A stretch of DNA of 64,000 nt from Cardiobacterium hominis (GTDB lineage: Bacteria > Pseudomonadota > Gammaproteobacteria > Cardiobacteriales > Cardiobacteriaceae), in the NCBI RefSeq assembly GCF_900637305.1, contig NZ_LR134365.1, forward strand, positions 2,224,501 through 2,288,500, read 5' to 3'. This document shows positions 1 to 64,000 of this stretch, in pieces. Positions within the stretch are counted from its first letter, which is position 1. Every line of letters begins with the position of its first letter. The notes under the pieces are model-generated. The model saw only the letters and a program-made list of their open reading frames with translations. It did not search any database and had not been told where the DNA came from. The translations under genes and the position numbers were made by a program.

Positions 1-323
1 TGCAAGCAGCGATGGACGAGACCGCGCGCCGCCGCGAAAAACAACAACAATACAACGAAGCGCACGGCATCACCCCGCAGACCATCCGCAAAAAAATCAC
101 CGATGTCATGGAAGGCGCGCACGTCGCCATCAAGGCGAAAAAAGCGCACCGCGAACGCGAGCGCGAAGAAATGCCGGCAGACCCGAAAGCGGCGGCGAAA
201 CTCATCAAACAGCTGGAAAAACAAATGTTGGAGCACGCGAAAAACCTCGAATTCGAGGCCGCCGCCGCCCTGCGCGACCGCATCAAGCATATTGAGCAGA
301 GCGCCTATATCGACAATGCCTGA
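1..323 (+). CDS. uvrB: UvrABC excinuclease subunit B, C-terminal fragment
   Basis: Only the last ~107 codons are in the window; the reading frame enters from the left edge. The sequence ETARRREKQQQYNEAHGI is the conserved segment near the end of the UvrB helicase core, and the tail (about nt 180-310) is a UVR domain: two amphipathic helices with the LEFEAAAALRDRI signature that bind UvrC. UvrB is the damage-verifying helicase of nucleotide excision repair, loaded by UvrA and then recruiting UvrC. The gene ends at TGA 321-323. The preceding part of the protein cannot be judged. Identification is firm from the conserved C-terminus. Confidence 0.95.
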   Translation, partial: QAAMDETARRREKQQQYNEAHGITPQTIRKKITDVMEGAHVAIKAKKAHREREREEMPADPKAAAKLIKQLEKQMLEHAKNLEFEAAAALRDRIKHIEQSAYIDNA

Positions 324-386
324 ACATATTAACCATCCGCTTGGGGCGTGTTTACAACTGGTCGTAACACGATAATTTCATCCGTA

Positions 387-420
387 GGTTGGGTTAGCGG
401 GGTACGCGCGTGACCCAACC
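387..420. repeat. Palindromic GGTTGGGTTAGCG-type repeat
   Basis: An imperfect inverted repeat: arm GGTTGGGTTA, then a GC-rich loop, then TGACCCAACC. A diverged relative lies at 43752-43779 with the same GTTAGCG...GCGTRACCCAA layout. It resembles short palindromes with GTTAGCG and GTAACCC arms that I recall from many proteobacterial genomes. It lies in the 299-bp spacer downstream of uvrB. Confidence 0.55.
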
Positions 421-433
421 CACAAAGCCTCAC

Positions 434-536
434 GGCTAGCCCCGAAAGCCTCATACGGTGTTGCGCCGTCTCGCCGTACAACCGCTTACTGTCTTCGACC
501 GCGCGCCTTGTCTGAGGCTTTCGGTGTATCGCTATA
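434..536. repeat. Short MITE-like repeat (copy 1, truncated left end)
   Basis: About 100 bp with imperfect terminal inverted repeats: the left side contains CCGAAAGCCTCATACGG, and the reverse complement of the right end reads TATAGCGATACACCGAAAGC. The right end (CCTTGTCTGAGGCTTTCGG and what follows) matches the right end of the longer element at 31856-32031. The left end has lost the terminal TTGTATAGC seen in the other copy. No coding sequence inside. Confidence 0.5.
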
Positions 537-583
537 TAACCCGCCGCCCGTTTGCAGCGCGGGTTTGCGTGACCACACGCACA

Positions 584-610
584 AAAAAGCCGGGACAATC
601 CCGGCTTTTT
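584..610. terminator. Bidirectional rho-independent terminator
   Basis: A perfect 12-bp stem (AAAAAGCCGGGA / TCCCGGCTTTTT) with a CAA loop, A-run on one side and T-run on the other. It sits just beyond the stop of the minus-strand anion transporter and can also stop transcripts arriving from uvrB. Confidence 0.85.
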
Positions 611-622
611 CGCATCCTACCA

Positions 623-2098
623 TCAGTAATAGCCCATAACCTTCCACCAGACGAGGCCGACGGCGATCCACACGGTGAAATTGACGATGCTGGTGACAAA
701 GCCCGCCTTCCACCATTCGCCGAGGGTGGCGTAGTTGGAGCTGAAGATGACTGGCGCGGTACCGGTGGCATAGTGGGTCAGGCTCATCATCAGGTTGCCA
801 GCGGCGGCGAGAATGAGGCCAAAGAGCAGCGGCGGCGCGCCGAGGGCGATGCCCGCACCATAGAAAGCGACGAGCATGGCGGAGATGTGCGCGGTGGTGC
901 TGGCGAAGAAGTAATGCGCGTAGAGGTAGATGAGCGCGAGCAGAATCATCGCGGTGTAGCCGCCAAGGCCAAGGGTGGCGATGCCTCCCTGGATCTGATT
1001 GGCGAAGTAGCCGATGACGCCGAGCTTGTTGAGAAATTCGGCCATCATCACCAGCGCGCCGAACCAGATGAGCGTATCCCACGAGCTTTTTTCACTGGTG
1101 ACGTCGCCCCAGTCGAGCACGCCGCTGATGAGGAGGATGGCGACGCCGAGGAAGGCAGTGCTGGTCGGGTTCAGTTTCAACGCTGCCACACCGCTGAGGC
1201 GGAAGGGAATATCCGCCCAGAGTGCGAGCAGGAGGATGAAGACGCCGATCATCCACCATTCATCGCGCCGCACCTTGCCGAGTGCAGCAAGTTTTTCGCG
1301 GGCGAAGCGGGCCGCGTCCGGCGTTTCCTTGATTTCCGGCGGAAAGAAAAGGTAGAGCAGCAGCGGCATCAGCAGGATGCAGGCCATGCCGGGGATGAAC
1401 ATGGCAACCGCCCAGGTGGTCCAGTCCATGTGGAAATGGGTACCCATGACGTCATTGATGGCGCTGACCACCAGCGGGTTCGGCGCAGTGGCGGTGATAA
1501 ACATCCCGGAGGTAATGGGGTTGGAGTTGAAGTTCACCAGCGCGAGATAGCGGCCGATTTTGCCCTGCGTGCCTTTTTCTGGCGTGGAATCGAAGGCGGT
1601 GGCGATGGACTTCATGATGGGGTGGATGATGCCGCCGCCGCGCGCGGTGTTGGAGGGGGTTATTGGTGCTAGCACCGTTTCGGAAAGTGCGAGGGCGTAG
1701 GCGATACCAAGGGTGCGTTTGCCAAAGAGGGCGATGAAGTAATAGCCGATGCGCTCGCCAAGACCGGTCTTAATAACGCCACGCGCAATCAGGATGGAGA
1801 TGACGATCAGCCAGATGAGCGGGTTGGAGAAGGACGATAGCGCATCCTTGATCGCTTGGTTGGCGGGTTTGGCGGCGTCTGGAGCGACAGTCACGCCGGT
1901 AATGGCGACTAGCGCCACGGCGATGATGGAAACCGCGCCAAGCGGCAGCGCCTTGCCGATAATAGCGGCGATGGTGCCGACGAACAACGCCAGCAGATGC
2001 CAGCCACCGGGATCAATGCCTTCCGGTACTGGCACAGCGAACCAGATAATGAGGGTGAGGGCGATCGCGGTCAGGGACGGGACGGGTTTGACAGCCAT
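623..2098 (-). CDS. DASS-family (SLC13-type) anion transporter
   Basis: A 491-residue polytopic inner-membrane protein with about a dozen hydrophobic segments and no cleavable signal. Family: divalent anion:Na+ symporters and dicarboxylate exchangers, including CitT, TtdT and plastid 2-oxoglutarate/malate translocators. Two family motifs are visible: ITPSNTARGGG (about residues 146-156) and ATGTAPVIFSS (about 444-454); these are the SNT/SxT substrate-Na+ loops of the two halves. GGAG precedes the ATG (CCGGAGAATCACC-ATG). It is monocistronic between a terminator and a gene-poor spacer. Substrate is probably a di- or tricarboxylate (malate, tartrate, 2-oxoglutarate or citrate), but sequence alone does not say which, so no symbol is given. 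Confidence 0.85.
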   Translation of the reverse strand: MAVKPVPSLTAIALTLIIWFAVPVPEGIDPGGWHLLALFVGTIAAIIGKALPLGAVSIIAVALVAITGVTVAPDAAKPANQAIKDALSSFSNPLIWLIVISILIARGVIKTGLGERIGYYFIALFGKRTLGIAYALALSETVLAPITPSNTARGGGIIHPIMKSIATAFDSTPEKGTQGKIGRYLALVNFNSNPITSGMFITATAPNPLVVSAINDVMGTHFHMDWTTWAVAMFIPGMACILLMPLLLYLFFPPEIKETPDAARFAREKLAALGKVRRDEWWMIGVFILLLALWADIPFRLSGVAALKLNPTSTAFLGVAILLISGVLDWGDVTSEKSSWDTLIWFGALVMMAEFLNKLGVIGYFANQIQGGIATLGLGGYTAMILLALIYLYAHYFFASTTAHISAMLVAFYGAGIALGAPPLLFGLILAAAGNLMMSLTHYATGTAPVIFSSNYATLGEWWKAGFVTSIVNFTVWIAVGLVWWKVMGYY

Positions 2099-2127
2099 GG
2101 TGATTCTCCGGTAGATGAAGAAAACGC

Positions 2128-2157
2128 ATCATAGCAGCTTGTCCAAGGGGGAGGTAA
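2128..2157 (-). promoter_or_regulatory. Candidate promoter of the DASS transporter
   Basis: Reading the minus strand, TATGAT (2128-2133) lies 30 bp upstream of the start codon. A poor -35 (TTACCT, 2152-2157) sits 18 bp further up. Plausible sigma-70 promoter by position; the -35 match is weak. Confidence 0.35.
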
Positions 2158-2510
2158 GCGCCGCTCCCGCCGCTTTTGTCATCGCCCTGAACTGTTACCA
2201 GGGTGACCGTTACTGGCATTACCGCGCCGCCCACCAAAGCATTAAGCGCATCCGGCATCATTTTTTCGCAAACAATTTGAGGCAGTACACCCCCATTTGC
2301 CGACGGGTAGGCGGCCGCCGTCGTGCAAGAAGCGGAAGACGAATGGACAATCTGCCTCATCGGCCATGGTGGTGTAGCCATGCTCAAACCGGAACGCTCC
2401 GGCGTCTTAATGGGGCGCACTTACGCGCATCGGTACCGCAAACAGATCATCCAGGCAACGAAATTGGCTATATGGGCTGGGATGACACCGTAATGCCCTC
2501 CCCTATACCT
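2158..2510. other. Gene-poor spacer, possible decayed coding sequence
   Basis: No convincing intact gene in this roughly 350-bp stretch between the DASS transporter and typA. The plus-strand frame opening near 2207 reads protein-like (for example TICLIGHGGVAMLKPERSG) but has two in-frame stops. A minus-strand frame over the same DNA (2013-2420) is open but overlaps the transporter start and has no recognisable family. It may be a gene remnant; I could not identify it. Confidence 0.3.
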
Positions 2511-2534
2511 AAAATGGCGGGATTGCCCGCCATT
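2511..2534 (-). terminator. Terminator of typA
   Basis: A 9-bp stem AATGGCGGG / CCCGCCATT with a 4-nt loop, followed on the minus strand by TTTT. It lies 18 bp past the typA stop. Confidence 0.75.
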
Positions 2535-2551
2535 GTCGTTTTCTGTTTTCG

Positions 2552-4375
2552 TTATTTTTTCGCTCGCTTGCGCTCGTTTTCCGTCAGGTATTTTTTGCGG
2601 ATACGGATGGATTTGGGCGTGACTTCGACCAGTTCGTCGTCGTCAATGAATTCCAGCGCCTGCTCCAGGGTGTTGCGAATCGGCGGGGTGAGGATGAGGT
2701 TTTCGTCACTGCCTGCGGCGCGGATGTTGGTCAGCTGTTTGGCTTTGAGCGGGTTGACGGTGAGGTCGTTGTCGCGGCTGTGGATGCCAATGACCATGCC
2801 TTCGTATACTTCGTCGCCGTGGCCGATAAAGAGGCGGCCGCGGTCTTGCAGGTTAAAGAGCGCGTAGGCGAGCGCCTTGCCGGTTGCCATCGAGACGAGA
2901 ACGCCGTTGTGCCGCGTTTTGCCGAGGCCGTCTTTTTTCGGGCCGTAGTGGTCGAAGGTCTGGAATTTGAGGCCACTGCCGGAGGTGAGCGTCATGAATT
3001 CAGTTTGGAAGCCGATGAGGCCGCGCGTCGGGATGAGGTATTCGAGGCGGATGCGGCCTTTGCCGTCCGGCACCATGTTGCGCAGTTCGCCTTTGCGCTC
3101 GCCCATGCGCTCCATCACCGCCCCTTGGTGTTGTTCGTCCAGATCCAGGACGACGAGTTCGTAGGGTTCATGCGTTTCGCCATCGACTTCTTTGTAGATG
3201 ACTTCGGGGCGCGAGACGCCCAGTTCGTAGCCTTCGCGCCGCATGGTTTCGATGAGGACAGAGAGGTGCAGTTCGCCGCGGCCGCTGACTTTGAATTTGT
3301 CCGGGTCGTCCATTTCTTCGACGCGCAACGCGACGTTGTGGATGAGTTCGCGGTCAAGGCGCTCCTTGATTTGGCGGCTGGTGACGTATTTGCCTTCGCG
3401 TCCGGCAAAGGGCGAGTTGTTTACCTGGAAGGTCATGCTCATCGTCGGCTCATCAACGGAGAGGCTTGGCAGCGCTTCGACGTGGTTCGGGTCGCAGAGG
3501 GTGTCGGAGATGTAGAGCGGGTCAATGCCGGTGAAGGAGATGATGTCGCCGGCGGCAGCGTTATCGACTTCGACTTTTTCCAGACCAAGGAATTTGAAGA
3601 TTTGCAGGACGCGACCGCTGCGCACCGCGCCGTCACGGCCGATGATTTTTACCGGGGTGTTGCTGCTGATGCTGCCGCGTTCGATACGGCCGATGCCGAT
3701 GACACCGGTGTAGCTGGAGTAGTCCAGCGAGGAGATTTGCATGCGGAAGGGCGCGTCGCGGTTCACACTCGGCGGCGGTACGTGCGCCACGATGGCTTCA
3801 AAGAGCGGGGTCATGTCGCCCGTGCGGATGTCGGGGTTGTCGCCGGCGTAGCCGTTCAGGCCGGAGGCGTAAACGATGGGGAAATCGAGCTGTTCGTCGG
3901 TGGCGCCGAGGCGGTCAAAGAGGTCAAAGGTTTCGTTCAGTACCCAGTCGGCACGCGCGCCGGGGCGGTCGATTTTGTTGATGACGACGATGGGATGCAG
4001 TCCCATGTCGAAGGCTTTTTGGGTGACGAAGCGGGTTTGTGGCATCGGGCCGTCCATGGCGTCCACCAGCAGGAGAACGCTGTCAACCATGGAGAGAACG
4101 CGCTCGACTTCGCCGCCGAAGTCGGCGTGTCCGGGGGTATCAACGATGTTGATTTGGTAGTCTTTCCAGCGGATGGCGGTGTTTTTCGCCATGATAGTGA
4201 TGCCGCGTTCGCGTTCGAGGTCCATGGAGTCCATCATGCGTTCGTACACTTCGGCGCGCTCGGCGAGGGTGTCGGATTGGCGGAAGAGTTGGTCAACCAG
4301 GGTGGTTTTGCCATGGTCTACGTGGGCGACGATGGCGATGTTGCGGATTTTTTTGACGTCGTGGATATCTGTCAC
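2552..4375 (-). CDS. typA: Ribosome-associated GTPase TypA/BipA
   Basis: A 607-residue translational GTPase of full family length. G1 is AHVDHGKTT (residues 17-25), G3 DTPGHAD (79-85) and G4 NKID (133-136); the EF-G-like domains and the BipA-specific C-terminal domain follow ([14 protein letters not shown] region). TypA binds the 70S ribosome near the A site, assists 50S assembly and is needed for growth at low temperature or stress. Single gene with its own terminator at 2511-2534; gatB lies upstream with an 87-bp gap. Nothing unusual seen. Confidence 0.97.
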
Positions 4376-4462
4376 GGTTCACCTTGTTGTGTTCTGTTTT
4401 TTGGGCATAAAGAACGCCGCATGGCGCGGCGTGGTATGGCGCGAATTATACGCGCGCGCAGC

Positions 4463-5893
4463 TTATTGGGCGAGTTTTTCTTGCAAAAGCGCGTTCACCG
4501 TTTTCGGGTTGGCCTGGCCTTGCGAACGCTTCAGCACCTGGCCGGTGAGGAAGCCGAGCATTTTCGTCTGCCCGTCGCGGTAGGCGGCGACTTGCTGCGG
4601 ATGGGCGGCAATAACTTCATCCACCCAGGCGGCAATTTGGCTGTCATCGTTCACTTGTTGCAAGCCTTGCGCAGCGATGAGCGCGTCGGCCGTTTCCGTG
4701 CTTTCCCACAGTTGCGGCAGCAGTTTTTTGCCAGCGGCGGCGGAGATGGTGTTGTCCTTGATGCGCAATAGCAGCCCGGCAAAACGCTCGGCGGACAGCG
4801 GGATGTCCTGCACGTTGCCGCCGAACTCGTTGTAAAGGCGGGCGAATTCGCCTTGCAGCCAGTTCGCTGCCAGTTTTCCGTCGCCACAGGCAGCGGTCAG
4901 CGCGTCGTAATAGTCTGCCATTTCGCGCGTTTGCAGGATGAATTGCGTCGCCTCCGCATCCAGCCCATAGCTTTCCTGATAGCGGGTGGCGCGCGCCTGC
5001 GGCAGCTCCGGCAGGGTTTGACGGATTTCCGCAATCCACTCCGGCGCGAGATCAAGCGGCAGCAGGTCAGGGTCGGGAAAATAGCGATAATCGTTGGCCT
5101 CTTCCTTGCTGCGCATGGTGCGTGTTTCCATGCGGTCGGGGTCAAAAAGGCGGGTTTCCTGCTCAACCGTGCCGCCGCTTTCCATGATGTCGCTCTGCCG
5201 CTCGATTTCGAGGTTGATGGCCTGCTCAACAAAGCGGAAGGAGTTGATGTTTTTCAGCTCAACCCGCGGATTCAGCCCATCGCTGCCCTGCTCGCGGATA
5301 GAAACGTTGGCATCGCAACGGAAGGAGCCTTCCTGCATATTACCGTCGCTGATGCCGAGATAACGCACCAAATGGTGTAGTTGCCGCATATAAGCAACCG
5401 CCTCGGCGGCAGAACGCAAATCCGGCTCGGAAACCAGCTCAATCAACGGCACGCCAGCGCGGTTCAAGTCAATGCCGGTACGGTCGGAAAACGCATCATG
5501 CACCGACTTGCCTGCGTCCTCTTCCAGCTGACCACGGTTAATGCGCACCTCACGCACACCCGCCGCTGTTTCCACGACAATTTTGCCGCCACGAATAATA
5601 GCATCATCCAGCTGGCTAATCTGATAACCCTTGGGCAGATCAGGATAAAAGTAGTTCTTGCGCATGAAGAAGGCGTGCGGATTAATCTCCGCGCCAATCG
5701 CCAGGCCAAACAGCGTTGCGAACCGTACCGCCTGCGCATTGAGCACCGGCAGCACCCCCGGATAGCCCAGATCAATTTCATTCACGTGGGCATTAGGCTC
5801 GGCACCGAAAGCCGCCGAAGATGACGAAAACAGCTTGCTCGCGGTCGCCAGCTGAATGTGCAGCTCCAGACCAATCACGGCTTCATAACGCAT
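4463..5893 (-). CDS. gatB: Asp/Glu-tRNA amidotransferase subunit B
   Basis: A 476-residue GatB, normal length. The N-terminal kinase-like domain begins YEAVIGLELHIQL and carries the YPGVLPVLN and DLPKGYQISQ signatures; the C-terminal helical YqeY-like tail (about residues 330-476) binds tRNA. With GatA and GatC it converts Glu-tRNA(Gln) and/or Asp-tRNA(Asn) to the amide forms in the cytoplasm, so the organism probably lacks GlnRS and/or AsnRS. GatC and GatA are commonly linked to gatB, but no gatC or gatA is in this window. GAGG lies 8 nt before the ATG. Confidence 0.96.
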   Translation of the reverse strand: MRYEAVIGLELHIQLATASKLFSSSSAAFGAEPNAHVNEIDLGYPGVLPVLNAQAVRFATLFGLAIGAEINPHAFFMRKNYFYPDLPKGYQISQLDDAIIRGGKIVVETAAGVREVRINRGQLEEDAGKSVHDAFSDRTGIDLNRAGVPLIELVSEPDLRSAAEAVAYMRQLHHLVRYLGISDGNMQEGSFRCDANVSIREQGSDGLNPRVELKNINSFRFVEQAINLEIERQSDIMESGGTVEQETRLFDPDRMETRTMRSKEEANDYRYFPDPDLLPLDLAPEWIAEIRQTLPELPQARATRYQESYGLDAEATQFILQTREMADYYDALTAACGDGKLAANWLQGEFARLYNEFGGNVQDIPLSAERFAGLLLRIKDNTISAAAGKKLLPQLWESTETADALIAAQGLQQVNDDSQIAAWVDEVIAAHPQQVAAYRDGQTKMLGFLTGQVLKRSQGQANPKTVNALLQEKLAQ

Positions 5894-5910
5894 ACGGGTA
5901 TCCTCATAAA

Positions 5911-5932
5911 GAAAGCCCCACCAAGGTGGGGC
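5911..5932 (-). terminator. Terminator of the pil cluster
   Basis: An 8-bp stem GCCCCACC / GGTGGGGC with an AA loop; on the minus strand it is followed by TTTC-TTT. It lies between the pilQ stop and the gatB start. Confidence 0.75.
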
Positions 5933-5961
5933 AAAAATGACATGGAAATTATAAGCACTGA

Positions 5962-8208
5962 CTACCTGTCTCGCAAGCTGGAGAACTTGTCGTTATCTAC
6001 CAGCTGTTTGTCCACAATACGCGGCGTGACGAAGATTAGCATTTCGTTCTTCTCAAAGGCGCGTGTATTCTTTTTGAAGGCATTGCCAATAACTGGAATA
6101 TCACCCAAGAGCGGAACTTTTTCTGTCTTGGCAGTTTGTCTTTGTTTATACACACCACCCAAAACAATGGTCTCTCCATTATCCACCAGAACATTGGTTT
6201 TCACCCCACTGGTATTTTTGGTGAATGACGTTTGACCAGCAACAGAAACGTTATTACCCAATTCATCATTGTTAATATTCAGTTCCATATCAACCATGTT
6301 GTTCGGTGCAATACGCGGTGTCACACTTAAGCGCAGCGCAGCAGTAACTGTTTCCAAGGTCGTAGAGCTGCTGCTGGAAGTGCCATTAGTAGAGTTCTCA
6401 TTTCGCGTAACGATAGGCACTTCTACACCAGACCAAATTTCTGCTGGCGCGCCATCTTGCGTTACAACACGTGGGCTGGAAACAATTTCTACGCGTCCTT
6501 CTGTTTGCAGGGCAGACAATTCAAGATCCACCAAGAAATCACCACTCAAGATGGAAAGACCGTAGCTTGCCGGATTTCCAGAAGTACCACCGATAACAGG
6601 CATATTAACACCCAAGCGGTTAGTTAAATCCGGAACAGTTAACGGACGCTCACCATTTACAACACTTTGAGCAAGCACTGATGAAGCAACACTATTACCA
6701 CTACCTGTAACCAGCTTACTGCTAGAACGATTAATGAATGAAACACCGAAGCGAGAACCCAAATCGCGAGCGTAATTGTCTTCTGTCAACACAATACGAG
6801 AATCAATAAGCACCTGTTTAACTGGCTTATCTAGCTCGGCAACCAGATCACGTACTGCCTGAATTTTTTCTGGGATATCATTGACAATCAGAGTATTTGT
6901 TCTTTCATCAACTGAGACAGAGCCCTTTTCAGAAAGAATAGAGTCCACATTAGTAGATAATCCATTTGCTGTCGTAGAACGAACATTATTCTTTGCTTCA
7001 TCAATCAATTTTTTCAGATCGGTAGCACGTGCAAATTGTACTTGAATGCGGTCAATACGCGTCGGAGTCAATTGCTTTTTCTCTTCTAATGTACGAAGAA
7101 TAGTCAGTTCAGAAGTTCTTAACTCTTCTAGTGTGGCGACATAAATAACATCACCGCTCTGCCGCTTATCCAGACCCTTCGTTTTCATAATAATATCCAA
7201 GGCCTGATCCCAAGGTACATTATCCAGACGAAGCGTAATATTACCCGTAACACCATCACTAACGACAATATTATTACGTGTAAATTCTGCAATAATTTGC
7301 AATACCGCACGAACCTCAATATCCTGGAAATTTAAAGAAAGGGGTTCACCTTTATAGTGCTTACCGCTGCCAAAACCTAACATTTCTTGTACTTTACGGT
7401 CCTGAGCACTTTGTGCAGGCTTCATAATTTCAATCGTATAAGTATTGCCACTCTGATAGCTGACAAATTCAAAAGGATTTCCTGCCATGTTTAGAGAAAC
7501 CGTAGCTCCACCATTTCCTTTCTTAATTTCAGCATAACTTACTGGCGTATTGTAATCGGTAACATCAAGACGTTTTTGTTCACTATTAGCAATCGTAATA
7601 CCACGAACATCTGCAACTACTTTATTACCATCCTTACGGATATTAACTACCGTATCCGGAGAAGGGAGATTAAAGGTAAAAGCAGCACGACCATTGGAAG
7701 TCCTCTTAAATTCTGGAGAAAGCGCGCCTACGGTATTGACTCCCTTGCCAATCGTTGCCGTACCCTTACCAACATTTACCATCTGTGGATTAACAGCACC
7801 ACGGAATCCTGCTGCAGGCGCAGCCGCTTTTCCAACAGGCGCCTTCATAGCACCTTTTGCGCCCGGCGTCACACTTACAATGACATCTTGCCCCTGCAAA
7901 CTAACATTGTAATTCATCGGTGATGACAGATTAATAACGGCACGTGTGCGTCCCTGTCCCGGAATGACATCAACATTGTAAATGCCATTAGACGCTACAT
8001 CTACACCACGAGATTTCATGGATGATGTCGTATTGGGGAAATCCAGAACAATAGAAGAGTCCGTATTAAAAGCAGCAGGTTTGACACCAGCATTCTTGAA
8101 TACTAATTGATAACCACCAGCTGCACTACCATGTTCTACACCACTGATACTGGCCGCATACAAGCCTGAGGATAACAGCAACAGGCTGCCTGTAATAATG
8201 TGTTTCAT
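5962..8208 (-). CDS. pilQ: Type IV pilus secretin PilQ
   Basis: A 748-residue outer-membrane secretin. A signal peptide (MKHIITGSLLLLSSGLYA) is followed by an AMIN-type region and basic/Ala-rich stretch, the STN/N0 domain (IVVSDGVTGNITLRLDNVPW, about 310-370), secretin N domains, and the conserved C-terminal secretin domain. The hallmark VPLLGDIPVIGNAFKK lies near residue 700, then MLIFVTPRIV. The multimer forms the gate through which the pilus emerges and DNA can enter. It is last of pilM-N-O-P-Q, 24 nt after pilP, followed by a terminator. Its base composition is visibly more AT-rich than the surrounding genes. Confidence 0.95.
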   Translation of the reverse strand: MKHIITGSLLLLSSGLYAASISGVEHGSAAGGYQLVFKNAGVKPAAFNTDSSIVLDFPNTTSSMKSRGVDVASNGIYNVDVIPGQGRTRAVINLSSPMNYNVSLQGQDVIVSVTPGAKGAMKAPVGKAAAPAAGFRGAVNPQMVNVGKGTATIGKGVNTVGALSPEFKRTSNGRAAFTFNLPSPDTVVNIRKDGNKVVADVRGITIANSEQKRLDVTDYNTPVSYAEIKKGNGGATVSLNMAGNPFEFVSYQSGNTYTIEIMKPAQSAQDRKVQEMLGFGSGKHYKGEPLSLNFQDIEVRAVLQIIAEFTRNNIVVSDGVTGNITLRLDNVPWDQALDIIMKTKGLDKRQSGDVIYVATLEELRTSELTILRTLEEKKQLTPTRIDRIQVQFARATDLKKLIDEAKNNVRSTTANGLSTNVDSILSEKGSVSVDERTNTLIVNDIPEKIQAVRDLVAELDKPVKQVLIDSRIVLTEDNYARDLGSRFGVSFINRSSSKLVTGSGNSVASSVLAQSVVNGERPLTVPDLTNRLGVNMPVIGGTSGNPASYGLSILSGDFLVDLELSALQTEGRVEIVSSPRVVTQDGAPAEIWSGVEVPIVTRNENSTNGTSSSSSTTLETVTAALRLSVTPRIAPNNMVDMELNINNDELGNNVSVAGQTSFTKNTSGVKTNVLVDNGETIVLGGVYKQRQTAKTEKVPLLGDIPVIGNAFKKNTRAFEKNEMLIFVTPRIVDKQLVDNDKFSSLRDR

Positions 8209-8232
8209 AATTCCATAACCTCTAATTAAAAA

Positions 8233-8811
8233 TTAATACGTAAAGAGCTCTAAAATAGCCATTCGGTTCTGCCATCCACGCGGAACCCTATATTTTTCAC
8301 GAACCATAACGTGATCAGGTTTGATAGAAATAATCAGACCATTATTTTTACCTATATATTCACCTTGAACCGTATTCACGACTCCAGCATCCGGTGTTTG
8401 AATAAGTGCAGCACGTCTCTGGTTTTTATTCAGAATTGTTCCCACCATCCATAACTGGCTCAAATCATAATTTTCCAAAAAATATTTGGTATGAGGTACT
8501 GGCGCACCATCCCCACAGCTATCATCAGCACAGGCATTCTGACTGGAATCTTCAGGAAGTTTCGCATCCACGACAAAAGACTTTAGTTCAAATGGATCTG
8601 CTTTATCTGCTGTATATACATAAGGTTTGTATTCCTTATTTGCAGGTAACGGCCCAAGATCCAGGTTCGGAGTTGGTTGGGTCGTCCTGGCCGTATTCTC
8701 CATAAACTCAGTAGCCTCCGTCTCAGGATTACTGCCTATAAATCCCATAGAAAGACATGCAACAAATGGTAATATAGCTGCCTTCCGAGGAATGGAATTA
8801 TTTTTCAACAT
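8233..8811 (-). CDS. pilP: Type IV pilus assembly lipoprotein PilP
   Basis: 192 residues. I start at the ATG at 8811 (MLKNNSIPRK) because AAGGAG lies 7 nt upstream; two in-frame ATGs further up are too close to or upstream of that site. The N-terminus has a hydrophobic segment ending FVAC, a plausible lipobox, then a disordered linker and the C-terminal PilP beta-domain (YDLSQLWMVGTI...ALIQTPDAGVV...GEYIGKNNG). PilP connects the PilMNO inner-membrane platform to the PilQ secretin. The coding sequence overlaps the end of pilO by 14 nt. Contains a possible disulphide CADDSC that I cannot place functionally. Confidence 0.9.
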   Translation of the reverse strand: MLKNNSIPRKAAILPFVACLSMGFIGSNPETEATEFMENTARTTQPTPNLDLGPLPANKEYKPYVYTADKADPFELKSFVVDAKLPEDSSQNACADDSCGDGAPVPHTKYFLENYDLSQLWMVGTILNKNQRRAALIQTPDAGVVNTVQGEYIGKNNGLIISIKPDHVMVREKYRVPRGWQNRMAILELFTY

Positions 8812-9454
8812 CGACATTCTCCTTTTTCGCATGTTCCTGCAGAGACTTTAAATCCATTTTTAAGAACTTATCAATATCTTCATTATAGACATAAGTCTGT
8901 AATTGGCTATCTACACTCAGCTTATTAGGATCTTTCTCTGCAATTTTGATGGACATATCCGAAACATTCAAAATACGCTGTAAAGCAGAGATTCTTCCTG
9001 TGAACAACGCAAAATTTGTGTATTTTGTATCTGTCTTTAATTTTATTGGCTTAACATCATAATAATTTTGCTTAATATCTTTCTCTGGCTGAAAAGTATC
9101 AAAAATAATACCATTATCAACACCAGAAATATATACACTATCAATCAGATCAGGCATTTCATCATTAGAAGGAAGATAGTCTAGCAAAGATCTTAATACT
9201 CCTACCAATTCTTCAGAACGCTCTTTATATTTTGGCAAATCTTGTTGGTATTGATACAATTCACTATATTCACTCTTTAGTTGAGTAATCTTCATATTAT
9301 GTGCATCTTGCTGCTCAACCAATGGCTCTCTTACAAATTTATTGTAAAGAAAAGCCGCCACCCCTACGATAACAACCCAACATAAAATTTTGTAGTAAAT
9401 CGGCCAAGTACCAGGATTACTAGTATCTAACTGTCCAGGCGATACAAATTTCAT
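8798..9454 (-). CDS. pilO: Type IV pilus inner-membrane protein PilO
   Basis: 218 residues: short cytoplasmic N-terminus, one transmembrane helix (about residues 22-38, ILCWVVIVGVAAFLYN), a periplasmic coiled coil (about 45-100) and a ferredoxin-like C-terminal domain. It forms a heterodimer with PilN that links PilM to PilP. The start overlaps the pilN stop (ATGA), so translation is coupled. Very AT-rich and lysine/isoleucine-rich compared with its genomic neighbours, as are pilP and pilQ. Confidence 0.92.
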   Translation of the reverse strand: MKFVSPGQLDTSNPGTWPIYYKILCWVVIVGVAAFLYNKFVREPLVEQQDAHNMKITQLKSEYSELYQYQQDLPKYKERSEELVGVLRSLLDYLPSNDEMPDLIDSVYISGVDNGIIFDTFQPEKDIKQNYYDVKPIKLKTDTKYTNFALFTGRISALQRILNVSDMSIKIAEKDPNKLSVDSQLQTYVYNEDIDKFLKMDLKSLQEHAKKENVDVEK

Positions 9455-10041
9455 TTTTGTCCTCCTTCAGAATTGGGGTCACGCTTTACCTCCATATTGA
9501 TAGTAAATTCCTTAACTTCACTACCTTCTGGAACTTTAAAACTATTATTCCCTTTCGCTGCCGTGATACTATCCACGGATGCCGTTGAAAAATACTGGAA
9601 TCTTTCCATATTTCGCATAAACTGTGCTACACCGCTATCATTACTAGCAACGCCCGTAATGATGACTTTCCCCGATTTATAATCGATAGAACTTAAAAAT
9701 ACGGTTTCCGGCGTATTCTGCGCAATGTAGTCAAGCATTTCTGTGGCCAAACCGCGCTCGGCTTGAAGTTTTTGGATAACTTCAATTTGTAGATTGACCT
9801 GTTTATTGAGCTCTTTTAATCGGTCAACTTCCTGTTTGGCAACAGATAGCTTGGCTTTACCAGCTTCCAAGTTACTGATTGCCGCTTCTTGTTGCTCAAT
9901 ATAACGGTTTTGCAGCCAATAATCAGCGCCCAAGGCTGCCGCACACAGGAGCACAATGCCTACTGTTGCGTAAGCAAAACCCTTTTTCTGCTCTTCGCGG
10001 CGTTGTTCGCGCCACGGTTGTAGGTTAAATTTTCTAGCCAT
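9451..10041 (-). CDS. pilN: Type IV pilus inner-membrane protein PilN
   Basis: 196 residues. The N-terminal motif FNLQPWREQRREEQKK is the PilN segment that inserts into PilM. A transmembrane helix follows (about 22-42), then a coiled coil rich in Glu/Lys and a small alpha/beta domain. Start overlaps the pilM stop by one base (TAATG); the stop overlaps pilO by 4 nt. Part of the pilus assembly platform in the inner membrane. Confidence 0.94.
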   Translation of the reverse strand: MARKFNLQPWREQRREEQKKGFAYATVGIVLLCAAALGADYWLQNRYIEQQEAAISNLEAGKAKLSVAKQEVDRLKELNKQVNLQIEVIQKLQAERGLATEMLDYIAQNTPETVFLSSIDYKSGKVIITGVASNDSGVAQFMRNMERFQYFSTASVDSITAAKGNNSFKVPEGSEVKEFTINMEVKRDPNSEGGQK

Positions 10042-11078
10042 TAGTTTGTGCCTTCCATCGCCAAGCCTATTGCCAAGGCATGATTGATTCCAGACTGCAA
10101 CGCGTCATCAGAGCGCTGAGATCCTGACAATTTGATGTAAGGAGCGAGATTCAGCAATCTGATATTGTGAGATACGTTTGCAGCACCCAATGCATCTACA
10201 AAGCCACTGAGTCGTGCGCCACCGCCAGTCAGGTAAATGACTTTGATCGGTTCAGGATTTTCGGTGACGTTGTTGGCTTCATAGAAATCCAGCGCCAGAT
10301 GCAGCTGTTCGGTGAATGTTTGTACGTAAGGCGTCAGTACCAAGTCTTTATATTCGTCGCCAAAGCTGTGACCAATCTTGCGGTTTTCGGCGGATTCGGC
10401 GTCAATGTCAAAGACGTCCATAATAATTTCATTTACGGTATTGCCGCCAATTTGTTGCTCACGGCTAAACAGTAGTTCGCTGCCTTTGCAAACGTAGAAG
10501 CGGCTACGGCTGAAGCCGATATCAATCAGCATGATGCGATCATTCTTGCCGACGTCGCTCTTGCTGACGTATTTCAGTACGCGTGTGAACGCAAAGGCAT
10601 CCACATCTACTTGTGGTTTGCTGAAAGTCTTGGGCAGATTGTTCAGCAATGCGGTTTTTTCATCCGCAACATCGCGGCGCACGACAACTGCCAAGCGCGT
10701 TCCTTTTTTGCTGGGTACTTCGTCGAAATCGAAATAGACTTGATCCATGCCGAACGGTATGGCGTCATTCAGTTCGAGTTCTATTGCGCCTTCCAGTTCG
10801 TTACCGCGCAAAGAAGCATCTACGTTGACTTCACGCATGATGACGTCGCCGGTATTGACGTGCAAGACGACCTGCCCTTTGTTCACTTTCTGTTTTTTCA
10901 GGGTGGCGGCAACGATTTTGCTCAAGGTTACGCGATCGCGCTGCAGGCGGACTTCCGGCGGAATCACTTCGTAAGCGAGGTGGTTCGCTGTAAAGGCTTT
11001 GCCTGATTGCTTGATCTGGGCGACCTTGATGCTGTATTGCCCAATATCTACCCCGATAATCTCAGGTTTTCCCAACAT
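10041..11078 (-). CDS. pilM: Type IV pilus actin-like ATPase PilM
   Basis: 345 residues, actin/FtsA-like fold. Phosphate-1 region is IIGVDIGQYSIKVAQI (about 7-22), phosphate-2 MLIDIGFSRSRFYV (about 184-197) and the adenosine motif YLTGGGARLSGF (about 280-291). A cytoplasmic protein that docks on the PilN N-terminus. AAGGAG lies 8 nt before the ATG. First gene of pilMNOPQ; in many gammaproteobacteria pilM is divergent from a penicillin-binding protein gene, but here it follows rseP on the same strand. Confidence 0.95.
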   Translation of the reverse strand: MLGKPEIIGVDIGQYSIKVAQIKQSGKAFTANHLAYEVIPPEVRLQRDRVTLSKIVAATLKKQKVNKGQVVLHVNTGDVIMREVNVDASLRGNELEGAIELELNDAIPFGMDQVYFDFDEVPSKKGTRLAVVVRRDVADEKTALLNNLPKTFSKPQVDVDAFAFTRVLKYVSKSDVGKNDRIMLIDIGFSRSRFYVCKGSELLFSREQQIGGNTVNEIIMDVFDIDAESAENRKIGHSFGDEYKDLVLTPYVQTFTEQLHLALDFYEANNVTENPEPIKVIYLTGGGARLSGFVDALGAANVSHNIRLLNLAPYIKLSGSQRSDDALQSGINHALAIGLAMEGTN

Positions 11079-11441
11079 ATATTTAACTCCTTTTAAGTCT
11101 GCCAGAGGCGTTTACCGCGGGAGGCGGGCCGTGCTTCGCGACAGTCTTCAAACGTTCTTATCGAAATCCCATGCTCAATTTAGCCGCTTTCTGAACAAAA
11201 ATCAATATTCGGTTAGCCTTTTCTTAAGTATTTTGCAATGTAGCCATAATAGCCTTTGAAAATACTGGAAAAACATCGCGTGTCCAGAAAACAACAAATT
11301 TTGCGATTGCGCTATTGTAACACAAATTTCATGTTTGTCTGCTTTGCAAGCCTGGCTTTTTCTGCCGTTGCAACGTTTTTGCCCGCACGAAGGCGGGCAA
11401 AAGATTAACATTAGGGAAAGATTGAGTATTATCGTCTGTTT
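11079..11441 (-). promoter_or_regulatory. Leader/promoter region of pilM with a stem-loop
   Basis: A 363-bp gene-free spacer between rseP and pilM, AT-rich near the middle. On the minus strand an extended -10-like TGTGTTACAAT ends at 11314, with no clear -35. A stem-loop at 11377-11402 (GCCCGC / GCGGGC) is flanked TTTT...AAAA, the reverse of a normal terminator, so it may be a processing or pause hairpin at the end of the rseP transcript. No gene seen. Confidence 0.4.
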
Positions 11442-12797
11442 TTACAGAAGATATTTCCAGAAGTCTTTGAGAACGACGAACAGCATCAGCGCATAGACCA
11501 ACGTCGCACCGACGCGTAACGCCCATTTCATCGTCGTTACGGAGAGTGGTTTGCCGCGCACGGTTTCCAGCGCATAGAAGAGCATGTGGCCGCCGTCCAG
11601 CATCGGCACCGGCAACAGGTTGATGGCGGCAAGCGAGAGGCTTACGACGCCAAGGAAGTTAAGGAAGATGTCCCAACCATAGCTGAGTGTTTTTCCTGCC
11701 GCATCGCCGATAGTGAGCGGCCCGCCGATGTTGTCGAGCGAGATTTTGCCTGCGAACATGCGGCCAAACATGTTGTAGGTCAGGCGGACGTAATAGACGA
11801 CTTTATCCCAACCGTGGCCAAGCGACGCCCAGAAGCCGTAGCGCTCAACGCTCTGGTAAGCGGAGACGTCCACCCGCTGCCATTTGACGCCGAGGAAGCC
11901 GTGTGTTTTGCCTTTTTTGTCTGTGCGCGAGCCGAGCTGCCCATGCAGGGTTTGTTCGCTGTCCGCGCGCATAACGGTAATGCTGATGGTATCGCCGGGC
12001 TTTCCTGCCGCGATAACTTTGCCAATGCGAATGAGGTCTTGTGCTTCGCCATTAACGGCGGTGATGCGGTCGCCCTTTTGGATGCCCATCGCTGCTGCCG
12101 GACTGTCCGGCACGGTTTCGGCGACTTCGGCAGGCAGCCATTCATCCACAAGGTAGAGGCCGGTTGCTTCGTCCATTTTCAGTTCGTCGCCTGCACGCAA
12201 ACTGCTGAGATCAAGCACGAGGATGCGTTCTTCTCCGTCGCGCTGGATGACGATATTGACGTCACTGCGGCGCGGCGCGCCCACGAGGGAGATGTGCGCA
12301 TCGCTGCTCAGTGGGGTGTCTTTGCCTTCGATGGCGCGAATTTGGTCGCCAACTTGTAAGCCCGCGCGGGCAGCGAGACTGTCCGGGGCGACGCGCGCCA
12401 CTTCCGGGCGCAGGCCTTGTACGCCGTAGAGGTAGAGGGCGGCGAAGGCGAGTACGGCGAAAAGCAGGTTTACCGCTGGCCCGGCAAAGGCGATGAGGAA
12501 ACGTTGCCAGGCTTTTTTTGCCTGAAAGGTGCGGTGTTTTTCGGCAGCATCGACCGCTTCGTCGCTGCTCTCGCCTAGCATTTGCACGAAGCCGCCGAGT
12601 GGAATGGGCGCAAGGGTGTAGAGCGTACCGTCTTTTTTGCCGCGCCAGGTGAGGAACGGTTTACCGAAGCCGAGCGAGAAGCGGAGGATTTTGACGTCAA
12701 AGCGGCGCGCCACCCAGAAATGTCCCCATTCGTGGATGGTGACGAGGATGCCGATGGTTATGATGAAGCCGAGTATTCCCCAGAGCATGGGTAGCAT
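11442..12797 (-). CDS. rseP: Site-2 metalloprotease RseP
   Basis: 451 residues. I use the ATG at 12797 (MLPMLWGILG) because AAGGAGG lies 7 nt upstream; the frame is open 66 nt further but without a good site. Zinc motif HEWGH in TM1 (about residues 22-26), two periplasmic PDZ domains (about 115-290) and the C-terminal LLPVPMLDGGH motif supplying the third zinc ligand. RseP cuts RseA after DegS, releasing sigma-E during envelope stress, and clears signal-peptide remnants. It is the last gene of rpsB...rseP; bamA, often next in other genomes, is replaced here by pilM. Confidence 0.95.
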   Translation of the reverse strand: MLPMLWGILGFIITIGILVTIHEWGHFWVARRFDVKILRFSLGFGKPFLTWRGKKDGTLYTLAPIPLGGFVQMLGESSDEAVDAAEKHRTFQAKKAWQRFLIAFAGPAVNLLFAVLAFAALYLYGVQGLRPEVARVAPDSLAARAGLQVGDQIRAIEGKDTPLSSDAHISLVGAPRRSDVNIVIQRDGEERILVLDLSSLRAGDELKMDEATGLYLVDEWLPAEVAETVPDSPAAAMGIQKGDRITAVNGEAQDLIRIGKVIAAGKPGDTISITVMRADSEQTLHGQLGSRTDKKGKTHGFLGVKWQRVDVSAYQSVERYGFWASLGHGWDKVVYYVRLTYNMFGRMFAGKISLDNIGGPLTIGDAAGKTLSYGWDIFLNFLGVVSLSLAAINLLPVPMLDGGHMLFYALETVRGKPLSVTTMKWALRVGATLVYALMLFVVLKDFWKYLL

Positions 12798-12826
12798 GCC
12801 TGCGCCTCCTTGTTGCAGTTGATGTT

Positions 12827-13660
12827 TTAGAAGATATTGGCGTAGAGAAAGCCCGCTGCCCACAGCACCATCGCCGAGAGCCAGCTGTCGATGCGGTCAA
12901 GGATGCCACCGTGACCGGGCAGGATGTTGCTGCTGTCCTTGATACCGGCGCGGCGCTTGAGCACGCTTTCCCAGAGGTCGCCGATGGCGGCGTAGATGAC
13001 CACCACAGCGGTCAGCGGCAGGAAGGCGCAAAGGCTGAGCGGCAGTTTGACGCAAAATGACAGTACCACCGCTGCCAGCATTGCCGCCAGGAAGCCGCCA
13101 AGGAAGCCTTCCACGGTTTTTTTCGGGCTGATTTTTTCCGCCAGTTTGCGTTTGCCAAAGCGGCGACCGGCGAAATAGGCGCCGATGTCGCTGCACCAGA
13201 CGATGATAAAGAGACCGAGCAGACCGCTCCCGCCAATCATGCGCTGGATGGCGACAGTCGCCCAGACGAAGGCCAGCAGCATTATTGAGCCGGCGACGGC
13301 AAGCAGGCTGTCAGGCAGGTTCAAACGCTGGTCGCGGCCATAGCGGTAAAGCGCATAGGGAACGGCGAACAGCCAGAGCAGCGCCGCTGCGGCGAGGATG
13401 TAAAAGAGCAAACGGCTTTTGGCGACGCCACCCAGGCCGTATTCGAGCAGGAGCAGGCCGAGGGCGGCAATACCCGCATTGATGAGGGCATATTTCCATT
13501 GACGGCGCGGCGGCCAGCGCAGCAGACCGCCCCATTCACGTGCGGCGAGCGCCACCAGCGCCAGCCAAAAAAGGTTAAACCAGGCGTCGCTGGCATAGAG
13601 GTTTACCCAGAAAAAGAGCGGGGCGATGACCAGCACGGTCAGGATGCGGTAGAGCAGCAT
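12827..13660 (-). CDS. cdsA: Phosphatidate cytidylyltransferase
   Basis: 277 residues, about eight membrane segments. The C-terminal CDP-DAG synthase signature is intact: SVLKRRAGIKDSSNILPGHG followed by GILDRID. It makes CDP-diacylglycerol from phosphatidate and CTP for all phospholipids. 15-nt gap after uppS and 29 nt before rseP, so one transcript. The uppS-cdsA-rseP order is the usual one. Confidence 0.95.
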   Translation of the reverse strand: MLLYRILTVLVIAPLFFWVNLYASDAWFNLFWLALVALAAREWGGLLRWPPRRQWKYALINAGIAALGLLLLEYGLGGVAKSRLLFYILAAAALLWLFAVPYALYRYGRDQRLNLPDSLLAVAGSIMLLAFVWATVAIQRMIGGSGLLGLFIIVWCSDIGAYFAGRRFGKRKLAEKISPKKTVEGFLGGFLAAMLAAVVLSFCVKLPLSLCAFLPLTAVVVIYAAIGDLWESVLKRRAGIKDSSNILPGHGGILDRIDSWLSAMVLWAAGFLYANIF

Positions 13661-13675
13661 GGCGTCTCCTTGCCG

Positions 13676-14395
13676 TTAAGGTTGCGACAGCGCGCCGAAG
13701 CGGCGGTCGCGGTGATGATAGGCGGCAAAGGCCGCGTCCAGTTGTGCCTCGCCGAAGTCCGGCCAGAGCACGTCGGTGAACCACAGTTCGGCGTAGGCGA
13801 GTTCCCACAGGTGGAAGTTGCTCAGGCGCATTTCGCCGCTGCTGCGGATGAGCAGGTCGACTGGCGGTAAATCGGGCATCGGGCGGTGTGCGCTGAAGGC
13901 GGCTTCGTCAATGGCATCTGCCTGTAATGTGCCGTCTGCGACTGCTTGCGCCAGGCGGCGTGCGGTCTCGCATAACGCCCATTGACCGCTGTAGTTGATG
14001 GCAAGGACGACGTCCATGCGTGAGCCGCTGGCAGTCAGCGCTTCGGCATCGTCGATGGCGCTGCGTAGCGAGGCAGAGAGTGCGGTGCGGTCGCCGAGAA
14101 CACGCAGACGGATGTCGTTTTTCCGCATTTTTTCCGCTTCTTCGCGCAGTGCCGTTTCAATCAGCTCCATCAGGATTTTGACTTCATGCGGCGGACGGCG
14201 CCAATTCTCGGTGCTAAAGGCGTAGAGGCTGAGCATTTTCACCCCCGCTTTGGCGCAGGCGGTGACGACACGATCGACTGCCACCCGCCCGGCCTTGTGC
14301 CCAAAAGCACGCGGGCGCAGGTGTTGCTGCGCCCAGCGACCATTGCCATCCATGATGATGGCGACGTGAGCAGGCGGGGTACGCGCGGCGCTCAT
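13676..14395 (-). CDS. uppS: Undecaprenyl diphosphate synthase
   Basis: 239 residues from the ATG at 14395, which overlaps the frr stop (TGATG). Catalytic motif IIMDGNGRWAQQ (about residues 13-24, with the essential Asp), SLYAFSTENWRRP and the C-terminal DLLIRSSGEMRLSNFHLW. It builds the C55 carrier lipid for peptidoglycan and O-antigen. The usual order in relatives is frr-dxr-uppS, but here uppS abuts frr directly: dxr is absent from this spot. Confidence 0.95.
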   Translation of the reverse strand: MSAARTPPAHVAIIMDGNGRWAQQHLRPRAFGHKAGRVAVDRVVTACAKAGVKMLSLYAFSTENWRRPPHEVKILMELIETALREEAEKMRKNDIRLRVLGDRTALSASLRSAIDDAEALTASGSRMDVVLAINYSGQWALCETARRLAQAVADGTLQADAIDEAAFSAHRPMPDLPPVDLLIRSSGEMRLSNFHLWELAYAELWFTDVLWPDFGEAQLDAAFAAYHHRDRRFGALSQP

Positions 14396-14952
14396 CAAAC
14401 TTCCATCAATTCCTTTTCTTTTTCGGCAAGGACTTTGTCCACCTGCTCAACGTATTTGTCGGTCAGTTTCTGGATTTCTGCCTCGGCGCGACGTTCGTCG
14501 TCTTCGGAGGCCTGTTTGTCGGTGACGAGCTGTTTGACGCTTTGGTTGGCGTCGCGGCGCACATTGCGAATGGCGACTTTCGCCTGTTCGCCTTCGTTAC
14601 GCACGATTTTCACCAAGTCTTTGCGGCGTTCTTCGGTGAGCGGCGGCAGGTTGATGTGGATGTTTTGTCCGGCGGTGTTCGGCGTCAGGCCAAGGTCGGA
14701 GTTAATCAGCGCTTTTTCGATGACGGCGACCATGTTGCGCTCCCACACCTGGATGGTGAGACTGCGGTAGTCGGTGACGGTGACGTTCGCCGCCTGCGAC
14801 AGCGGCACCATCGAGCCGTAGTATTCGACCTGCACGTGGTCAAGCAGGCTGACGTTCGCCCGCCCGGTGCGGATTTTGCTCAACTCGTGTTCAAGCGACT
14901 TGACGGATTTTTCCATGCGCGCAGCGGCGTCTTTCTGGATTGACTGCATCAT
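14395..14952 (-). CDS. frr: Ribosome recycling factor
   Basis: 185 residues, exactly the family length. Conserved [31 protein letters not shown] and the terminal coiled-coil helices. With EF-G it splits post-termination ribosomes. Starts 12 nt after pyrH and overlaps uppS by one base. Confidence 0.97.
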
Positions 14953-14964
14953 TAAAAAGGCTCC

Positions 14965-15690
14965 TTATGCGTGTATCACTGTGCCAACGCCATCGTCGAA
15001 GACGGCACGCACGATTTCATCGGGTTTGGTCATGTCAAATACCACCATCGGCATGTCGTTGTCGCGGCACATCACGACGGAGGTCGCGTCCATGACATTG
15101 AGGTTTTCGGTGAGTACCTGACGGTAGCTGAGGGCGTCGTATTTTACCGCATCATCAAAGCGTTTGGGGTCTTTGGAATAGACGCCATCGACCTTCGTCG
15201 CCTTGAACATCGCGTCCACTTCCAGCTCAATCGCACGCAGACTGGCGGCGCTGTCTGTCGTGAAAAACGGATTGCCGGTACCGGCGGCGCAGATGACCAC
15301 CCTGCCCTTTTCCAGGTGGCGGATGGCGCGGCGGCGGATGAACGGCTCGCAGACCTGGTCGATAATCAGCGCCGACATCACCCGCACCGGCACGTCAATC
15401 TGCTCCAGCGCGTCTTGAATGGCGAGTGCATTCATTAGCGTCGCCAGCATGCCCATGTGGTCGCCGGTAACGCGCTCCATGCCGAGCGCTGCCAGTTGCG
15501 CACCGCGGAAAAGGTTGCCGCCGCCGACGACGATGGCGACTTCCACACCCGCATCGACAAGCTGGCGGATTTCGCTGGCGATGCGGCGCACCACTTTGGC
15601 ATCCAGACCGAAGGCCTGGTCGCCCATCAGCGCCTCGCCGCTCATCTTCAGCAGAATTCTTTTGTATTTAGGGGTTTTGCTTGTGCTCAT
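14965..15690 (-). CDS. pyrH: UMP kinase
   Basis: 241 residues, amino-acid-kinase fold. Motifs: [14 protein letters not shown] (phosphate loop), [11 protein letters not shown] and the conserved [13 protein letters not shown]. Phosphorylates UMP to UDP; hexameric and allosterically controlled by GTP and UTP in relatives. It has its own likely promoter (TATAAT at 15725-15730) downstream of the tsf terminator, so pyrH-frr-uppS-cdsA-rseP is probably a separate transcript from rpsB-tsf. Confidence 0.97.
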
Positions 15691-15724
15691 GTGTGTGTTC
15701 TCCGGTAATTGTTATTGGGCGCGC

Positions 15725-15730
15725 ATTATA
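15725..15730 (-). promoter_or_regulatory. -10 box of the pyrH promoter
   Basis: A perfect TATAAT on the minus strand, 34 bp before the pyrH ATG and just past the tsf terminator. The -35 area is GC-rich and unconvincing. Confidence 0.6.
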
Positions 15731-15754
15731 GTCGCGCCGCCCCGCTTGCGGGCA

Positions 15755-15785
15755 TAAAAAACCGCCGACAAGCGGCGGTTTTGTG
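15755..15785 (-). terminator. Terminator of rpsB-tsf
   Basis: Stem ACCGCCG / CGGCGGT with a short loop; on the minus strand it is followed by TTTTT. Located 14 bp past the tsf stop. Confidence 0.85.
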
Positions 15786-15798
15786 GGGCGGTCAGCGC

Positions 15799-16701
15799 TT
15801 AAACGCCTTTGGCCTGCGCCATGACTTCGGCAACGAAATCGGATTCTTCTTTTTCAATGCCTTCGCCCAGCTCGAAGCGGGTGAATTGCACGACGTCAGC
15901 GCCTTTTTCTTTCAGCAGCTGCTCAACGGTGATATCCGGGTTCTTGACGAAAGACTGGCCTTTCAGCGTTACTTCACCAAACAGTTTTTTCATCGCACCT
16001 TCGACCATTTTCATCGCACCTTCGACCATCTTCTCGATGATGTTCGCCGGTTTGCCACTTTGCTCGGCTTTGGCACGGTGAATTTCGTTTTCCTTGTCGA
16101 GGAAATCCTGCGGCAGGGAGGCAGCATCCAGGGAAATCGGATTGCTGGCGGCGATGTGCATGGCGATATCTTTGGCGAGTTCAACGTCGCCAGTGGTGAT
16201 TTCCACCAGCACGCCGATTTTCTGTCCGTGCAGATAATGGCCGATGACACCGCTACCGGCGGTCAGGGTTACAAAACGGCGGATGGTCATGTTTTCGCCG
16301 ATTTTTGCTACCAGTTCGCGGCGGCGCTCGTCAGCGGTAACACCCGGTGCGACTTCAGCGGCGTTCAGCGCGTCAATGTCGGCGAGTTTTTGCGTGCGCG
16401 CCACTTCGGCAAGGCGGTTGGCAAAACCACGGAACTCGTCACCCATGGCAACGAAGTCGGTTTCGCAGTTGGCTTCGAGGATGGTTGCTTCTTTGGCGTC
16501 GTCGCTGATAGAGACGACCAGCGCACCTTCAGCAGCCACGCGGCCGGCTTTCTTGTCGGCCTTGGCCAGACCGGTTTTGCGCATATATTCAACAGCGGCT
16601 TCAATATCGCCATTGGTTTCGAGCAGTGCTTTCTTGCACTCCATCATGCCTGCGCCGGTACGTTCGCGCAGCTCTTTCACTAATTGGGCGGAAATGGACA
16701 T
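15799..16701 (-). CDS. tsf: Elongation factor Ts with a 7-residue internal duplication
   Basis: 300 residues from the ATG at 16701 ([16 protein letters not shown] 7 nt upstream). N-terminal UBA-like [15 protein letters not shown], the TDFVA-type [15 protein letters not shown] core and the C-terminal module. It recycles EF-Tu from GDP to GTP. Odd feature: MVEGAMK occurs twice in tandem at about residues 225-238 ([21 protein letters not shown]), where homologues as I remember them have one EKMVEGRMKKF. The DNA shows two identical 21-nt units, so the duplication is recent. Confidence 0.96.
15988..16029. repeat. Perfect 21-bp tandem duplication inside tsf
   Basis: Units 15988-16008 and 16009-16029 are identical (each starts TTTCATCGCACC on the plus strand) and keep the tsf frame, duplicating seven codons. 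Confidence 0.95.
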
Positions 16702-16723
16702 ATTCAACTCCTGAAACAAGGAC

Positions 16724-16744
16724 GGCTGCGGTCACGCCGCAGCC
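16724..16744 (-). promoter_or_regulatory. Stem-loop between rpsB and tsf
   Basis: An 8-bp stem GGCTGCGG / CCGCAGCC with a 5-nt loop and no T-run, in the 68-bp rpsB-tsf spacer. Likely a partial attenuator or RNA-processing element adjusting S2 versus EF-Ts output. Confidence 0.5.
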
Positions 16745-16769
16745 TCAATTCATTCAAAAACCGGACAAA

Positions 16770-17549
16770 TTACTCGGCGTCGCCGCTTTCAGCCGGAGTA
16801 GCCGGCTCATCAACCGCGACCGCTTCTTCCAGCGCTTTTTCCGCGTTCTCGCCACCACGGGCGGTAACAGAAGCCTTGGCTTCCTCAATGGCGCTGGCGA
16901 CAGCATCAACGTAGAGGCGGATGGCGCGCACGGAGTCGTCGTTACCCGGAATGATGTAATCAACGCCTTCCAGCTGACTGTTGGTATCTACCACGCCAAC
17001 GACCGGAATGCCGAGTTTCTTCGCTTCCTGAATGGCGATGTGCTCATGCCCTACGTCAATAACGAACAGTACGTCCGGCAGACGGCGCATATTGCGGATA
17101 CCGGTGAGCGAGCGGGCGAGCTTGTCGCGTTCACGACCGAGGACGATAACCTCTTTCTTCACCAGCTTCTGGAACGTGCCATCTTCGGCCATGCGTTCAA
17201 TCGCTTCCAGGCGGTTAATGGACTGGCGGATGGTCTTGAAGTTGGTCATCATCCCGCCGAGCCAACGGAAATTCACATACGGCATGCCACAGCGTGCAGC
17301 GGCTTCGCCGACCGCTTCAGAAGCGCTGCGCTTGGTGCCGACGAACATCACACTGCCGCCATTGGCGACGACGGTGCCGACAAAATTCAGGGCGTCATTC
17401 AACATCGGTACCGTTTTTTCCAGGTTGATGATGTGAATATCGCCGCGCTTGCCGTAAATATAAGGAGCCATCTTGGGGTTCCAGAAACGGGTACGGTGCC
17501 CGAAGTGCGCGCCGGCTTCAAACAGCTCGCGCATGCTTACTTTACTCAT
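16770..17549 (-). CDS. rpsB: 30S ribosomal protein S2
   Basis: 259 residues from the ATG at 17549 ([14 protein letters not shown] 8 nt upstream). Family signatures [19 protein letters not shown] and [11 protein letters not shown]...YIIPGNDDS are intact. The C-terminus is a low-complexity Ala/Glu tail. First gene of the rpsB-tsf unit, with a strong promoter at 17663-17691 and a ~110-nt leader that could host S2 autoregulation as in other gammaproteobacteria. Confidence 0.97.
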
Positions 17550-17662
17550 TGTTTTTACTCCATAAAGGGTTAGGCCTCCAAACGCGCAAACGCTCCAACC
17601 CGCAGGCACCCGGAGCGTCGAAAACAGCGTTTGTGTGATTTAGTTGCCAGAAAGGCGCGCGC

Positions 17663-17691
17663 TTTATACCATAGCCCGTCATTTTTACCAA
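17663..17691 (-). promoter_or_regulatory. rpsB promoter
   Basis: Minus strand: -35 TTGGTA (17686-17691), 17-bp spacer, -10 TATAAA (17663-17668). The -35 ends only 10 bp from the map start codon on the other strand, so the two divergent genes share a very compact control region. Confidence 0.75.
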
Positions 17692-17701
17692 ACAGAAATC
17701 C

Positions 17702-18499
17702 ATGACCATCACCCTGAAAAGCGAGGCCGACCTCGCCAAAATGCGCGTCGCCGGGCGCCTGGCGGCGGACGTGCTTGACATGATTGCTCCTTACATCGTT
17801 CCCGGCGTCAGCACCGCCGAACTGGACCGCCGCTGTCACGACTACATCACCAACGTCCAACAGGCCATCCCCGCCTGCCTCAACTACGGCAGCCCGCCCT
17901 TCCCTGCCTCGACCTGTATCTCGGTCAATCACGTCATCTGCCACGGCATCCCCTCGGACAAAACCCTGAAAAACGGCGACATCGTCAATATAGACGTCAC
18001 CGTTATCAAAGACGGCTGGCACGGCGACACCAACCGCACCTACCTCGTTGGCGACGTCGGCGTTCTCGGCCGCCGCCTGGTGGACGTTACCTACGAAGCG
18101 ATGTGGCGCGGCATCCGCATGGTGCGCCCCGGTGCGACCCTCGGCGACATCGGCCACGCCATCCAGAGCTACGCCGAAGCCGAACGTTTTTCCGTCGTGC
18201 GCGAATTCTGCGGGCACGGCATCGGCCGTGGCTTCCACGAAGACCCGCAAGTCGTGCATTTTGGCCAACCGGGCAAAGGCCTCGTCCTCGAAAAAGGCAT
18301 GACCTTCACCATCGAGCCGATGATAAACGCGGGCAAGCGCGAGCTCAAAGTCCTCGGCGACGGCTGGACCGTCGTCACCCGCGACCGCTCGCTGTCCGCG
18401 CAATGGGAACACACCCTCGCCGTCACCGACGACGGCTACGAAATCTTCACCCTCGGCGCCGCCGAACGCGAACACATCTCCCCCATCGGAAAACCATAA
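17702..18499 (+). CDS. map: Methionine aminopeptidase, type I
   Basis: 265 residues, normal length. Metal ligands of the pita-bread fold are visible: D98, D109, H172, E205 and E236, plus the substrate-contact H81. Removes the initiator Met co-translationally when residue 2 is small. Divergent from rpsB and upstream of glnD as in E. coli. The 5' region is odd: only 10 bp separate the start from the rpsB -35 box, and the preceding bases (AACAGAAATCC) give a weak ribosome site. Confidence 0.96.
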   Translation: MTITLKSEADLAKMRVAGRLAADVLDMIAPYIVPGVSTAELDRRCHDYITNVQQAIPACLNYGSPPFPASTCISVNHVICHGIPSDKTLKNGDIVNIDVTVIKDGWHGDTNRTYLVGDVGVLGRRLVDVTYEAMWRGIRMVRPGATLGDIGHAIQSYAEAERFSVVREFCGHGIGRGFHEDPQVVHFGQPGKGLVLEKGMTFTIEPMINAGKRELKVLGDGWTVVTRDRSLSAQWEHTLAVTDDGYEIFTLGAAEREHISPIGKP

Positions 18500-18507
18500 A
18501 AACCGCA

Positions 18508-18542
18508 TTTACATACAGGGTAGCGACTACCCTGTATGTAAA
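18508..18542. repeat. 35-nt palindrome (copy 1)
   Basis: A perfect 16-bp inverted repeat, TTTACATACAGGGTAG / CTACCCTGTATGTAAA, with a CGA loop. It lies between map and the next gene. Two further copies in the window (28498-28532, 34313-34347) have the same outer arms and exactly the same 35-nt length. Confidence 0.85.
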
Positions 18543-18551
18543 GACACCCCC

Positions 18552-18995
18552 ATGCCGCGCAAACACATCACCTTCCCGCCGCCCCGATACCCTGAAATAA
18601 CCAAAGCCGACGACTCCCTACTGCGTCGCATCAGCACTACTGCCGACAGCGGCGACGAAGCCACACGCTACCTGGCCGCCTTGCGCCAAATCATGCAAAC
18701 ACAAAACGGCTACCTCTCCAGCGCCCACCACCAAGACTACTACCCCGGCGACGCCATCGAACTTTGCGCCGAACGCGCCAATGACAACGCCGCAGCCTTT
18801 ACTCTCTGCCACCTCATCATCATCCAAAGCGCCCTCGCACAAACCTGCCCCTTCACCCTTAGCTACTACTGGGAGCACTACCGGACACAACGCGCACAAC
18901 TACCACCCCGCCTCCAGGACCAACTCGACACCGCCTACCAACACGCGCACAAACACGGCCTGATCGACGACACCTTCCGTCCCCCCTCACCCTAA
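18552..18995 (+). CDS. Hypothetical protein translationally coupled to glnD
   Basis: 147 residues, not recognised. Mostly helical in character, no signal peptide or membrane segment, and a short Pro-rich start and end. Contains DYYPGDAIELCAERAND and a hydrophobic helix around residues 77-95. The TAA overlaps the glnD ATG (TAATG), so it is probably co-translated with GlnD. In E. coli map and glnD have nothing between them. No Shine-Dalgarno is obvious; the start is 9 bp after the 35-nt palindrome. Composition and codon use match the neighbours, arguing for a real gene rather than a chance ORF. Confidence 0.65.
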   Translation: MPRKHITFPPPRYPEITKADDSLLRRISTTADSGDEATRYLAALRQIMQTQNGYLSSAHHQDYYPGDAIELCAERANDNAAAFTLCHLIIIQSALAQTCPFTLSYYWEHYRTQRAQLPPRLQDQLDTAYQHAHKHGLIDDTFRPPSP

Positions 18996-21910
18996 TGCTC
19001 GCCCTCCCACCCGACTGGCAACCCGCCGCCCCTGCCCTTTCGCCGCTCGCAGAAGCCGCGCGCGCCCGCGACTACCTGCGCGAACTGCGCCACGGCCTTG
19101 CCGCGCACATCCGCGGGCGCGACTACGACGTACACCGCCTCATCGTGCATTACACCGCGCAGATTGACCGCATCCTCGGCTACCTCTACCAGCGCACCAT
19201 CGCCAACCCGCGCATCCGCCTCTATGCCATCGGCGGCTACGGCCGCGGCGAACTCTTCCCCGCCTCCGACATCGACCTCCTGCTCCTCACCCCGGACAAC
19301 CTCACCAACCGCGACACCATCGAAACCTTCATCCAGACACTCTGGCAACTCGGTCTGGACATCGCGCAGCACGTCCACGCTGACCGCGACCTCGCCCCTG
19401 CCGCCACCGCCGACATAGACCTCCTCACCAGCCTGCTGGAAAACCGCCAACTGGCGGGCGAGCCGCACCCCATCGACCCCGCCCGTCCGCCGCTCATTGC
19501 CAAAACTGCCTACATCCGCCACAAACAACAAGAACAACGCGCGCGCGACGCCAAACAAGAACGCCTCGGCCAACTCGAACCCAACCTGAAAAACAGCAGC
19601 GGCGGCCTGCGCGACGAACACATGATTACCTGGCTTTCCGCCTACTGCTACCACGACCGCAGCCACGCCAGCCTCATCGCCAAAAACCTCATGACCCCCG
19701 GCGAATCCGCGGGACTGCACGAAAGCCGCGACGCCCTCTGGCGCATCCGCTTCGCCCTGCACCTGGGCGGCGCGCGACAAAAAAACACCCTGGATTTCGA
19801 ACAACAAAAACGGCTCGCCGCCACCTTCGGCTACCGCGACCAGCGGCACAACCTCGCCATCGAACAACTGATGCAGCACTACTACCAGCACAGCATGCGC
19901 ATCCGCCGCATCAACCAGCGCGTCGTGAGCCACATCGAAGCCGACCACCAGCCGCCGCAGCCCGCCGTACCGCTAACCCGCGACTACGCCAGCCAGCACG
20001 GCAAACTCACCCTGCGCGACCCGGCCAGCTTCACCCAAAACCCCAACCAGCCGTGGGAACTCTTCCAATACCTCCAACAAAACCCGACCATCCGCGAACC
20101 GCACCCCGACCTCGTGCGCCACATCCGCCGCCACCGCGACAGCCTCACCAACATCGCGCGCCGCCGCGACGCCGACAACCGCCGCGCCTTCCTCGCCCTG
20201 CTCGCCCAACCCGGCAACGTCCACCCCCAACTGGCGCGCATCCACCAATACGGCCTGCTCTACCGCTACATCCCCGCCTTCGCCCACATCACCGGACGGA
20301 TGCAATACGACCTCTTCCACCAATACACCGTGGACCAGCACACCCTCAAACTCATCGAAACCCTCGACCGCCTCGTCCGTCCCGACCCCGCCTACCCCGA
20401 AGCCGCCGAAACCCTGACCCGCCTGAAAAACCCGGCCATCCTCTACCTTGCCGCCCTCTTTCACGACATCGGCAAAGGCTACGACGGCGACCACAGCCAG
20501 ACCGGCGCACAAATCGCCGACCTCTATGCGCGCGAAAACGACGCCATCCCCCCCGAAGACCGCGCCCTGCTCACCTGGCTCGTCGCCCACCACCTCGACC
20601 ACAGCCTGACCGCGCAAAAAAAAGACCTCACCGACCCCGACACCATCGCCGCCTACGCCGCGACCATCCCCAGCGCCGAACACCTCGACCACCTCTACCT
20701 GCTGACCCTCGCCGACATCAGCGCCACCAACCCCAGCCTCTGGAACACCTGGCGCGCCAGCCTCCTCTACGACCTCTACCAACAAACCCGGCACCAACTC
20801 GAACACCACCAGGACAGCCTGCACGCCCGCGAACACCGCGCGCGCGAACAAGCCAAAGCCCAACTCGCCAGCGACGCGCAAACCCTCGAACACCTTTGGG
20901 CGCAACTCCCCGAAGCCTACTTTCGCGGCGAAACCGCCGCCGCCATCGCCGCCAAAACCCGCCACCTGCTCGCACGTGCCGACAACACAGAATCCCCTCC
21001 CCTGCAAAGCGGGGAAGGGTTGGGGAGGGGATGTGAAAATCGCGAAGCAACCACATCCGAAACCTGCCAGCAAACAGCACCCTCCCCCGTGGGGGAGGGC
21101 TGGGGTGGGGGCAGCAAACCATCCGCGCCAGCGACCACATCCGAAGCACGTGCCGACAACACAGCCCCCCCTCCTCTGCGAAGCGGGGAAGGGTTGGGGA
21201 GAGTGTGTGAAAATCGCGAAACAACCACATCCGAAACCTGCCAGCAAACAGCACCCTCCCCCGTGGGGGAGGGCTGGGGTGGGGGCAGCAAACCATCCGC
21301 GCCAGCGACCTCATCCGAAGCAAACGAACCGCTCCCTCCGCAACCCGGCAAACAACACGCCGTCAGCCTCATTCAGGAACACCCGCCGCGCCTGTTCATC
21401 ACCAGCCCCAACCCGCCGGACATCCTCCTCGTGCGCATCACCCACTACCTCGAACAACACAACCACAACATCCACGAAGCGCGCCTCTACACCACCGCCG
21501 ACCACCGCCTCACCCTGCAAGAATACACCCTGAGCGAAAACCCGCCGCCCGCGCCCGAACTCGCCCACGAACTCGAACAACACATCGCCGACAAACAGCC
21601 ACCACCGCCGCTCGCCCGCCGCCTGCCACGCGAACGCCTCAAACACTTCACCACCCACACCCGCGTCCACATCCAGCCGGAAGGCGACCACACCACCCTC
21701 GAACTCACCTGCAAAGACCGGCACGGCCTGCTCTCGCTGATAAGCCGCATCCTGCTCGCGCATGGCGTCCACATCAGCCACGCCAAAATCGGCACCTACG
21801 GCGAAAAAGTCGAAGACAGCTTCCACCTCACCGACGCCCGCCACCGTCCGCTCACCGACGCGGCAACCCTTGCCGCCCTGAAACAGGCGCTGCTGGAAGC
21901 ACTGCAATAA
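18995..21910 (+). CDS. glnD: PII uridylyltransferase/uridylyl-removing enzyme with repeat insertion
   Basis: 971 residues, versus about 890 in E. coli. Nucleotidyltransferase motif GGYGRGELFPASDID (about 80-94), helical linker, HD hydrolase domain (LFHDIGKGYDGDHSQTGAQI, about 488-507) and two C-terminal ACT domains (about 790-870 and 895-971) that sense glutamine. GlnD uridylylates PII when nitrogen is short and deuridylylates it when glutamine is high. Between HD and ACT1 sits a low-complexity stretch (about residues 660-776) made of two nearly identical 58-residue copies encoded by a GC-rich palindromic repeat. Core motifs are intact, so the enzyme is probably functional. Confidence 0.94.
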   Translation: MLALPPDWQPAAPALSPLAEAARARDYLRELRHGLAAHIRGRDYDVHRLIVHYTAQIDRILGYLYQRTIANPRIRLYAIGGYGRGELFPASDIDLLLLTPDNLTNRDTIETFIQTLWQLGLDIAQHVHADRDLAPAATADIDLLTSLLENRQLAGEPHPIDPARPPLIAKTAYIRHKQQEQRARDAKQERLGQLEPNLKNSSGGLRDEHMITWLSAYCYHDRSHASLIAKNLMTPGESAGLHESRDALWRIRFALHLGGARQKNTLDFEQQKRLAATFGYRDQRHNLAIEQLMQHYYQHSMRIRRINQRVVSHIEADHQPPQPAVPLTRDYASQHGKLTLRDPASFTQNPNQPWELFQYLQQNPTIREPHPDLVRHIRRHRDSLTNIARRRDADNRRAFLALLAQPGNVHPQLARIHQYGLLYRYIPAFAHITGRMQYDLFHQYTVDQHTLKLIETLDRLVRPDPAYPEAAETLTRLKNPAILYLAALFHDIGKGYDGDHSQTGAQIADLYARENDAIPPEDRALLTWLVAHHLDHSLTAQKKDLTDPDTIAAYAATIPSAEHLDHLYLLTLADISATNPSLWNTWRASLLYDLYQQTRHQLEHHQDSLHAREHRAREQAKAQLASDAQTLEHLWAQLPEAYFRGETAAAIAAKTRHLLARADNTESPPLQSGEGLGRGCENREATTSETCQQTAPSPVGEGWGGGSKPSAPATTSEARADNTAPPPLRSGEGLGRVCENRETTTSETCQQTAPSPVGEGWGGGSKPSAPATSSEANEPLPPQPGKQHAVSLIQEHPPRLFITSPNPPDILLVRITHYLEQHNHNIHEARLYTTADHRLTLQEYTLSENPPPAPELAHELEQHIADKQPPPPLARRLPRERLKHFTTHTRVHIQPEGDHTTLELTCKDRHGLLSLISRILLAHGVHISHAKIGTYGEKVEDSFHLTDARHRPLTDAATLAALKQALLEALQ
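20973..21320. repeat. Two tandem 174-bp units of palindromic repeat DNA inside glnD
   Basis: Unit 1 20973-21146, unit 2 21147-21320, about a dozen differences by eye. Each unit contains two GC-rich palindromic blocks (CCCCTCCCCTGC...GGGGAAGGGTTGGGG and CCCTCCCCCGTGGGGGAGGG) separated by a short spacer. The second block and its GCTGGGGTGGGGGCAGCAAA tail match the intergenic repeats at 25117 and 57071. The unit length is a multiple of three and no stop is read in the glnD frame. Confidence 0.9.
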
Positions 21911-21921
21911 ACCGCCCAAAC

Positions 21922-21950
21922 TGGCACAACCGCAGGGCGCAGCCTATAAT
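21922..21950 (+). promoter_or_regulatory. Candidate promoter of the PAS gene
   Basis: TATAAT at 21945-21950, 62 bp before the start codon. The 17-bp-spaced -35 position (TGGCAC) matches poorly. Confidence 0.5.
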
Positions 21951-22012
21951 ATGAACAACCCGCAACCACCCGGCAACCCGCCCCTCCGGCAGACAGTTAA
22001 AAGGACAGAACG

Positions 22013-22582
22013 ATGCACAGCCCACTCCCCAACATGGCCAAACCCAGCGGCAAATCCACCCGCCACGAAATGGAGTATTACGACGGACACCGCCGCATCG
22101 TCTATACCGTGGACGAAGGCTACAGCCAAAACGACGGCACCATCCTCATCTCGCGCACTGATGCCAACGGCATCATCACCCACGCCAACCGCGTATTCGT
22201 AGAAGTCAGCGGCTACAGCCAACGCGAACTCATCGGCGCGCCGCACTACATCATCCGCCACCCCGACATGCCCAAAGCCGCCTTCAAAGACCTGTGGGAC
22301 ACCATCCTCAAAGGCGAAGAATGGCACGGCTACGTGAAAAACCTGCGCAAAGACGGACGCTACTACTGGGTGTACGCCACCGCCGCGCCGATTATCAGCA
22401 ACGGCATGTTCGTCGGCAGCACCTCGGTGCGGCGCAAAGTCGATGACCAAACCATCGCCCAATACGAAGCGCAATACCGCGAAATGCGCAAACACGAAGA
22501 ACTCTTTGGCTTTGAACCCGAAGAAGAAAAAGCCGCGGCGGGCGTCGGCCTGCTCGGCAAACTGTTCGCCAAGAAAAAATAA
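22013..22582 (+). CDS. Free-standing Aer-like PAS-domain protein
   Basis: 189 residues; AAGGA 8 nt upstream of the ATG. A single PAS domain (about residues 38-150) with the motif set of aerotaxis receptors: GYSQRELIGAPHYIIRHPDMPKAAF split over about 70-94, then KNLRKDGRYYWVYATAAPI. In Aer this fold binds FAD and reports redox state, but here there are no membrane segments, HAMP or methyl-accepting domain. The C-terminal 40 residues are a charged helix ending GLLGKLFAKKK. Probably a soluble redox or ligand sensor acting through a partner. No such partner is adjacent, so its output is unknown. Confidence 0.8.
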   Translation: MHSPLPNMAKPSGKSTRHEMEYYDGHRRIVYTVDEGYSQNDGTILISRTDANGIITHANRVFVEVSGYSQRELIGAPHYIIRHPDMPKAAFKDLWDTILKGEEWHGYVKNLRKDGRYYWVYATAAPIISNGMFVGSTSVRRKVDDQTIAQYEAQYREMRKHEELFGFEPEEEKAAAGVGLLGKLFAKKK

Positions 22583-22635
22583 CCCGCCCCCGCAAAGCCA
22601 TTACAATACCGGCTCCCTCCACATCCCCAACCACC

Positions 22636-23499
22636 ATGAGCGAAGAACACCCAGAACCCAAGCCCTCGCTCCTTGGCCGCCTGACCGCGCTATGGAGCAA
22701 CAACGAAGAACCTGACTTTCACGACGCCTTCCACGAACTCATCGCACAGGCGTGTACCAACGGCGACATCGGCGAAGAAACCGCGCAAATGCTCGAACGC
22801 CTCACCACCCTGGACGACACCCGCGTGCGCGACATCATGATCCCGCGCGGCCAAATCCTGCTCATCGAAGAAGACTGGAGCCTTGAACAAATCTTCAACG
22901 TCATCATCGAATCCGGCCACTCGCGCTACCCCGTCGTCGATGAAACCCACGAACAAATCCGTGGCATCCTCCTCTCCAAAGACCTGCTTCCCTACGCCTT
23001 CCGCCAACAACTGCCGAGAGACATCAGTACCCTCCTGCGTCCGGCGACCATCGTCCCCGAAAGCAAACCGCTGGACGCGATGCTGCGCGACTTCAAGACC
23101 AACCGCAACCACATGGCGCTCGTCATCGACGAATACGGCAACCTCTCCGGCCTTGTCACCATCGAAGACGTCATCGAAGAGATCGTCGGCGAAATCGATG
23201 ACGAACACGACGAAATCGCCGACGCCCCCATCAGCGCCAACAGCGACGGCAGCTACCAGGTAAGCGCCCTCACCCCCATCCCCGCCTTCAATGAAGCCTT
23301 CGACATGGCGCTCTCCGATGAAGAAGCCGACACCATCGGCGGCTACATCCAGCACATCCTCGGCAAAATGCCGGAAATCGGCGAAACCGCCGCGCTTGGC
23401 GACTGGCAGGCAACCGTCAGCAAGGCCAACCAGCGCCAGCTCATCAGCCTGCACCTGCGTCCCCGCCCGACAGAACCGCCATCGGTGCCGGAAGACTGA
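22636..23499 (+). CDS. corC: CBS/CorC-domain protein (CorC/YbeX type)
   Basis: 287 residues. Order: acidic N-terminal segment, a CBS pair (about residues 65-190; RVRDIMIPRGQILLIEED, SGHSRYPVVDE, HMALVIDEYGNLSGLVTIED) and a CorC_HlyC transporter-associated domain (about 200-280). Cytosolic member of the family linked to Mg2+/Co2+ efflux. In many gammaproteobacteria corC adjoins ybeY and lnt, but neither is here. A strong terminator follows at 23533. Confidence 0.88.
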   Translation: MSEEHPEPKPSLLGRLTALWSNNEEPDFHDAFHELIAQACTNGDIGEETAQMLERLTTLDDTRVRDIMIPRGQILLIEEDWSLEQIFNVIIESGHSRYPVVDETHEQIRGILLSKDLLPYAFRQQLPRDISTLLRPATIVPESKPLDAMLRDFKTNRNHMALVIDEYGNLSGLVTIEDVIEEIVGEIDDEHDEIADAPISANSDGSYQVSALTPIPAFNEAFDMALSDEEADTIGGYIQHILGKMPEIGETAALGDWQATVSKANQRQLISLHLRPRPTEPPSVPED

Positions 23500-23532
23500 T
23501 TCTCCCGCCCCTCCCCGGCGGGGAGCGCATCA

Positions 23533-23572
23533 GGGCGGTTAAACGCTTGCGGCGTAACCGCCCGATTTTTTT
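23533..23572 (+). terminator. Terminator after corC
   Basis: Stem GGGCGGTTA / TAACCGCCC followed by GATTTTTTT. Confidence 0.85.
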
Positions 23573-23593
23573 ACCACCACTACCCCAACCGCC

Positions 23594-25003
23594 ATGAACG
23601 AAAACCTCAACAAACTCAAACGCGCCATCCGCTTTCTTTTCCGCCCCGGCAACGCGCTCTACTGGGGCATCCTCGCCGTCGTCCTCTGCCTGGAAGGCCT
23701 GGAAACCCTGAAACACCTCCACACCATGAAAGAAATCTTCCAGGCGCACGGCGTTGCCCTCGACTGCGACCTGAACGAAGTACGCTGCTTCACCGCGATG
23801 ATGGAAACCTCCAAAGCCATTCCCGCCAACTACGGCATGATCGCGCTGAAAATCATCGCCGGCTTCCTCTTCCTCTGCAAAATGTTCGACGGCATCCTCC
23901 GCCTCTCCGAAGGCCTGGAAGACGAACCCGTGCCTTTCGCACCGGTCAGCCTCGTTCCCTTCCTCACCCCGCTCAAATACATCGCCGGCAGCATCCTGCT
24001 CGCGCTTGCCACCCTGCCGATCGCCTTCCTGTTTGGCCTGAAAAGCTGGCAACTCTGCCTCATCCTCATCAACAGCCTCTTCATGCCGGCGATGGTGATG
24101 AACCTCGTCGGCAACGACAGCATCCTCAGTATGATTAGCCCGCGCGCCTGGATCATCACCATCAACAACATGGGACTGAAAAACTACCTCGCCCTGCTCT
24201 TCTTCCCGTTCCTCGTTGCCTTCTCGCTAGCCTTCCTCCTCGGCATCCTGGCCGCCTTGGCGCGCAACGATGGCCTGATTATCATCGGCATGGAAATCGT
24301 CGCCGTCCTTGCCGCTGCCCTCGTCTATATGTACATCGGCTACTTCATGCGCGCCGACGTCCCGCAAGGACTGAGCGAAGCCGAACAGCGCGCCCTCTAC
24401 GAAGCCGACACCTACCGCATGGACGACGACACCAAAAAACAATTCGCGCAAGACCTGCTCGCCGCCGACACCCTGCGCAACGAAGGCGGCTTCGACCAAA
24501 TGGAAGCCCTGCTCCTGCCCTACGCCACGGCGCAGCACAACATCGCCCAATACTTCCCCGCCTACCGCCGCCTCTACGAACACTACAGCGTGCACCGCCG
24601 CCATGACGCGCTGCAAACCCTCGAACAGCGTCTGCTTGAAGCGGCCGCACAAGGCAACGAACGTTGCTACCTCCTCGTGCGCAAAGCGGTAGAAAACATG
24701 GCGCTGGACGACCCGGCGCGCCTGCCCGCCGACTGGATACAGCCGCTGGCGCGCATGGCGATTGAGCATAACGACTACGACATCGTTCTCGCGCTCACCC
24801 GCAACTTCGCCCAGCGCCACCCCGGCCACAAACACATCCTCGAAAACTACTACTGCGCCGCCCGCGCGCTGGACAAAAAAGGCCAACGCGACAAATCGCT
24901 GCACCTCCTGCAACAACTCATCGACCACTACCCCGACCACCCGAAAATCGCGCAAGTGCGCCGCAGCTACGAACTGCTGCAAAAACAGGCGGGACAACCC
25001 TAA
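23594..25003 (+). CDS. Unknown membrane protein with C-terminal helical-repeat domain
   Basis: 469 residues, no family recognised. The N-terminal half has about six hydrophobic segments (roughly 22-37, 80-97, 128-148, 152-171, 196-220, 224-248). The C-terminal 215 residues are soluble and helical, with TPR-like spacing (for example DIVLALTRNFAQRHPGHKHILENYYCAARALDKKGQRDKSL is split over about 396-436). Two Cys in the first loop (LDCDL...EVRCF) could pair. It begins 22 bp after the corC terminator and ends at its own terminator, so it is monocistronic. The layout suggests a membrane scaffold or envelope-assembly factor; function unknown. Confidence 0.8.
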   Translation: MNENLNKLKRAIRFLFRPGNALYWGILAVVLCLEGLETLKHLHTMKEIFQAHGVALDCDLNEVRCFTAMMETSKAIPANYGMIALKIIAGFLFLCKMFDGILRLSEGLEDEPVPFAPVSLVPFLTPLKYIAGSILLALATLPIAFLFGLKSWQLCLILINSLFMPAMVMNLVGNDSILSMISPRAWIITINNMGLKNYLALLFFPFLVAFSLAFLLGILAALARNDGLIIIGMEIVAVLAAALVYMYIGYFMRADVPQGLSEAEQRALYEADTYRMDDDTKKQFAQDLLAADTLRNEGGFDQMEALLLPYATAQHNIAQYFPAYRRLYEHYSVHRRHDALQTLEQRLLEAAAQGNERCYLLVRKAVENMALDDPARLPADWIQPLARMAIEHNDYDIVLALTRNFAQRHPGHKHILENYYCAARALDKKGQRDKSLHLLQQLIDHYPDHPKIAQVRRSYELLQKQAGQP

Positions 25004-25006
25004 ACC

Positions 25007-25034
25007 AAAGGCCGGCAATGCCGGCCTTTCTCTT
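25007..25034 (+). terminator. Terminator of the 469-residue membrane protein
   Basis: Perfect 10-bp stem AAAGGCCGGC / GCCGGCCTTT with an AAT loop, followed by CTCTTT. Confidence 0.85.
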
Positions 25035-25116
25035 TAAGAACCCGTTTAGAATCATAGAGAAATCACTTTTTCTGCGACCCATGATAGTGAACAGAAGCGA
25101 GGCAAACCGCCGATAT

Positions 25117-25200
25117 GCTCCCTCTCCCTGTGGGGGAGGGTTGGGGTGGGGGCAGCAAATGTGAAAAACCGGAATTTCGACTCATCAACAACATCACCCA
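25117..25200. repeat. Composite GC-rich palindromic repeat (intergenic copy)
   Basis: CTCCCTCTCCCTGTGGGGGA, then GGGTTGGGGTGGGGGCAGCA, then a tail ending in CATCAACAACATCACCCA. The whole ~80 bp is found again, reverse-complemented, at about 57235-57300, including the non-palindromic tail, and the palindromic block recurs inside glnD. It occupies the 210-bp space between the terminator at 25034 and the DMT transporter; no gene there. Confidence 0.8.
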
Positions 25201-25243
25201 TCCCCTGCCCTTCCCGCTTTTACCCTCAGACTCCAAACAGGTT

Positions 25244-26116
25244 CTACCGCCTACCGCCCGCCGCTTGCGCGTTGATGCTGAGAATCCCCGCGCCGATGAT
25301 GACGGCGATGCCTGCAATCTCCTGCCAACTTAGCGTCTCGCCGAAGCGGAAATGGCCAAAGAGGACGGAATAAACCACGGTGAGATAAGACATCGCGGCA
25401 ATGGTGAATTTCTGCCCGACGGCGTAAGCGCGGGTGATGGCAATCTGCGCGGTGAGGCCGCTCGCGCCGATGCCGAGCAGATACGGCAGGGCGCGCAGCT
25501 CGATGCCGTGCCAGCCTTGATAAGTGGCAATCAGCGCGCTCATCAGGGTGCTGACCAGCGAAAAATAAAACACGATGCGCCAGGCGGGTTCGCCGGTGGC
25601 GCTCATTTCGCGCAGTTGCAGGTGGGCAAGCCCGGTCGCGGCGGCGCCGACGAGACCGCAGGACAGTCCCCACGCCTGGCCGCTGTTAAAACCGGGGCGC
25701 AGCAGGATGGCAACGCCAGAAAGACCAATTACCAGCACGGCGATTGTGCGGCGGGTGATGCGCTCGCGCAGCAGCAGGAAGGAAAAGAGCGCGATGAAAA
25801 TGGCGGAGCTGTAGCCGAGGGTAACGGCGGTGGCCAGCGGCAGAATAGTCAGCGTATAGAACTGGATGAGGCTCGCGCTTGCGCCGGAGACACTGCGCAC
25901 CACATGCGCGCGCAGCAATTGGGTGGAAAAACGCTGGCGGCGCAGCAGGGCGTAAGCGCCGAGGGCAAAGACGGCGGGCAGGTTGCGCCAGGTGGCGAGT
26001 TCGTTCGACTGGTAGGCGAACAGACGCGCGCTTTCTTTGGTAAGCACGCCCATCAGCGCGAAATTAAAAGTGGCGAACAGCGCCCAGAGGACGCCGCGGG
26101 CGGCAGGAGTGAGCAT
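25244..26116 (-). CDS. DMT-superfamily (EamA) transporter
   Basis: 290 residues from the ATG at 26116 (MLTPAARGVL). An upstream in-frame ATG at 26149 lies within the TATAAT box, so it cannot head the mRNA. Ten predicted membrane segments in two EamA repeats of about 140 residues; TLTILPLATAVTLGYSSAIF and the second-half GASGLTAQIAITRAYAVG are typical. Family members export amino acids, nucleosides or metabolites; the substrate is not predictable. Monocistronic, divergent from the OmpA-like lipoprotein. Confidence 0.85.
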   Translation of the reverse strand: MLTPAARGVLWALFATFNFALMGVLTKESARLFAYQSNELATWRNLPAVFALGAYALLRRQRFSTQLLRAHVVRSVSGASASLIQFYTLTILPLATAVTLGYSSAIFIALFSFLLLRERITRRTIAVLVIGLSGVAILLRPGFNSGQAWGLSCGLVGAAATGLAHLQLREMSATGEPAWRIVFYFSLVSTLMSALIATYQGWHGIELRALPYLLGIGASGLTAQIAITRAYAVGQKFTIAAMSYLTVVYSVLFGHFRFGETLSWQEIAGIAVIIGAGILSINAQAAGGRR

Positions 26117-26147
26117 AGGTTTGACGGAAACGTTGGAAAAGCCCGGC

Positions 26148-26177
26148 ATTATAGCGCTGCGCGTGAATGAGCTTTAA
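26148..26177 (-). promoter_or_regulatory. Promoter of the DMT transporter
   Basis: Minus strand TATAAT at 26148-26153 with a weak TTAAAG 18 bp upstream (26172-26177). Its position rules out the longer reading of the gene. Confidence 0.55.
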
Positions 26178-26236
26178 TGAAGGGGTCGGCGGGAATCGCT
26201 ATCATGCCGCGGTCGCAATCCAACGGAGAAAAAACC

Positions 26237-26911
26237 ATGAAAAAAAGCAATCTTGGCCTTGTTGCAGGCCTGTCCGCGATGATGATCGCCGGCTGTGAGA
26301 CCGCTGGCGGCGGTTTCGGCGGCATGGCGAACCAGTCCACCGCGATGGGTACTGCTATCGGCGCACTCGCCGGCGGCGTCGTCGGTCATCAAATTGACGA
26401 CGACAAAGGCCGCTACATCGGCGCGGTCGCAGGTGCCTTGGCAGGGGCTGCCATCGGTAACTACATGGACCGCCAGCAGGAACAACTGCAACAACAAGTC
26501 GCCAACAGCGGCGTGCAGGTTCAGCGCGTCAACGAAAGCACCATCCAGCTCAACATCCAGAGCGAAGTGCTGTTTGACGTTGATAAAGCGGTCATCAAGC
26601 CGAACTTCTACCAACCGCTCGGCAGCATCGCGCAAACACTGCAACAATACCCGGAAACCGTCGTCCACGTATACGGCTTCACCGACGGCAGCGGCAGCCC
26701 GCAGCACAACCTGCAGCTGTCACAACGCCGTGCGCAGTCCGTCGCGCAATACCTCGCGCAACAGGGCATCAACTCGCAGCGCTTCGTCGTGCAAGGCTAC
26801 GGCGAACAATACGCCAGCGCCGAGAACAACCCGCAAGACCGCCGCGTCGCCATCTACATCAAGGCGATCGACCAAGCCAACCCACAAGCCGCTTACACCC
26901 CGGTGTTCTGA
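26237..26911 (+). CDS. OmpA-family lipoprotein with glycine-zipper segment
   Basis: 224 residues from the ATG at 26237 (GGAG 8 nt upstream). Signal peptide with lipobox MIAGC, lipidated Cys at residue 20. Then a glycine-rich zipper (AIGALAGGVVGHQI and AVAGALAGAAIGNYM, about 37-75), a coiled linker and a C-terminal OmpA/MotB peptidoglycan-binding domain (about 115-215). Key residues FTDGSGSPQHNLQLSQRRA and a conserved GYGEQ are present. Probably an outer-membrane lipoprotein tethered to peptidoglycan, of YiaD/Pal-like type. It ends at a bidirectional terminator shared with lysP. Confidence 0.88.
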   Translation: MKKSNLGLVAGLSAMMIAGCETAGGGFGGMANQSTAMGTAIGALAGGVVGHQIDDDKGRYIGAVAGALAGAAIGNYMDRQQEQLQQQVANSGVQVQRVNESTIQLNIQSEVLFDVDKAVIKPNFYQPLGSIAQTLQQYPETVVHVYGFTDGSGSPQHNLQLSQRRAQSVAQYLAQQGINSQRFVVQGYGEQYASAENNPQDRRVAIYIKAIDQANPQAAYTPVF

Positions 26912-26929
26912 TTTCTCACCGCTTGCAAG

Positions 26930-26957
26930 AAAAAACCCGCCATCCGGCGGGTTTTTT
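26930..26957. terminator. Bidirectional terminator between the OmpA-like gene and lysP
   Basis: Stem AAAACCCGCC / GGCGGGTTTT with A- and T-runs on either side; serves the converging genes. Confidence 0.88.
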
Positions 26958-26968
26958 GTGGGCGGTTT

Positions 26969-28471
26969 TTACTCCGCATCACGACGCAGGTCGATGTCCT
27001 GCAACGGGATTTTGTGCGTGCGGTAGCGCAGCTTGTGGTAGAGGTAGAAGGCGAGGAAGACCGGAATGCCCATATAGGTTACGGCGAGACGTTTCCAGTC
27101 GAGATCGCCTTTCAGCACCAGGTCGGTGTCCTGGCCGATGATGACCAGCACGCACAGGGTGAGCGCCAAGAGTGGGCCGAAGGGGAACCATTTGGCGCGG
27201 TAGCTCAGTTCACTTAACGAGCGGCCTTGTGCGATAAAGGCGCGGCGGAAGCGGTAATGGCTGACGGCGATGCCGAGCCAGGCGATAAAACCAGTCAAGC
27301 CAGAGGCGGCGATGATGTATTGGTCAAAAAGGTCTTTGCCGATTCCTTCGTTCAGTTGCAGCAAAAAGAGGGCGAAGATGACGGCGGCAGTGGCGGCAAG
27401 GGCAAGCAGAGGCACGCCGCTACTGCGGCTGGTGCGCGCAAATACCGGCCAGGCGAGGCCGTCTTTGCCCATGGCGTAGAGCATGCGCACCGAGGCGTAC
27501 ATGCCGGAGTTACCGGCGGAAAGTACCGAGCTCAAGATGACGGCGTTCATCACGGCAGCGGCAAAGGCAAAGCCGGCGCGCTCAAAAACGAGGGTAAAGG
27601 GCGATTTGGCGATGTTTTCCGCACCGGCACCGATGTCCGCGCCCAGCAGTTCTTCACTGGTGTGCGGTATGAGCAGGCCGATGACGAGGATGGCGAGGAT
27701 GTAGAAGATGAGGATGCGCCAGAAGATTTGCTTGACCGCTTTCGGGATGCTTTTTTCCGGGTTTTCCGTTTCGCCGGCGGTCACGCCGATGAGTTCTGTC
27801 CCCTGGAAGGAGAAACCGGCGATGAGGAAGACGCCGAGGATGGTGAGGAAATGCCCGCCCGCGCCGTTGCCGAGGAAGGGGCCGTCGCCCGCGGTGAAGT
27901 TGCTGAAACCGACGTACGCGCCGCCCATGATGCCGAAGATGGTGAGCGTGCCGATGCAGAGGAAGATGATGACGGTGATGACTTTAATCAGCGCAAACCA
28001 GTATTCGGATTCGCCGTAGGCGCGCACGGAAAAGGCATTGAGCGCGCAGATGATGCCAAAGAAGGTGAGGCTCCAGCCCCAGGCGGGCATGAGCGCGCGC
28101 AATGGCTCCCAGTAGGTGATGACGACAGCAGCGATGGAGATATCGACCGCGACGGTGATAACCCAGTTAAACCAGTAGTTCCAGCCGAGGGCAAAGCCGA
28201 GCGAGGGGTCAACGTAGCGCGAGGCGTAGGTGGCAAATGAGCCGGAGGTGGGCAGCCAGGTCGCCATTTCGCCGAGCGAGGTCATGAGGAAGTACACCAT
28301 CAGGCCGATGGCGGCATAGGCGACGAGCGCGCCGCCGGGACCCGCGCTGTGGATGGCGGTGCCGCTGGCCATGAAAAGGCCGGTGCCGATGCAGCCGCCG
28401 ATGGCAATCATCGACAGGTGGCGGGTTTTCAGGTGGCGTTTCACCTGAGTACTGGGGGAGGGTGTTGTCAT
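26969..28471 (-). CDS. lysP: Lysine-type amino acid permease
   Basis: 500 residues, twelve membrane segments, APC superfamily. The N-terminal RHLSMIAIGGCIGTGLFMAS and GFSFQGTELIGVTAGE closely follow E. coli LysP as I remember it, as do SGSFATYASRYV and GLTGFIAWLGIAVSHYRFRR. It probably imports lysine by proton symport. AAGGA lies 5 nt before the ATG. The 35-nt palindrome at 28498-28532 sits 27 bp upstream of the start, where it could act as an operator or a 5' hairpin. No lysine riboswitch is visible in the short upstream region. Confidence 0.85.
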   Translation of the reverse strand: MTTPSPSTQVKRHLKTRHLSMIAIGGCIGTGLFMASGTAIHSAGPGGALVAYAAIGLMVYFLMTSLGEMATWLPTSGSFATYASRYVDPSLGFALGWNYWFNWVITVAVDISIAAVVITYWEPLRALMPAWGWSLTFFGIICALNAFSVRAYGESEYWFALIKVITVIIFLCIGTLTIFGIMGGAYVGFSNFTAGDGPFLGNGAGGHFLTILGVFLIAGFSFQGTELIGVTAGETENPEKSIPKAVKQIFWRILIFYILAILVIGLLIPHTSEELLGADIGAGAENIAKSPFTLVFERAGFAFAAAVMNAVILSSVLSAGNSGMYASVRMLYAMGKDGLAWPVFARTSRSSGVPLLALAATAAVIFALFLLQLNEGIGKDLFDQYIIAASGLTGFIAWLGIAVSHYRFRRAFIAQGRSLSELSYRAKWFPFGPLLALTLCVLVIIGQDTDLVLKGDLDWKRLAVTYMGIPVFLAFYLYHKLRYRTHKIPLQDIDLRRDAE

Positions 28472-28497
28472 GGTGTCCTTCTTTGAAGTGGATGAAA

Positions 28498-28532
28498 TTT
28501 ACATACACCACGAGCGCTCAGGTGTATGTAAA
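28498..28532. repeat. 35-nt palindrome (copy 2), upstream of lysP
   Basis: Arms TTTACATACACC / GGTGTATGTAAA (12 bp perfect) around an 11-nt core. The outer ten bases are identical to copies 1 and 3 while the core differs, yet the total length is again 35 nt. Confidence 0.8.
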
Positions 28533-28596
28533 CGGGGTCGTGGAATGTCATTCGGATTCATGCGGGCGCGGATGCCCGAAGTCCCGCTGAACGGCG

Positions 28597-28620
28597 CCCT
28601 CCTCCTGTGGGGGAGGGGGG
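28597..28620. repeat. Fragment of the GC-rich palindromic repeat
   Basis: CCCTCCTCCTGTGGGGGAGG block matching the second palindrome of the glnD/25117 repeat, without its tail. It lies right next to the glmU stop codon and may double as a transcript-end hairpin. Confidence 0.55.
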
Positions 28621-28621
28621 C

Positions 28622-29995
28622 TCAATGCCCTTTCTTCACCGGCCGTTGCCAGCCGCTGATGGTTTTCTGCTCGCTACGGGAGAGCGCCAGTTGCTCGTCC
28701 GGCACGTCGCGGGTGATGACCGAACCGGCGCCGATGGTCGCGCCATCGCCGATTCTCACCGGGGCAACCAGCGCGCTGTTGGAGCCGATAAAGACGCGGT
28801 CGCCGAGGATGGTCTGGTGTTTGTTGGCGCCGTCGTAGTTGCAGGTAATCGTCCCCGCGCCGATATTGACCGCGCTGCCGAGGGTGGCGTCGCCGATGTA
28901 GCTTAGATGATTGATTTTGCTGCCACGGCCGACGTGCGCCGCTTTGGTTTCGACGAAATTGCCGATGCGTACGCCTTCGGCGAGTACCGTTTTCGGCCGC
29001 AGTCGCGCGAATGGCCCGACCTGCGCGTTCGCGCCCACCTCGCAATGCTCCAGACGCGAATGGCTGTAGATGCGCGCGCCGCTGGCGATGGTGCAATTAT
29101 CGAGCACGCAGCCGCTTTCAATATAGACGTTGTCGCCGAGGCGCACCGTGCCTTTCAACACAACATTCGCCTCAATCACCACATCGTGCCCGGCGCTGAC
29201 CGTGCCATGCACATCAATGCGCGCCGGATCAATCAGGGTAACGCCCGCTGCCAGCAGCGCCTGCGCCTGCCGCTGCCGCCACACCGCTTCCGCCTGCGCC
29301 TGTTGCGCGCGGGTGTTGATGCCCAGCGTTTCTGCGGTGTCAGTGGCGGGGACGGTCACCACGCGCCAACCAGCGGCGACGTGCAGGGCGATGACATCCG
29401 TCAGATAAAACTCGCCGGCGGCATTGTCGTCCTGCAACTGCGGCAAATAGCGGGCGAGGTACTCGTTTTTCACCGCCATCATGCCGGTATTGATTTCGCG
29501 GATGGCGCGCTCAGCATCGCTCGCGTCCTTTTCCTCGACGATAGCGGTCATCTCGCCCGCCGCATCGCGCACGATGCGCCCATAGCCGAAGGGGTTATCA
29601 GCGACAGCAGTCAAAAGCGCGAAGCCATTGTGCCGCGCCGCATCGAGCAGACGTTGCAGCGTTTCCGCGCGCACCAGCGGCGTATCGCCATAAAGAATCA
29701 GCACCAGCTCGGCCTGGGCAATCTCATCCAGCGCCATGCGCACCGCGTGCCCGGTGCCGCGTTGCTCGGTCTGGGCAATCCAGCGCAACTGCGGCCAGGC
29801 GGGGGCAATGCAGGCGCGCAACTGCTCGCCCTGATGGCCGTAAATCACCGCGCTGCGCGTCGGCGCGAGCGTTTGCAGCGTCTCCAACAGATGCACAATC
29901 ATCGCCTTGCCACCGACTGGCTGCAAAACCTTCGGCTGGGCGGAATGCATGCGTTTGCCTTGACCGGCGGCGAGAATGAGCGCGAGCGTTTTCAT
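28622..29995 (-). CDS. glmU: Bifunctional GlcNAc-1-P uridylyltransferase / GlcN-1-P acetyltransferase
   Basis: 457 residues, full length. N-terminal pyrophosphorylase domain (LILAAGQGKRMHSAQPKVL, residues 6-24; GDTPLV) and a C-terminal left-handed beta-helix of hexapeptide repeats ending in the acetyltransferase region with NIGAGTITCNYDGANKHQT. Makes UDP-GlcNAc for peptidoglycan and LPS. Monocistronic here; not beside the atp operon or glmS within this window. Confidence 0.97.
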   Translation of the reverse strand: MKTLALILAAGQGKRMHSAQPKVLQPVGGKAMIVHLLETLQTLAPTRSAVIYGHQGEQLRACIAPAWPQLRWIAQTEQRGTGHAVRMALDEIAQAELVLILYGDTPLVRAETLQRLLDAARHNGFALLTAVADNPFGYGRIVRDAAGEMTAIVEEKDASDAERAIREINTGMMAVKNEYLARYLPQLQDDNAAGEFYLTDVIALHVAAGWRVVTVPATDTAETLGINTRAQQAQAEAVWRQRQAQALLAAGVTLIDPARIDVHGTVSAGHDVVIEANVVLKGTVRLGDNVYIESGCVLDNCTIASGARIYSHSRLEHCEVGANAQVGPFARLRPKTVLAEGVRIGNFVETKAAHVGRGSKINHLSYIGDATLGSAVNIGAGTITCNYDGANKHQTILGDRVFIGSNSALVAPVRIGDGATIGAGSVITRDVPDEQLALSRSEQKTISGWQRPVKKGH

Positions 29996-30167
29996 GTGAA
30001 TTCCTTGTGGATGCGTTGAAGGGCGCTATTGTAGCGAAAGCGTCTTCATTGTGGCGTTTTAGCCGCCAATTTTTACTTTCTCCGTGATGAATGTGAATGT
30101 GAGTGTTAAAATGCACACAGCCCCAGTGATTTTCTGGTGATTTAACTGTTAAATGGAGACTGCTTTT

Positions 30168-31724
30168 ATGAAAAGACAAGAGAATCTCGAACGCGCCAAA
30201 AGTTCAGAAACATGGGACGTCGTCGTCATCGGCGGCGGCGCGACCGGCCTTGGCATCGCGGTAGATGCCGCCACGCGCGGATTCTCGACCCTGCTGCTGG
30301 AACGCCGCGATTTCGCCAAAGGCACCTCCAGCCGCAGCACCAAACTCGTCCACGGTGGCGTGCGCTACCTCGCCCAAGGCTACGTGGACCTCGTGCGCGA
30401 AGCCCTGCGCGAACGCGGACGGCTCGCGAAAAACGCGCCGCACCTCTTCAAAAGCGAAGCCTTTATCATCCCTGGCGAAAAATGGTGGACGGCGCCTTAC
30501 TACACCTTCGGCCTCTGGCTCTATGACCGCCTCGCCGGCAAACTCGGCATCGGCCACACCCGCTACCTCGGCAAGGGCGAAGCCAACAAACTGCTTCAAG
30601 GCGTCAAGCCGGAAAAACTGCGCAACGGCGTCTGCTACTACGACGGCCAGTTCGACGACTCCCGCCTCGCGGTAAACCTCGCACAAACCGCCATCGAACA
30701 CGGCGCCGCCGTGGTGAACTACTGCGAAGTCATCGGTCTGGAAAAAAACGAAGCGGGCAAAATTTGCGGCGTCAAAATCCGCGACAACCTCGGCGGTGAC
30801 GAATTTACGGCGAAAGCGCGCTGCGTCGTCAATGCGACCGGGGTGTTTGCCAACGAAATCAACAAAATGGACGACCCGAACGCGCTGGACGGCATCGTGC
30901 CGAGCCAGGGCGTACACATCGTCATCGACCGCAAATTCCTGCCGGGCGACTCCGCGCTGATGGTGCCGAAAACCTCTGACGGCCGCGTGCTGTTCGCCGT
31001 ACCGTGGCACGACAAACTCGTCGTCGGCACCACCGACACCCTCGTCAAAGACGCCGAATACGAACCGCGCCCGCTGGAGCAGGAAGTCGAATTCATCCTG
31101 AACACCGCCAAAGACTACCTCGTCAAAGCGCCGACCCGCGCAGATATCCGCAGCGTCTTCGTCGGCCTGCGTCCGCTCGCCGCGCCCAAAGACAGCGGCA
31201 AAAGCACCAAAGAAGTCTCACGCAGCCACAAAGTGCACGTCACCCCGTCCGGCATGGTGGACATCATCGGCGGCAAATGGACGACCTACCGGCAAATGGC
31301 TGAAGACGCGGTTGATGCCGCTATCAAAGACAAAACCCTGCCGGAAAAACCCTGCCAGACCACCGAACTCAAAATCCACGGCCACGCACCCGCGGACATG
31401 AGCCACCACCTCGGCTACTACGGCAGCGACCGCCCGGCGATAGAAGCACTTGCCCAGGCAGACGCCAAAGCGGGCAGCAAAATCCACCCTGACCACCCCT
31501 TCCTCTACGCCGAAGCGCTATGGGCGGTGCGCGAAGAAATGGCACAGACGCTGGAAGACGTACTCGCCCGCCGCATCCGCCTGCTCTTCCTCGATGCCCG
31601 CGCCGCAGCCGAAGTAGCGGAAGACGTCGCGCGCTACATCGCCGCCGAGCTGGGCAAAGACGAAAACTGGGTACGCGAACAAACGGAAGACTTCCGCAAA
31701 CTCTGCGCGCAGTATCACTTCTAA
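30168..31724 (+). CDS. glpD: Glycerol-3-phosphate dehydrogenase (FAD, membrane-associated)
   Basis: 518 residues from the ATG at 30168 (GGAG 9 nt upstream; another ATG 15 nt earlier overlaps that site). FAD-binding VVVIGGGATGLGIAVDAATR (about residues 18-37), the family signature SSRSTKLVHGGVRYL, and the C-terminal DAO_C cap. Oxidises sn-glycerol-3-phosphate to DHAP, passing electrons to quinone. Together with glpQ and glpT a few kb away it forms a glycerophosphodiester-to-DHAP route; no glpK or glpF is in the window. A terminator follows. Confidence 0.95.
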   Translation: MKRQENLERAKSSETWDVVVIGGGATGLGIAVDAATRGFSTLLLERRDFAKGTSSRSTKLVHGGVRYLAQGYVDLVREALRERGRLAKNAPHLFKSEAFIIPGEKWWTAPYYTFGLWLYDRLAGKLGIGHTRYLGKGEANKLLQGVKPEKLRNGVCYYDGQFDDSRLAVNLAQTAIEHGAAVVNYCEVIGLEKNEAGKICGVKIRDNLGGDEFTAKARCVVNATGVFANEINKMDDPNALDGIVPSQGVHIVIDRKFLPGDSALMVPKTSDGRVLFAVPWHDKLVVGTTDTLVKDAEYEPRPLEQEVEFILNTAKDYLVKAPTRADIRSVFVGLRPLAAPKDSGKSTKEVSRSHKVHVTPSGMVDIIGGKWTTYRQMAEDAVDAAIKDKTLPEKPCQTTELKIHGHAPADMSHHLGYYGSDRPAIEALAQADAKAGSKIHPDHPFLYAEALWAVREEMAQTLEDVLARRIRLLFLDARAAAEVAEDVARYIAAELGKDENWVREQTEDFRKLCAQYHF

Positions 31725-31737
31725 ACCAACATGCCCT

Positions 31738-31767
31738 AAAAAAACCGCGCTTCGGCGCGGTTTTTTG
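31738..31767 (+). terminator. Terminator of glpD
   Basis: Stem AAAACCGCGC / GCGCGGTTTT with a TTCG tetraloop, flanked by A- and T-runs. Confidence 0.9.
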
Positions 31768-31855
31768 CATCTGTAGTAATCAAGAAATTGGTGTCGTCTC
31801 TTATGACAATATTTCTAAAATATCCAACAACCCGTCTCATAAAAACGGTACACAT

Positions 31856-32031
31856 TTGTATAGCAATCCTCCGAAAACCTCATATGGTGTTTCATTGCTA
31901 GGGGTCATAGAGTTCGCCTCGCGCACCATTGATACGAAACAATATTTCCACGACAGTGCACCGAGGCGCACCCTATGGTGTTGTTTTCGGCGGCGTACCT
32001 TGTCTGATGCTCTCGGTGTATCGCTATACAA
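31856..32031. repeat. MITE-like element with terminal inverted repeats (copy 2)
   Basis: About 176 bp. The left end TTGTATAGCAATCCTCCGAA and the reverse complement of the right end TTGTATAGCGATACACCGAG agree at 21 of the first 27 positions. The right part (CCTTGTCTGATGCTCTCGG...) is shared with 434-536. No transposase frame inside. The remaining 150 bp up to the marR stop (32032-32181) are AT-rich and hold no gene I can see. Confidence 0.6.
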
Positions 32032-32181
32032 TACAGAGAAAAGAAACAACGCCTATCAATCTTAAGTTCACGCATTAGCATAATTATTATAAGCGACCTG
32101 TTTATAAACAATAAAATTCACAGCATCACTATAATAATTATCACGCCATACTATTTCCGTCATCGCAGAAAATAGCGACAA

Positions 32182-32685
32182 TCACGATACATTAATATGA
32201 TTGAGTATTTTCCCGAGTAGCTTGCGCAACTCGGCATATTCTTCTTCATTCAAAGCATGAATAAATTGGCGTTCAATTTCCAGATGCGTGGGCGCTACTT
32301 CCTTAAGCAACTCCAAGCCGGTAGATGTTAATTTTACCAACAGGCTCCGTCGGTCATTGGGATTGGGTGAGCGCTCAATAAGCCCTTTCTTTTCCAGTTG
32401 ATCGATACGGTTAGTCAATCCTCCCGATGAAATCAGGATAAGGTCTTGCAGTTGTTTCGGCGTTAATTCCTGTTTTTTCTCGCGCGCCAATGCCGCCAGC
32501 ACATCAAATTCTCCAACCGTCATTTGAAAACGGTCCAGATTTTTATCAACGCTACGCCCGACTATTGAACTTATTCTAACAATACGCCCAATAATTTCTG
32601 TTCCTGAGGTATCCAATTGTGGATCAAATTGATGCCACTGATTGATAATATATTGCACCAAGTCAGCGTGTTTTTTGTGAGTCAT
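32182..32685 (-). CDS. MarR-family transcriptional regulator
   Basis: 167 residues. Winged helix-turn-helix: LTPKQLQDLILISSGGLTNRIDQLEKKGLI (about 74-103) and wing NPNDRRSLLVKLT with the family DxR motif. Flanked by helices for dimerisation. Ligand and target unknown; the nearest genes are glpD and glpQ, and MarR proteins often act on their own promoter. A short inverted repeat CTTCATT-GGT-AATGAG overlaps the region just upstream of the start and could be the operator. AT-rich relative to the chromosome, in a pocket next to a MITE-like element: likely acquired. Confidence 0.85.
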   Translation of the reverse strand: MTHKKHADLVQYIINQWHQFDPQLDTSGTEIIGRIVRISSIVGRSVDKNLDRFQMTVGEFDVLAALAREKKQELTPKQLQDLILISSGGLTNRIDQLEKKGLIERSPNPNDRRSLLVKLTSTGLELLKEVAPTHLEIERQFIHALNEEEYAELRKLLGKILNHINVS

Positions 32686-32965
32686 ATAATTTAAAACTCT
32701 TCATTGGTAATGAGAAGAACAATATACACCAATTTTTCTGCAATTCAAATCTTACAAAAATATTTTTAGCGAGATATTTTATATATGAAATTCCACAAGG
32801 CGACATGAGGATTTCACACAAATATGGCCGTAAACACTCAACCATAAATGACCACATTATTTAAACAATCCATTGTAAATCAATAGAATTTAAAAAAGTG
32901 CAATTGTCATGCACGTTCTTTATGAGGAATCTTCCTCATCATAAACGAATGGGAAATAATGCAAT
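32686..32965. other. AT-rich gene-free region upstream of marR
   Basis: About 280 bp with no plausible gene. It holds marR control sequences near 32690-32725 and two small palindromes: GTGCA...TGCAC near 32897-32913 and ATGAGGAA-TC-TTCCTCAT near 32921-32938. Function of these is unknown. Confidence 0.4.
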
Positions 32966-32995
32966 AAAAAATCCCCGCGTGATGCGGGGATTTTT
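32966..32995 (-). terminator. Terminator of glpQ
   Basis: Stem AAAAATCCCCGC / GCGGGGATTTTT, followed on the minus strand by TTTTATT; 15 bp past the glpQ stop. Confidence 0.88.
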
Positions 32996-33010
32996 GGGGG
33001 AGGTTATCGC

Positions 33011-34210
33011 TTACAGCCCTTTGCAGTTGGCGTAGTAGGTGACGGTTGCCGGCCAGTCGCTGAAGATGCCGCTGATGCCGACGTCTTTGGCGAGCACGTC
33101 CAAGTATTTGTAGGTGTCGCCGTCTTTTTTCGCGTGGTTTTCGATACCAGTGAAGTACCAGCCGCCACCGCGGGCAAGCGGGCCGGAGCGTTCCAGCGTC
33201 CAGGTGATGAGTTTGAAGCCGTTGTCTTTCGCCGCTTTGGCGTAGTCAGATGGCACCAGTTTGCCGCCCTCGTCTTTCACCAGCATCGGCATCGCCGGCG
33301 AGAGGTAGTTCAGCCCGGCTTTTCGCCATTCCGGCATTTCTTTGATGCGCGGGGCGGTATCCAGGGTTTCATCGAGGAAGACGGCCTGTTTGGCGAATTC
33401 GCCGCCGTTTTTCAGCCAGTAGCGGATGACTTCCGGCTGGAAGGATTGCGGGTAAACGTCGCTGGCGGGGACGCCGGCGGCAGTGTAGTCGTCCAGCATT
33501 TTTTGCGCGTAGTCTTCGAGGGTGAAGCCGTCAAACGGCATCGGCACGACCGGCTCTTTCAGTTCCGGCGTCATTTTCACGCCGAGCTGTTTGAACAGCT
33601 CGATGCTTTCTTTGTGCGTCATCAGTTCGCCGTTTTGTGCGTAGAGGTTGGTGCGCCAGTCGGGCGTGCCGTTCATGTATTCCTCCACCGTGCGCGCTTC
33701 TTTGTTGCCGCCGTCCATTTTGCCTTTCAGGCTTTTGAATTCGGCAAGGGTGATGTCGGTGGTGCGGCATTCGACTTCGGCTTCTTTTACCAGTTTGCCG
33801 TCGGCATCGAATTCTGCCGGTTTGAACGGCACGCTGCATTTGGCGGCAAGCGGCGTGGCGAGGATGTTGGTGGTGTTGTGCAGGTCGTTTTGTGCGTGGC
33901 GGCAGACGAGTTCTTTGTCTTTGGTGAAGGCAACGTCGCATTCGAGGATGCCCGCACCTTCACGCGCGCCGGCGAGGTAGGAATCGCGGGTGTGTTCCGG
34001 GAACATCAGCGCCGCGCCCCGGTGGCCAATGGCAAATTCGGTTTTTTTCGGCGTTTGTTGCGCACAGGCGAGCAGCTCTTGTTTGAGGGCGCTGTCTTCG
34101 AGGTTGTCGATGAGGTAAAAGGGGCGGACACCGTAGGTCAGCGGCTGTTGCTCGGCGTGCGCGCTGGCAGCGAGGGCGGCAAGGATGGTGAGGGTCAGGG
34201 TGCGTTTCAT
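33011..34210 (-). CDS. glpQ: Periplasmic glycerophosphodiester phosphodiesterase
   Basis: 399 residues. Sec signal peptide (MKRTLTLTILAALAASAHA, cleavage after AHA), then a GDPD TIM barrel. Catalytic signature IGHRGAALMFPEHT (about 61-74), metal ligands in ECDVAFTKD, and HAQNDLHNTT supplying the second catalytic His region. Cuts glycerophosphodiesters to glycerol-3-phosphate plus alcohol; the G3P would enter through GlpT and be oxidised by GlpD. It is larger than E. coli GlpQ (358) because of an extra N-terminal stretch and a loop around 130-190 with Cys residues. Separate from glpT by a terminator. Confidence 0.9.
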   Translation of the reverse strand: MKRTLTLTILAALAASAHAEQQPLTYGVRPFYLIDNLEDSALKQELLACAQQTPKKTEFAIGHRGAALMFPEHTRDSYLAGAREGAGILECDVAFTKDKELVCRHAQNDLHNTTNILATPLAAKCSVPFKPAEFDADGKLVKEAEVECRTTDITLAEFKSLKGKMDGGNKEARTVEEYMNGTPDWRTNLYAQNGELMTHKESIELFKQLGVKMTPELKEPVVPMPFDGFTLEDYAQKMLDDYTAAGVPASDVYPQSFQPEVIRYWLKNGGEFAKQAVFLDETLDTAPRIKEMPEWRKAGLNYLSPAMPMLVKDEGGKLVPSDYAKAAKDNGFKLITWTLERSGPLARGGGWYFTGIENHAKKDGDTYKYLDVLAKDVGISGIFSDWPATVTYYANCKGL

Positions 34211-34312
34211 GGGTTCTCCCGTGTGTGAATTTCACGGGTATTTTACGGGAATTTTTACGGTTCATGCGGTGAAAAATGTGTTTTATTCACCGTTTTTCAC
34301 CGTGATTGCCGA

Positions 34313-34347
34313 TTTACATACAGGGTAGCGACTATCGTGTATGTAAA
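34313..34347. repeat. 35-nt palindrome (copy 3)
   Basis: TTTACATACAGGGTAG then CGA then CTATCGTGTATGTAAA: as copy 1 but with two mismatches in the stem. It lies between glpT and glpQ, immediately beside the glpT terminator. Confidence 0.8.
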
Positions 34348-34373
34348 AAAGGGAAGCCGCATGGCTTCCCTTT
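34345..34373 (-). terminator. Terminator of glpT
   Basis: Stem AAAGGGAAGCC / GGCTTCCCTTT followed on the minus strand by a T-run that merges into the end of the 35-nt palindrome. Confidence 0.85.
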
Positions 34374-34392
34374 AAGCGTTGGCGCGTGGTGT

Positions 34393-35856
34393 TTATTTCA
34401 CCAGGCGCTCCTGTTCAGGGATTTTCGCTTTGTGCTTGGCTTCTTCCAGCGTGGTAATCAGCAGCAGGATGACAGCGATGATGCTGCCAGCAATCATCAC
34501 GTAGAAACCATAGTCCCAACCATAGCGCTCAGCGGTGCGGCCGATGACGTAGGAAGCAGCAACGGTACCGCCAAGGTAGCCGAAGAGGCCAGTGAAGCCC
34601 GCCGCAGTACCCGCGGCTTTTTTCGGCGCGAGTTCCAGCGCGTGCAGGCCGATGAGCATCACCGGGCCGTAGATAAGGAAACCGACGGTGGTCATCAGGA
34701 CGAAGTCCATGAGTTGGTAGGGGTTTTTGTACCAGACAACACCTGCGTATTCGGCAACGATATTGCCTTGCGCATCGACCGGGGTCGCCGGGTTCATCCA
34801 CAGGGCAACGACCGCAAGCGTGGTCAGTATCATGAAAATCACACCGGTGATACCGCGCTTGCCCTTGAAGATTTTGTCCGATACCCAGCCGCACAGCAAG
34901 GTGCCGGGAATGGCAGCGAGTTCGTAGATGGTGTAGGCAATCGCGGTACCTTTGAAGTCGAAGTGCTTGACTTCACTCAGATAAACTGGAGACCACTTCA
35001 GCACGCCGTAGCGGATGAGGTACACGAAAACGTTGGCAACGGCGATGTACCACAGCAGGCGGTTTTTCAGGACGTAGGTAACGAAGATTTCCTTGGTACT
35101 GAGGTTTTTCTCGGCGGTTTTTTCGTCGTAGTCATCGGGGTAGTCGTTTTTCCATTGCTCAATCGGCGGCAGGCCGCAGGATTGCGGGGTGTCTTTCATC
35201 GCGAACACGATGAACACGGCAGCGACCATCGCGGCAATGCCAGGGTAATACAGCGCTTGTTGCCAGATGTCTTTGTTGGTCGCCTCAACGCCGTGAGTGC
35301 GCGCCCAAATCATGCCTGCCAGCAGCACCAGCGCGCCGGGCGCCATGCCGCCGACGTTGTGCGCGCAGTTCCAGATGGAAACGATGGTGCCGCGTTCGCT
35401 TTTTGACCACCAATGCACCATGGTTTTACCACAGGGCGGCCAGCCCATACCTTGGAACCAGCCGTTGAGGAAAATCATGATGAAGGCGATGGTCACGCCG
35501 GAGGTTGCCCACGGCGCAAGCCCCATGATGGTCATGCACAGACCGGAGAGGAACAGGCCGCAAGGCAGGAAGTATTTGGGGTTGGCGCGGTCGGAGATGG
35601 ACGCCATCAAAAATTTGGAAATACCATAGGCGAGGCCGGCAGCGGCGCCGACTTTACCCAAATCCTCTTTGTTGAAAAGACCGGCATCAATCAGGCCTTT
35701 TTGCGCGAGGTCAAAGTTGCCACGAGTAAAGTAATAGGCAGCATAGCCGAGGAAGATGCCAATGAATACCTGCCAGCGCAGGCGGCGATAGGTAGGATCA
35801 ATTTTGTCGGCCGGAAGGCGAGGAATCTCCGGCGACGGTTTGAATATTCCAATCAT
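34393..35856 (-). CDS. glpT: Glycerol-3-phosphate transporter (MFS)
   Basis: 487 residues, twelve membrane segments, organophosphate:Pi antiporter family. The N-terminal [25 protein letters not shown] carries the essential arginine region (RRLR), and [20 protein letters not shown] is the family signature. Exchanges external sn-glycerol-3-phosphate for phosphate. A longer loop near residues 400-425 ([20 protein letters not shown]) compared with E. coli GlpT. A strong inverted repeat lies 55-90 bp upstream of the start. Confidence 0.95.
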
Positions 35857-36227
35857 GGGTGCTCCATTTTATTGAGTTACGATTTTTCGTGCGGCTCACC
35901 ACAGCCATCCTCCGCACATTCCATAAAGTCTGTATGGAATGCACGGAAATAAGCAGCCATGTTGTGAATCCACATGCGAATTTTAGCCTATTCTCACAGA
36001 ATATGTGAAGTTCTTTACTATTTCCGTGTGGAGTTTGTGTGGATTGTTGTGGGTAATGACTGTTTTTCAAACAGCATGAGTACGGCAGTTCAGTCAAACT
36101 ATGTACGATAATTCAAGAAAATAGCAACAAACTGCTTTTCCCAACAAATGCCGTGAGGTCAGAATATAAAAAACGGGATATGTCCTGGTTCTCGTATGAT
36201 TTATTAAATGTCGTGGCGATAGCGATA
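35857..36227. other. Intergenic region upstream of glpT
   Basis: 371 bp, AT-richer than its surroundings and without a gene. Contents: the glpT upstream inverted repeat (35911-35947), a TCACA-N5-TGTGA palindrome near 35995-36010 and a small hairpin CTGTTT-TTC-AAACAG near 36059-36074. The glpT promoter must lie here; no confident -35/-10 pair was found. Confidence 0.45.
35911..35947. promoter_or_regulatory. Inverted repeat upstream of glpT, candidate operator
   Basis: Core arms CATTCCATA / TATGGAATG (9 bp perfect, 7-nt spacer), extendable to 13 of 15 matches with TCCG...CGGA. Centred about 73 bp before the glpT ATG. No T-run, so more likely a protein-binding site or leader hairpin than a terminator. 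Confidence 0.5.
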
Positions 36228-37391
36228 CTATTGTTGATTCATGCCCGCTGGCGGCAATAGTGATTCGTAGCGGGCGTCAGTGAGTGTGCGCAGGAAGGCT
36301 TCCAGCGCGTCAAGGTCGGTATCTGTAAGTGGCGGCGCTTGCAGGCGGACGCTATCAACGGTTTCCGCGACTTCCGGCGCGTCCCAGTTTTTGCCGGTGG
36401 CGGGGTTGGTGCGCGCTTGGTTGTAGTGGTCAAAGAAGTGCAGTACGCCGCGCAGGTCGGGGATGACGCCGTTGTGCATGTAGGGCGCGGTGACAGCGAT
36501 GTTGCGCAGGGTCGGGGTGCGGAATTTGCCATCCAGGCTGGCGTTGCCATCGGTGCGCGGGTTCGCCATCAGGCCGTGGTCGATGTAGTCGGCGGCGCGG
36601 CCTGCAAGGCGGATGAGTTCGGGATTGCGCGGCACGCCGATGTTGTAATAGTAGTAGTTGCTGAAGGGTTCTTCGGTGCTGCCCGGCGCTTTGCCGAGGT
36701 GGCAACTGGCGCAGTTGCTGCACGCGGGGTCGAAGAAGATTTGTCGCCCGCGTTCTTCCTGCGGGGTGAGCGTCGCTTGGCCTTGCAGGTAGCGGTCGTA
36801 TTTGCTGTCGTAGCTGCGCAGCGCCGGGCTGCGTTCGTAAGCGGCGATGGTGTTTTGGAGTTCGCTAAAGGCGCGCGCCGTCTGGTAGCCGAGGCCGGGT
36901 TTGCCGACGGTGTTGAAGACGGCGCTGCCGTACAGGGCTTTGAGGTTGTAGGCGTACTGTGCGTTTTTTTCGAGGCGGGCGGTAACGGCTAATGCATCCG
37001 GCATGTTCATTTCGAAGCTGGTAAAGAGCGGGCCGGTGATTTGTTCTTCAAGGTCGCTCGCGCGGCCGTCCCAGAATTGACCACCGCGATAGAGGCCGCT
37101 GTCGGCGTCGTAGTGGAAGCGCGGGCTGTTAGCGGCGTAGGTAACGGGCGGAGCGTTGCGGATGCCGTAGTGCATGCCGCCGCTACCGAGCGACACCATG
37201 CCCTTGCCCGCGTTCTGCCGTGGGTCGGCGAAGGCATAAGCGGGCTGGTGGCAGGTGAAACAACCGATGTCCTGCGCTTGTGAGAGGCTGGGGTCAAAGA
37301 AGAAGAGTTGTCCCAATTCTTCCGGGGTGAGCAGGGTGGCGGCGGTCGCGCTGGTGGTGATGAGTGCGCTTGCCCAGAGGAGGCGGTTCAT
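36228..37391 (-). CDS. Di-haem cytochrome c peroxidase family protein (MauG/CcpA type)
   Basis: 387 residues from the ATG at 37391 (MNRLLWASALITTSATAATL), chosen because it gives a clean Sec signal peptide; the frame is open 87 nt further but that extension looks non-coding. Two c-type haem motifs, CFTCH (about residue 43) and CASCH (about 232). The second half shows the family FRTPTLRNIAVTAPYMHNG, whose Met ligates the high-potential haem. Periplasmic; would reduce H2O2 with electrons from the cytochrome pool, or modify a partner if MauG-like. It lies beside torAC, but repeat DNA separates them. Confidence 0.88.
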   Translation of the reverse strand: MNRLLWASALITTSATAATLLTPEELGQLFFFDPSLSQAQDIGCFTCHQPAYAFADPRQNAGKGMVSLGSGGMHYGIRNAPPVTYAANSPRFHYDADSGLYRGGQFWDGRASDLEEQITGPLFTSFEMNMPDALAVTARLEKNAQYAYNLKALYGSAVFNTVGKPGLGYQTARAFSELQNTIAAYERSPALRSYDSKYDRYLQGQATLTPQEERGRQIFFDPACSNCASCHLGKAPGSTEEPFSNYYYYNIGVPRNPELIRLAGRAADYIDHGLMANPRTDGNASLDGKFRTPTLRNIAVTAPYMHNGVIPDLRGVLHFFDHYNQARTNPATGKNWDAPEVAETVDSVRLQAPPLTDTDLDALEAFLRTLTDARYESLLPPAGMNQQ

Positions 37392-37454
37392 GTTGCGGCG
37401 GGGTTTTGGGATGTGGTGCGCCGCAGCGCACCTGGGTGTTTTTACGGGTTTCGC

Positions 37455-37693
37455 TGTTGGGCTAGGGGATGTTGACAATTGAGACGTCCCCCTCCCCTGC
37501 AGAGCGAAGCTCGCAGCGGGAGAGGGTCGGGGAGGGGGTGAGCAATCATTGATAAACCAAGATTCCTGTTTTTCAATCGATTGCTACCCTCTCCCCAATC
37601 CCTCTCCTAGAGGGACAAGCTTTGCTCGCGTAGCGAGAGAGGGACTCGTTCACCGGATTGTCAACGCTCTAGCTCCTCCATTCATGCAGCGGT
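37455..37693. repeat. Composite GC-rich repeat between the peroxidase gene and torA
   Basis: From TTGGGCTAGGGGATGTTGAC onwards this matches 57057-57120, including TTGACAATTGAGAC and the CCCTCCCCTGCAG...GCAGCGGG palindrome. The middle (about 37540-37610) is a diverged form of the 25117/57240 tail-plus-palindrome. The last part has a CTCTCCTAGAGG...GAGAGAGGGACTC stem that may end the torA transcript. No gene in 37392-37693. Confidence 0.75.
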
Positions 37694-40174
37694 TTATATT
37701 TCCGCCATTTTCGGCGGGGTGAAGGCGGTGAGCGTTGGCGCGTCGCCCATGTATTTTTCGACGTTCACGACTGCGGTGTAGCCGGTGTTGCCTTGGGCGA
37801 GGCGCGAGGTGCCGCGGTCGATGGCAAGGACGTTGCCGCAGCCGTTTTTGCAGAGCGCATTCGGGCTGCCGTCGGCGGGGTCGTACCACGCGCCTTCGTG
37901 CAGGGCGACGATGTTTTTTTTGATGCGCTCGCTGATGACGGCGCCTGCCAGTACTTGGCCGCGGCCGTTATAGACGCGCACGAGGTCACCGGTCTGGATG
38001 CCGCGCGCGGCGGCGTCTTCCGGGTGTATCCATAGTGGTTCACGGTCGGCGACGGCGTATTGTTCGCGTAGGCTGGTTTGGTTGAGTTGGGAGTGCAGGC
38101 GGTAGTGGCTGTGCGGGGTGACGAGTTGTAGCGGGTATTCGGCAGGCGCGTTGCCGAGGTATTCAACGGGTGGCAGCCAGCTCGCGTGCGGCAGGCAGTC
38201 GTCGTAGTGCATGGCTTCGATGGTTTTTGAGTAGAGTTCGATTTTGCCAGACGGGGTGCCGAGCGGGTTCAGAATGGGGTCTTCGCGGTAGTCGGCGTAG
38301 CGCACGTAGCGGTCGGCTTTGGGGTCACGCGGGTTTTCGTACACTTTGTTTTCTTCCCAGAATTGTTGGAAGAGCGGCATGGCGATGCGCTGTTGGCGCG
38401 CGCTTTGTTGGGCTTCGTCGTAGAAGCTTTTGAGCCATTGCATTTCGGTTTTGCCTTCGCTGTAGGCGGCGTCCACGCCGAAGCGTTTGGCGAGGTCGTG
38501 GAAGATGTCGTAGTCGTTTTTGGCTTCGCCCTGCGGTTCGACGAGTTTTTTCATCGGCACGATGTGCATGTTGGAGTAGTCGCCGGTCATGGTGAGGTCG
38601 TTGCGTTCGTAGCTGGTGGTCGCGGGCAGGACGATGTCGGCGTGTTTGGCGGTCGCGGTCCAGTAGGGTTCGTTGACGATGATGATTTCGGGTTTTTGCC
38701 AACCGGCGCGCAGGCGGTTCAGGTCTTGGTGGTGGTGGTAGGGGTTGCCACCGCACCACCAGATCATGCGGATGTGCGGGTAGTTGCGGGTTTGGCCGTT
38801 GTAGGCGTATTCGCCGCCGGGGTTGTGCAGGGCGTCGGCGATGCGTGCAACCGGGATGGCGAGTTTGCTCGCGCCGCTTTCGAGCCAGTCGGTGCCGCTG
38901 CCTGCCTGGGCGGGTGTGTTGCCGATGTTGGGCAGGATGCCTGAACGGCGAGTGGGCGCGCCGCCGTTGGAGTAGTGGTAGGAGAAGCCGAAACCGCCAC
39001 CGGGCAGGCCGATTTGCCCGAGGATGGCGCAGAGGGTGACGATCATCCAGTGTACTTGTTCACCGTGATGCTGGCGCTGGATACCCCAGCCCGCCATGAT
39101 CATGGTGCGGTTTTCGTGGAAGAGTCGCGCCAGCTCGCGGATTTTTTCGGCGGGTACGCCGGTGATGGGCGCCGCCCATTCGGGGGTTTTAGGCATGCCG
39201 TCTTTGTCGCCGAATACGTATGCGCGCACGGCGTCATAGCCGACGGTGTATTTTTTGAGGAATTCGGTGTCGTGCCGGTTCTGGCGGATGAGTTCGTGGC
39301 AGATGGCGAGCATGAGCGGCACGTCGCTGCTGGGGTTGGTCGGTATCCATTCGCAGCGGTCTTTGCCGAGGAAGTCGGCGGTTTCGGTCCAGGTGGGGTC
39401 GATATTGAGGACTTTGATGTCCGGGCGTTCTTTGAGTTTTTTGAGGTAGAGGCGGGCTTGGCCGTCCGAGGCTGACCAGGCGATTTGTGAGCTGTTGTAG
39501 AGGTTCATGCCCCAGAGGACGACGACTTTGCTTTCGTCGAGCACGACTTCCCAGCTGGTTTGTTGTTCGTAAACTTCGAGTGTTCCCAGGACGTGCGGCA
39601 GGATGACTTGCGCCGCGCCGGTCGAGTAGTCGCCAAGGTGGCCGACGTAGCCGCCCGCGAGGTTCAGGAAGCGCTGCATCAGGGTGTAGGCTTTGTGCAG
39701 CACGCCCGCCGAGCGCCAGCCGTAGGAGCCGGCGAAGATGCTTTGCGAGCCGTAGCTGGCGTAGATGCGGCGCAGTTGTTGTTCGATGATGTCGTAGGCG
39801 CGCTCCCAGCTGACGGGGACAAAGGCGTCGTCGCCGCGTTTGCCGTCGGGTTGGGTGATGTTGTCGAGGTTATCGAGGAATCCTTTACGGATCATCGGTT
39901 GTGTGATGCGGACTTTGTTATAGACCTGGTCGGCGACGACGGTTTGCAGCGGGTTGTCGCCGAGGTCTTCGATGGCGGGCGCGGATGATTGGATTTTGCC
40001 GTCTTTGACGACGACAGCGAGCGGCCCCCAGTGCGCGGCGGTGATGATGGTCTGCCCGTCTTTGACGGTTTCGGCGAAGACGCGCGCGCTGAAGGCGGGG
40101 GCGACGAGTACGCCGCCAATGGTTGCGCCGGTTTTGAGGAAGTTGCGGCGGCTGGTGCGGTATGTTGTGGTCAT
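37694..40174 (-). CDS. torA: TMAO/DMSO-type molybdenum reductase, catalytic subunit
   Basis: 826 residues from the ATG at 40174 (GGGAGG 6 nt upstream). Tat signal TSRRNFLKTG (residues 7-16), then the molybdopterin oxidoreductase fold. The Mo-ligating serine is probably S150 in AGSYGWRSAG; the dinucleotide-binding C-terminal domain follows (about 690-826). Periplasmic bis-MGD enzyme reducing TMAO and/or other S/N-oxides with electrons from TorC. Overlaps the torC stop by 4 nt. The TorA versus TorZ/BisC/DorA distinction and substrate range cannot be settled by eye. No torD chaperone gene is adjacent. Confidence 0.9.
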   Translation of the reverse strand: MTTTYRTSRRNFLKTGATIGGVLVAPAFSARVFAETVKDGQTIITAAHWGPLAVVVKDGKIQSSAPAIEDLGDNPLQTVVADQVYNKVRITQPMIRKGFLDNLDNITQPDGKRGDDAFVPVSWERAYDIIEQQLRRIYASYGSQSIFAGSYGWRSAGVLHKAYTLMQRFLNLAGGYVGHLGDYSTGAAQVILPHVLGTLEVYEQQTSWEVVLDESKVVVLWGMNLYNSSQIAWSASDGQARLYLKKLKERPDIKVLNIDPTWTETADFLGKDRCEWIPTNPSSDVPLMLAICHELIRQNRHDTEFLKKYTVGYDAVRAYVFGDKDGMPKTPEWAAPITGVPAEKIRELARLFHENRTMIMAGWGIQRQHHGEQVHWMIVTLCAILGQIGLPGGGFGFSYHYSNGGAPTRRSGILPNIGNTPAQAGSGTDWLESGASKLAIPVARIADALHNPGGEYAYNGQTRNYPHIRMIWWCGGNPYHHHQDLNRLRAGWQKPEIIIVNEPYWTATAKHADIVLPATTSYERNDLTMTGDYSNMHIVPMKKLVEPQGEAKNDYDIFHDLAKRFGVDAAYSEGKTEMQWLKSFYDEAQQSARQQRIAMPLFQQFWEENKVYENPRDPKADRYVRYADYREDPILNPLGTPSGKIELYSKTIEAMHYDDCLPHASWLPPVEYLGNAPAEYPLQLVTPHSHYRLHSQLNQTSLREQYAVADREPLWIHPEDAAARGIQTGDLVRVYNGRGQVLAGAVISERIKKNIVALHEGAWYDPADGSPNALCKNGCGNVLAIDRGTSRLAQGNTGYTAVVNVEKYMGDAPTLTAFTPPKMAEI

Positions 40175-41316
40175 GGTTGGCCTCCCTTGACGTCTTTGGC
40201 GTGGTTTTGCAGATAGTAGGTGAGCATCAGTTTGCCCGCGTCGTCCATGGAGGTGCGGCTGACCATGCCGTTGACGATGGACGGCCATTGGTTCGCGGTG
40301 AAATGTCCGGCGGGGACGACGGCGTGGCAGCCGCCGCAGTAGGCGTTATTAAGCGCGTTGCCGTAATCCCAGAGCGGCTGCGCGTCGGCAAGCAGGTTGG
40401 CGTTTTCCACCCAGGCGGTGAGGGTGACGGGTCGCCACTGGCTGCCCGTCTCGGCATCAGTGCTGTATTCGCCGTTCTTCAGGCGGTCGATGGCGTCTTC
40501 GGCGACAATCGCGCTGATGATGCGCTTGCCGCTTTGCGCGTAGATGACCTGCGCCGCGCCTTCCTGCTGATAACCGCTGATGGTGACGGCGCGCATATTG
40601 CCGTCCGCGCCGGTCACCTGCATCGCGGCGGTCGGCAGAATATTGGCAATTTCCACCGCCTTGTCCTTGTCGGCATAAAGCGGCAGGCGCGCGACCGGAT
40701 AAAGCGCCTTCGCATCCGTCGGGGTGTGTGCCGCGAGCTCGCTGAGGTGCTTGGCCGCTTCATTCGCGCCTTCAGTAAATTCCGGCGGGAAGTGGGCGAT
40801 ACCACGGTGGCAGTCGATACACGTCTCGCCGCTTTCGCGCGCCGCGCGGTGGCGTTCCGCCGCCTTCTCGCTTTGCGCAAACAAATCCATCGCGCCCGGC
40901 GTGTGGCATTGACGGCAAGTCGCCGAATCATCGGCCTTCATCCGCGCCCACACCTGTTTTGCCAACTCGCCGCGTTTCGCCTCGAAAGCGGCCTTGTCCG
41001 GCATCCCGCCGCGCATCTCGGCAACCACATCCTGCAGGCCGGTAGTTGCTTTCGTCCAGGCGTAGTTCCAATCGCTATCGTGCGGGATATGACAATCGGC
41101 GCAGCCCGCCTGAATACCGTACTTATTGGAAAAATGCTTGCTGCCCTGCCACTCCAGCTTCGGCTGCTCCATCGAATGACAGCTCACACAAAAGCCGGTG
41201 GTACTGGTCGCACGCAACGACCAATGCCCGCCATACAACGCGCCCGCACCGAGCAGAATGCCAACCACGAGGATTTTTAACCCCCGCCGTTTACCGGATA
41301 CAGATTTCTGTGCCAT
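40171..41316 (-). CDS. torC: Pentahaem c-type cytochrome TorC/TorY
   Basis: 381 residues. An N-terminal membrane anchor (about 12-30), then four NapC/NirT-type haem sites (CVSCH at 43, then CADCH, CRQCH, CIDCH) and a C-terminal domain with a fifth site, CGGCH. This five-haem layout is specific to TorC/TorY. Takes electrons from menaquinol and passes them to periplasmic TorA. Preceded by a good promoter (41353-41381), and divergent from the molybdenum-cofactor operon. Confidence 0.94.
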   Translation of the reverse strand: MAQKSVSGKRRGLKILVVGILLGAGALYGGHWSLRATSTTGFCVSCHSMEQPKLEWQGSKHFSNKYGIQAGCADCHIPHDSDWNYAWTKATTGLQDVVAEMRGGMPDKAAFEAKRGELAKQVWARMKADDSATCRQCHTPGAMDLFAQSEKAAERHRAARESGETCIDCHRGIAHFPPEFTEGANEAAKHLSELAAHTPTDAKALYPVARLPLYADKDKAVEIANILPTAAMQVTGADGNMRAVTISGYQQEGAAQVIYAQSGKRIISAIVAEDAIDRLKNGEYSTDAETGSQWRPVTLTAWVENANLLADAQPLWDYGNALNNAYCGGCHAVVPAGHFTANQWPSIVNGMVSRTSMDDAGKLMLTYYLQNHAKDVKGGQP

Positions 41317-41352
41317 TTTCTTGCCTCATATCAATTATTATCAATTTTCCCC

Positions 41353-41381
41353 AGTATAAAACGTGACATTCCTCAAGACAA
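41353..41381 (-). promoter_or_regulatory. torCA promoter
   Basis: Minus strand -35 TTGTCT (41376-41381), 17-bp spacer, -10 TATACT (41353-41358), about 37 bp before torC. Between it and the start are two TTGAT direct repeats (41329-41343) of unknown role. Confidence 0.6.
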
Positions 41382-41574
41382 ATCCTAAAAAAACGATAAA
41401 AAAGGACTGCAACCATCTGATTTCACAAAATAGCTGGTAAAACAAAAACGCACACAAAAACCACATGCGGGCGGTTACAATGCCGCGCCATGCGATACTC
41501 CCAGCAAACCGCTTCCCTGCGAAATATCGCGTAACGACAGTCGACTCAAAACCACCACGCATTCAAGGAACCCC

Positions 41575-42771
41575 ATGCAAACCCTCGACGAACTAAACGC
41601 GCAAATCGCCGCCACACTCGCACCCATCGCCCGCACCGAAACCGTCGCGCTGGATGACGCCTGCGGCCGCGTCCTCGCCGAAGCCATCACCTCAAACATC
41701 GAACTGCCCGTCGCCGACGTCTCCGCGATGGACGGCTACGCCTTCACCGCAAACAGCGGCGACACCCTCACCCTCATCGGCGAATCCATCGCTGGCCGTC
41801 CCTTTGCCGGCACCGTCGGCGCGGGCGAATGCGTGCGCATCATGACCGGCGCCGTCGTGCCCACAGGCGCGAACACCGTCGAAATGCAAGAAAACACCAC
41901 ACGCGACGGCGGCCGCATCACCCTCACCCGCCCTACCCCGCCGCGCGCCAACATCCGCTACCGCGGCGAAGAACTACAGCTGGGCGAAACCGTGCTGCAA
42001 CCCGGCAAAATCCTCAGCGCCGCGGACGTCTTGCTCCTCGCCGCGCTCGGCTGCGCGCGTATCCGCGTTACCGCACCGCTCACCGTCGCCCTGCTTTCCA
42101 GCGGTGACGAACTCGTCGCCCCCGGCGAAGCGCTCACCGAAAGCGGGCAAATCTACGACAGCAACCGCGCCCTGCTGAAAGCACTGCTCAAAAGCCTGCC
42201 GGTGCGCGTGCACGACCTCGGCATCATCCGCGACGACCCCGCCGCCATCGAAGCCGCCCTACAACAAGCGGCAAACAGCGACGCCATCATCACCAGCGGC
42301 GGCGTCTCCGTCGGCGACTACGACTACCTCAAAACCGCCGTCGCCAAACTCGGCAGCGTCCAGGCCTACAAAATCAAAATGAAACCGGGCAAACCCTTCG
42401 TCTTCGGCAACATCGGCACAGCCGCCTACTTCGGCCTGCCCGGCAACCCCGTCTCCAGCTTCGTCGGCTTCAGCCAAATCGTCCGCCCGGCGCTGTGGCA
42501 GTTGGCGGGCGCAAACCCCTTGCCCGCACCGCTCACCCTGACCGTACCGCTCGCAGCCCCCGTGCGCAAAGCTGTCGGCCGCCGCGACTTCCAGCGCGGC
42601 ATTCTGGAAAACGGCAGCGTCCGCCCACAAGGCGGGCAAGACTCGCACCGCGTTTACGGCCTTGCCCGCGCCAACTGCCTCATCGACCTGCCTGCCGACA
42701 GCGGCGACCAGCCCGCGGGCGCAACCGTTACCGTCTGGCCGTTCCTTGCCAGCCATCGCGGGGGCGACTGA
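41575..42771 (+). CDS. moeA: Molybdopterin molybdenumtransferase MoeA
   Basis: 398 residues. Four-domain MoeA: VADVSAMDGYAFT (about 45-57), RIMTGAVVPTGANTVEMQE (about 88-106), the MogA-like TSGGVSVGDYDYL (about 240-252) and GLPGNPVSSFV. Inserts molybdate into adenylylated molybdopterin. First gene of a ten-kb operon; the stop overlaps the moaA start by one base. A TACAAT at 41476-41481 is a possible -10. No Moco riboswitch structure was recognised in the leader. Confidence 0.95.
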   Translation: MQTLDELNAQIAATLAPIARTETVALDDACGRVLAEAITSNIELPVADVSAMDGYAFTANSGDTLTLIGESIAGRPFAGTVGAGECVRIMTGAVVPTGANTVEMQENTTRDGGRITLTRPTPPRANIRYRGEELQLGETVLQPGKILSAADVLLLAALGCARIRVTAPLTVALLSSGDELVAPGEALTESGQIYDSNRALLKALLKSLPVRVHDLGIIRDDPAAIEAALQQAANSDAIITSGGVSVGDYDYLKTAVAKLGSVQAYKIKMKPGKPFVFGNIGTAAYFGLPGNPVSSFVGFSQIVRPALWQLAGANPLPAPLTLTVPLAAPVRKAVGRRDFQRGILENGSVRPQGGQDSHRVYGLARANCLIDLPADSGDQPAGATVTVWPFLASHRGGD

Positions 42772-43742
42772 TGCTGATAGACCCCTACGCGCGCCGCATC
42801 GCCTACCTCCGCCTCTCCGTTACTGACTTCTGCAACTACCGCTGCGTCTACTGCCTGCCGGACGGCTACCAAGGCTGCGGCAGCGCGGACGAACTCAGTC
42901 TTGCCGAAATCCGCACCCTTGTCGCCGCCTTTGCCGCCTGCGGCACCGAAAAAATCCGTCTCACCGGCGGCGAACCCACCCTGCGCGCCGACATCGCCGA
43001 CATCATCCGCATCTGCGCCAGCACCCCCGGCATCCAAAAAGTCGCGCTCACCACCAACGGCCACCGCCTCGCCGAGCACTACCCGGCGCTGCTGGATGCC
43101 GGCCTCGACCAAATCAACCTCTCCGTGGACAGTTTCCGCGCTGCCACCTTCCAGCGCCTCACCGGCAAAAACCACCTGCCCGCGCTGCTTGCTACCATCG
43201 ACGCCCTGCTCGCGCGCGGCTACCACCACCTCAAACTCAACGCCCTGCTGATGCGCGACAGCGCCACCGAACTCTACGAAGACACCCTCGCCTACCTCAA
43301 AACCCGCCCGCTAACCATGCGCTACATCGAACTCATGCAAACCGGCGACAACGCCGCGCTCTACCAACGCGCGCACATCAGCGCTGCGCACATCACCGCG
43401 CGGCTGCTTGCCGATGGCTGGCAAGAGCGCGAGCGTAGCCCGCTTGCCGGCCCCGCGCGCGAATACCACCACCCCGACTACGCCGGACGCATCGGCATCA
43501 TCGCCCCCTACGAAAAAACCTTCTGCACAAAATGCAACCGCCTGCGCGTCACCGCACGCGGACAAATGCACCTCTGCCTGTTCGACAGCCTCAACTACGA
43601 CCTGCGCTCGTGGCTGCGCGCGGGCGACACCGAAGGACTCATCGCCCAACTACACCAACTCATCGCCCACAAACCCGAACGCCACCACCTGCACGAACAA
43701 AACCCCGGCATCATGCGCCACCTCGCGCAGATAGGAGGATGA
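42771..43742 (+). CDS. moaA: GTP 3',8-cyclase MoaA (radical SAM)
   Basis: 323 residues from the ATG at 42771 (TGATG with moeA). Radical-SAM cluster CNYRCVYC (about 21-28), SAM-binding LTGGEPTLR, the second 4Fe-4S ligands CTKCNRLRVTARGQMHLC near residues 248-265, and the C-terminal Gly-Gly (QIGG) needed for catalysis. Converts GTP to the cyclic precursor of cPMP, which MoaC completes. Confidence 0.96.
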   Translation: MLIDPYARRIAYLRLSVTDFCNYRCVYCLPDGYQGCGSADELSLAEIRTLVAAFAACGTEKIRLTGGEPTLRADIADIIRICASTPGIQKVALTTNGHRLAEHYPALLDAGLDQINLSVDSFRAATFQRLTGKNHLPALLATIDALLARGYHHLKLNALLMRDSATELYEDTLAYLKTRPLTMRYIELMQTGDNAALYQRAHISAAHITARLLADGWQERERSPLAGPAREYHHPDYAGRIGIIAPYEKTFCTKCNRLRVTARGQMHLCLFDSLNYDLRSWLRAGDTEGLIAQLHQLIAHKPERHHLHEQNPGIMRHLAQIGG

Positions 43743-43751
43743 CCGCGCAGA

Positions 43752-43779
43752 TTGAGTTAGCGCACAGCGCGTAACCCAA
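43752..43779. repeat. GTTAGCG-type palindrome, second copy
   Basis: TTGAGTTAGCGC-ACA-GCGCGTAACCCAA, an imperfect stem in the 73-bp moaA-moaB gap; related to 387-420. Confidence 0.5.
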
Positions 43780-43815
43780 CAAACCATAGCTTTTACCACC
43801 CAACCGGAAACCCTC

Positions 43816-44349
43816 ATGAGCCACAAAGCCCCCAAACCTTTCTACCCGCTGAACATCGCCATCCTCACCGTCTCCGACACCCGCACGCTCGCTGAAGACA
43901 CCTCCGGCCAATACCTCGAAGACGCCGTGCGCGCCGCCGGACACCACCTCGCCGCGCGCACCCTGCTCACCGACGACAAATACCACATCCGCGCGCAAGT
44001 CGCCGCCTGGATAGCAGATACCAACATCCAAGTCGTGCTGATTACCGGCGGCACCGGCTTCTATGGCCGCGACAACACCCCGGAAGCCGTCGCCGTCCTC
44101 TTTGACAAAACCATCGACGGCTTCGGCGAAGCCTTCCGCGCCGCTTCCATCGCCGACATCGGCATGAGCACCCTGCAATCCCGCGCCCTCGCCGGCATGG
44201 CAAACCGCACCGCCGTCTTCTGCATGCCCGGCTCAACCGGCGCCTGTAAAACCGCCTGGGAATACGTCCTGAAAGACCAGCTCGACTCCCGCACCCGCCC
44301 GTGCAACTTCTATCCGCATCTGACGCGCAGCGATGACAATCAATTATGA
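43816..44349 (+). CDS. moaB: Molybdopterin adenylyltransferase-type protein MoaB
   Basis: 177 residues. MogA/MoaB fold: IAILTVSDTRTLAEDTSGQYL (about 14-34) and LITGGTGFYGRDNTPEA (about 74-90), with the C-terminal AVFCMPGSTGACKTAWEYV. Homologues adenylate molybdopterin before MoeA; E. coli MoaB is itself poorly active, so function here is inferred. Its end overlaps the AT-rich gene that follows if that gene uses its first ATG (44333). Confidence 0.92.
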   Translation: MSHKAPKPFYPLNIAILTVSDTRTLAEDTSGQYLEDAVRAAGHHLAARTLLTDDKYHIRAQVAAWIADTNIQVVLITGGTGFYGRDNTPEAVAVLFDKTIDGFGEAFRAASIADIGMSTLQSRALAGMANRTAVFCMPGSTGACKTAWEYVLKDQLDSRTRPCNFYPHLTRSDDNQL

Positions 44350-44368
44350 ACTTACATTTGGAGCGCTA

Positions 44369-45763
44369 ATGAAAGAAAAAAAACGAATAGTCTCTTTATT
44401 GAGCATATTTATTATTTTATTATTTTGCTTAATATTTAAATACAATCTAATATTTGATGAATGCAATCGCATATGGAATTGGATTTTATTGCCTATTATT
44501 TTGCTTGTTACTCTAATAATTTTTAATTCTCACAACAAAATTAGACCCGTTATTATATTATTAACATCAGGCCTAACAATATTAACTCTATATTTAATAG
44601 TAAAATATGGATTCCCACAATTTATAGAGACCAATGTAGAAAAAATTATAGGAGCAAACGGGATATGGACTTTTATGGCATTAATAGTTTCCGCCCCTAC
44701 TGCATTTGCTATATGGCATTTTAGAGATTCTAATAATATTCAGCAGATAGAAAATGATAGAAAAGATGTAAATTTAAAAGAATTTCAGAAAATTGTAGAA
44801 TGGGTTGGAAATATAGACTCTAATACTGACACATCTTCTCCTTTGATTGTTTCTTCTGTTTATAACTTACTTCCATTTCTCCGAGGCGATAGAGGAGAAG
44901 ATTTTATTAGTCCTGCCTTAAACTTGTTGATTTCTGCTTGGTACAAATTACAAGAAAAAAATATTCGGGCAGTGCGAAATCTAAAATTTGATAGTCATTA
45001 TTTTCCTTTAAAAACAGACCATGGAAACTCACTTGAAGAACTATATGATTTACTAAATAATATTAAAAGCACTAGAGATACCTTTCTAGCCAAAGCAATA
45101 ACGAAGGTTTTGCTATCAGATGGTGGTGATAATTTAAAAAGAGACCCTAAGATATTTAATAGTTTATGTCTTATTGGAATGGATTTTAATCTGTATGGCT
45201 TAGAACATAATAAACTAAAGAATCTATTTGTAAATATAGAAGGAAATTTAGATAACCTAGAGTTACAGGGATGCAACTTAGATAAATTTAATTTCCGTGG
45301 CTCAGAGTTAAGACGAGTTTATTTATTAGGCGCTTCATTAAGGGAAGCTATTTTTCAAGATTGTTCAATATTCTTAGATAACCTAATTGGAGCAGATATA
45401 TCTGGATCAAATTTGATTGACACAACATTTGATCAAGTGATTTTAGGTAAACCATGTACACTTGATCCCCCTAATGATAGGTGGCAAGTAATATGCTATG
45501 GAGCATTTATGCTTCATGAAAATTATAACGAAGATAAGTTTTCTTTAGATATGGAAGATATGAAAGGTAGCGGCATTATTTTCCTTAATGCAAAAAGGCA
45601 ATGGATTCCTAAAAAACACAAAATATATATTGCAAGAAATGTGGGTTCTATCGAAAGATATAGCAATACCTTACAAAGATATACTGTAAACAATAAACTC
45701 ACTAATGAAAATAATGCTTGTTGGGAAGTAAACCCTAATTGGTGGACACCATACGATGACTGA
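44369..45763 (+). CDS. AT-rich pentapeptide-repeat membrane protein inside the moa operon
   Basis: 464 residues from the ATG at 44369 (GGAG 5 nt upstream); an in-frame ATG at 44333 would overlap moaB. Four transmembrane helices (about 5-27, 36-53, 60-83, 95-116) are followed by WHFRDSNNIQQIENDRKDVN and KEFQKIVEW, a juxtamembrane motif I associate with membrane-bound pentapeptide proteins. Then a helical region and about 13 pentapeptides (NLDNL, ELQGC, NLDKF, NFRGS, ... NLIGA, DISGS, NLIDT; about 292-357) and a C-terminal tail. Roughly 30% GC by eye against about 60% around it: acquired by transfer. It overlaps mobA by 8 nt. Not a Mo-cofactor enzyme; role unknown, possibly defence or stress sensing. 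Confidence 0.85.
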   Translation: MKEKKRIVSLLSIFIILLFCLIFKYNLIFDECNRIWNWILLPIILLVTLIIFNSHNKIRPVIILLTSGLTILTLYLIVKYGFPQFIETNVEKIIGANGIWTFMALIVSAPTAFAIWHFRDSNNIQQIENDRKDVNLKEFQKIVEWVGNIDSNTDTSSPLIVSSVYNLLPFLRGDRGEDFISPALNLLISAWYKLQEKNIRAVRNLKFDSHYFPLKTDHGNSLEELYDLLNNIKSTRDTFLAKAITKVLLSDGGDNLKRDPKIFNSLCLIGMDFNLYGLEHNKLKNLFVNIEGNLDNLELQGCNLDKFNFRGSELRRVYLLGASLREAIFQDCSIFLDNLIGADISGSNLIDTTFDQVILGKPCTLDPPNDRWQVICYGAFMLHENYNEDKFSLDMEDMKGSGIIFLNAKRQWIPKKHKIYIARNVGSIERYSNTLQRYTVNNKLTNENNACWEVNPNWWTPYDD

Positions 45764-46343
45764 CACCCTCACCCTCCTCTGCGGCGGGCAGTCGCAGCGC
45801 ATGGGGCGCGACAAAGCCCTGCTCGAATACCACGGCGAAACCCTGCTTGCCCGCCATCTGCGCCTTGCCGACGCGGCAGGCATGTGCGTTTACCTTGCCA
45901 GCGGCGGCACCGCTTACCCGCATCCGCCCGCGGTGCAGACGGTCGCCGATGCGCTACCTGAACGTGCCGGGCCGCTATCGGCGCTCGCGGGCGCGCTTAC
46001 CGCGATTGCAGCGGCAGGCGGCACGGAAACGCTGCTGTTGCCGGTCGATACCTTGGTCACACCCACGATGCTGCGCGATGCGCTCGCCGGCGCGCCGCCC
46101 GCGCCGTTCGTCTGCATCGTGCAGGATGGCCAACCGCAGCCGCTTTTCGCCCGTGTATCTACCACGCTGTTGCCGCGCCTGCACGAATGGCTCGAAAGCG
46201 GTCTGCGCCGCATGATGCCGCTTGCCGCGCTATCCGGCGTGCGCTACGTCGTCATGCCTGCCGACTGGCCGCAGCCCATCAACTTCAACACCCTCGAAGA
46301 CTGGCAAACCTTGGAGAACAGCGATGCCCTTCACCCATCTTGA
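45756..46343 (+). CDS. mobA: Molybdenum cofactor guanylyltransferase MobA
   Basis: 195 residues. Nucleotide-binding LLCGGQSQRMGRDKALLEY (about 8-26; the family usually has LAGG, so C replaces A), AGPLSALAGAL and the PVDT metal-binding motif. Attaches GMP to Moco to form MGD, needed by TorA-type enzymes. Its start lies inside the 3' end of the pentapeptide gene, so its ribosome site is encoded by foreign DNA (GGTGG upstream). It overlaps moaC by 20 nt. Confidence 0.9.
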   Translation: MTDTLTLLCGGQSQRMGRDKALLEYHGETLLARHLRLADAAGMCVYLASGGTAYPHPPAVQTVADALPERAGPLSALAGALTAIAAAGGTETLLLPVDTLVTPTMLRDALAGAPPAPFVCIVQDGQPQPLFARVSTTLLPRLHEWLESGLRRMMPLAALSGVRYVVMPADWPQPINFNTLEDWQTLENSDALHPS

Positions 46344-46815
46344 CCGCGACGGCAACGCACACATGGTGGACGTTGGCGACAAAAGCGCCAGCCGCCGCGA
46401 AGCCACCGCCAGCGCGCGCGTTTCCTTCCCGGCGGACGTCTATGCCGCGCTGCGCGAGAGCGGCGGCGAGACGCGCAAAGGCTCTATAACCGCCACCGCG
46501 CAAATCGCGGGCATCATGGCTGCGAAACAGACCGCCAACCTCATCCCGCTCTGCCACCCGCTGCCGCTCGACAAAGTCGCGCTTGAATTCGCCTACGATG
46601 ACACCGCCTGCGCGCTCGACATTCGCGCCACCTGCCGCGTGACCCACAAAACCGGCGTAGAAATGGAAGCGCTCACCGCTGCCAGCGTCGCCGCGCTCAC
46701 CATCTACGACATGTGCAAGGCGCTGAGCCACGACATCATCATCGAAAGCGTCCGCCTGCAAGGCAAAAGCGGCGGCAAACGCGACTTCAACCGCGAAACC
46801 GGAGCACAGCCATGA
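46324..46815 (+). CDS. moaC: Cyclic pyranopterin monophosphate synthase MoaC
   Basis: 163 residues from the ATG at 46324 (TTGGAG 7 nt upstream). MVDVGDKSASRREATA, KQTANLIPLCHPLPLDKV (catalytic Lys/His/Cys region), GVEMEALTAASVAALTIYDM and the terminal LQGKSGGK are all present. Completes cPMP from the MoaA product. Confidence 0.97.
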   Translation: MPFTHLDRDGNAHMVDVGDKSASRREATASARVSFPADVYAALRESGGETRKGSITATAQIAGIMAAKQTANLIPLCHPLPLDKVALEFAYDDTACALDIRATCRVTHKTGVEMEALTAASVAALTIYDMCKALSHDIIIESVRLQGKSGGKRDFNRETGAQP

Positions 46816-47051
46816 CCCTCACCATCCTTTATTTCGCCCAACTCGCCGAAGAACGCGGCGCGGCGCAAGAACGCCTCACAGGCGACTATGCCGACCTTGC
46901 TGCCCTCTATAACGCCCTGCACGCACAATATCACTTCAGCCTGGCGCAAAACCAACTGCGCGTCGCCCGCAACCAGATGTTTGCCGAGTGGACAGACGCG
47001 CCGCAAGACGGCGACGAAATCGCCTTCATCCCGCCGGTATCGGGGGGCTAA
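46812..47051 (+). CDS. moaD: Molybdopterin synthase sulfur carrier MoaD
   Basis: 79 residues, ubiquitin-like. Start overlaps the moaC stop (ATGA). Ends with PPVSGG, the Gly-Gly that is thiocarboxylated by MoeB-driven chemistry and feeds sulfur to MoaE. Confidence 0.95.
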   Translation: MTLTILYFAQLAEERGAAQERLTGDYADLAALYNALHAQYHFSLAQNQLRVARNQMFAEWTDAPQDGDEIAFIPPVSGG

Positions 47052-47054
47052 ACC

Positions 47055-47477
47055 ATGATCTTCCACATCACCGAAACCCCCATCGACACCGCCGCCGCCC
47101 GCCTTGCCCTCTGCCAGCCACAATCTGGCGGCTACGTCAGCTTTGAAGGCTGGGTGCGCGACCATCACGCGGGCAAAGCCGTCTCCCACCTCATTTACAG
47201 CGCCTATCTCGGCATGGCAGAGCGCGAAGGCACGCGCATCATCAGCGAAGCCAAAGCACAATTCGACATTGACGCCGCTGCCTGCATGCACCGCATCGGC
47301 GCCTTGCAAATTGGCGAACTGGCGGTGTGGGTCGGCGTTGCCGCCGGACACCGCGGCGATGCCTTTGCTGCCTGCCGCTACATCATCGACCGCATCAAAG
47401 AAACCGTCCCCATCTGGAAAGACGAGTATTACAGCGACGGCAGTCGCGCCTGGGTGCTGAACCACCACTGCGGCTAA
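47055..47477 (+). CDS. moaE: Molybdopterin synthase catalytic subunit MoaE
   Basis: 140 residues. GYVSFEGWVRDHHAGKAVSHL (about 26-46), LEYSAY-equivalent LIYSAYLGMAE, HRIGALQIGE, and the active-site lysines in RIKETVPIWKDEYY. With MoaD converts cPMP to molybdopterin. Three nt after moaD and two before moeB. Confidence 0.96.
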   Translation: MIFHITETPIDTAAARLALCQPQSGGYVSFEGWVRDHHAGKAVSHLIYSAYLGMAEREGTRIISEAKAQFDIDAAACMHRIGALQIGELAVWVGVAAGHRGDAFAACRYIIDRIKETVPIWKDEYYSDGSRAWVLNHHCG

Positions 47478-47479
47478 CC

Positions 47480-48517
47480 ATGCACCCCCCCGATTTCTCC
47501 CGCCAGCTCAAAGTCGCCGGCATGACCTCCGCCGCGCAGGAAGCGCTTGCCCGCGCGCGCGTCATCATCTTCGGCGCGGGCGGACTGGCGGCAACTGCCG
47601 CGCCCTGGCTTGCTGCCGCCGGCGTCGGACATCTCACCATCGTCGATGCCGACACCATCGCCGCCAGCAACCTGCACCGGCAAACGCCCTACACCTACGC
47701 CGACCTCGGCGCAAAAAAAGCGACAACACTCGCCGCTTACTGCCAGGCACGGATGGCAGACGGCGCACAATGCGAGGCCATCGCGCAGACGCTTGACGGC
47801 GAGGTGCTGCTTGCCGCCTTGCGCGCGCACGACCTCGCGCTGGATTGCACCGACAGCCGCCACTTCGCCTACCAACTAAACGACGCTGCGCTCATCACCG
47901 CCACGCCCGTCGTCTATGCCAACGCCGCCGCGCTCGGCGGGCAACTGTTCACCCTGCACCCATCACGTGATGCGCCCTGCTGGCGTTGCCTCTGGCCGGA
48001 AGACATCGCCCCCGGCGGCAACTGCGACGCACTCGGCGTGCTCGGCCCCGTGCCTGCCACCCTCGGCCTATGGCAGGCGCTGGAAGCGCTGAAAATCCTC
48101 ACCGGCTTTGCCGCGCCACTCGCGGGCGAAGTGCTGCAATACGACTTCGCCAGCATGCGGCAAACCCGCATCCGCGTACCGCGCCGCGCTGCTTGCAACC
48201 ACCAGCCGCAAACATTCGCCGCCCCCATCCACGCCGAACTCACCACCGCCTTGGCGCAACACTGGCGCATCATCGACATCCGCAGCGCCGCCGAACGCGC
48301 CGCCCTCGCCCCGCCCTTTGCCAGCGAGCATATCCCCATGCCGCAACTGCTCGCCGCTCCCGCCGCCTACCTCGACGCAGGCGCGCCCGTGCTGCTCATC
48401 TGCGCCAGCGGCCAACGCGCGCAAAACACCGCCCGCACCCTGCGCGCGCAAGGCTACGCGCAGGTTTACGCCTACGGCAAGGCGTGGGCGGAGGCAACAA
48501 CGCAGGGCGGGTCTTGA
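47480..48517 (+). CDS. moeB: MoaD-activating E1-like enzyme MoeB fused to rhodanese
   Basis: 345 residues. The ThiF/MoeB adenylating domain (1-245) has the ATP loop FGAGGLAATAAPWLAAAGVG (about 31-50; final G of GxGGLG is A), DADTIAASNLHRQ and the DCTDSRHFAYQLND segment. A C-terminal rhodanese domain (about 250-345) has active-loop CASGQRA. Such fusions, as in human MOCS3, adenylate MoaD and also hand over the sulfur. The first zinc pair is kept (CWRC) but the second, usually CxxC, reads CNHQ, so zinc binding may be altered or use His. Confidence 0.88.
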   Translation: MHPPDFSRQLKVAGMTSAAQEALARARVIIFGAGGLAATAAPWLAAAGVGHLTIVDADTIAASNLHRQTPYTYADLGAKKATTLAAYCQARMADGAQCEAIAQTLDGEVLLAALRAHDLALDCTDSRHFAYQLNDAALITATPVVYANAAALGGQLFTLHPSRDAPCWRCLWPEDIAPGGNCDALGVLGPVPATLGLWQALEALKILTGFAAPLAGEVLQYDFASMRQTRIRVPRRAACNHQPQTFAAPIHAELTTALAQHWRIIDIRSAAERAALAPPFASEHIPMPQLLAAPAAYLDAGAPVLLICASGQRAQNTARTLRAQGYAQVYAYGKAWAEATTQGGS

Positions 48518-48554
48518 GCCACCAAAACCCGCAATCCAGTAGAAACACCAAACC

Positions 48555-49232
48555 ATGCACCCCGTCCTCACCCCGCTTCTGCTCTCGCTCAAAGTTGCCG
48601 TCTGCGCCGTCGCCATCAGCCTCGTCCTCGGCGTGCTGTGCGGCTTCCTCCTCGCGCGCTGCCGCTTCCCCGGCCGCGAACTGCTCGATACCCTCCTCAC
48701 CCTGCCGATGGTGATGCCGCCGACCGTGCTCGGTTTTTATTTGCTTGTCCTCTTTGGCCGCCGCAGCGCCATCGGCGGCTGGTTGAACAGCATCGGCATT
48801 GAGCTTGTCTTCACCTGGCAGGGCGCAGTCGTTGCCGCGGCGGTAGTCGCCTTCCCGCTGATTTTCAAACCGGCGCGGGCAGCGTTTGAACAAGTTGAGC
48901 CGCAACTGGAAGCGGCGGCACGTTGCCTCGGTCTGTCGTCTGCCGCCGTTTTCTGGCGCGTTACCCTGCCGCTTGCCTGGCGCGGCATTCTTGCGGGAAC
49001 GCTACTTGCCTTCGCTCGCGCTCTCGGCGAATTCGGCGCGACGCTGATGCTCGCCGGCAGCATCCCCGGCAAGACGCAAACCCTCTCCATCGCCATTTAC
49101 GAGGCGGTTCAAGCCGGACGCGATAGCGATGCCAACGGCATGGTGCTGCTCATTTCCGCCGTTTGCGTGGCGGTATTGCTCGCCGTCGGCACCCTTGCCA
49201 GCGGCAAAATTCCGCGCGGAGGGGTGAAATGA
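48555..49232 (+). CDS. modB: Molybdate ABC transporter permease ModB
   Basis: 225 residues, five to six membrane segments. The EAA loop that docks the ATPase is readable: [22 protein letters not shown] (about 116-137), then [20 protein letters not shown], typical of ModB. Inner membrane. Overlaps modC by 4 nt (ATGA). It comes before modC and modA, whereas the common order is modABC. Confidence 0.94.
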
Positions 49233-50647
49233 GCCGCTTCGACATCCGCGTGCAAAAATCCCTGCCTGGCGTCCGCCTTGACGCCCATCTGCAAACGGAT
49301 GCCGCGCGCGTCGTCATCATCGGCGGCAGCGGCAGCGGCAAAACGCTGTTTATGCAGGCCGTCGCCGGCTTGTACCGCCCCGATGGCGGGCATATCCGCA
49401 TCGGCGAGCGCGTTTTCTACGACGGCACGACCAACCTGCCTACCGCGCGGCGCAACGTCGCCTATCTCTTTCAGGATTACGCCCTCTTTCCGCATCTCAC
49501 CGTCGCGCAGAACATCGCCTTCGGCCTGCACAGCGGCTGGCGCAACCCCGGCCGCCGCCAACCGCGCGGCGAAGTCGCGGCATGGCTGGAACGGCTGCAC
49601 ATCGCCCACATTGCCAACGCCTACCCGGCGCAACTCTCCGGCGGACAAAAACAGCGCACTGCCCTCGCCCGCGCGCTCATCCGCCGCCCAACGCTGCTCC
49701 TGCTTGACGAACCCTTCTCGGCGCTCGATACCGGACTGCGCGCGCAAATGCGGGCGCTCGTCGGCGAATTGCAGCGCGAATACAACGTGCCGCTGCTGCT
49801 CATCACCCACGACCCCGCCGACGCCGAAGCGCTTGGCGATGTGGTGTACCAAATGAACCGCCACGGCGAGGAAGCGGGCCTGCAAGCGGTAAGCGCGCCG
49901 CCCGTTAGCGCGCCTGCGGCAGAAATCCGCGTGAACGGCATCCCGCTTGCCGAGCCGCACAGCCTGCAACTGCTCGCCGCACTGGCAGAAACCCCTGCCC
50001 TTACAACCGTCTGCCAGCGCCTCCATATCCCTGTGAAGCGCGCGCAGGACACCCTGGACGGGCTCAACAACCTCGCCGGCGCCGCCCTCACCCGCTGCGA
50101 CGGCGACAAAACGCACCTCACCGCAGACGGCCACGCCTGGCTCGCCCGCGTGCGGACACAGGCGGAAACCTTCCGCCAATTCCTTGCAACCCATAACATA
50201 AACCCAACGGAGTTACTCGCCATGCACTTTAATATCTCAACCCGCAACCAGCTCAAAGGCACCATCAGCGCCGTGCAGGAAGGCGCGGTCAATAGCGAAA
50301 TCGCCATCAGCATCGGCGCGCACCCATTAACCGCCATCATCACCCGCGCGAGCGCCGAACGCCTCGGCCTGAAAGCGGGCGTAGAAGCCTATGCGCTCAT
50401 CAAAGCCAGCGACGTCATGATTGGCAGCGCCGACATCGCCGCGCAAATCTCGGCGCGCAACGCCATCCCCGGCACCATCAGCCGCATCGAAACCGGCGCG
50501 GTCAATGACGAAGTAACGCTGGATATCGGCGACGGCAACAGCCTGGTCGCCATCATTACCCGCACGAGCGCCGAACGCCTCGGCTTTCGCGTCGGGCAAA
50601 ACGCCTGCGCCATCATCAAAGCGTCCAACGTGATGATTGGCTGCTAA
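49229..50647 (+). CDS. modC: ModC ATPase fused to ModE-like HTH and two Mop domains
   Basis: 472 residues in one frame. ABC ATPase (1-215): Walker A GGSGSGKT (32-39), signature LSGGQKQR (136-143), Walker B LLLLDEP (156-162), H-loop THD (193-195). Then a ModE-type winged helix (about 232-325; [42 protein letters not shown]), then two molybdate-binding Mop/TOBE domains (about 335-400 and 405-472, each starting with an S/N-ARNxxxGTIS motif). ModC proteins usually end in one TOBE; ModE is normally separate. An internal ATG (M332, nt 50222) with CGGAG 9-10 nt upstream would yield a 141-residue di-Mop protein the size of ModG. Confidence 0.9.
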
Positions 50648-50685
50648 ACCTCCCTCCCCCACCTCAAACCCATCTGGCGAAACCC

Positions 50686-51438
50686 ATGAAAAAACGCATC
50701 CTGACCGCCCTTGCGGCCACCATCGCCCAAGGCGCTTTCGCCACCGACATCACCGTCTCGGCCGCCGCCAGCCTCACCGACGCCTTCGGCGACATCGCCA
50801 AGGCCTATCAGGCCAAATACCCCGACGCCAAAATCGACCTCAATTTCGCCGGCTCCGGCGCCCTCTTGCAACAAATCAGCAAAGGCGCGCCGGTGGACGT
50901 GTTCGCCTCCGCCTACACCGTCACCATGGACAAAGCCGCCGACTACATCGACCCGGCCACACGACAAAACTTCGTCGAAAACCGCCTCGTCGTCATCATG
51001 CCGAAAGACGCGAAATGGGACGGCAAAGACCTCGCCGCGCTGCTGGACGACAAAGCGCTGAAACGCATCGCCATCGCCCACGTTGAAAACGTCCCCGTTG
51101 GCCGCTACACCAAAGGCGCGCTGGAAAAAGCCGGCCTGTGGGACAAACTCGGCGAGCGCAACCTGCCGACACAAAACGTGCGCCAGTCGCTGGACTACGT
51201 TGCCCGTGGCGAAGCGGATGCCGGATTTGTCTATGCGACCGACGCCGCCATCATGCCGGACAAAGTAAAAATCGTGCTGGAAGTGCCACTGGACAAACCG
51301 CTGGTGTACCCCATCGCCGTGCTGAAAAACAGCAAAGCGGCGGACGAATCCAAGCGCTTTGTTGCATTCGTCACCGGCGCAGACGGACAGAAAATCCTGC
51401 AAGGTTACGGCTTCAGCGCACCGGCTGCCGCCAAATAA
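50686..51438 (+). CDS. modA: Molybdate-binding periplasmic protein ModA
   Basis: 250 residues. Signal peptide (MKKRILTALAATIAQGAFA), then the class II solute-binding fold with the oxyanion contacts of ModA: AAASLTDAF (first Ser), FAGSGALLQQI (second Ser), VENVPVGRYT and GFVYATDA (Tyr). Delivers molybdate/tungstate to ModB-ModC. Last gene of the operon, 38 nt after modC, and closed by a terminator. Confidence 0.95.
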   Translation: MKKRILTALAATIAQGAFATDITVSAAASLTDAFGDIAKAYQAKYPDAKIDLNFAGSGALLQQISKGAPVDVFASAYTVTMDKAADYIDPATRQNFVENRLVVIMPKDAKWDGKDLAALLDDKALKRIAIAHVENVPVGRYTKGALEKAGLWDKLGERNLPTQNVRQSLDYVARGEADAGFVYATDAAIMPDKVKIVLEVPLDKPLVYPIAVLKNSKAADESKRFVAFVTGADGQKILQGYGFSAPAAAK

Positions 51439-51450
51439 TCCCTCACCACG

Positions 51451-51477
51451 AAAAGCGGCGCTACGGCGCCGTTTTTT
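51451..51477 (+). terminator. Terminator of the moe-moa-mod operon
   Basis: Stem CGGCGC / GCGCCG with a TACG loop, A-run before and TTTTTT after. Confidence 0.85.
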
Positions 51478-51606
51478 AATCCATGACAGACGCTAACGGG
51501 CTGTATTCCCAGACATAACGGCAGCCCGCATCCTTGCAGCGCATCTGCCGCTTCAACATCACGCATAGCGACGGCATCACTTTTACCGCAGCGTCTCAAA
51601 ATGCGC

Positions 51607-51635
51607 TTGACGCCGCCCAGCCGCTTGCGTACTGT
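51607..51635 (+). promoter_or_regulatory. Candidate ilv operon promoter
   Basis: -35 TTGACG (51607-51612), 17-bp spacer, -10 TACTGT (51630-51635), 31 bp before the ilvI start. No leader peptide rich in Ile/Val/Leu codons or attenuator was recognised in the 190-bp upstream gap. Confidence 0.6.
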
Positions 51636-51666
51636 TACCCGCCCGAATCAAGAGCGAGGCAAGGCT

Positions 51667-53421
51667 ATGGCGAAGAAAAAACATCATCTGAATGGTGCAG
51701 AAATCATCATCGAGGCGCTGCGAGAGGAGCAGGTTGAATACGTTTTCGGCTATCCCGGCGGCGCCGTGTTGCATATCTACGACGCGATTTACAAACAAAA
51801 AGACATCGTGCACGTGCTTTCGCGACACGAACAGGGCGCGATACACGAAGCGGACGGCTATGCGCGCGCTTCCGGCAAAGTCGGCGTGGCCATCGTCACC
51901 TCCGGCCCGGGGCTGACCAACGCCGTCACCGGCATCGCCACCGCCCACGCCGATTCCATCCCGCTCGTCGTCTTCTCCGGCCAGGTGCCGTCGGCGTTAA
52001 TCGGTAACGACGCCTTTCAGGAAGTGGATGCGGTTGGCATCACCCGCCCCTGCGTCAAACACAGCTTCCTCGTCAAAGACGTGAACGACTTCGCGCCGAC
52101 CATCAAAAAAGCCTTCCACATCGCACGCAGCGGTCGCCCCGGCCCGGTGCTGATTGACGTACCGAAAGACATTACCGGCACATTCACGACCTTTTCCTAC
52201 CCGGAAGGTATCGAAATGCGCTCCTATCAGCCGACCGTCGAAGGCCACGTCGGACAAATCAAACGCGCCCTGAAATCGCTGAAAAAAGCCGAAAGACCGA
52301 TGCTCTATTTCGGTGGCGGCGTCATTCTTGATAACGCGGCGGAACAACTGACCGAAGTCGCGCGCCGCCTCAATCTGCCCGTTACCGCAACGCTGATGGG
52401 GCTTGGCGGCTATCCCGGCAATGACCCGCAATTCCTCGGCATGCTCGGCATGCACGGCACTTACGAGGCGAACCTGGCGACGCACCATTGCGACGTATTA
52501 TTCGCGGTGGGCGCGCGTTTTGATGACCGCGTGACTGGCGACTTGAAAAAATTCTGCCCACAGGCGGAAATCATCCACGTCGATATTGATCCCTCTTCCA
52601 TTGCGAAAAACGTGGTCGTGCATATCCCCATCGTCGGCTCGGTGCGCGCGGTATTAAGAGAAATGCTGCGGCAAATGGGCGATGAAAAAGCGGACAAGGC
52701 ACAAACGGCTGCCTGGTGGCAACAAATCGAACAATGGCGCGCGGTTAATTCATTGCATTATGCGAAAAGCGAAGATCGCATCAAACCGCAGCAAGTCATC
52801 GAAACACTTTATAAACTCACCGGCGGCAATGCCGTGATTGCCTCTGACGTCGGCCAACACCAAATGTGGGTCGCACAATATTTCCCCTTTCACGAGCCGC
52901 GCCGTTGGATCAATTCCGGCGGCCTCGGCACCATGGGATTTGGTTATCCGGCGGCAATTGGCGCGAAAGTCGCCCGCCCCAATGAAGACGTCTTCTGTAT
53001 TACCGGCGACGGCTCCATTCAAATGATGATTCAGGAAATGACCACCGCGCTGCAATACCATATTCCGGTCAAAATCCTGTGCCTTAACAACGGCTATCTC
53101 GGCATGGTGCGGCAATGGCAAGAATTCTTCTACGACAAACGCTATTCCATGAGCTATATGGAATCACTGCCCGATTTCGTCAAACTTGCCGAAGCCTATG
53201 GCCATAGCGGCGTGCGTATCGAAAAACCGCAAGAACTGGAAAGCAAACTGCGCGAAGTCATCGCCATGAAAGACAAAACCGTCTTTGTCGATATTATTAC
53301 CGACCCGACCGAAAACGTTTATCCGATGATTCCCGCAGGTGGCGGTCAGGCAGAAATGATTTTGGGGCCGAGTTGCAGCCTCAACCAAGATGGCGACAGT
53401 CAGGAAATGGTGCTGGTATGA
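51667..53421 (+). CDS. ilvI: Acetolactate synthase large subunit
   Basis: 584 residues from the ATG at 51667 (GAGGCAAGG upstream). ThDP enzyme: FGYPGGAVLHIYDAI, catalytic Glu in SRHEQGAIHEADGYARA (about 45-61), central FAD-type domain (FGGGVIL...), and the ThDP/Mg motif GDGSIQMMIQEM...LCLNN (about 458-485). Makes acetolactate or acetohydroxybutyrate for Val/Leu/Ile. ilvI versus ilvB/ilvG is not separable by eye; the paired ilvH and following ilvC support an ilvIHC-type operon. Overlaps ilvH by 4 nt. Confidence 0.95.
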   Translation: MAKKKHHLNGAEIIIEALREEQVEYVFGYPGGAVLHIYDAIYKQKDIVHVLSRHEQGAIHEADGYARASGKVGVAIVTSGPGLTNAVTGIATAHADSIPLVVFSGQVPSALIGNDAFQEVDAVGITRPCVKHSFLVKDVNDFAPTIKKAFHIARSGRPGPVLIDVPKDITGTFTTFSYPEGIEMRSYQPTVEGHVGQIKRALKSLKKAERPMLYFGGGVILDNAAEQLTEVARRLNLPVTATLMGLGGYPGNDPQFLGMLGMHGTYEANLATHHCDVLFAVGARFDDRVTGDLKKFCPQAEIIHVDIDPSSIAKNVVVHIPIVGSVRAVLREMLRQMGDEKADKAQTAAWWQQIEQWRAVNSLHYAKSEDRIKPQQVIETLYKLTGGNAVIASDVGQHQMWVAQYFPFHEPRRWINSGGLGTMGFGYPAAIGAKVARPNEDVFCITGDGSIQMMIQEMTTALQYHIPVKILCLNNGYLGMVRQWQEFFYDKRYSMSYMESLPDFVKLAEAYGHSGVRIEKPQELESKLREVIAMKDKTVFVDIITDPTENVYPMIPAGGGQAEMILGPSCSLNQDGDSQEMVLV

Positions 53422-53924
53422 ATAACAAAAGACACGTAATCTCCCTCTTGATGGAAAACAAGGCCGGCGCGCTTTCGCGCGTGGTCGGACTCTTTTCCGC
53501 GCGCGGTTTTAACATTGAAAACCTGAACGTCGCCCCGACGCAAGATGAAACCGTTTCCCGCCTGACGCTCGTCACCTATTGCGATGAAAAACTGATTGAG
53601 CAAATCAACAAGCAGCTCAATAAACTGATCGAAGTTATCAAGCTGGTAAACCTCACCGATGCCGAATTTGTCGATCGGGAAATGCTGCTCATCAAAATCA
53701 ATGTCGATGCCAAACAGCGCGGCCATTACTTACAATTGGCAGAAGCCTTCCGCGCGCGCGTCATTGCCATTACCCCGACGACCGTTATCTTTGAAGTCAC
53801 CGGCTCGCAGCGCAAACTCGATGCCTTCATTGACGTATTGGAATCGGACATTATCGTCGAAATGGCACGCACCGGCATGACCGGCCTCGCCGCGACCGGT
53901 TCGGGGAAATGCCTGGAATTGTAA
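53418..53924 (+). CDS. ilvH: Acetolactate synthase small regulatory subunit
   Basis: 168 residues. N-terminal ACT domain (HVISLLMENKAGALSRVVGLFSARGFNIENL, split over about 5-34) that binds valine, and a C-terminal ACT-like domain. Gives feedback inhibition and activates IlvI. Start ATGA-overlaps ilvI; the stop overlaps the next gene (TAATG). Confidence 0.95.
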   Translation: MNNKRHVISLLMENKAGALSRVVGLFSARGFNIENLNVAPTQDETVSRLTLVTYCDEKLIEQINKQLNKLIEVIKLVNLTDAEFVDREMLLIKINVDAKQRGHYLQLAEAFRARVIAITPTTVIFEVTGSQRKLDAFIDVLESDIIVEMARTGMTGLAATGSGKCLEL

Positions 53925-54937
53925 TGCTCGCGGATAACAGCTTAATCCACGACATCAAAACCATCATCGCCCAATCGCGTGAGCAAGCGGTGCGCGCGGT
54001 CAATCACGAGCGCACCGTGATGTACTGGCATATTGGTCAGCGGATTTTTGAAGAAGAACAGCGCGGTAAAGAACGGGCGGATTATGGCGCGTATCTGGTG
54101 CAGATGATTGCCGAGCGCTTGCAGCCGGAATTCGGCAGCGGCTTTTCCAAGCGGCAGATTGAGCGCTGTCGTCAATTTTATCGCGCATTTCCAATTGCGT
54201 CCGCACTGCGGACGCAATTGAGCTGGACGCAGTACAAGATGCTGTTATCCATTGATAACGAAGACAAAAGAGAATTCTACATTGCCGAAAGCGTGAAGAA
54301 TAACTGGACTTCGCGCCAGCTGGAGCGGCAAATCAACAGCCAGCTATACGAACGTCTGCTACTTAGCAATGACAAGCAAAGCGTGCTTGCTGTCGCCCGC
54401 AACGAACGCCAGCCGGTCAATCCCAAAGAAATCATCAAAGATCCGATGGTGCTCGAATTCCTCGGTTTACAGCGCGAGGCGGCCTATTACGAAAAAGATT
54501 TGGAAGGCGCGATTATCAGCCATTTGCAGGATTTTCTGCTGGAACTCGGCAACGGTTTTACCTTTGTCTCGCGGCAAAAGCGCTTGCATCTCGATGGTGA
54601 TGACTTCTTTGCCGATCTTGTTTTCTATAACCGCCTGCTGCAATGCTTCGTTATTATCGAAATCAAGACGCACAAACTGACGCATCAGGATATCGGCCAG
54701 CTGCAAATGTATGTGAATTATTATGACCGCATGGAAAAGCAGCCGCATGAAAATCCGACTATCGGCATCCTGCTGTGCGCCGATAAAAACGATGCCGTCG
54801 TCAAATTCAGCCTGCCGGAAAACCAGCAACAAATCATTGCCAGCCAATACCGTCTCTATCTGCCCTCGGAAGAAATCCTGCTGGCAGAAATGCACAAAGA
54901 AATCGCCGAATTCGAGCAGCGCGAAACCCTTTCCTAA
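53924..54937 (+). CDS. YhcG/DUF1016-family PD-(D/E)XK nuclease-like protein, inserted in the ilv operon
   Basis: 337 residues from the ATG at 53924, which overlaps the ilvH TAA; an alternative ATG is 15 nt earlier. The N-terminal half (DUF1016_N, about 8-150: VNHERTVMYWHIGQRIFEEE, YLVQMIAERLQPEFGSGFSK) and the C-terminal YhcG domain (about 165-325) are clear. Candidate catalytic residues: D in DGDDFFADLVFYNR and E-x-K in FVIIEIKTHKL. YhcG proteins are predicted nucleases of uncertain role, frequent in accessory and defence-associated DNA. It sits between ilvH and ilvC and has less GC than the older genes of the window. Not known to act in Ile/Val synthesis. Confidence 0.88.
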   Translation: MLADNSLIHDIKTIIAQSREQAVRAVNHERTVMYWHIGQRIFEEEQRGKERADYGAYLVQMIAERLQPEFGSGFSKRQIERCRQFYRAFPIASALRTQLSWTQYKMLLSIDNEDKREFYIAESVKNNWTSRQLERQINSQLYERLLLSNDKQSVLAVARNERQPVNPKEIIKDPMVLEFLGLQREAAYYEKDLEGAIISHLQDFLLELGNGFTFVSRQKRLHLDGDDFFADLVFYNRLLQCFVIIEIKTHKLTHQDIGQLQMYVNYYDRMEKQPHENPTIGILLCADKNDAVVKFSLPENQQQIIASQYRLYLPSEEILLAEMHKEIAEFEQRETLS

Positions 54938-54944
54938 TTCCTAA

Positions 54945-55982
<1,038 letters not shown>

Positions 55983-55998
55983 AATCCTGCGCCAAAAC

Positions 55999-56025
55999 CG
56001 CCGCCGTCCCGCACGGCGGCTTTTT
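55999..56025 (+). terminator. Terminator of the ilv operon
   Basis: Stem GCCGCCGT / ACGGCGGC with a 5-nt loop and TTTTT. The epmA start is only 14 bp after the T-run, so epmA depends on read-through or a promoter inside ilvC. Confidence 0.85.
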
Positions 56026-56038
56026 CATGGAAAGCCCT

Positions 56039-56938
56039 ATGCGTCATCTCATCACCCGCCGCGCCCGATTCCTCGCCGCCATTCGCGCCTTTTTCGCCGC
56101 GCGCGGCGTGCTGGAAGTCGATACTGCGCAACTGCGCCCCTGCGGCGTTACCGACCCGCAGCTGGTCTCACTCGCCGCCAGCGGCGGCTATCTGCAAACC
56201 TCGCCCGAATACGCGATGAAAATCCTGCTCGCGCAAGGCGCGGGCGATATTTACCAGCTGGCGCACGTCTTTCGCGGCGAAGAACAGGGGCGCAAGCACC
56301 GGCGCGAATTCATGCTGCTCGAATGGTACCGCACAGGCTACGACCACCTGCGCCTGATGGACGAAGTCGCCGACCTCGTGCGCGAACTGCTGCCCGCCTG
56401 CCGCGCCTGGCAGATACGGCGCACGCCCTATGCCGAGGCCTTCCGCCAGCATCTTGATGCCGACATTGAGCGCCTGGACGACCACGGCCTGCGCGCCCTC
56501 TGCACCGCGCGCCTGCCGGAAAGCGCAGACTGGCAACTCTCGCGCGACGCCATGCTTGACCTGCTCTTCACCCATTACGTTGAGCCCGGACTGGGGCGCG
56601 GCACGCTGGAATTTCTCTGCGATTATCCGCCCTCACAGGCGGCACTTGCCCGCATCATTGACGGCAAAGCCGCCCGCTTTGAGCTTTATATCAATGGATT
56701 GGAACTGTGCAACGGCTTCTGGGAGCTCAGCGACGCCCGCGAACAGCGCGCCCGTTTCCTCGCCGACAACAGCGAACGCGCGCAGCTCGGCCTGCCGGAA
56801 ATGCCGCTCGATGAAGCCTTTCTCGCCGCGCTTGAGCGTGGCCTGCCGGACTCTGCCGGTGTCGCCCTCGGTGTGGACCGCCTGCTGATGCTCGCCTGCG
56901 GCGCCGCGCATATTGATGAGGTGATGTTGCCTGCCTGA
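56039..56938 (+). CDS. epmA: EF-P-(R)-beta-lysine ligase EpmA
   Basis: 299 residues from the ATG at 56039 (GGAAAG upstream); an ATG 12 nt earlier lacks a site. It is the catalytic core of class II lysyl-tRNA synthetase without the anticodon-binding domain: motif 2 VFRGEEQGRKHRREFMLLEWYR (about 85-106), LYINGLELCNGFWELSD and motif 3 GVALGVDRLLML. It adds beta-lysine to EF-P so that ribosomes pass polyproline stretches. EpmB and EF-P are not in the window. Confidence 0.93.
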   Translation: MRHLITRRARFLAAIRAFFAARGVLEVDTAQLRPCGVTDPQLVSLAASGGYLQTSPEYAMKILLAQGAGDIYQLAHVFRGEEQGRKHRREFMLLEWYRTGYDHLRLMDEVADLVRELLPACRAWQIRRTPYAEAFRQHLDADIERLDDHGLRALCTARLPESADWQLSRDAMLDLLFTHYVEPGLGRGTLEFLCDYPPSQAALARIIDGKAARFELYINGLELCNGFWELSDAREQRARFLADNSERAQLGLPEMPLDEAFLAALERGLPDSAGVALGVDRLLMLACGAAHIDEVMLPA

Positions 56939-57128
56939 GCGGAAGGCGCGCGCCCCAGCCAAAACGGGTTGAACAACACCCACGCCCCTGCACTAGGTCG
57001 CATCATTGGGCGCGGTCATGCAACGCAAAAAGTTCGCGCCGCTGGTGCGGCGCTAGGTTAGGGTTAGGGGCTGTTGACAATTGAGACATCTCCCTCCCCT
57101 GCAGGGCGAAGCCCGCAGCGGGCGGGTA

Positions 57129-57160
57129 CCCATGCAAAATGCGTCCGCATTTTGCATGGG
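57129..57160. repeat. 32-nt perfect hairpin 1
   Basis: Arms CCCATGCAAAATGCG / CGCATTTTGCATGGG, 15 bp perfect, 2-nt loop TC. Same plan as the hairpin at 57183-57214. Confidence 0.9.
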
Positions 57161-57182
57161 GCCCGGGGGAGGGTCAGGGCTC

Positions 57183-57214
57183 CCCATGAAAAAGGCGGAC
57201 GCCTTTTTCATGGG
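57183..57214. repeat. 32-nt perfect hairpin 2
   Basis: Arms CCCATGAAAAAGGCG / CGCCTTTTTCATGGG, 15 bp perfect, 2-nt loop GA. It shares the CCCATG...GCG frame and length with hairpin 1 but has a different six-base core. Confidence 0.9.
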
Positions 57215-57365
57215 AACCCGGGGAGGGGGTGAGCGATGTTGTTGATGAATCGAAATTCCGGTTTTTCACGCTTGCTGCCCTCACCCCAACCCCTCTCTCG
57301 TCCTACGGACGAGCAATGCTTGTCCCACCGGGAGAGGGGCTTATCCGTTGAAATGCAAACAGACC

Positions 57366-60300
57366 CTAGAGGATGGTGACGGCATTGAGGATTTCTTCGG
57401 TGTTGAAGTAGTGGCCGTCGTGGGCGTGGAGGTGCACGGTGTTGCTGTAGGTTTGTGCGCCGTGCGTGGCTTTGATGGTCAGGTTTTGGGTCGCCGGATC
57501 AAAGTCAACGCTTTCAACTTGCCAGCCCGCACCGTGTTTGAGCACGATGCGGTCGCCTTCGCCGGGGTTGTAGTCGGTGATGGTGCTCGCGCCTTGCCAG
57601 TGCAGGGTGTCGCCGCCGTCCAGCAGGTAGGCGAAGGTGTCCGCGGCAGCGCCGCCTTCTTGCAGCGTCGTGCCGTGGGTGGCAACGAGGGTGTCATCGC
57701 CGCTGCCGCCGTGTTGTTCATGTGCGCCCTGGTGTTGGGTCGCGGCGAGCAGTTCACGGCTGTGTTCGCCGAGGTATTGCAAGAGTTCGGCGTTATCGAG
57801 GCTGACGAGTTTGGCGTAGGTCGCAGGATCTATGCCATCGCCGATGTGGAGGGACGCCGTGCTGTTATCGTCCTGTGCGTGCGCTATCGCGTGGTTTGCG
57901 TCATGCGCCGCGTTATCCGCGCCCGCAGCCGCGCCGTCGTCGTGCTGGAGTTGGGGCTCGTGGTGTTCGAGCGGGGCGCTGTTGGCGCTACCGTCGTGGA
58001 TAGTGGTGGCGAGGTTTTCTTTGCCGATGTTCGCGCCGTCCGCGTGGGTGATTTTGACGGTGTAGGTTTCGTCGCCTTCTTTTTTGCCGTCGGCGAGCGC
58101 TTCGACGGTGAAGTCAGCGCCGCTCTGGCCTTTGGCGATGGTGACGCGCTCGGTGCTGAGTTTGGCGTCGCTGTCGTCGGTCGTGCCGTGCTGGAGGGCG
58201 ATGTCCACGGTCACGTCTTTTTCCGGCATTTTCGCCAGCGTCAGGCCGTCCAGGAATTTTTTGAAGTCGCCTTCCATTTCGTGCCCCGGCCACGGGGTGT
58301 AGCTCTGGAATTTGCCGTTTTCGTCCACGCCCCAATTCGCCCAGGTCATCATGTAGGCGAGTTGTGAGGCGGCGTCGCTGCCTTTGATGGCGCCCAGCAG
58401 TTCGCTGAAGAATTGGGTGTTTTCGTTGCCTGCTGGCTGGATGACGCGGTCGTTGTTGAGGCCAAATTCGGTGAATGCCGCCACTTTGCCGTGTTCGCCC
58501 GCCAGTTTCGTGACCATTTCGAGGTCGCGCACGGTCTGGCTGCGCCATGCGGCGTCGCTCTGCCGCGCCTGCGGTTCGCTTTGGTAGGCGTCGTAGCCGA
58601 AGATGTCCACGTAGTTGTCGCCGGGGTAGGCTTCGAGGTATTTGGCTTTGTCGCCGCCCAGGCTGCCGTTGGGCGAGTAGGCGTAGAGGAGGTTATCGAC
58701 GCCTTTGTCTTCGAGGTATTTGTGGATGTGTTGCCAAAGTGCCTTGTAGTCGTCGGCGCTCATGTGGCCTTTGCCCCACCAGAACCAGTCGCCGGTGTTT
58801 TCGTGCAGCGGACGGAAGATGACCGGCACTTTGCTGCCGTCGGCGCGCACCGCGTTGTTGGCGGCGGTGGCGACGGTATCAAGCCAGTCGTGCAGTTTGC
58901 TTTGCAGGTCGCCGCTGATGAGGCGCTGTGCTTCGACTTTGCTGGTGTCAAAGGCGCTGCCGCCCGTCACCGGGTTTTTCAGGTGCGAGGAGAGGGTGAC
59001 GGTCGCGCCGAGGGAGTCGGCTTCTATGAAGGCTTTGGCCAGCGCTTTGCCGTTTTCTTCCGGCGTTTTACCGTGTTCGGCCGGTTCTTCGTCGGAATCA
59101 AAGCCGAAGACGGCAGGGTATTTGCCGCTCATGGCGGCGACGTCGGATTTGCGGCCGTAGCCGTCGTTGGCGCTGTCGCCGCGCGCGCTTTCGTCAATGG
59201 CGTGTTGTTGGCCAAAGAGGATTTGTTTGTGCGCGGCGAGGTCTTTCAGTTGTTGTAGCAATGCCGCCGCGCCCGTTGTTTTGCCGACGGGCGAGAGGTC
59301 AAGCTCGACGCGGTAATGCGCTGTGCTTCCTTCACTGACTGCGCTCGCGCCGGTGAGGTTGGCGGTGAGGTTGGCAACCGGCGGGGTCGTACCGTCGGTG
59401 ACCGGCGCGGTCGGCGCGCTGATGACGTGGTTTTCTTCGTGCCCGGCGTGGTCTTTGTAGTACGCCTGCACAGTGATTTTGTGGCCGATGTCGGCTGCTT
59501 GCAGGGTGTAGGTTTTGCCTTCTGCGCCGCTAATCAGCGTGCCGTCGCGCAGCCAGGTGTATTGCACGCGGTCAGGGACGCCGTCGGCATCGTTGACGTT
59601 CGCGGTGAGGGTCGCCCCCACTTTTGCCTCGCCGTCGAGGGCGACGCTGCCGGGGTGGTTGTCGCCTGCCGCGACGGGGCTGAGGACGCTTTCGCCGCGG
59701 CCGCTGTTGTCGGTGTAGTTCGCGCGCACGGTGACTTCTTTGTCGCCATCCTTCAGGGTGTAGCTTTGTCCGGTCGCGCCCGCGATGGGTTGTCCGGCGC
59801 TGTACCATTGGTAGGTAATGGTTCCGGCGGCAATGCCGTCTTCATCATGAACTTCGGCGGTGAAGGTGTTGCCATTTGGTTTGAGCGTGATGTGGCCGAG
59901 GTGGTTCGCCGTGCCTTCGATGGTCGCCTTGCCGCTGAGGTCAATGTCGTCGGCGAGCACGCGCGCGTCTTCGCTGTAGATGCCGATGCGGCCGTTGCCG
60001 TTGTAGGGCTGGTCGTCGTCGGTAACGGTGGCAATCACTTTGCCGTTGATTTTGACTTCGATGGTGCCGCCCTGTTTGCTGATGGTGAACTGTTTGCTGT
60101 CGGCAAGCGGCCAGCCTTCGCTACCGGTGGCAAGGAAGCGCTGTCCGCCGGCGTAGGCGGGGTCGCGTTTGCCCAGCTCCCAGCCGTTGGCGCGCGGCAC
60201 GAAGTAGTAGAAGTGGTCGTTGTCGGTGTAGTTCCAGACGAGCCAGCCGGTTTCCCAGGCGTTCGGGGTCGCGCCTTGGCGCAGTTGTTCCGGGGTGGAA

Positions 60301-63300
60301 ATGGTGCCGCTGAAGGTGAATTCGTCGCCATGCTGCGGGCCGATGACTTCGGTGGATGAGGTTGCCGTTTGTCCGCTTTGTGCTTTTGGCTTCAGCTCCA
60401 GCGCGTTGTTGCCGCCGCCGTTATCGACGATTTTCACGTGGCCGTAGCCGCTCTGCACCACGTTCCACTGTCCGAAGGTCGTACCTTGCGGGTATTCGCT
60501 GCCGGCCGGGTAGGCGGAGAAGTCGTCGTGGAAGTTGCCGGTCGGCGGGGTCGCGTCTTTTGGCACTTCGCTCTGTGCGCTCACCGGGCTTTCGTTGTGC
60601 TGCGCCTTGTCTTGATAGAACGCCTGCACGCTGATTTTGTGCCCGGCGTCGTCGGCGGTGAGCTGGTAACGCTCGCCCGTGCCGCCGCTGATCGGCTGGC
60701 CGTCGCGCAGCCACTGGTACTGCACGTCTTTCGGTACGCCATCTTCGTCGGCAACCGCGGCGGTGAGGGTTTCGCCCACTTTCAGCGTGCCGTTGATGCT
60801 GACCGTACCCGCGTGGTTCTGCTGCGGTTGCGCCTGTTTGGCGACGACCGCGTCGGTCTCGCTGCTGGTCGGTGCTTCGTCATGCGCAGCGTTGTCTTGG
60901 TAGGTCGCGCGTACGCTGATTTTGTGGCCGACGTCATCGCCGCGCAGTACGTAGGTTTTTTGGTGCGCGCCGTCAATCGGCTTGCCGTCGCGCAGCCATT
61001 GGTAATGCACGCCGTTCGGGACGCCGTCTTCGTCGGCAACGGTTGCGGTAAGCGAGGTGTCTTCTTTTGCCTCGCCGCTGATGGTGACTGTGCCGGCGTG
61101 GTTGGCGGGCGGCGCGCTGCCTTCGTCGTGAATGGTGGTGGTGACGCTGTCTTTGCCCGCCTCTATCTGCCCGCCCTGCGCCTTGCTGATGCGCACGGTG
61201 TAGTGCTCGTCGCCCTCTTGTTTGCCATCGGCGATGGCATCGACGGTGAAGGTTGCGCTGTTCTGCCCTTTCGGGATGGTGACGCGCTGCGTGGTGGTTT
61301 TCACGTCGCCGTCGTCGGTGCTGCCGTGTTCGATGGTGACGTCCACGCTGATATCGCGCTCGGCGTTGCGCGTCATCGTCATCTGTTTGACGAATTCGCG
61401 GAAATTGTCCGCCATTTCATGCCCCGGCCACGGGGTGAAAGCGGAGAACACCGGACTGCCGCCGAAGTTCGCCCAGGTCATCATATAGGCGACTTTCGCC
61501 GCATCCGGATTGGCCTTGATCGCTTCCAGCACATCGGTGTACCAGGTGAGATCCTTGTTGCCGTCGGGGTGGATGACCTTGTCGCCCTCACGGCCAAATT
61601 CGGCGACCGCCGCCAGCTTGCCGCGCGCTTCTGCCATGCGCGCCAGCATCGCCATGTCTTCCACCAGCTCGCCCGCCCATTTGTCCTTGGCAAGCAGGGC
61701 GTTGTTGGTGTCATAAGAATCCATGCTGAGCACATCGACCACGTCGTCGCCCGGATAGAGCAGCTTGTAGCGGCTTTCGTCGCCGTTGAAGTTGCCATTG
61801 GGCGCAAAGGCGGTGAGGAATTGACCGTCCAGCCCGTGTTCTTTCAGGTAATTGACGACGTAGCGGAACAACTCTTTGTAAGTCTCGGCGCCGCCGCGCT
61901 CGTAATACCACCACGCCCATTCGCCGTTCGCCTCATGCAGCGGGCGGAAAATGAAGGGGATTTTCGTACCGTCATCGCGCACCGCGTGCTTGCCGGTCTC
62001 GACAATCGCATCCAGCCAGCCGTTTAACTCCGCATTCTGGTCGCCGCCGGGCAGGAGGCGCTTCAAATCCACCTTGGTGCGGTCAGTCTCGCCGCCGGGC
62101 ATATCCCAGAAAGCGGACAGCTGCGCGATGCCGCCGACGCCATCAATCTTCTTGATGGCCTCGCCCATGCGCTTGCCGTTCTCCTCATTGGAAAGACCGC
62201 GCACCATCGGCGGCTCCATCATGCCCAGACCAATGATGGACGGATAATGCCCGGAGAGCGCATGCACATCCGAATGATGCCCCTCGCTGTTCTCCGGCGA
62301 AAACGCCACATCCAGCCCGCGCTGCTGGCCAAAGAGAATGCCCTTGTGGCTTTGCAGATTGTGCAAGAGCTCGGCGGCAGAATTTGCCTGCGGCAGTGCG
62401 CGGTGATCGAGGCTGACGGTATAGGTCGCCTTGCCGCCTTCCGTTACCTCCTTGGAACCGGTGAGGGTAATGCCCGGTTCATTCGGCTGCGGCGGGGTGT
62501 CTTCGCTGACCGCTGGCGTTTCGGCGCTGGTCGGGGATTCGTGGTTTTTCGCGTTGTCGTCGTAGGTCGCCTGCACCGTAATTTTCGCGCCCTTTTGTGC
62601 GGCGGTGAGGGTGAAGGTGCTGTTGGTGGCGCCGTCAATCGCCTTACCGTCGGCATACCACTGGTATTTGACGCCCGTGGCGGGTACGCCGTCTTCATCG
62701 CTAACGGTCGCTTTCAGCTCACTACCCACTTTTGCCTCGCCAGAAATAGTGACTTTGCCCGCGTGATTGGGCTGCGGCTGTGGATTGGGCGACGGGTTCG
62801 GATTGGGCGATGGGTTCGGGTTCGGCGACGGGTTCGGATTGGGCGATGGATTCGGGTTTGGATTGGGTGATGGATTGGGGTTCGGCGACGGATTCGGGTT
62901 TGGATTGGGTGAGGGGTTCGGCGACGGGTTCGGCGCGCTGCTGTCGGCAACGGCGTCGGTGGCGGCGCTGATCGGGGTTTCGTGGTTCTTGGCGTTGTCG
63001 TCGTAGGTCGCCTGCACCGTGATTTTTGCGCCCTTTTGTGCGGCGGTGAGGGTGAAGGTGCTGTTGGTGGCGCCGTCAATCGCCTTGCCGTCGGCAAACC
63101 ATTGGTATTTGACGCCTGTTGTTGGTACGCCGTCATCGTCGGTTACGGTCGCTTTCAGCTCACTGCCGACTTTCGCTTCACCGCTGATGCTCACTTTGCC
63201 TGCGTGATTGGGTTGCGGTTGCGGATTGGGTGAGGGGTTCGGCGACGGGTTCGGGTTGGGTGACGGGTTCGGGTTTGGATTGGGTGATGGGTTCGGATTC

Positions 63301-64000
63301 GGCGCGCTGTTGTCGGCGACGACAGCGGTAGCATCGCTGGTCGGTGTTTCGTGGTTCTTCGCGTTGTCGTCGTAGGTCGCCTGCACCGTGATTTTCGCGC
63401 CCTTCTGTGCGGTGGTGAGGGTGAAGGTGCTGTTGGTCGCGCCATCAATGGCTTTGCCATCGGTAAACCACTGGTATTTGACGCCCGTGGCGGGTACGCC
63501 GTCTTCATCGCTAACGGTCGCTTTCAGCTCACTACCCACTTTTGCCTCGCCAGAAATAGTGACTTTGCCCGCATGATTGGGTTGCGGTTGCGGATTGGGT
63601 GAGGGGTTCGGCGACGGGTTCGGGTTGGGTGACGGGTTCGGGTTTGGATTGGGTGATGGATTGGGGTTGGGTTGCGGGCTCGGCGACGGGTTCGGATTGG
63701 GCGATGGGTTCGGATTGGGCGATGGGTTCGGATTCGGCGCGCTGTTATCCGCGACCGCTGCGGTGGCGTCGCTGGTCGGCGATTCATGATTTTTCGCGTT
63801 GTCGTCGTAGGTCGCCTGCACCGTGATTTTCGCGCCCTTCTGCGCGGCGGTGAGGGTAAAGGTGCTGTTGGTCGCGCCGTCAATGGCTTTGCCGTCGGCA
63901 AACCATTGGTATTTGACGCCTGTAGCGGGTACGCCGTCTTCGTCGGTTACGGTCGCTTTCAGCTCACTGCCGACTTTCGCCTCGCCCGTAATGCTGACTT
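57366..64000 (-). CDS. Giant modular secreted protein with two GH26 mannanase-like domains (N-terminus outside window)
   Basis: At least 2,211 residues; the frame runs off the right edge, so the start and any signal are unseen. From N to C: Ig-like modules (about 85 residues each) joined by (PNPNPSPNPNP) linkers (64000-62480); GH26 domain 1 (about 62390-61370; FRPLHEANGEW with acid/base Glu and VAEFGREG with nucleophile Glu); Calx-beta-like module; two Ig-like modules; a beta-sandwich like a sugar-binding domain (about 60540-59930); Ig-like modules; GH26 domain 2 (about 59270-58250; FRPLHENTGDW, FTEFGLNND); a second Calx-beta-like module; and a His/Asp-rich linker. The C-terminus is of type I secretion type (GGSGDDTLVATHG, ITDYNPGEGDRIVL). 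Likely a surface or secreted mannan-degrading/adhesive protein. Confidence 0.88.
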   Translation of the reverse strand, partial: VSITGEAKVGSELKATVTDEDGVPATGVKYQWFADGKAIDGATNSTFTLTAAQKGAKITVQATYDDNAKNHESPTSDATAAVADNSAPNPNPSPNPNPSPNPNPSPSPQPNPNPSPNPNPNPSPNPNPSPNPSPNPQPQPNHAGKVTISGEAKVGSELKATVSDEDGVPATGVKYQWFTDGKAIDGATNSTFTLTTAQKGAKITVQATYDDNAKNHETPTSDATAVVADNSAPNPNPSPNPNPNPSPNPNPSPNPSPNPQPQPNHAGKVSISGEAKVGSELKATVTDDDGVPTTGVKYQWFADGKAIDGATNSTFTLTAAQKGAKITVQATYDDNAKNHETPISAATDAVADSSAPNPSPNPSPNPNPNPSPNPNPSPNPNPNPSPNPNPSPNPNPSPNPNPSPNPQPQPNHAGKVTISGEAKVGSELKATVSDEDGVPATGVKYQWYADGKAIDGATNSTFTLTAAQKGAKITVQATYDDNAKNHESPTSAETPAVSEDTPPQPNEPGITLTGSKEVTEGGKATYTVSLDHRALPQANSAAELLHNLQSHKGILFGQQRGLDVAFSPENSEGHHSDVHALSGHYPSIIGLGMMEPPMVRGLSNEENGKRMGEAIKKIDGVGGIAQLSAFWDMPGGETDRTKVDLKRLLPGGDQNAELNGWLDAIVETGKHAVRDDGTKIPFIFRPLHEANGEWAWWYYERGGAETYKELFRYVVNYLKEHGLDGQFLTAFAPNGNFNGDESRYKLLYPGDDVVDVLSMDSYDTNNALLAKDKWAGELVEDMAMLARMAEARGKLAAVAEFGREGDKVIHPDGNKDLTWYTDVLEAIKANPDAAKVAYMMTWANFGGSPVFSAFTPWPGHEMADNFREFVKQMTMTRNAERDISVDVTIEHGSTDDGDVKTTTQRVTIPKGQNSATFTVDAIADGKQEGDEHYTVRISKAQGGQIEAGKDSVTTTIHDEGSAPPANHAGTVTISGEAKEDTSLTATVADEDGVPNGVHYQWLRDGKPIDGAHQKTYVLRGDDVGHKISVRATYQDNAAHDEAPTSSETDAVVAKQAQPQQNHAGTVSINGTLKVGETLTAAVADEDGVPKDVQYQWLRDGQPISGGTGERYQLTADDAGHKISVQAFYQDKAQHNESPVSAQSEVPKDATPPTGNFHDDFSAYPAGSEYPQGTTFGQWNVVQSGYGHVKIVDNGGGNNALELKPKAQSGQTATSSTEVIGPQHGDEFTFSGTISTPEQLRQGATPNAWETGWLVWNYTDNDHFYYFVPRANGWELGKRDPAYAGGQRFLATGSEGWPLADSKQFTISKQGGTIEVKINGKVIATVTDDDQPYNGNGRIGIYSEDARVLADDIDLSGKATIEGTANHLGHITLKPNGNTFTAEVHDEDGIAAGTITYQWYSAGQPIAGATGQSYTLKDGDKEVTVRANYTDNSGRGESVLSPVAAGDNHPGSVALDGEAKVGATLTANVNDADGVPDRVQYTWLRDGTLISGAEGKTYTLQAADIGHKITVQAYYKDHAGHEENHVISAPTAPVTDGTTPPVANLTANLTGASAVSEGSTAHYRVELDLSPVGKTTGAAALLQQLKDLAAHKQILFGQQHAIDESARGDSANDGYGRKSDVAAMSGKYPAVFGFDSDEEPAEHGKTPEENGKALAKAFIEADSLGATVTLSSHLKNPVTGGSAFDTSKVEAQRLISGDLQSKLHDWLDTVATAANNAVRADGSKVPVIFRPLHENTGDWFWWGKGHMSADDYKALWQHIHKYLEDKGVDNLLYAYSPNGSLGGDKAKYLEAYPGDNYVDIFGYDAYQSEPQARQSDAAWRSQTVRDLEMVTKLAGEHGKVAAFTEFGLNNDRVIQPAGNENTQFFSELLGAIKGSDAASQLAYMMTWANWGVDENGKFQSYTPWPGHEMEGDFKKFLDGLTLAKMPEKDVTVDIALQHGTTDDSDAKLSTERVTIAKGQSGADFTVEALADGKKEGDETYTVKITHADGANIGKENLATTIHDGSANSAPLEHHEPQLQHDDGAAAGADNAAHDANHAIAHAQDDNSTASLHIGDGIDPATYAKLVSLDNAELLQYLGEHSRELLAATQHQGAHEQHGGSGDDTLVATHGTTLQEGGAAADTFAYLLDGGDTLHWQGASTITDYNPGEGDRIVLKHGAGWQVESVDFDPATQNLTIKATHGAQTYSNTVHLHAHDGHYFNTEEILNAVTIL
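62480..64000 (-). repeat. Near-identical Ig-like modules and Pro-Asn linkers
   Basis: Four modules begin to repeat at about 62500, 62945, 63310 and 63745, each opening with the same HAGKV(T/S)ISGEAKVGSE segment and closing QATYDDNAKNHE. Long stretches are the same at DNA level (for example GCCTGCACCGTGATTTTCGC). Linkers at about 62763-62940, 63212-63310 and 63580-63745 vary in length in units of PNPNPS-like codons. Copies continue beyond the window edge. Confidence 0.9.

Follow-up and report, generated by a model that had tools for sequence, protein, structure and literature searches.

Why does a strongly AT-rich membrane-protein gene stand between moaB and mobA in the molybdenum-cofactor operon of Cardiobacterium hominis, and does it serve that operon? 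We analysed the locus in its window, that is, the whole 64,000-nucleotide stretch of DNA of which it forms part (Table 1). As the preliminary description had stated, a 464-residue gene of about 30% GC lies between the two operon genes. Specifically, the inserted gene has a GC content of 0.299 and a GC3 of 0.215, against 0.629 and 0.803 for moaB, 0.668 and 0.770 for mobA and 0.669 and 0.817 for moeA (flanks 63–67% GC), and the composition profile shows a GC dip with sharp edges at this gene. The 8-nt overlap with mobA was likewise found as described, with the sequence ATGACTGA. On the other side, 19 nt separate the moaB stop from the start at 44369; an alternative in-frame ATG upstream, at 44333, would overlap moaB. 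No promoter-like site was found in the gap between moaB and the open reading frame, so the inserted gene presumably depends on transcription of the operon. The genome holds it in a single copy. A random frame of 464 codons is implausible at 30% GC and the homologues are under purifying selection, which together argue that the gene is of a real, functional type. Its low GC alone does not prove foreign origin, since the native pilO is nearly as AT-rich. This pilus core gene (8798–9454, 32.7% GC) lies in the same window, in the type IV pilus cluster pilM-pilN-pilO-pilP-pilQ (5962–11078, minus strand), which is unusually low in GC for a window of 58% GC.

Table 1. Features of the moaB-mobA region and of the inserted gene (window coordinates).
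Feature	Position	Strand	Remark or basis
moaB (MoCF_biosynth)	43816..44349	+	Pfam
7-bp direct repeat CGATGAC, left copy	44331..44337	+	at composition boundary
GGAG, ribosome-binding-site-like, for inserted gene	44360..44363	+	sequence
Inserted membrane pentapeptide-repeat gene	44369..45763	+	464 aa, frame open throughout; Pfam
Transmembrane region, residues 2–118, four helices	44372..44722	+	AlphaFold2
Conserved juxtamembrane helix, residues 116–147, W.FRD.N....E..RKD.NLKEFQ...W	44714..44809	+	alignment, AlphaFold2
Helical domain, residues 158–265, family-conserved	44840..45163	+	without Pfam or PDB match
Pentapeptide-repeat beta-helix, residues 266–360	45164..45448	+	Pfam, AlphaFold2, fold matches
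C-terminal tail, residues 361–464, no confident structure	45449..45760	+	AlphaFold2
7-bp direct repeat CGATGAC, right copy	45754..45760	+	includes mobA start codon
mobA (NTP_transf_3)	45756..46343	+	Pfam; shares 8 nt with inserted gene

The composition changes at 44332 and 45740, beside the two CGATGAC copies. A comparable 7-mer repeat equally near both boundaries occurs in 3% of shuffles, so the repeat is suggestive as an insertion mark but no proof, and chance may account for it. In-silico removal of one CGATGAC copy and the intervening sequence takes out 1423 bp; moaB would then end in ...HLTRSDD*, its predicted original end, and would again overlap mobA by the 8-nt ATGACTGA. The empty junction predicted by this reconstruction with the 7-bp repeat reads ...CGCAGCGATGACTGACACC. 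At the level of sequence, the end of the inserted gene looks like the last codons of moaB itself, and it is suggestive that the present moaB stop and its last three codons, NQL, may derive from the inserted side. In all three family-level relatives compared (G011, G008 and G010, with MoaB identities to the window of 86%, 84% and 76%, respectively), moaB is followed by mobA after a short gap, with neither the insert nor an alternative cassette between them. Neither moaB nor mobA was found in two congeneric genomes of 86–89% completeness, which makes it doubtful that this is an operon the cell needs, as had been assumed. No tRNA was found in the window, and we therefore rejected tRNA-associated integration. 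A search of the window for uptake sequences returned mostly GC-rich 9-mers and nothing like any known uptake sequence.

We next consider the predicted protein. AlphaFold2, run on a 27-sequence alignment, gave a model with a mean pLDDT of 68 and helices at residues 2–28, 30–52, 56–81 and 97–147, in agreement with the four transmembrane helices and the WHFRD...KDVNLKEFQ juxtamembrane motif proposed earlier. In the model, the fourth transmembrane helix continues unbroken (97–147) through the WHFRD...RKDVNLKEFQ motif, and the helical domain that follows has pLDDT values mostly above 85. Judged by charge, with KEKKR before the first transmembrane helix and RKD..K after the fourth, both termini should be cytoplasmic. 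The pentapeptide repeats are present as predicted (PF00805, 38.3 bits against a cut-off of 20.2, E 9e-10), but the earlier count of about 13 was too low: the stretch comprises about 19 five-residue units, many of them degenerate. Residues 266–360 of the model form a right-handed quadrilateral beta-helix, whose best Foldseek match, local only, is Rfr23 (E 3e-4). The beta-helix is the only part that finds structural matches among PDB and viral models, and its repeats are the only part recognised by curated libraries; the core fold had no match in the PDB with E below 0.7, and no family in Pfam, NCBIfam or PADLOC covers the core region.

The core nevertheless defines a family. A scan of genome contigs with the window protein as single query gave no match, and the wider family was recovered by a profile built from the core alignment. 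Its members commonly share a transmembrane segment, the W.FRD.N....E..RKD.NLKEFQ...W motif, the helical domain and the repeats; the window protein has four transmembrane helices, as against two in most relatives. Eleven residues (W116, R119, D120, N122, R131, K132, D133, N135, L136, K137 and W145) are invariant in all 27 aligned members, the window protein included. At three near-invariant positions it departs from the others (G148N, Q160I, A163S); these positions played no part in defining the family, to which the window protein belongs by profile, as an outlier. These departures and a long branch in the tree indicate that its function may have drifted. By profile search, family members occur in 10 of 83 genomes of the Neisseriaceae (the family of Neisseria sicca), 9 of 140 of the Pasteurellaceae (the family of Aggregatibacter kilianii) and 6 of 83 of family f113, with the repeat-only matches G485 and G503 left out of the counts. 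Additionally, two further Cardiobacteriaceae genomes carry a member, and distant members were found in a Chloroherpetonaceae MAG, a Comamonadaceae MAG and Pseudoduganella. When 399 evenly sampled Pseudomonadota genomes were searched, the window's own genome gave a match and the other 398 gave none, which shows how rare and scattered the family is. A distant relationship between the core and another membrane pentapeptide protein, in L042, was rejected (2% probability), the resemblance being a merely local W..R. The pentapeptide-repeat superfamily is known; the subfamily is previously unnamed, and its genomic behaviour is unusual.

This behaviour is seen in the landing sites. We read 30 loci, at about 22 different sites; since orthologous sites recur, the 30 loci are not independent data points. 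The neighbours were named in part by Pfam scan and otherwise by our own reading of the sequences. The upstream gene is pntB at four loci, polA at three and thrC at three, and elsewhere hypE, prfC, hrpA, nrdA, an asparaginase, purC and others; in f113 there is a yidC-tauD / ampD-kdsC site. By our reading, 28 of the 30 copies point the same way as the gene that precedes them. A higher AT content than in the flanking sequence was measured for 29 of 30, with a mean difference of 11.5 points. None of the loci read, apart from that of the window, has molybdenum-cofactor genes beside the family copy; the nearest parallel is hypE, in the hydrogenase-maturation operon of Aggregatibacter kilianii. The window copy has its top identity with an A. 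kilianii copy (50% over the core). In the maximum-likelihood core tree, a copy behind nrdA in G011, a member of the Cardiobacteriaceae, nests within a Neisseria clade with 100/100 support next to copies behind polA, which indicates both transfer between families and a change of site. With the relatives' junctions empty, homologues at other sites and cross-family transfer of another copy, the suggestion that an acquired gene entered the translational chain of the operon is supported.

In two Neisseria species, stretches of 1.6 kb that are 95% identical stand at different loci, each amid dispersed repeats, which suggests repeat-mediated movement in these species. At two Neisseria loci (L053, 5029–7653, and L093, 4915–8123), the gene is flanked on both sides by recurring dispersed repeats of 100–350 bp. 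Other AT-rich unknown genes lie upstream of pntB (L092, 9190–10370, and L093, 9642–10550, both on the minus strand), and the pntB neighbourhood seems to be a general landing spot in Neisseria. As for mobile carriers, a tblastn search with the window protein against phage and plasmid record collections gave no match, and a first scan of viral contigs found no homologue. In a second viral-contig scan one homologue came up (L114, 781–5140). It lies on the far side of a tyrosine integrase located next to P2-like tail genes, and could be either cargo of the prophage or host sequence outside it. The genome encodes a ComEC-family gene and the window holds pilM-pilQ, and natural transformation is a plausible route. 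That this solitary, operon-hitchhiking gene moves laterally is well supported.

To see which parts of the protein are constrained, we calculated pairwise dN/dS for six homologue pairs. The ratio is about 0.01–0.1 in the juxtamembrane motif, reaches about 0.2 in the helical domain and is about 0.5–0.6 in the pentapeptide region of four of the six pairs. Between the copies of L092 and L094 at the pntB site, the transmembrane region has been replaced (dN 0.78), with a dN of 0.04–0.05 in the core. Purifying selection acts very strongly on the juxtamembrane core, while the transmembrane segment and the repeats diverge or are swapped. Since the ratio is below 1 in the repeats, their variation may reflect relaxed constraint rather than diversifying selection. 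Some copies have decayed: those of G563 and G002 are frameshifted and that of G569 is truncated. The thrC site harbours two damaged copies, one in a Pasteurellaceae genome (L106, 6000–6500) cut to 112 codons directly after NLKEFQKL, the other, in G563, longer but frameshifted. Phase variation was rejected, the frameshift sites of the decayed copies having no consistent simple repeats.

Site variability, AT-richness, one cross-family nesting and the decayed copies all point to a solitary accessory gene that is mobile and easily lost. Our leading explanation, held with a confidence a little short of even, is that the window gene is a laterally acquired, solitary membrane pentapeptide protein of a scattered family, with an accessory role, for which the molybdenum operon is a landing site only. 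Copies would insert right behind a housekeeping gene in the same direction and would probably be expressed by read-through; here the operon would merely supply landing site and promoter. Spread among mouth bacteria could proceed by natural transformation together with illegitimate or repeat-mediated recombination. With both termini facing the cytoplasm, the rigid helix that extends from the final transmembrane segment through RKD.NLKEFQ and the helical domain may act as a constant coupling or oligomerisation module, and the variable beta-helix and tail may bind a target at the inner membrane face, so that the target is sequestered or a membrane response triggered.

What such a protein would act on can be weighed from the same evidence. 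A possible though somewhat unlikely answer is single-gene defence against phages or plasmids, in which the cytoplasmic repeats would sense a component of the invader and the membrane part would bring about growth arrest or leakage. The sporadic distribution of a solitary gene with decayed copies, and with two copies in some genomes, fits this idea, as do a core that is strongly conserved between ends that evolve fast or are exchanged, the homologue near a prophage integrase and the candidate defence genes by two or three copies. These defence-type neighbours, each near a single copy, are a PDC-S01-type ATPase, an MkoB-like gene and a methyltransferase; the MkoB-like candidate (L095, 11000–12379, minus strand) lies a few genes from a Neisseriaceae copy. 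However, the neighbourhoods are mostly housekeeping, with few defence genes and no defence islands, phage and plasmid records hold no match, and no PADLOC-DB model matches the window protein. A match to PD-Lambda-5_A was dismissed because it concerns only one other family member, within its repeat region. We regard it as unlikely that the protein constitutively scaffolds the membrane or serves in envelope stress, with envelope assembly or transport as its target. Such a protein would account for the very strong purifying selection that the core is under and for the arrangement of four N-terminal transmembrane helices and C-terminal pentapeptide repeats described for HglK (PMC8145042); a sparse, site-hopping and easily lost distribution ill suits such a role, and most relatives have only two transmembrane helices.

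Two further readings fare worse. It is highly improbable that the gene encodes, as cargo, a topoisomerase protector of the Qnr/MfpA/AlbG type: the beta-helix does match QnrB1, MfpA and AlbG in sequence and fold, but less well than it matches generic pentapeptide proteins, and the membrane anchor, the core domain and the short degenerate repeats set it apart from known protectors. Against the curated protector model for MfpA, the protein scores 13 bits, the cut-off being 360. That the gene regulates molybdenum-dependent respiration and has kept its place in the operon on that account is barely credible. Its position inside the operon and the overlap with mobA speak for it, but the homologues lie behind unrelated genes and the molybdenum operons of relatives lack the insert. 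The link to this respiration raised in the preliminary description thus finds no parallel at any other homologous locus read, and the strict association with molybdenum-cofactor genes across distant genomes that it had named as evidence against recent insertion was not found; the locus survey led us to reject a connection with molybdenum biology.

Returning to the accessory protein of a scattered family, we favour a membrane-docked recognition or scaffold protein with an accessory role in conflict or envelope stress, and consider conflict with phages or rival bacteria slightly likelier than constitutive envelope scaffolding. In its most specific form, which is speculative and rather unlikely as a whole, this would be a polymorphic conflict system of mouth bacteria, made up of a single gene that hops between loci, with a near-invariant membrane-coupling core, an exchangeable transmembrane segment and fast-diverging recognition repeats, whose copies would spread by landing behind housekeeping genes and borrow their transcription. 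Should the gene prove to act in conflict or stress, it would be an example of accessory genes moving one at a time and relying on host operons for a promoter; searches for defence islands would overlook such singletons. Membrane pentapeptide-repeat proteins are common, and to our knowledge almost none has an established biochemical function. The family offers an entry point, given its tiny near-invariant juxtamembrane core, its natural swaps of transmembrane segment and repeats, and the way it has come to rest behind housekeeping genes time and again in three families, mouth bacteria among them.

Among known systems, the minimal mobile elements of Neisseria, as defined in PMC3082526 (citing Snyder et al. 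2007; Saunders and Snyder 2002), resemble this gene as whole-gene cassettes between conserved housekeeping genes of naturally transformable bacteria. The definition as worded there includes alternative cassettes between the same two genes, whereas moaB and mobA of the relatives enclose no cassette. It also covers entry into the chromosome through homologous recombination in the flanking genes. The PF00805 proteins HetL, NP275, Rfr23, QnrB1, MfpA and AlbG match the beta-helix in sequence and predicted fold; they differ in being soluble, without a transmembrane region and without the W.FRD.N..RKD.NLKEFQ core. HglK of Nostoc/Anabaena, compared by layout and description only, has four transmembrane helices at its N-terminus and a C-terminal pentapeptide domain at the cytoplasmic membrane, but it carries 36 repeats, functions in heterocyst glycolipids and septal junctions, and comes from an unrelated organism. 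The homologues behind pntB, polA, thrC, hypE and nrdA in Neisseria, Pasteurellaceae and Cardiobacteriaceae stand at other sites, usually with two transmembrane helices, often a longer repeat domain and a milder contrast in composition, yet they share both the architecture and the core motif of the window gene.

Follow-up and report, generated by a model that had tools for sequence, protein, structure and literature searches.

Two GH26 glycoside hydrolase domains lie in one giant frame at the edge of the window, by which we mean the whole 64,000-nucleotide stretch of DNA analysed here (positions 2224501-2288500 of a genome consisting of one contig of 2,670,755 bases). The genome is that of a Cardiobacterium, a genus of mouth bacteria, which agrees with the host-associated gammaproteobacterium surmised in an earlier note on this DNA. 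The locus raises the question of how the two enzyme domains are mounted in the protein, and what they do there. We favor, at a probability of about 70%, the reading of an adhesin-like giant exported by the type I route, in which both GH26 domains sit in split LapA/Calx-beta-like hosts and which belongs to an 11-member family and probably leaves the cell through an LssB-type exporter.

Gene and domain organization

The part of the gene within the window (57366-63998, minus strand) is a single open frame of 2,210 codons. Its 5' end lies 835 bases past the window edge, and with upstream DNA added the full gene encodes 2,489 aa from an ATG start (G000:C1:2281866-2289335), in line with the export-type protein of more than 2,200 residues first proposed. 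Two matches to PF02156 (GH26) score 139.9 and 116.3 bits as single domains and 247.7 bits overall. Both exceed the curated cut-off of 20.2 bits, confirming the two domains that the earlier note had named, and no other Pfam family scores comparably in the protein.

The protein opens with a 150-aa N-terminal domain, linkers with four Ig-like repeats, and GH26 unit 1. A lectin-like sandwich flanked on each side by two Ig-like repeats separates this unit from GH26 unit 2, and an RTX-like C-terminal region closes the protein (Table 1). The Ig-like modules suggested earlier are borne out by Ig-type Pfam matches and by YQW motifs. In the first block these motifs occur at residues 307, 452, 575 and 722, with Pro/Asn-rich linkers at residues 368-419, 513-542 and 636-689, and the block also matches repeats of the NF040485 ZirU family. 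The lectin-like sandwich recurs as a near copy in the paralogues L050 and L051 as well as one of C. valvarum, and scores 18.1 bits against PF06439, under the cut-off of 26.8. The sugar-binding sandwich of the earlier note is accordingly weakly supported, and its sugar-binding function is putative.

Cysteine is absent from the protein and acidic residues are in excess, as is usual in type I substrates. On inspection, no N-terminal signal peptide was seen; the protein starts MNTITLKDTNGN. The type I secretion C-terminus that had been predicted is present as an RTX-like region, with sub-threshold matches to NF046115 (22.9 bits) and RTX_toxin (16.1 bits) and a score under the TIGR03661 cut-off, and several paralogues' termini have clear PF00353 repeats. 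The N-terminus gave no meaningful family match, and those of sister proteins resemble BapA_N (the BapA prefix) below the cut-off only. The results at both ends of the protein count against the favored reading.

Table 1. Features of the GH26 giant gene, in protein order after the first line. Profile positions refer to the 108-position host-domain profile; AF2, AlphaFold2.
Feature	Residues	Position in window	Strand	Basis
GH26 giant gene, window part	280-2489 of 2,489 aa	57366..64000	-	open frame and upstream DNA
4 Ig-like repeats with Pro/Asn-rich linkers	280-780	62496..63998	-	YQW motifs, Ig-type Pfam, NF040485
Unit 1 host N-arm (first strands, LapA/Calx-beta-like sandwich)	788-814	62394..62474	-	profile 3-27/108; AF2 strands 9-31, pLDDT ~90
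Unit 1 GH26	819-1152	61380..62381	-	PF02156; both Glu
Unit 1 host C-arm (remaining strands)	1158-1239	61119..61364	-	profile 21-107/108, 84.5 bits; AF2 strands 383-457
2 Ig-like repeats	1245-1430	60546..61103	-	
Lectin-like sandwich module	1435-1640	59916..60533	-	near copies in paralogues; PF06439 sub-threshold
2 Ig-like repeats	1643-1812	59400..59909	-	
Unit 2 host N-arm	1822-1848	59292..59372	-	profile 4-24/108; AF2 strands 9-32
Unit 2 GH26	1853-2196	58248..59279	-	PF02156; conserved positions intact
Unit 2 host C-arm	2205-2283	57987..58223	-	profile 21-106/108, 69.8 bits; AF2 strands 394-466
Spacer, GGSGDDTLVATHG RTX-like stretch, C-terminal export region, stop codon	2284-2489	57366..57986	-	sub-threshold matches

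A predicted split host for GH26

The host-domain profile was built from seven uninterrupted LapA/Calx-beta-like domains of sister proteins. In all four split units, namely units 1 and 2 and those of C. valvarum and a third Cardiobacterium genome, it breaks around GH26 at the same profile position. Spliced together without GH26, the arms score as a single domain (114.6 bits for unit 1 and 91.8 for unit 2), exceeding either arm alone. AlphaFold2 models of the catalytic domains, a check that the earlier note had proposed, were confident for units 1 and 2 (pLDDT 84.6 and 84.7; pTM 0.84 and 0.86, respectively), and in both the order is three N-terminal strands, the GH26 barrel and the remaining strands. 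The N-arm strands are modeled at pLDDT ~90, though they would hardly be able to fold alone. Together, profile and models indicate that the two arms are one beta-sandwich, with GH26 inserted between its second and third strands (B and C). Closure of the sandwich is a prediction from the profile and pLDDT.

Alternatively, GH26 could simply be flanked by two small domains that are independent of each other, with the apparent split a chance juxtaposition. The N-arm matches are indeed short, and that of unit 2 scores weakly alone (5.7 bits, E 0.016). However, the shared break point in four of four units, the gain on splicing and the modeled strands all speak against chance, which we regard as very improbable.

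In the paralogues, PF03160 (Calx-beta) reaches at best 24.4 bits, below its curated cut-off of 27, while PF20579 (LapA domain) passes its cut-off of 27 with 43.4 and 33.7 bits. By these scores, the host domain is closer to Pfam's LapA domain than to Calx-beta. The Calx-beta-like module of the earlier note is accordingly real, but it leans towards LapA and is interrupted by GH26, which that note missed. In Bifidobacterium, Bacillaceae and Bacteroidota, GH26 proteins gave no significant match to the host domain, and the same nesting was rejected for them.

Differences between the two GH26 units

The acid/base Glu is encoded at 61932-61934 in unit 1 and 58800-58802 in unit 2, and the nucleophile Glu at 61599-61601 and 58467-58469, exactly where both pairs had been placed beforehand. 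None is out of place, as in both units the two Glu align with the acid/base and nucleophile of solved mannanases. Among solved structures, the units come closest to true beta-mannanases, namely C. fimi Man26A (2bvt), Bacillus JAMB-750 Man26 (4yn5) and C. japonicus Man26A/C, with which they share the fold, both Glu and most conserved positions. In contrast to these enzymes, GH26 is here nested in a beta-sandwich, and unit 1 has an H, an N, a G and a T replaced.

Compared to the consensus of 15 relatives, unit 2 shows five deviations, none of them catalytic, and it looks like an intact beta-mannanase by sequence. Unit 1 has five deviations at positions invariant in all 15 relatives. One is conservative (V for Ile 1035), and four are non-conservative: F for H at 909, M for N at 912, S for G at 1037 and A for T at 1078, the last adjoining the nucleophile. 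Residue 909 corresponds to the S-x-H motif's His in solved mannanases, presumably His143 in C. japonicus Man26A, a residue of the -1 subsite. This His is kept in unit 2, and the C. valvarum copy keeps all residues changed in unit 1.

Between unit 1 and the C. valvarum copy, dN/dS is 0.20, a rough value given the high dS of 1.26. On this estimate, unit 1 is under purifying selection, and a decaying pseudogene is unsupported. Being under constraint, unit 1 is more likely retuned or a binding module than decaying, with its fold and both Glu kept and its subsite changed. Judged from these comparisons, the two GH26 units are non-equivalent.

The units are 41% identical. In the tree, the four Cardiobacterium GH26 domains cluster (support 80/79) beside Bifidobacterium, with unit 1 joined to C. 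valvarum (100/100) and unit 2 to the third Cardiobacterium species (99/98). Because the units pair with different species, the duplication predates these Cardiobacterium species, and a recent duplication was rejected on this pairing and the low identity. The duplicated mannanase units of the earlier note are therefore two GH26 domains as stated, but they are old paralogues, one with an altered subsite. The nearest sequence relatives of the domains are in Bifidobacterium, and on this small sample of sequences a Bifidobacterium-like donor is plausible. GH26 is not common in relatives: among the sampled members of the family and order it occurs in Cardiobacterium only, and 7 other genomes among the 369 searched in the class have it.

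Giant paralogues and a second insertion site

The N-terminal domain of the GH26 giant has 13 matches in the window's genome, 11 of them in frames of at least 1,800 aa (3.6% of the genome in total), and five in C. valvarum. Four family members, including a 672-aa remnant, stand in tandem at the window edge, and the neighbors of the GH26 giant are either unrelated genes or other giants. The giants carry Pfam passengers of diverse kinds: GH16, GH20, SLT transglycosylase, beta-helix/pectate-lyase-like, Spherulin4 (twice), an M10-like protease and a clan-A glycosidase. By eye, passenger motifs are kept in GH16 (ExDxxE), GH20 (DE), M10 (HExxHxxGxxH) and SLT. The giant, the GH26 domains and the Glu had been recognized from the outset; what escaped the earlier interpretation is the nesting in host domains and the family of 11 giants.

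Five further cases point to a second insertion site: two have alpha/beta-hydrolase-like passengers, two have Spherulin4, and the fifth comes from C. valvarum. Here the host profile stops short of the last strand, at position 90-96 of 108, and the passenger and then a last-strand-like stretch follow, e.g. SSVTTEIID (last strands assigned by eye). The Spherulin4 (spherulation-specific family 4) passengers, apparently placed before the host's last strand, are in L050:1140-10127 (+) and L052:8225-19084 (-). The clan-A glycosidase of L049 is seemingly nested in yet another repeat type, by eye only.

Export

An operon of an outer-membrane channel, an LssB-type ABC transporter and HlyD is present in the genome. 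The LssB-type ABC gene, at genome position 1251756, scores 897 bits (cut-off 693), HlyD 340 bits (cut-off 209), and OEP is over its cut-off. Genes of the hlyB/hlyD/tolC type, which the earlier note had suggested looking for upstream, are found in this form, but 1.03 Mb from the GH26 giant gene and not adjacent. Given that distance, the link between operon and giant is a putative one, against which the presence of other ABC exporters in this genome also counts; the GH26 giant is probably exported by the LssB-type operon. The LapG protease (PF06035) had no match in the window's genome, and LapA-type release by LapG was rejected. A peptidase-type bacteriocin ABC exporter (L051:11441-13672, +), assigned by eye, lies near one giant gene.

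Proposed mechanism and target

In the proposed mechanism, the GH26 giant would pass through the LssB-type ABC/HlyD/outer-membrane-channel operon and then be displayed on the cell, where we presume it is retained, or shed. With GH26 in the strand B-C loop of the split LapA/Calx-beta-like sandwich, the enzyme would project sideways from the stalk of Ig-like repeats. The 11 giants, with their common N-terminal domain, would present different enzymes on scaffolds of one kind. To go by its sequence, unit 2 most likely cleaves backbones of the beta-1,4-mannan type, and unit 1 would act in retuned form or bind. Candidate targets are mannans in the mouth, or the matrix and cell-wall glycans of neighboring microbes. 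The latter come into view through the GH16, GH20 and Spherulin4 passengers of sister proteins, and are a reasonable guess.

A foraging role had also been considered, in which a released type I-secreted mannanase would make food of dietary galacto- or glucomannan. That the closest solved relatives are mannanases, that GH26 fold neighbors act on beta-mannan and that the nearest sequences are from Bifidobacterium would all suit such a role. However, a search of the window's genome for GH130 and GH2 gave no match, so that use of released manno-oligosaccharides, or feeding on mannan, is not obvious, and the gene neighborhood lends it nothing. These results weaken the claim for dietary mannan, and we consider foraging quite unlikely. 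Unlikely, too, is that the passengers are mainly ligand-binding, lectin-like derivatives of old enzyme folds in which hydrolysis is secondary or lost. Split domains of RTX adhesins do carry binding domains (PMC12077191, PMC10865825), unit 1 lacks a His invariant in 15 relatives, and two alpha/beta-hydrolase-like passengers of L003, of weak homology, lack the GxSxG Ser. Against this, unit 2 is unchanged at every catalytic position, and the motifs of the GH16, GH20, M10 and SLT passengers are retained.

Relation to known systems

Type I-secreted glycanases are known, and rhizobial PlyA/ExsH and EglC are glycanases exported with RTX C-termini. They are far smaller than the GH26 giant, lack its giant repeat stalk and are not known to have a split host. 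The RTX region of one sister protein matches EglC.

In RTX adhesins, interrupted Ig-like domains project ligand-binding domains (PMC12077191, PMC10865825). AhLap of Aeromonas hydrophila, FrhA of Vibrio cholerae and MpIBP of Marinomonas primoryensis are likewise giant, type I-exported proteins with Ig-like repeats and an interrupted Ig-like domain bearing a projecting functional domain (PMC12077191, PMC10865825). The GH26 giant differs in projecting a glycoside hydrolase from a LapA/Calx-beta-like host, and LapA-type release finds no support, as LapG has no match. Our literature search returned no paper linking Cardiobacterium with giant adhesins, or a GH26 mannanase with type I secretion, and the titles and abstracts listed for split domains and for secreted glycoside hydrolases contained no precedent for an enzyme in the split position. 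Split domains and type I-secreted glycanases are already known; the novelty lies in split hosts that bear enzymes, repeatedly within a single genome and at two sites.

As a tentative extension, to which we give slightly less than even odds, Cardiobacterium may have made a general platform for enzyme display out of the split domains of RTX adhesins, with unrelated catalytic folds at two fixed loops of one sandwich type and a coat of tethered multi-enzyme arms on each cell. The literature takes split domains in giant adhesins to signal ligand-binding domains. Should the device also display enzymes, this rule needs widening, and the giant adhesin genes of oral and host-associated bacteria would be worth searching for hidden catalytic domains. 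The two sites would also point to natural insertion positions for enzyme display, and the family suggests that a small mouth bacterium devotes more than 3% of its genome to export-type, glycan-cutting proteins.

Further observations on the family

The next gene upstream of the GH26 giant (L003:8259-19244, -) encodes 3,662 aa with two alpha/beta-hydrolase-like passengers of weak homology, in which GNGGG and GYEGG stand at GxSxG and the nucleophile Ser is absent. A third passenger of ~320 aa (residues ~3085-3410) had no Pfam match. The 672-aa remnant (L004:9008-11026, -) combines the N- and C-terminal parts of the family with an Ig-like stretch, and has no recognizable passenger. M10/matrixin-like passengers occur in two Cardiobacterium species (L052:2728-8172, -, and L059:12616-18024, +), with HExxHxxGxxH seen, directly behind a complete host domain. 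In G005, a genome from another genus of the same taxonomic family, L061 and L062 comprise several large tandem genes whose N-terminal domain is related to that of the giants; two of them are 1,759-aa frames with identical ends as listed. Very long in-frame runs of Asn-Pro or Pro-Gln dipeptides are found in L003 and L047-L051. They are hexamer-type DNA repeats, whose length could vary with the frame kept.
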